Positions 1-6,228 of a DNA stretch of 6,228 nucleotides are shown here, in pieces. Position 1 is the first letter of the stretch; every line of letters starts with the position of its first letter. This DNA is from Candidatus Omnitrophota bacterium (GTDB taxonomy: Bacteria > Omnitrophota > Gorgyraeia > Gygaellales > Profunditerraquicolaceae). The DNA lies in the NCBI GenBank assembly GCA_020061545.1, contig JAGUYA010000150.1:1-6228 (forward strand), read 5' to 3'. The notes beneath the pieces are model-generated. The model saw only the letters and a program-made list of their open reading frames with translations, made no database searches and was not told the origin of the DNA. Both the position numbers and the translations under genes were made by a program.

Positions 1-621
1 AGCCTTAATCTTTTTTTAGAGTGTCCGCGTTGTTTCTGGCTTTATGTAAATAAAGGAATTAAACGGCCCAGTATCCCTGTAGCTACTATTACTACAGGTT
101 TAGATAGAGTGATTAAAGAATATTTTAATCTCTATCGCGCTAAAGGTATCCTTCCGCCTCTTTTGGAAAATAAAGTCCCGGGTAAGTTGATAGGCAATCT
201 TCCTAAAAAAGGTTGGTTAGAATTTATAGATAATAAGATTGAGGCAACCTTAGGTGGTTATTTAGATGACTGTCTGGATTTAGGAAATCATTTTTATGCC
301 GCCTTAGATCATAAAACACGCGGCTTGAAACCCGAAAACACACATAAGGCGCATCAGTTTCAGATGGATGTTTATACATTTTTATTGGAGCAGAATGGAT
401 TCCCTACCCGAAGATTAGCTTACCTTATATATTATATTCCTAAAGCAGTGGCTTCAGAGAGAGCCATTGAGTTTGAAGCAGTTCCTTCGGAAATAAAAAC
501 TGACCCCGACCATGCAAAAAGGGTATTTTGCGATGCCGTATCCATGCTGAAGAAATCCATACCTTTGCCTCATCCGGATTGCGGCTTTTGCAAATGGACA
601 GCCACGGCTGATATAAAATGA
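1..621 (+). CDS. PD-(D/E)XK nuclease-family protein (Cas4/RecB-like), 5' end missing
   Basis: The frame is open from base 1, so the gene starts upstream; 206 codons are visible, ending at TGA 619-621. A GTG at 109 is not the likely start, because conserved residues lie before it. Visible marks, numbered from base 1 of the window: CPRC at residues 8-11, GGYLDD at 85-90 (motif I aspartate), DHK at 103-105 (the D-x-K of the nuclease core), QMDVY at 121-125 (the Q-x3-Y motif of RecB/Cas4 enzymes) and CGFC at 194-197. Two CxxC pairs at opposite ends of the domain resemble the metal- or Fe-S-binding cysteines of Cas4 and AddB proteins. Family knowledge suggests a DNA-processing exonuclease or a stand-alone relative. 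No cas gene or CRISPR array is visible, so a CRISPR role is not supported. Probably only a short N-terminal stretch is missing. The family call is good; the substrate is unknown. Confidence 0.8.
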   Translation, partial: SLNLFLECPRCFWLYVNKGIKRPSIPVATITTGLDRVIKEYFNLYRAKGILPPLLENKVPGKLIGNLPKKGWLEFIDNKIEATLGGYLDDCLDLGNHFYAALDHKTRGLKPENTHKAHQFQMDVYTFLLEQNGFPTRRLAYLIYYIPKAVASERAIEFEAVPSEIKTDPDHAKRVFCDAVSMLKKSIPLPHPDCGFCKWTATADIK

Positions 622-622
622 A

Positions 623-672
623 CCCCGCCCTTCCTAACAAAATAAGAACAAATAAATATAGGAAAAGCGGGG
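623..672 (+). promoter_or_regulatory. Alternative inner hairpin competing with the start-codon-masking stem
   Basis: The same left arm (623-636) can pair with a nearer sequence, TAGGAAAAGCGGGG (659-672), at 12 of 14 positions, with mismatches at 629/666 and 630/665 and a 22-nt loop. The two right arms are direct repeats: GGAAAAGCGGGG at 661-672 and GGAAGAGCGGGG at 687-698, 11 of 12 identical. The pairings exclude each other. In the inner form the ribosome binding site and GTG of the next gene stay free; in the outer form both are buried. This is the geometry of a translational switch, but the pairing is read by eye and function is inference. Confidence 0.45.
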
Positions 673-684
673 GCATAAATAGAG

Positions 685-690
685 AAGGAA
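685..690 (+). promoter_or_regulatory. Ribosome binding site that fixes the GTG start at 698
   Basis: AAGGAA lies 7 nt before GTG 698-700. An in-frame TAG at 680-682 rules out a longer protein, and no ATG follows it before the conserved region, so this site supports the GTG as start. Most of the site lies within the right arm of the outer inverted repeat. Confidence 0.7.
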
Positions 691-697
691 GAGCGGG

Positions 698-1321
698 GTG
701 AATATCCCGGTGGTTTATGAGGATGAATGGTTATTGGTGCTGAATAAGCCCCCGGGATTATTGACTATACCCACACCTAAAAAAGAATCACGTACATTGA
801 CTAGTATTCTCAATGAAGATTTAAAAGAGAAGGGTTTATCTTACCGTCTCTATCCCTGTCACCGTCTGGATAGAGAGACCTCAGGTTTAATCATCTATGC
901 CAAGGGTAAGTCTATGCAGAGAAAGATGATGGAGATCTTTGGGCAGAAGAAAATCAAAAAGACCTACCTTGCCTTTGTGCAGGGTTTGCTCTCTAATAGC
1001 GAAGGAGAAATAAGAAATCCCCTTGAAGGTAAAATCGCTATTACCAAATATAGAGTTATGGAAAAAAGAAAGGGTTTTAGCATTGTAGAAATTATGCCTT
1101 TAACCGGAAGAACCAATCAAATCCGGATACACTTTAAGCAAATGGGGCACCCTTTATTGGGTGATACAAAATTTGCCTTTCGTCGTGATTTCAAACTTAA
1201 GGCAAAGCGTTTGTGTTTACACGCTAAAAAATTAGAATTTATCCACCCCTTAACCAAAAAAGTAATACCTTTGATTGCACCATTACCTCTTGATATGGAG
1301 GATTTTTTAAGAAAACATTAA
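698..1321 (+). CDS. RluA-family RNA pseudouridine synthase
   Basis: This 207-residue protein should convert one or more uridines in rRNA or tRNA to pseudouridine in the cytoplasm. The family signature HRLDRETSGL is at residues 55-64, with catalytic aspartate D58. Other family marks are the N-terminal VVYEDEWLLVLNKPPG (5-20), KTYLAFVQG (88-96), the KxxxTxYRV stretch (112-120) and LTGRTNQIRIH (135-145), followed by HPLLGD (151-156). There is no N-terminal S4 RNA-binding domain, so it is a short, catalytic-domain-only form, as in RluA/RluC-type single-domain members. The target uridine cannot be told from sequence. The start is GTG at 698, with a good ribosome binding site and a stop just upstream in frame. 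The gene opens a tight five-gene run; its TAA overlaps the ATG of the next gene by one base. A paired leader may control its translation. Confidence 0.93.
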   Translation: MNIPVVYEDEWLLVLNKPPGLLTIPTPKKESRTLTSILNEDLKEKGLSYRLYPCHRLDRETSGLIIYAKGKSMQRKMMEIFGQKKIKKTYLAFVQGLLSNSEGEIRNPLEGKIAITKYRVMEKRKGFSIVEIMPLTGRTNQIRIHFKQMGHPLLGDTKFAFRRDFKLKAKRLCLHAKKLEFIHPLTKKVIPLIAPLPLDMEDFLRKH

Positions 1322-2646
1322 TGAGATTTAACTCCGAAAAAACAAAGAATTTCTTTTTAATCTTATCCTGGGCCTTATATGACCTGGCTAATCAATTCTT
1401 TGCCTTGAATGTGGTATCGCTTTATTTTGTGCGCTGGCTGACTTTAGAAAGGCAAGCTCCCGAAATCCTCTATAGCGTCGCTTTTGGTATCTCCACATTT
1501 TTTGTCGCCATTTCTGCACCTGTTTTGGGCGCCATCTCTGATATAAGCACACGACGTAGACCGTTCTTAATATACCTTACTTTACTCTCTATTATCTTTA
1601 CTATGGTTTTGGGCATATCTAAAAATATATTTTTAGGATTATTATTTTTTATGATAGCAAATTATGGGTGTCAGACAGCTATAGTTTTTTATAACGCCCT
1701 GATGGTCAATATTACGCCTTCCAAGAGAGTAGGTTTGGTTTCTGGTTTTGGGAAAATGATGGGTTATACCGGCGCTGTTTTAGCATTATATCTTATTAAG
1801 CCTATCGTTTTAAAAAGCGGTTATCAGGCTACTTTTTTGCCTACCGGTCTTTTATTTCTTATCTTTTCTTTGCCGTGTCTGATTTTTATCAAGGATAAAC
1901 CGCCCTTAAAAAAATTAGAGTTCTTTTCTTTTTTAAAAAAGGATAGAGTGCTGGGATTTTTTAAAACATTAAGGACAACTCTTTTTGATACTTATAATTT
2001 TCCCGGTTTATCGGATTTTTTAAAATCCGCATTCTTTGGTTTATGTGCGGTTAATACGGTAATTCTTTTTATGTCAGTATATGCTACCCGAGCCTTTGGT
2101 TTGAATGAGGCGGAAGTAATTAATCTGATTACTTTCTCAACCCTTTTTGCTTTAGCAGGTAGTTTATTTTCGGGTTTTATCAGCGATTATCTTGGCCATA
2201 AGCGTGCTCTGGTAGCAGTATTTATTCTCTGGGGAGTCTGTTTTTGGCTGGGAACATCTATCAGAAATGCGCATTTATATTGGTTCATCGGCGCACTCTT
2301 AGGGATAGCCTTGGGTTCAACCTGGGTGGTTTCGCGCGCCATGGCTGTAAGTATTGTACCTGCTGAAAAAATAGGTGGGGTATTCGGGTTATTTAATCTC
2401 GTTGGCTATCTTTCTGCTATCGTAGGTGCCCTTTTCTGGGGAGTTATGCTTTTATTTTTTTCCCGTTTTGGAGAATGGGGATATCGCATCACGCTTTTGA
2501 GTTTAATTTTGTTTATTCTCTTAGGTTTTATTTTTCTTTTACGTATCCCTGAGGTATCAGTAAACCCCGTTAGAAAGGACGCGGGTGCCGTTACAAAGAG
2601 GTTTTCTAACGGGGTAAAGAATAAGAAAGAGGATATGGCAAAATAA
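1321..2646 (+). CDS. MFS transporter, UMF1 (Atg22-like) type
   Basis: This 441-residue inner-membrane protein is almost entirely hydrophobic, with about 12 likely membrane segments. The N-terminal SWALYDLANQFF (16-27) is typical of the UMF1/Atg22 branch of the major facilitator superfamily. GAISDISTRRRPFL (70-83) and GFISDYLGHKRAL (285-297) are the two copies of the cytoplasmic 2-3 loop motif, marking the two six-helix halves. The substrate is not known. The following gene, an acyl ligase-ACP-acyltransferase, suggests a lipid-related cargo by analogy with LplT-Aas, though this protein looks more like UMF1 than LplT. The ATG overlaps the previous stop (TAATG); a GGAGG at 1297-1301 lies 19 nt upstream, so start choice probably depends on coupling. 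The last helix ends near residue 408. Residues 415-432 are encoded by an inserted-looking palindrome and form an unusual charged tail. Confidence 0.88.
   Translation: MRFNSEKTKNFFLILSWALYDLANQFFALNVVSLYFVRWLTLERQAPEILYSVAFGISTFFVAISAPVLGAISDISTRRRPFLIYLTLLSIIFTMVLGISKNIFLGLLFFMIANYGCQTAIVFYNALMVNITPSKRVGLVSGFGKMMGYTGAVLALYLIKPIVLKSGYQATFLPTGLLFLIFSLPCLIFIKDKPPLKKLEFFSFLKKDRVLGFFKTLRTTLFDTYNFPGLSDFLKSAFFGLCAVNTVILFMSVYATRAFGLNEAEVINLITFSTLFALAGSLFSGFISDYLGHKRALVAVFILWGVCFWLGTSIRNAHLYWFIGALLGIALGSTWVVSRAMAVSIVPAEKIGGVFGLFNLVGYLSAIVGALFWGVMLLFFSRFGEWGYRITLLSLILFILLGFIFLLRIPEVSVNPVRKDAGAVTKRFSNGVKNKKEDMAK
2564..2615 (+). repeat. Perfect 13-bp inverted repeat unit inside the transporter gene's 3' end
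   Basis: ACCCCGTTAGAAA (2564-2576) is the exact reverse complement of TTTCTAACGGGGT (2603-2615), with 26 nt between. The unit lies in frame and encodes residues 415-432 of the transporter (NPVRKDAG...FSNGV), beyond the last membrane helix. TAA occurs on both sides (2561-2563 and 2615-2617) and could be a 3-bp target duplication. Removing one TAA plus 2564-2614 (54 bp) leaves the frame intact and the same stop codon. The ends match those of the 622-699 unit. It looks like a small mobile or dispersed palindromic repeat; copy number elsewhere cannot be seen here. Confidence 0.75.
2628..2633 (+). promoter_or_regulatory. Ribosome binding site for the ligase-ACP-acyltransferase gene
   Basis: AGAGGA lies 13 nt before ATG 2647, longer than usual spacing. 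A nearer in-frame ATG at 2635 is followed after two codons by TAA 2644-2646, so it cannot start the gene. Ribosomes ending the transporter at 2646 arrive directly on ATG 2647, so re-initiation probably supplies most starts. Confidence 0.5.
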
Positions 2647-5310
2647 ATGGCAGAAAATCTGGTTATCCCAGAATTATTTAGTCAGGCGGTTTCTGAATTT
2701 CCTGATAAAGTAGCCTTACAGATTAAAAGAGATAACCAGTGGCAGAGGCTTACTTATAAGGATTTAGAGGAACGCTCTCTAAAGTTAGCCACCTTTTTAA
2801 TTAAAGAAGGTTTTAAAAAAGGCGATACCGCCAGCCTCATCTTAGAAAACCGTCCGGAATGGGCAATAATTTATCTGGGTATCATTCAAGCAGGACTGGC
2901 TTGTGTCCCTTTAGACCCGCAACTTAATCAGCAAGAAATAAAAAATCTAATTATTGACAGTGCAGCCAAGATTGCGTTTTGTTCTTATGGAATTTTTATT
3001 AAGAAAATTAAACCGGCTCTAAAGGATACCTCCATAAAAATTGTGGTTCTGGATATGCCTGTTTCAGAGCACGAGAACGTGGTTGATATTTCTATCCTGA
3101 AAGATATTCGCGAAGACAGAAATCTTCTGCCCCAGATTTTACCACAGGATATTGCCTCGCTGATTTATACCTCAGGCACAACTGCTGAACCCAAGGGTGT
3201 CTTATTAAGTCATGCCAATATCTGCTCTAATTTTCAAAGCATAGCAGAACTGGGTATCTGTTCTCCTGCGGATAATACCATCTCCATCCTACCTTTGTTC
3301 CACACTTATGCCTTTATGGTTACTTTAATTACCCCCCTTTTCTTAAGAGCAACAGTTACTTATGCTTTGAGTTTTAAATCCCAGGAGATAAATCAGATTC
3401 TAGAAGAGGCAAATATTACTGTCTTGGTAGGCGTGCCGCAGCTCTTCTCGATGTTGCATAAGGCAATATTCGAGCGGGTGAAGAAAATTCCTTTTCTCTT
3501 TTTTCCTTTGGCATTATTGTTTACGCGAATCAAGGTGCGGCGTAAGTGGCCTAATTTAAGATTACTGGTTAGCGGCGGAGCCAGGCTTGAACCAAAAGTG
3601 GGGAGGGATTTATCTAAAATATTAGGAATTAAGCTAATCGAAGGTTATGGTCTCACCGAGACTTCGCCTGTAGTGACTTTGAATCCGCCGCAAAAAATAA
3701 AATGGGGTTCGGTAGGTAAGCCCATACCCGATGTCCAGATAAAAATTTTCTCTCCTGATAGAGAGGGTATAGGCCAGGTTCTCATTACGGGACCGAATGT
3801 GATGCAGGGATATTTTAAACATCCGGAGTGGACGCAAGAGGTGATAAAGGAAAGGTGGTTTTATTCGGGAGACTTAGGTTATATAGATTCCGAAGGTTAC
3901 CTTTTTCTTGTGGGCAGGGAAAAGGAAGTGATTGTCTTAAGTTCAGGTAAAAATATTTATCCTGAAGAATTAGAAGGGCATTATAGCAAGAGTCCTTATA
4001 TAAAAGAAATTTGTATTTTGGCTAGACAGGAAAAAAAATTTGGCCGGCCGATAGAGTCACTCCACGCTATAATCGTGCCAAATTTAGAATATTTTCAGCA
4101 AAGAAACGAGACAAATATTCGCGGAAAGATTCGCTGGGAACTGGAGAATTTGGGTAAGAACCTGCCTCCTTATAAACACATTATGGGCTTTACGATTACC
4201 AAAGAAGAACTCCCTCGCACGGCCTTAAAGAAGATAAAAAGGTATCAAGTCAGAGAAGAATATTTAAAGGAAAGAGTAAGATATGATATTAAAGAGACCG
4301 GTTTTTCTGAAGAGGACCTAAAGATTTTAAGTAAAGATGTTGCCAAAAAGATAATTCATTATCTTCACAATCAACTTAAAAAACCCGTATATTTGGATAG
4401 TCATTTAGAGATAGATTTAGGAATTGATTCTTTGAGCAGGGTAGAGTTGGGTTTAGGCCTCCAGGAGCTATTATCAGTAAATATTCCAGATAACGTTCTT
4501 TACACTGTATCAACAGTAAAAGATGTGATAATGAAGATATCAGAGATAATTGAGAAGGCAAAGCAACCAGAAATTTATGAAACTAAAGTAACGCGAGAAG
4601 ACACTTGGAGTCAGATTCTAAGAGAACCACCAAAAGAAGAGATTCTTAAAAAGATTAGAATAGAAGTACGTCTTTTGGATTTGCTATTTACCTGGCTATT
4701 TAAGAATTTATTTTCATTTATTTTTAGAATATGCTGGCTTCTGAAGACAAGGGGAAAGGAGCACCTGCCCAAAAAAGGTCCTTTTATAATTTGCCCAAAC
4801 CATGCCAGTTATTTGGATGGATTTATAGTTTTTTGTGGTCTTCCTTTAAAATTAGCGCTAAATTCCTACTTTTTAGGTTACAGTGCTATCTTTGAACATC
4901 CTTTGATTAGATGGGCAATAAAATTAGCCCGGCTAATTCCTATAGACCCAAATGTACACCTGACAGATGCTATGCAAGCAGTATCTGCTGTCATTTCCCA
5001 GAAAAAGATAGTCTGTATATTTCCTGAAGGACACCGTTCTATAGATGAAAGCACAAGAGAGTTTAAAAAAGGCGTGGGCATCTTAATTAAGGAGTTAGAT
5101 ATTCCGGTTGTTCCTGTATATATTAAAGGTTCACATCAATCCTGGCCAAGAACCAGCCGTCTACCCCGTTTCTATCCTTTAAAAATTATTTTTGGTCGTC
5201 CATTTCTGGCAAAAAAATTATTAGAAAAAAGAAAAGACGAATCTACGCTGGACGATTACGAAATTATTGCCAGAAGGTTAAGAGAAGAGGTGGTGAAACT
5301 TGCATGCTAA
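2647..5310 (+). CDS. Three-domain acyl ligase (AMP-forming)-ACP-PlsC acyltransferase
   Basis: This is one 887-residue chain with three domains. Residues 1-540 are an adenylate-forming acyl-CoA/acyl-ACP synthetase: nucleotide loop YTSGTTAEPKG (174-184), GYGLTETSP (333-341), YSGDLG (406-411), GREKEVIVLSSGKNIYPEE (423-441), and K529 in LPRTALKKIKR as the likely catalytic lysine. About 555-640 is a carrier-protein domain with DSL at 594-596; S595 should carry phosphopantetheine. About 680-887 is a PlsC-type acyltransferase: NHASYLD (718-724, the HX4D motif H719/D724), FPEGHRS (792-798) and IPVVPVYIKG (819-828), preceded by a hydrophobic membrane-contacting stretch (677-699). The inferred role is to activate a free fatty acid with ATP, load it on the tethered carrier, and transfer it to a lysophospholipid or glycerophosphate. 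All key residues are present. It resembles E. coli Aas, but with domain order reversed and an added carrier. It abuts the transporter gene with no gap. Confidence 0.92.
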   Translation: MAENLVIPELFSQAVSEFPDKVALQIKRDNQWQRLTYKDLEERSLKLATFLIKEGFKKGDTASLILENRPEWAIIYLGIIQAGLACVPLDPQLNQQEIKNLIIDSAAKIAFCSYGIFIKKIKPALKDTSIKIVVLDMPVSEHENVVDISILKDIREDRNLLPQILPQDIASLIYTSGTTAEPKGVLLSHANICSNFQSIAELGICSPADNTISILPLFHTYAFMVTLITPLFLRATVTYALSFKSQEINQILEEANITVLVGVPQLFSMLHKAIFERVKKIPFLFFPLALLFTRIKVRRKWPNLRLLVSGGARLEPKVGRDLSKILGIKLIEGYGLTETSPVVTLNPPQKIKWGSVGKPIPDVQIKIFSPDREGIGQVLITGPNVMQGYFKHPEWTQEVIKERWFYSGDLGYIDSEGYLFLVGREKEVIVLSSGKNIYPEELEGHYSKSPYIKEICILARQEKKFGRPIESLHAIIVPNLEYFQQRNETNIRGKIRWELENLGKNLPPYKHIMGFTITKEELPRTALKKIKRYQVREEYLKERVRYDIKETGFSEEDLKILSKDVAKKIIHYLHNQLKKPVYLDSHLEIDLGIDSLSRVELGLGLQELLSVNIPDNVLYTVSTVKDVIMKISEIIEKAKQPEIYETKVTREDTWSQILREPPKEEILKKIRIEVRLLDLLFTWLFKNLFSFIFRICWLLKTRGKEHLPKKGPFIICPNHASYLDGFIVFCGLPLKLALNSYFLGYSAIFEHPLIRWAIKLARLIPIDPNVHLTDAMQAVSAVISQKKIVCIFPEGHRSIDESTREFKKGVGILIKELDIPVVPVYIKGSHQSWPRTSRLPRFYPLKIIFGRPFLAKKLLEKRKDESTLDDYEIIARRLREEVVKLAC
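5287..5293 (+). promoter_or_regulatory. Strong ribosome binding site for uppP inside the upstream gene
   Basis: GAGGTGG lies 10 nt before ATG 5304, within the last codons of the acyltransferase gene. It is one of the best Shine-Dalgarno matches in the window and supports the start that overlaps the upstream stop by 7 nt. Confidence 0.65.
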
Positions 5311-6044
5311 AATATATAATATTAGGCATAGTTCAAGGTTTAACGGAATTTCTACCGGTAAGTAGTTCAGGTCATCTGGTCATCCTGCAAAAAGTCCTGG
5401 GTGTCGTTGAACAAGGAATAGCGGTATCTATAGTTCTACATTTAGGCACAAGTTTTGCTTTGCTTGTTTTTTTCTTTAAGGATATATTAAATTTATTGCG
5501 CAATTTTAGAATATTATCGTATATAATAATTGTGACATTGGTTACAGGAATTATCGATATATCAGGAAAAGATTTCTTTGAAAGATTATTCAATTCGCCA
5601 AGACTGGTTGCTATGGCATTAATTGTCACAGGTATAATTCTAATTTTTACCAGGAAATTTACGCATACAAAAAGAACAGCCTTAAATATAAAAGATGCCT
5701 TTCTCTTAGGTCTTACGCAAGGTTTGGCGATTATCCCCGGCATTTCCCGCTCTGGCATTACTATCTCTACGCTCTTGTTTAGAGGGATGGATAGGCAAAC
5801 TTCTTTTCGCTTTGCCTTTATAGCTTCGATACCAGCAGTTTTCGGCGCCGCAATATTAGAGGCAAAGGATATTAGTCTTGCCTTTATGGACTTTACGCCG
5901 CTTATCATTGGCTTTATATTTAGCCTATTAACGGGAATTTTATCGCTTAAGGTATTAAAAATAATCTTAGATAAAGCCAAATTATACTCTTTCGGGTATT
6001 ACTGTATAATTATTGCTGTAATTACGTTATTATTTGTCAAATGA
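5304..6044 (+). CDS. uppP: Undecaprenyl-diphosphatase (UppP/BacA family)
   Basis: This 246-residue, multi-pass inner-membrane enzyme removes a phosphate from undecaprenyl diphosphate, recycling the lipid carrier used for peptidoglycan and other surface polymers; overproduction of the family gives bacitracin resistance. Both family signatures are intact: QGLTEFLPVSSSGHL (11-25) and QGLAIIPGISRSGITIS (139-155). E15, H24 and R149 match the catalytic residues of E. coli BacA (E21, H30, R174). Most of the rest is hydrophobic, enough for about seven or eight membrane segments. It is a little shorter than the E. coli enzyme (273 residues), the difference being short loops rather than a lost motif. 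The start has a strong ribosome binding site; the first 7 nt overlap the acyltransferase gene, and the TGA overlaps the next ATG (ATGA). Its place beside a lipid acylation gene fits a membrane-lipid operon. Confidence 0.96.
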   Translation: MLKYIILGIVQGLTEFLPVSSSGHLVILQKVLGVVEQGIAVSIVLHLGTSFALLVFFFKDILNLLRNFRILSYIIIVTLVTGIIDISGKDFFERLFNSPRLVAMALIVTGIILIFTRKFTHTKRTALNIKDAFLLGLTQGLAIIPGISRSGITISTLLFRGMDRQTSFRFAFIASIPAVFGAAILEAKDISLAFMDFTPLIIGFIFSLLTGILSLKVLKIILDKAKLYSFGYYCIIIAVITLLFVK

Positions 6045-6228
6045 GTATCATTGTCTTAGGAACAGTAGCCTTGGATACGGTAAAGACACCTTTCGGAAGA
6101 AGAAGACATATGTTAGGCGGTTCAGCTGCGCATTTTGCCATGGTCGCGCGCCTCTTTACCAATGTGAATCTGATAGCCATCATCGGAGAGGATTTTCCTT
6201 TTAAATATATTGATTTCTTGCATAAAAA
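6041..6228 (+). CDS. PfkB-family (ribokinase-like) kinase, 3' end missing
   Basis: Sixty-two codons are visible before the window ends, with the frame still open. The start MSIIVLGTVALDTV (1-14) is the usual first strand and GxxxxD turn of PfkB-family sugar and nucleoside kinases. LGGSAAHFAMVARLF (25-39) is the conserved glycine pair that contacts the substrate, followed by NVNLIAIIGEDFP (41-53), the next strand with the family's G-x-D. The catalytic GAGD region and the ATP site lie beyond the window, so activity and substrate cannot be judged. The family phosphorylates sugars, sugar phosphates or nucleosides with ATP. The ATG overlaps the uppP TGA by 4 nt and I see no good ribosome binding site before it, so translation probably depends on coupling to uppP. 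Confidence 0.82.
   Translation, partial: MSIIVLGTVALDTVKTPFGRRRHMLGGSAAHFAMVARLFTNVNLIAIIGEDFPFKYIDFLHK

Follow-up and report, generated by a model that had tools for sequence, protein, structure and literature searches.

The window, by which we mean the entire 6,228-nucleotide stretch of an uncultured Omnitrophota bacterium analysed here, contains four open reading frames, all located on the + strand and separated from their neighbors by -1, 0, and -7 bases. The first gene (positions 698 to 1321) was identified with Pfam as encoding an RluA-family pseudouridine synthase, and an rluA-like gene was found at the same position in L064, L065, L068, L164, and L171; it is an operon neighbor in close relatives and probably stands outside the mechanism considered below. 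The second gene (1321 to 2646) encodes a UMF1/ATG22-type MFS transporter of 441 amino acids, and is followed, with a gap of 0 bases, by a gene (2647 to 5310) for a protein of 887 amino acids in which an AMP-forming ligase, an acyl carrier protein (ACP), and a PlsC acyltransferase are fused, as delineated from the open reading frame call, Pfam matches, a 54-row alignment, and a structure model. The abutment of these 2 genes had already been pointed out in a preliminary description of the window. The fourth gene (5304 to 6044), which overlaps the fusion gene, encodes a UppP/BacA-like phosphatase according to Pfam and NCBIfam, and an uppP-like gene also follows the fusion gene in L064, L065, L066, and L120. 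Since such genes were located 3' of the fusion in close relatives only, the phosphatase was set aside as a functional part. No N-acyltransferase was identified in the window with Pfam.

The ligase part of the fusion protein covers residues ~1 to 545 (positions 2647 to 4281, + strand), the carrier part residues ~546 to 650 (4282 to 4596, + strand), and the acyltransferase part residues ~681 to 887 (4687 to 5307, + strand). The Pfam scores were 274.8 bits for PF00501, 25.9 bits for AMP-binding_C_3, 27.5 bits for PP-binding (PF00550; cut-off 20.8), and 90.8 bits for Acyltransferase (PF01553), and the structure model had a pLDDT of 83.1. In the 54-row alignment, which includes the window sequence, the invariant residues were the P-loop YTSGTT at 174 to 179, D409, R424, and K529 in the ligase, the phosphopantetheine serine S595 with D594 and L596 beside it in the carrier, and H719, F792, and R797 in the PlsC part, while N718, D724, P793, E794, and G795 were conserved in at least 90%. 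With PF00501, the P-loop, and a C-terminal lysine, K529, which we take to be the catalytic one, the first part is classified as an AMP-forming acyl ligase. PF00550 and S595 identify an acyl carrier domain, the modification of which is predicted, and the C-terminal part is assigned to PlsC from PF01553, the HX4D motif (H719/D724), the FPEG motif (here FPEGHRS), and a PlsC-domain tree. The preliminary description had proposed this composition, with all key residues present and the carrier tethered within the chain, and both points held up.

The transporter scored 107.6 bits against PF07690 and 70.9 bits against the ATG22 family PF11700, for which the cut-off is 24.1, and its structure model had a predicted MFS fold and a pLDDT of 88.2. 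Judged by Pfam score, it belongs to the UMF1/ATG22 family PF11700. No LplT model was found among its NCBIfam matches, and E. coli LplT used as a query gave no match in genome G000. Comparison of the transporter profile, which was of low diversity, with the single target sequence of E. coli LplT aligned a 19-residue MFS loop and was not significant. The idea that the transporter is a diverged LplT is therefore unsupported, in agreement with the earlier assignment to the UMF1 type. Fold searches with the model matched generic MFS chains, with lipid carriers (Spns2 and Spns1 with LPC, MFSD2A) next to carriers of sugars, monocarboxylates, and drugs. Such a mixture does not discriminate the substrate of the transporter, and structure was set aside as a guide to it; a profile search for structures gave weak, part-length matches. 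That LplT is missing from these lists is uninformative, since the E. coli protein itself matched none of the solved chains. The titles and abstract openings of the papers listed for the family name no lipid substrate for a bacterial UMF1/ATG22 protein, nor do they report a link to lipid acylation of the kind seen for the window transporter.

Across a sample of 285 Omnitrophota genomes, the MFS gene was the immediate upstream neighbor of the fusion gene in 14 genomes from 7 families (in L012 and L149, one partner was cut by a contig end), and was located two genes downstream of the fusion in one genome beyond these 14 (L117). The possibility that the pair would be confined to this genome, raised at the outset, and with it the view of a purely local arrangement, was thus rejected. 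Among the matches listed for MFS and fusion homologs, up to 120 for each, 19 of 54 MFS homologs on contigs of at least 4.3 kb had a longest contig of exactly the same length as that of a fusion homolog, compared with a mean of 0.56 after jitter; the pairing is beyond chance. A strong MFS match was present in 42 genomes, and a confirmed fusion was found in 24 of these and in 54 of the other 243 (Fisher P 9e-6, uncorrected for kinship). Among the matches listed, 18 of the 42 genomes had a strong MFS match and no confirmed fusion, and lone MFS genes adjoined unrelated genes, such as those for deformylase and radical SAM proteins. Partial matches that may be cut fusions were observed in 2 of these 18 genomes, G161 and G228. 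Within the window's own family, for which 51 genomes were sampled, the adjacent pair was seen in only 6, again among the matches listed.

In a tree of the fusion proteins, the 15 MFS-linked tips were spread over several deep branches within a single group, which comprised 51 of the 89 tips with a support of 0.94 and also held 16 of the 18 hydrolase-labelled tips. The MFS and fusion distances over the 14 pairs were correlated (Mantel r 0.69, 6 of 5000 permutations), as common descent would also produce. The same MFS gene was furthermore found next to separate genes at two loci. L103 has the order ligase–PlsC–MFS, and L100 the order hydrolase–MFS–ligase, soon followed by the end of the contig. 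In L103, a DSL-motif scan around the separate ligase and PlsC genes identified no ACP gene.

At least 82 fusion open reading frames were identified in at least 78 of the 285 genomes, both being lower bounds, as matches were taken to about E 1e-68, no more than 3 candidates were scored per genome, and contig-edge fragments in G133, G161, G218, and G228 were excluded. All 82 combine a ligase part with a PlsC or an ACP part; the PlsC part was present in 78, the remaining four being L132 and L143 (both from matches with an in-frame stop), L149 (cut by the contig end), and L162, which on re-check is an N-acyltransferase–ligase–ACP protein. Another 12 named loci with a fusion (L164 to L179) lie outside the 82, nine of which are in the tree. 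Duplicates of L066, L069, and L065 (L165 to L167) were dropped before trees were inferred, and the fusion tree was built without L120 (a fragment), open reading frames lacking a PlsC part, and those shorter than 450 amino acids.

Fusion loci were retrieved in 81 cases, of which 69 had a called open reading frame on both sides and 32 had none of four partner kinds within three genes. An alpha/beta hydrolase gene was located within three genes of 17 of the 82 fusions, in 4 cases together with the MFS gene. A sister clade was tied to genes for N-acyltransferases, which were found within three genes of 22 of the 82 fusions; that of L128 matched exosort_acyl TIGR03694 with 188 bits (cut-off 112), and the neighbor of L112 matched FeeM PF21926. 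In G243, a genome of the window's family, the L162 protein joins a related ligase and ACP with an N-acyltransferase domain (PF13444) and has no PlsC part. Queries for the hydrolase, exosort_acyl, and FeeM were picked after such genes had been sighted beside some loci, and the loci with these first-sighted partners therefore count by construction. As the partners vary between MFS, hydrolase, and, in the sister clade, N-acyltransferases, the fusion seems to be a self-charging acyltransferase with an acceptor set by the partner gene. The initial notion of a self-contained module of transporter and enzyme was thus retained in part: the pair is linked in 7 families, but the transporter is often accompanied by a hydrolase or gives way to one, the sister clade goes with N-acyltransferases, and the fusion was not confirmed in 18 of the 42 MFS genomes.

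The LplT–Aas system is presented as the lysophospholipid remodelling system of E. coli in the consulted sections of PMC11416262 and PMC13170283. In this system and in the window pair alike, an MFS gene adjoins a gene with the domain content of an AMP-forming synthetase and a PlsC-type acyltransferase. The window pair differs in having a UMF1/ATG22-type transporter instead of LplT, in placing the ligase first and PlsC last, whereas the acyltransferase precedes the synthetase in Aas (the reversed order noted in the preliminary description), and in building the ACP into the chain, whereas Aas binds cellular ACP non-covalently. An LplT domain was found in open reading frames of at least 1087 amino acids in 25 of the 285 phylum genomes, and the five of these that were examined also had the PlsC and AMP parts. 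Like the pair, these LplT–PlsC–AMP single-chain proteins (NCBIfam NF006386/PRK08633, NF005291/PRK06814) tie three functions together in the same phylum, but they contain LplT, have the domain order of Aas, and were seen in none of the 61 genomes sampled from the window's order. Their presence in the phylum and absence from these 61 genomes argue for an independent assembly, as had been suggested. Genome G204 contains an LplT–Aas-type open reading frame in addition to the pair; a complementary distribution of the two was dropped for this reason and because the numbers are small.

The motif-II lysine of PlsC was missing from 84 of 87 fusion-family domains (2 of the 89 tree sequences having been dropped) and from all 15 MFS-linked fusions, as in Aas; the position is occupied by Tyr, Phe, or His in the MFS-linked fusions and by Tyr in E. 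coli Aas. The motif-III arginine was kept in 87 of 87 domains, in contrast to Ile in E. coli Aas and Leu in five proteins of the LplT–Aas type from the phylum. This arginine is assigned to the phosphate of LPA in the consulted section of PMC8319176, so that LPA stays possible as an acceptor. With evidence both ways, the motif residues were set aside as proof of a lysophospholipid acceptor.

The genes for LpxC and PgsA were present in all 13 pair-type genomes. Lnt was identified in 8 members of a set of 10 genomes, one of which, G122, has an unlinked MFS and fusion. Together, these genes point to an outer membrane, PG, and a likely source of lysolipids. PS decarboxylase was seen in 1 of the 13 pair-type genomes and not in the other 12, a difference from the E. 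coli system that makes lyso-PE doubtful as an acceptor, and PldA was found in none of the 13. The pair therefore probably repairs a lipid other than PE. PlsY was present in 8 of the same ten genomes, and all 11 genomes examined for PlsC-like genes had such genes apart from the fusion, so that the fusion is dispensable for bulk phosphatidic acid; 15 of 21 aligned standalone PlsC domains had Lys or Arg at motif II. The earlier proposal that the pair does the same job as LplT–Aas thus gains from the conserved linkage of a UMF1-type transporter to the fusion, but loses from the doubtful lyso-PE acceptor, the absence of PldA matches, and the motif-III arginine.

Our preferred reading, with a probability of about 0.45, builds on the observed gene order, domains, invariant catalytic residues, and linkage, and holds that the pair imports and re-acylates lyso-PG or another non-PE lysolipid in a manner similar to LplT–Aas, using different parts. 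The MFS protein would bring one-tailed lipids inward, and the ligase would adenylate a free fatty acid and load the acyl chain in cis onto the phosphopantetheine arm of its own ACP at Ser595. The PlsC domain would then hand the chain from the tethered ACP to the lysolipid, and import and acylation would be coupled. Since the chain would be carried on the ACP of the fusion, cellular ACP and CoA would not be needed. The alpha/beta hydrolase found in many relatives would be a source of either free fatty acid or lysolipid.

It is less probable that the fusion uses scavenged free fatty acids to make phosphatidic acid or another glycerolipid, with the ligase and ACP loading the fatty acid, PlsC acylating LPA, and the MFS protein importing fatty acids or being unrelated. 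The universally kept motif-III arginine and the many genomes in which MFS and fusion are apart would agree with such a role, but it is at odds with the near-complete loss of the motif-II lysine and with the PlsY and separate PlsC-like genes, and an unrelated transporter would leave the tight linkage over 7 families without explanation. We also think it unlikely that the cell makes a lyso-aminolipid or lyso-glycolipid to which the fusion adds a second chain, with the MFS protein flipping the product outward. The aminolipid chemistry of OlsB/OlsA provides a precedent, according to the consulted section of PMC11631085. The sister clade, which adjoins N-acyltransferases like those of the OlsB/OlsA and FeeM/exosortase-associated acyltransferase clusters, and the L162 protein point in this direction, as does G234, where a PCMT gene comes after the pair and precedes an OlsB-like gene (PF13444), two genes from the pair, and a cut PlsC gene, an arrangement that would fit an aminolipid. 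Save for G234, however, no N-acyltransferase was found within three genes of the MFS- or hydrolase-linked fusions with the exosort_acyl, FeeM, and OlsB-like queries, the OlsB-like genes in G000, G162, and G233 have their own PlsC-like gene close by and lie away from the pair, and 8 of the 13 pair-type genomes had no PF13444 match.

That the transporter is a shared operon passenger for an unrelated solute, with the fusion alone performing acyl transfer, seems to us quite improbable. This would account for the MFS genes in genomes with no confirmed fusion among the matches listed, and it accords with the lack of a bacterial lipid substrate in the titles and abstract openings listed for UMF1/ATG22, but the gene order is kept over 7 families and the same MFS gene stands beside the separate-gene versions in L100 and L103.

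Extending the lysolipid import and re-acylation reading, we tentatively suggest, as a possibility that is less likely than not, that the pair represents a second, independently assembled lysolipid recycling machine, in which a UMF1/ATG22 flippase would pass lysolipids to a self-charging ligase–ACP–acyltransferase that works without cellular ACP or CoA, in outer-membrane bacteria that apparently lack PE, and that the enzyme has been re-used in other members of the phylum with hydrolases or N-acyltransferases as exchangeable partners. If this is true, it would be the first lipid role for the UMF1/ATG22 family in bacteria, the members of which would gain a lipid substrate class, and the transporter-plus-reacylase answer to lysolipid damage would have arisen at least 2 times, from different transporter families. 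A single polypeptide would then charge and use its own carrier for membrane repair, which may be useful for lipid engineering. Even with another acceptor, the fusion family, with its 82 open reading frames and three partner kinds, is a clear example of an acyl-loading module that has been re-used with its partners swapped.

The window corresponds to the complete contig C51 of the 868 kb genome G000, which is 76% complete. The + strand carries four nearly contiguous genes, encoding an RluA-like pseudouridine synthase, an MFS transporter (1321-2646), a ligase–ACP–PlsC fusion protein (2647-5310) and a UppP-like phosphatase. At the edges of the window are, on the left (1-621), a partial PD-(D/E)XK nuclease ORF and, on the right (6041-6228), the start of an ORF with no Pfam match. 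The transporter scored above the cut-off of the Pfam ATG22 model and was predicted with high confidence to have an MFS fold. Its full-length start agrees with those of its relatives and the first helix is complete in the structure model; the catalogue entry P0121 for the same protein has an N-terminus that is 30 residues shorter. The residues expected for all three parts of the fusion were invariant or near-invariant in an alignment of 54 rows, which included Methylomirabilota relatives of 40-42% identity.

Both proteins were searched against the same 285 phylum genomes, and ORFs were called in the fetched loci of both the fusion and the MFS. This yielded 82 fusion ORFs from 78 genomes, with the PlsC part seen in 78 of the ORFs. 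The gene adjacency noted in the preliminary description was confirmed: the MFS gene was located directly upstream of 14 of the 82 fusion ORFs, the window included, and two genes downstream of one more (L117). The MFS-linked fusions span seven families (f1, f2, f7, f16, f36, f38 and f39). The gaps were mostly -11 to +9 bases, with 81 and 90 bases in two loci, while the larger overlaps in three loci (-29, -97 and -115) are an artefact of long starts chosen by the ORF caller. The linkage is also borne out by the protein catalogue, counted independently: 19 of the 54 MFS homologs among the matches listed on contigs of at least 4.3 kb shared their contig size with a listed fusion homolog, as compared to 0.56 expected. 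In a tree of 89 fusion-family proteins, the 15 MFS-linked tips were placed on several deep branches within one group (51 tips, support 0.94). The MFS and fusion distances were correlated (r 0.69), which the common ancestry of the genomes could equally explain. The pairing is genuine and ancient. The adjacent pair is patchy, being present in 6 of 51 sampled genomes of the window's own family, and a confirmed fusion was absent in 18 of 42 genomes carrying the transporter. It was also noted that the single-contig genome G249 encodes a close MFS homolog (C1:395150-396373, 61%) and one stand-alone PlsC-like gene, with no confirmed fusion, and it thus offers a natural test of the role of the transporter on its own.

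According to passages of PMC11416262 and PMC13170283, lysophospholipids in E. coli are flipped inward by LplT and re-acylated by Aas, which charges a bound ACP, and the two proteins interact. The window pair has the same division of labour between a transporter and a ligase-acyltransferase, but differs in transporter family, in its reversed domain order and in having the ACP built in. An LplT domain within ORFs of at least 1087 amino acids was identified in 25 of the 285 phylum genomes and in none of the 61 genomes sampled from the window's order. In the five such ORFs examined (L244-L248, 1137-1158 amino acids), the PlsC and AMP parts come after the LplT part in a single chain, and their PlsC domains clustered with E. 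coli Aas (support 0.76), separately from the fusion family. The phylum thus contains two designs. Omnitrophota go unmentioned in the literature passages on the LplT–PlsC–AMP system that we consulted, and no description of the MFS–fusion pairing was found in titles and abstract openings, mostly of papers outside subscription.

The best reading, to which we assign a probability of about 45%, is that the pair is a second design for lysolipid import and re-acylation; as such a recycler it would, equally tentatively, be a variation on the already known LplT–Aas design. The uptake and repair role proposed in the preliminary description is partly supported, and sharpened, with the linkage and the division of labour in its favour, a mixed picture from the PlsC residues, and lyso-PE disfavoured as the substrate. 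Motif II contained Lys in 3 of 87 fusion-family PlsC domains, and Tyr, Phe or His in all 15 MFS-linked domains, with Tyr in Aas. The motif III Arg was retained in 87 of 87 domains, as compared to Ile in Aas and Leu in the five LplT–Aas-type proteins. PMC8319176 attributes a role at the acyl intermediate to the Lys and one at the LPA phosphate to the Arg, so the motif evidence for the acceptor is mixed. No substrate was indicated by sequence or fold. LpxC and PgsA were present in all 13 pair-type genomes, in which lipid A and PG are therefore likely made, judging from gene content. PS decarboxylase was found in only one of the 13 and PldA in none, which favours lyso-PG or another non-PE lysolipid above lyso-PE, although PE may possibly be synthesised via some other route. 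Lipoprotein N-acylation could perhaps be the source of the lysolipid. Lnt and PlsY were each found in 8 of 10 genomes tested, among them G122, whose MFS and fusion genes are unlinked, and neither was found in the incomplete window genome.

An alpha/beta hydrolase of the PF12146 type was located within three genes of the fusion in 17 of 82 cases, in 4 of which the MFS was also there. In L067, it occupies the transporter's position as the immediate upstream neighbour of a fusion that shares about 60% identity with the window's. Many of these hydrolases begin with hydrophobic residues resembling a membrane anchor, a feature missing in others. Among solved structures, the L095 hydrolase best matched the alpha/beta-hydrolase domains of RTX proteins (E 7e-11), and matched monoglyceride lipases weakly (E about 6e-5). 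Separate genes with an MFS of the same kind were arranged as ligase–PlsC–MFS in L103 and as hydrolase–MFS–ligase in L100. In the fusion tree, 16 of 18 hydrolase-labelled tips fell inside the MFS group. The exceptions, L147 and L150, form an outlying clade with the hydrolase two genes away, and the L147 fusion also adjoins genes for a hexapeptide transferase and a CDP-alcohol phosphatidyltransferase.

N-acyltransferase partners (TIGR03694 exosort_acyl, FeeM) were identified at 22 of 82 fusion loci, and the fusions adjoining them grouped in a clade of their own (25 tips, support 1.0), pointing to the synthesis of aminolipids or N-acyl amino acids. Some members adjoin exosortase-associated N-acyltransferases (TIGR03694 in L128:2274-8701), in tandem pairs at several loci, together with a TPR protein and a further protein of ~280-295 amino acids that has no annotation. 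The neighbours in L112:1803-5771 are instead a PilZ gene and one for a FeeM-type N-acyl amino acid synthase. In three loci (L072:13928-15403, L073:5660-7114 and L080:11815-13269), a paralog of 484-491 amino acids lacks the AMP-binding N-domain and keeps only the C-terminal part of the ligase along with ACP and PlsC; it would require ACP loading in trans. It adjoins a glycosyltransferase, which in L072 is fused to a hydrolase, and, in L072, the locus tested for this domain, a GtrA-domain protein as well.

The window's genome also contains OlsB-like and PlsC-like genes in succession on contig C92 (L003; PF13444 match 1879-2193, PlsC match 2740-3105), an order that recurs in G162:C44 and G233:C10, and the organism therefore likely makes an ornithine-type aminolipid. 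The split between the MFS group and the N-acyltransferase clade is not absolute. In G234 (L071:10158-16111), a PCMT gene comes after the MFS–fusion pair, then, as the second gene downstream, an OlsB-like one, and lastly a PlsC gene truncated at the contig end; no other pair was seen close to aminolipid genes. In G243, which belongs to the window's family, a chain of 908 amino acids (L162:3255-5981, contig C11) contains a PF13444 N-acyltransferase domain, an AMP ligase and an ACP, in that order, and no PlsC. Its ligase and ACP are related to those of the fusion: the same loading unit joined to N-acylation, and possibly a self-contained N-acyl amino acid (lyso-aminolipid) synthase. The simplest common denominator, we infer, would be a self-charging acyl-transfer unit, the acceptor of which is set by its partner.
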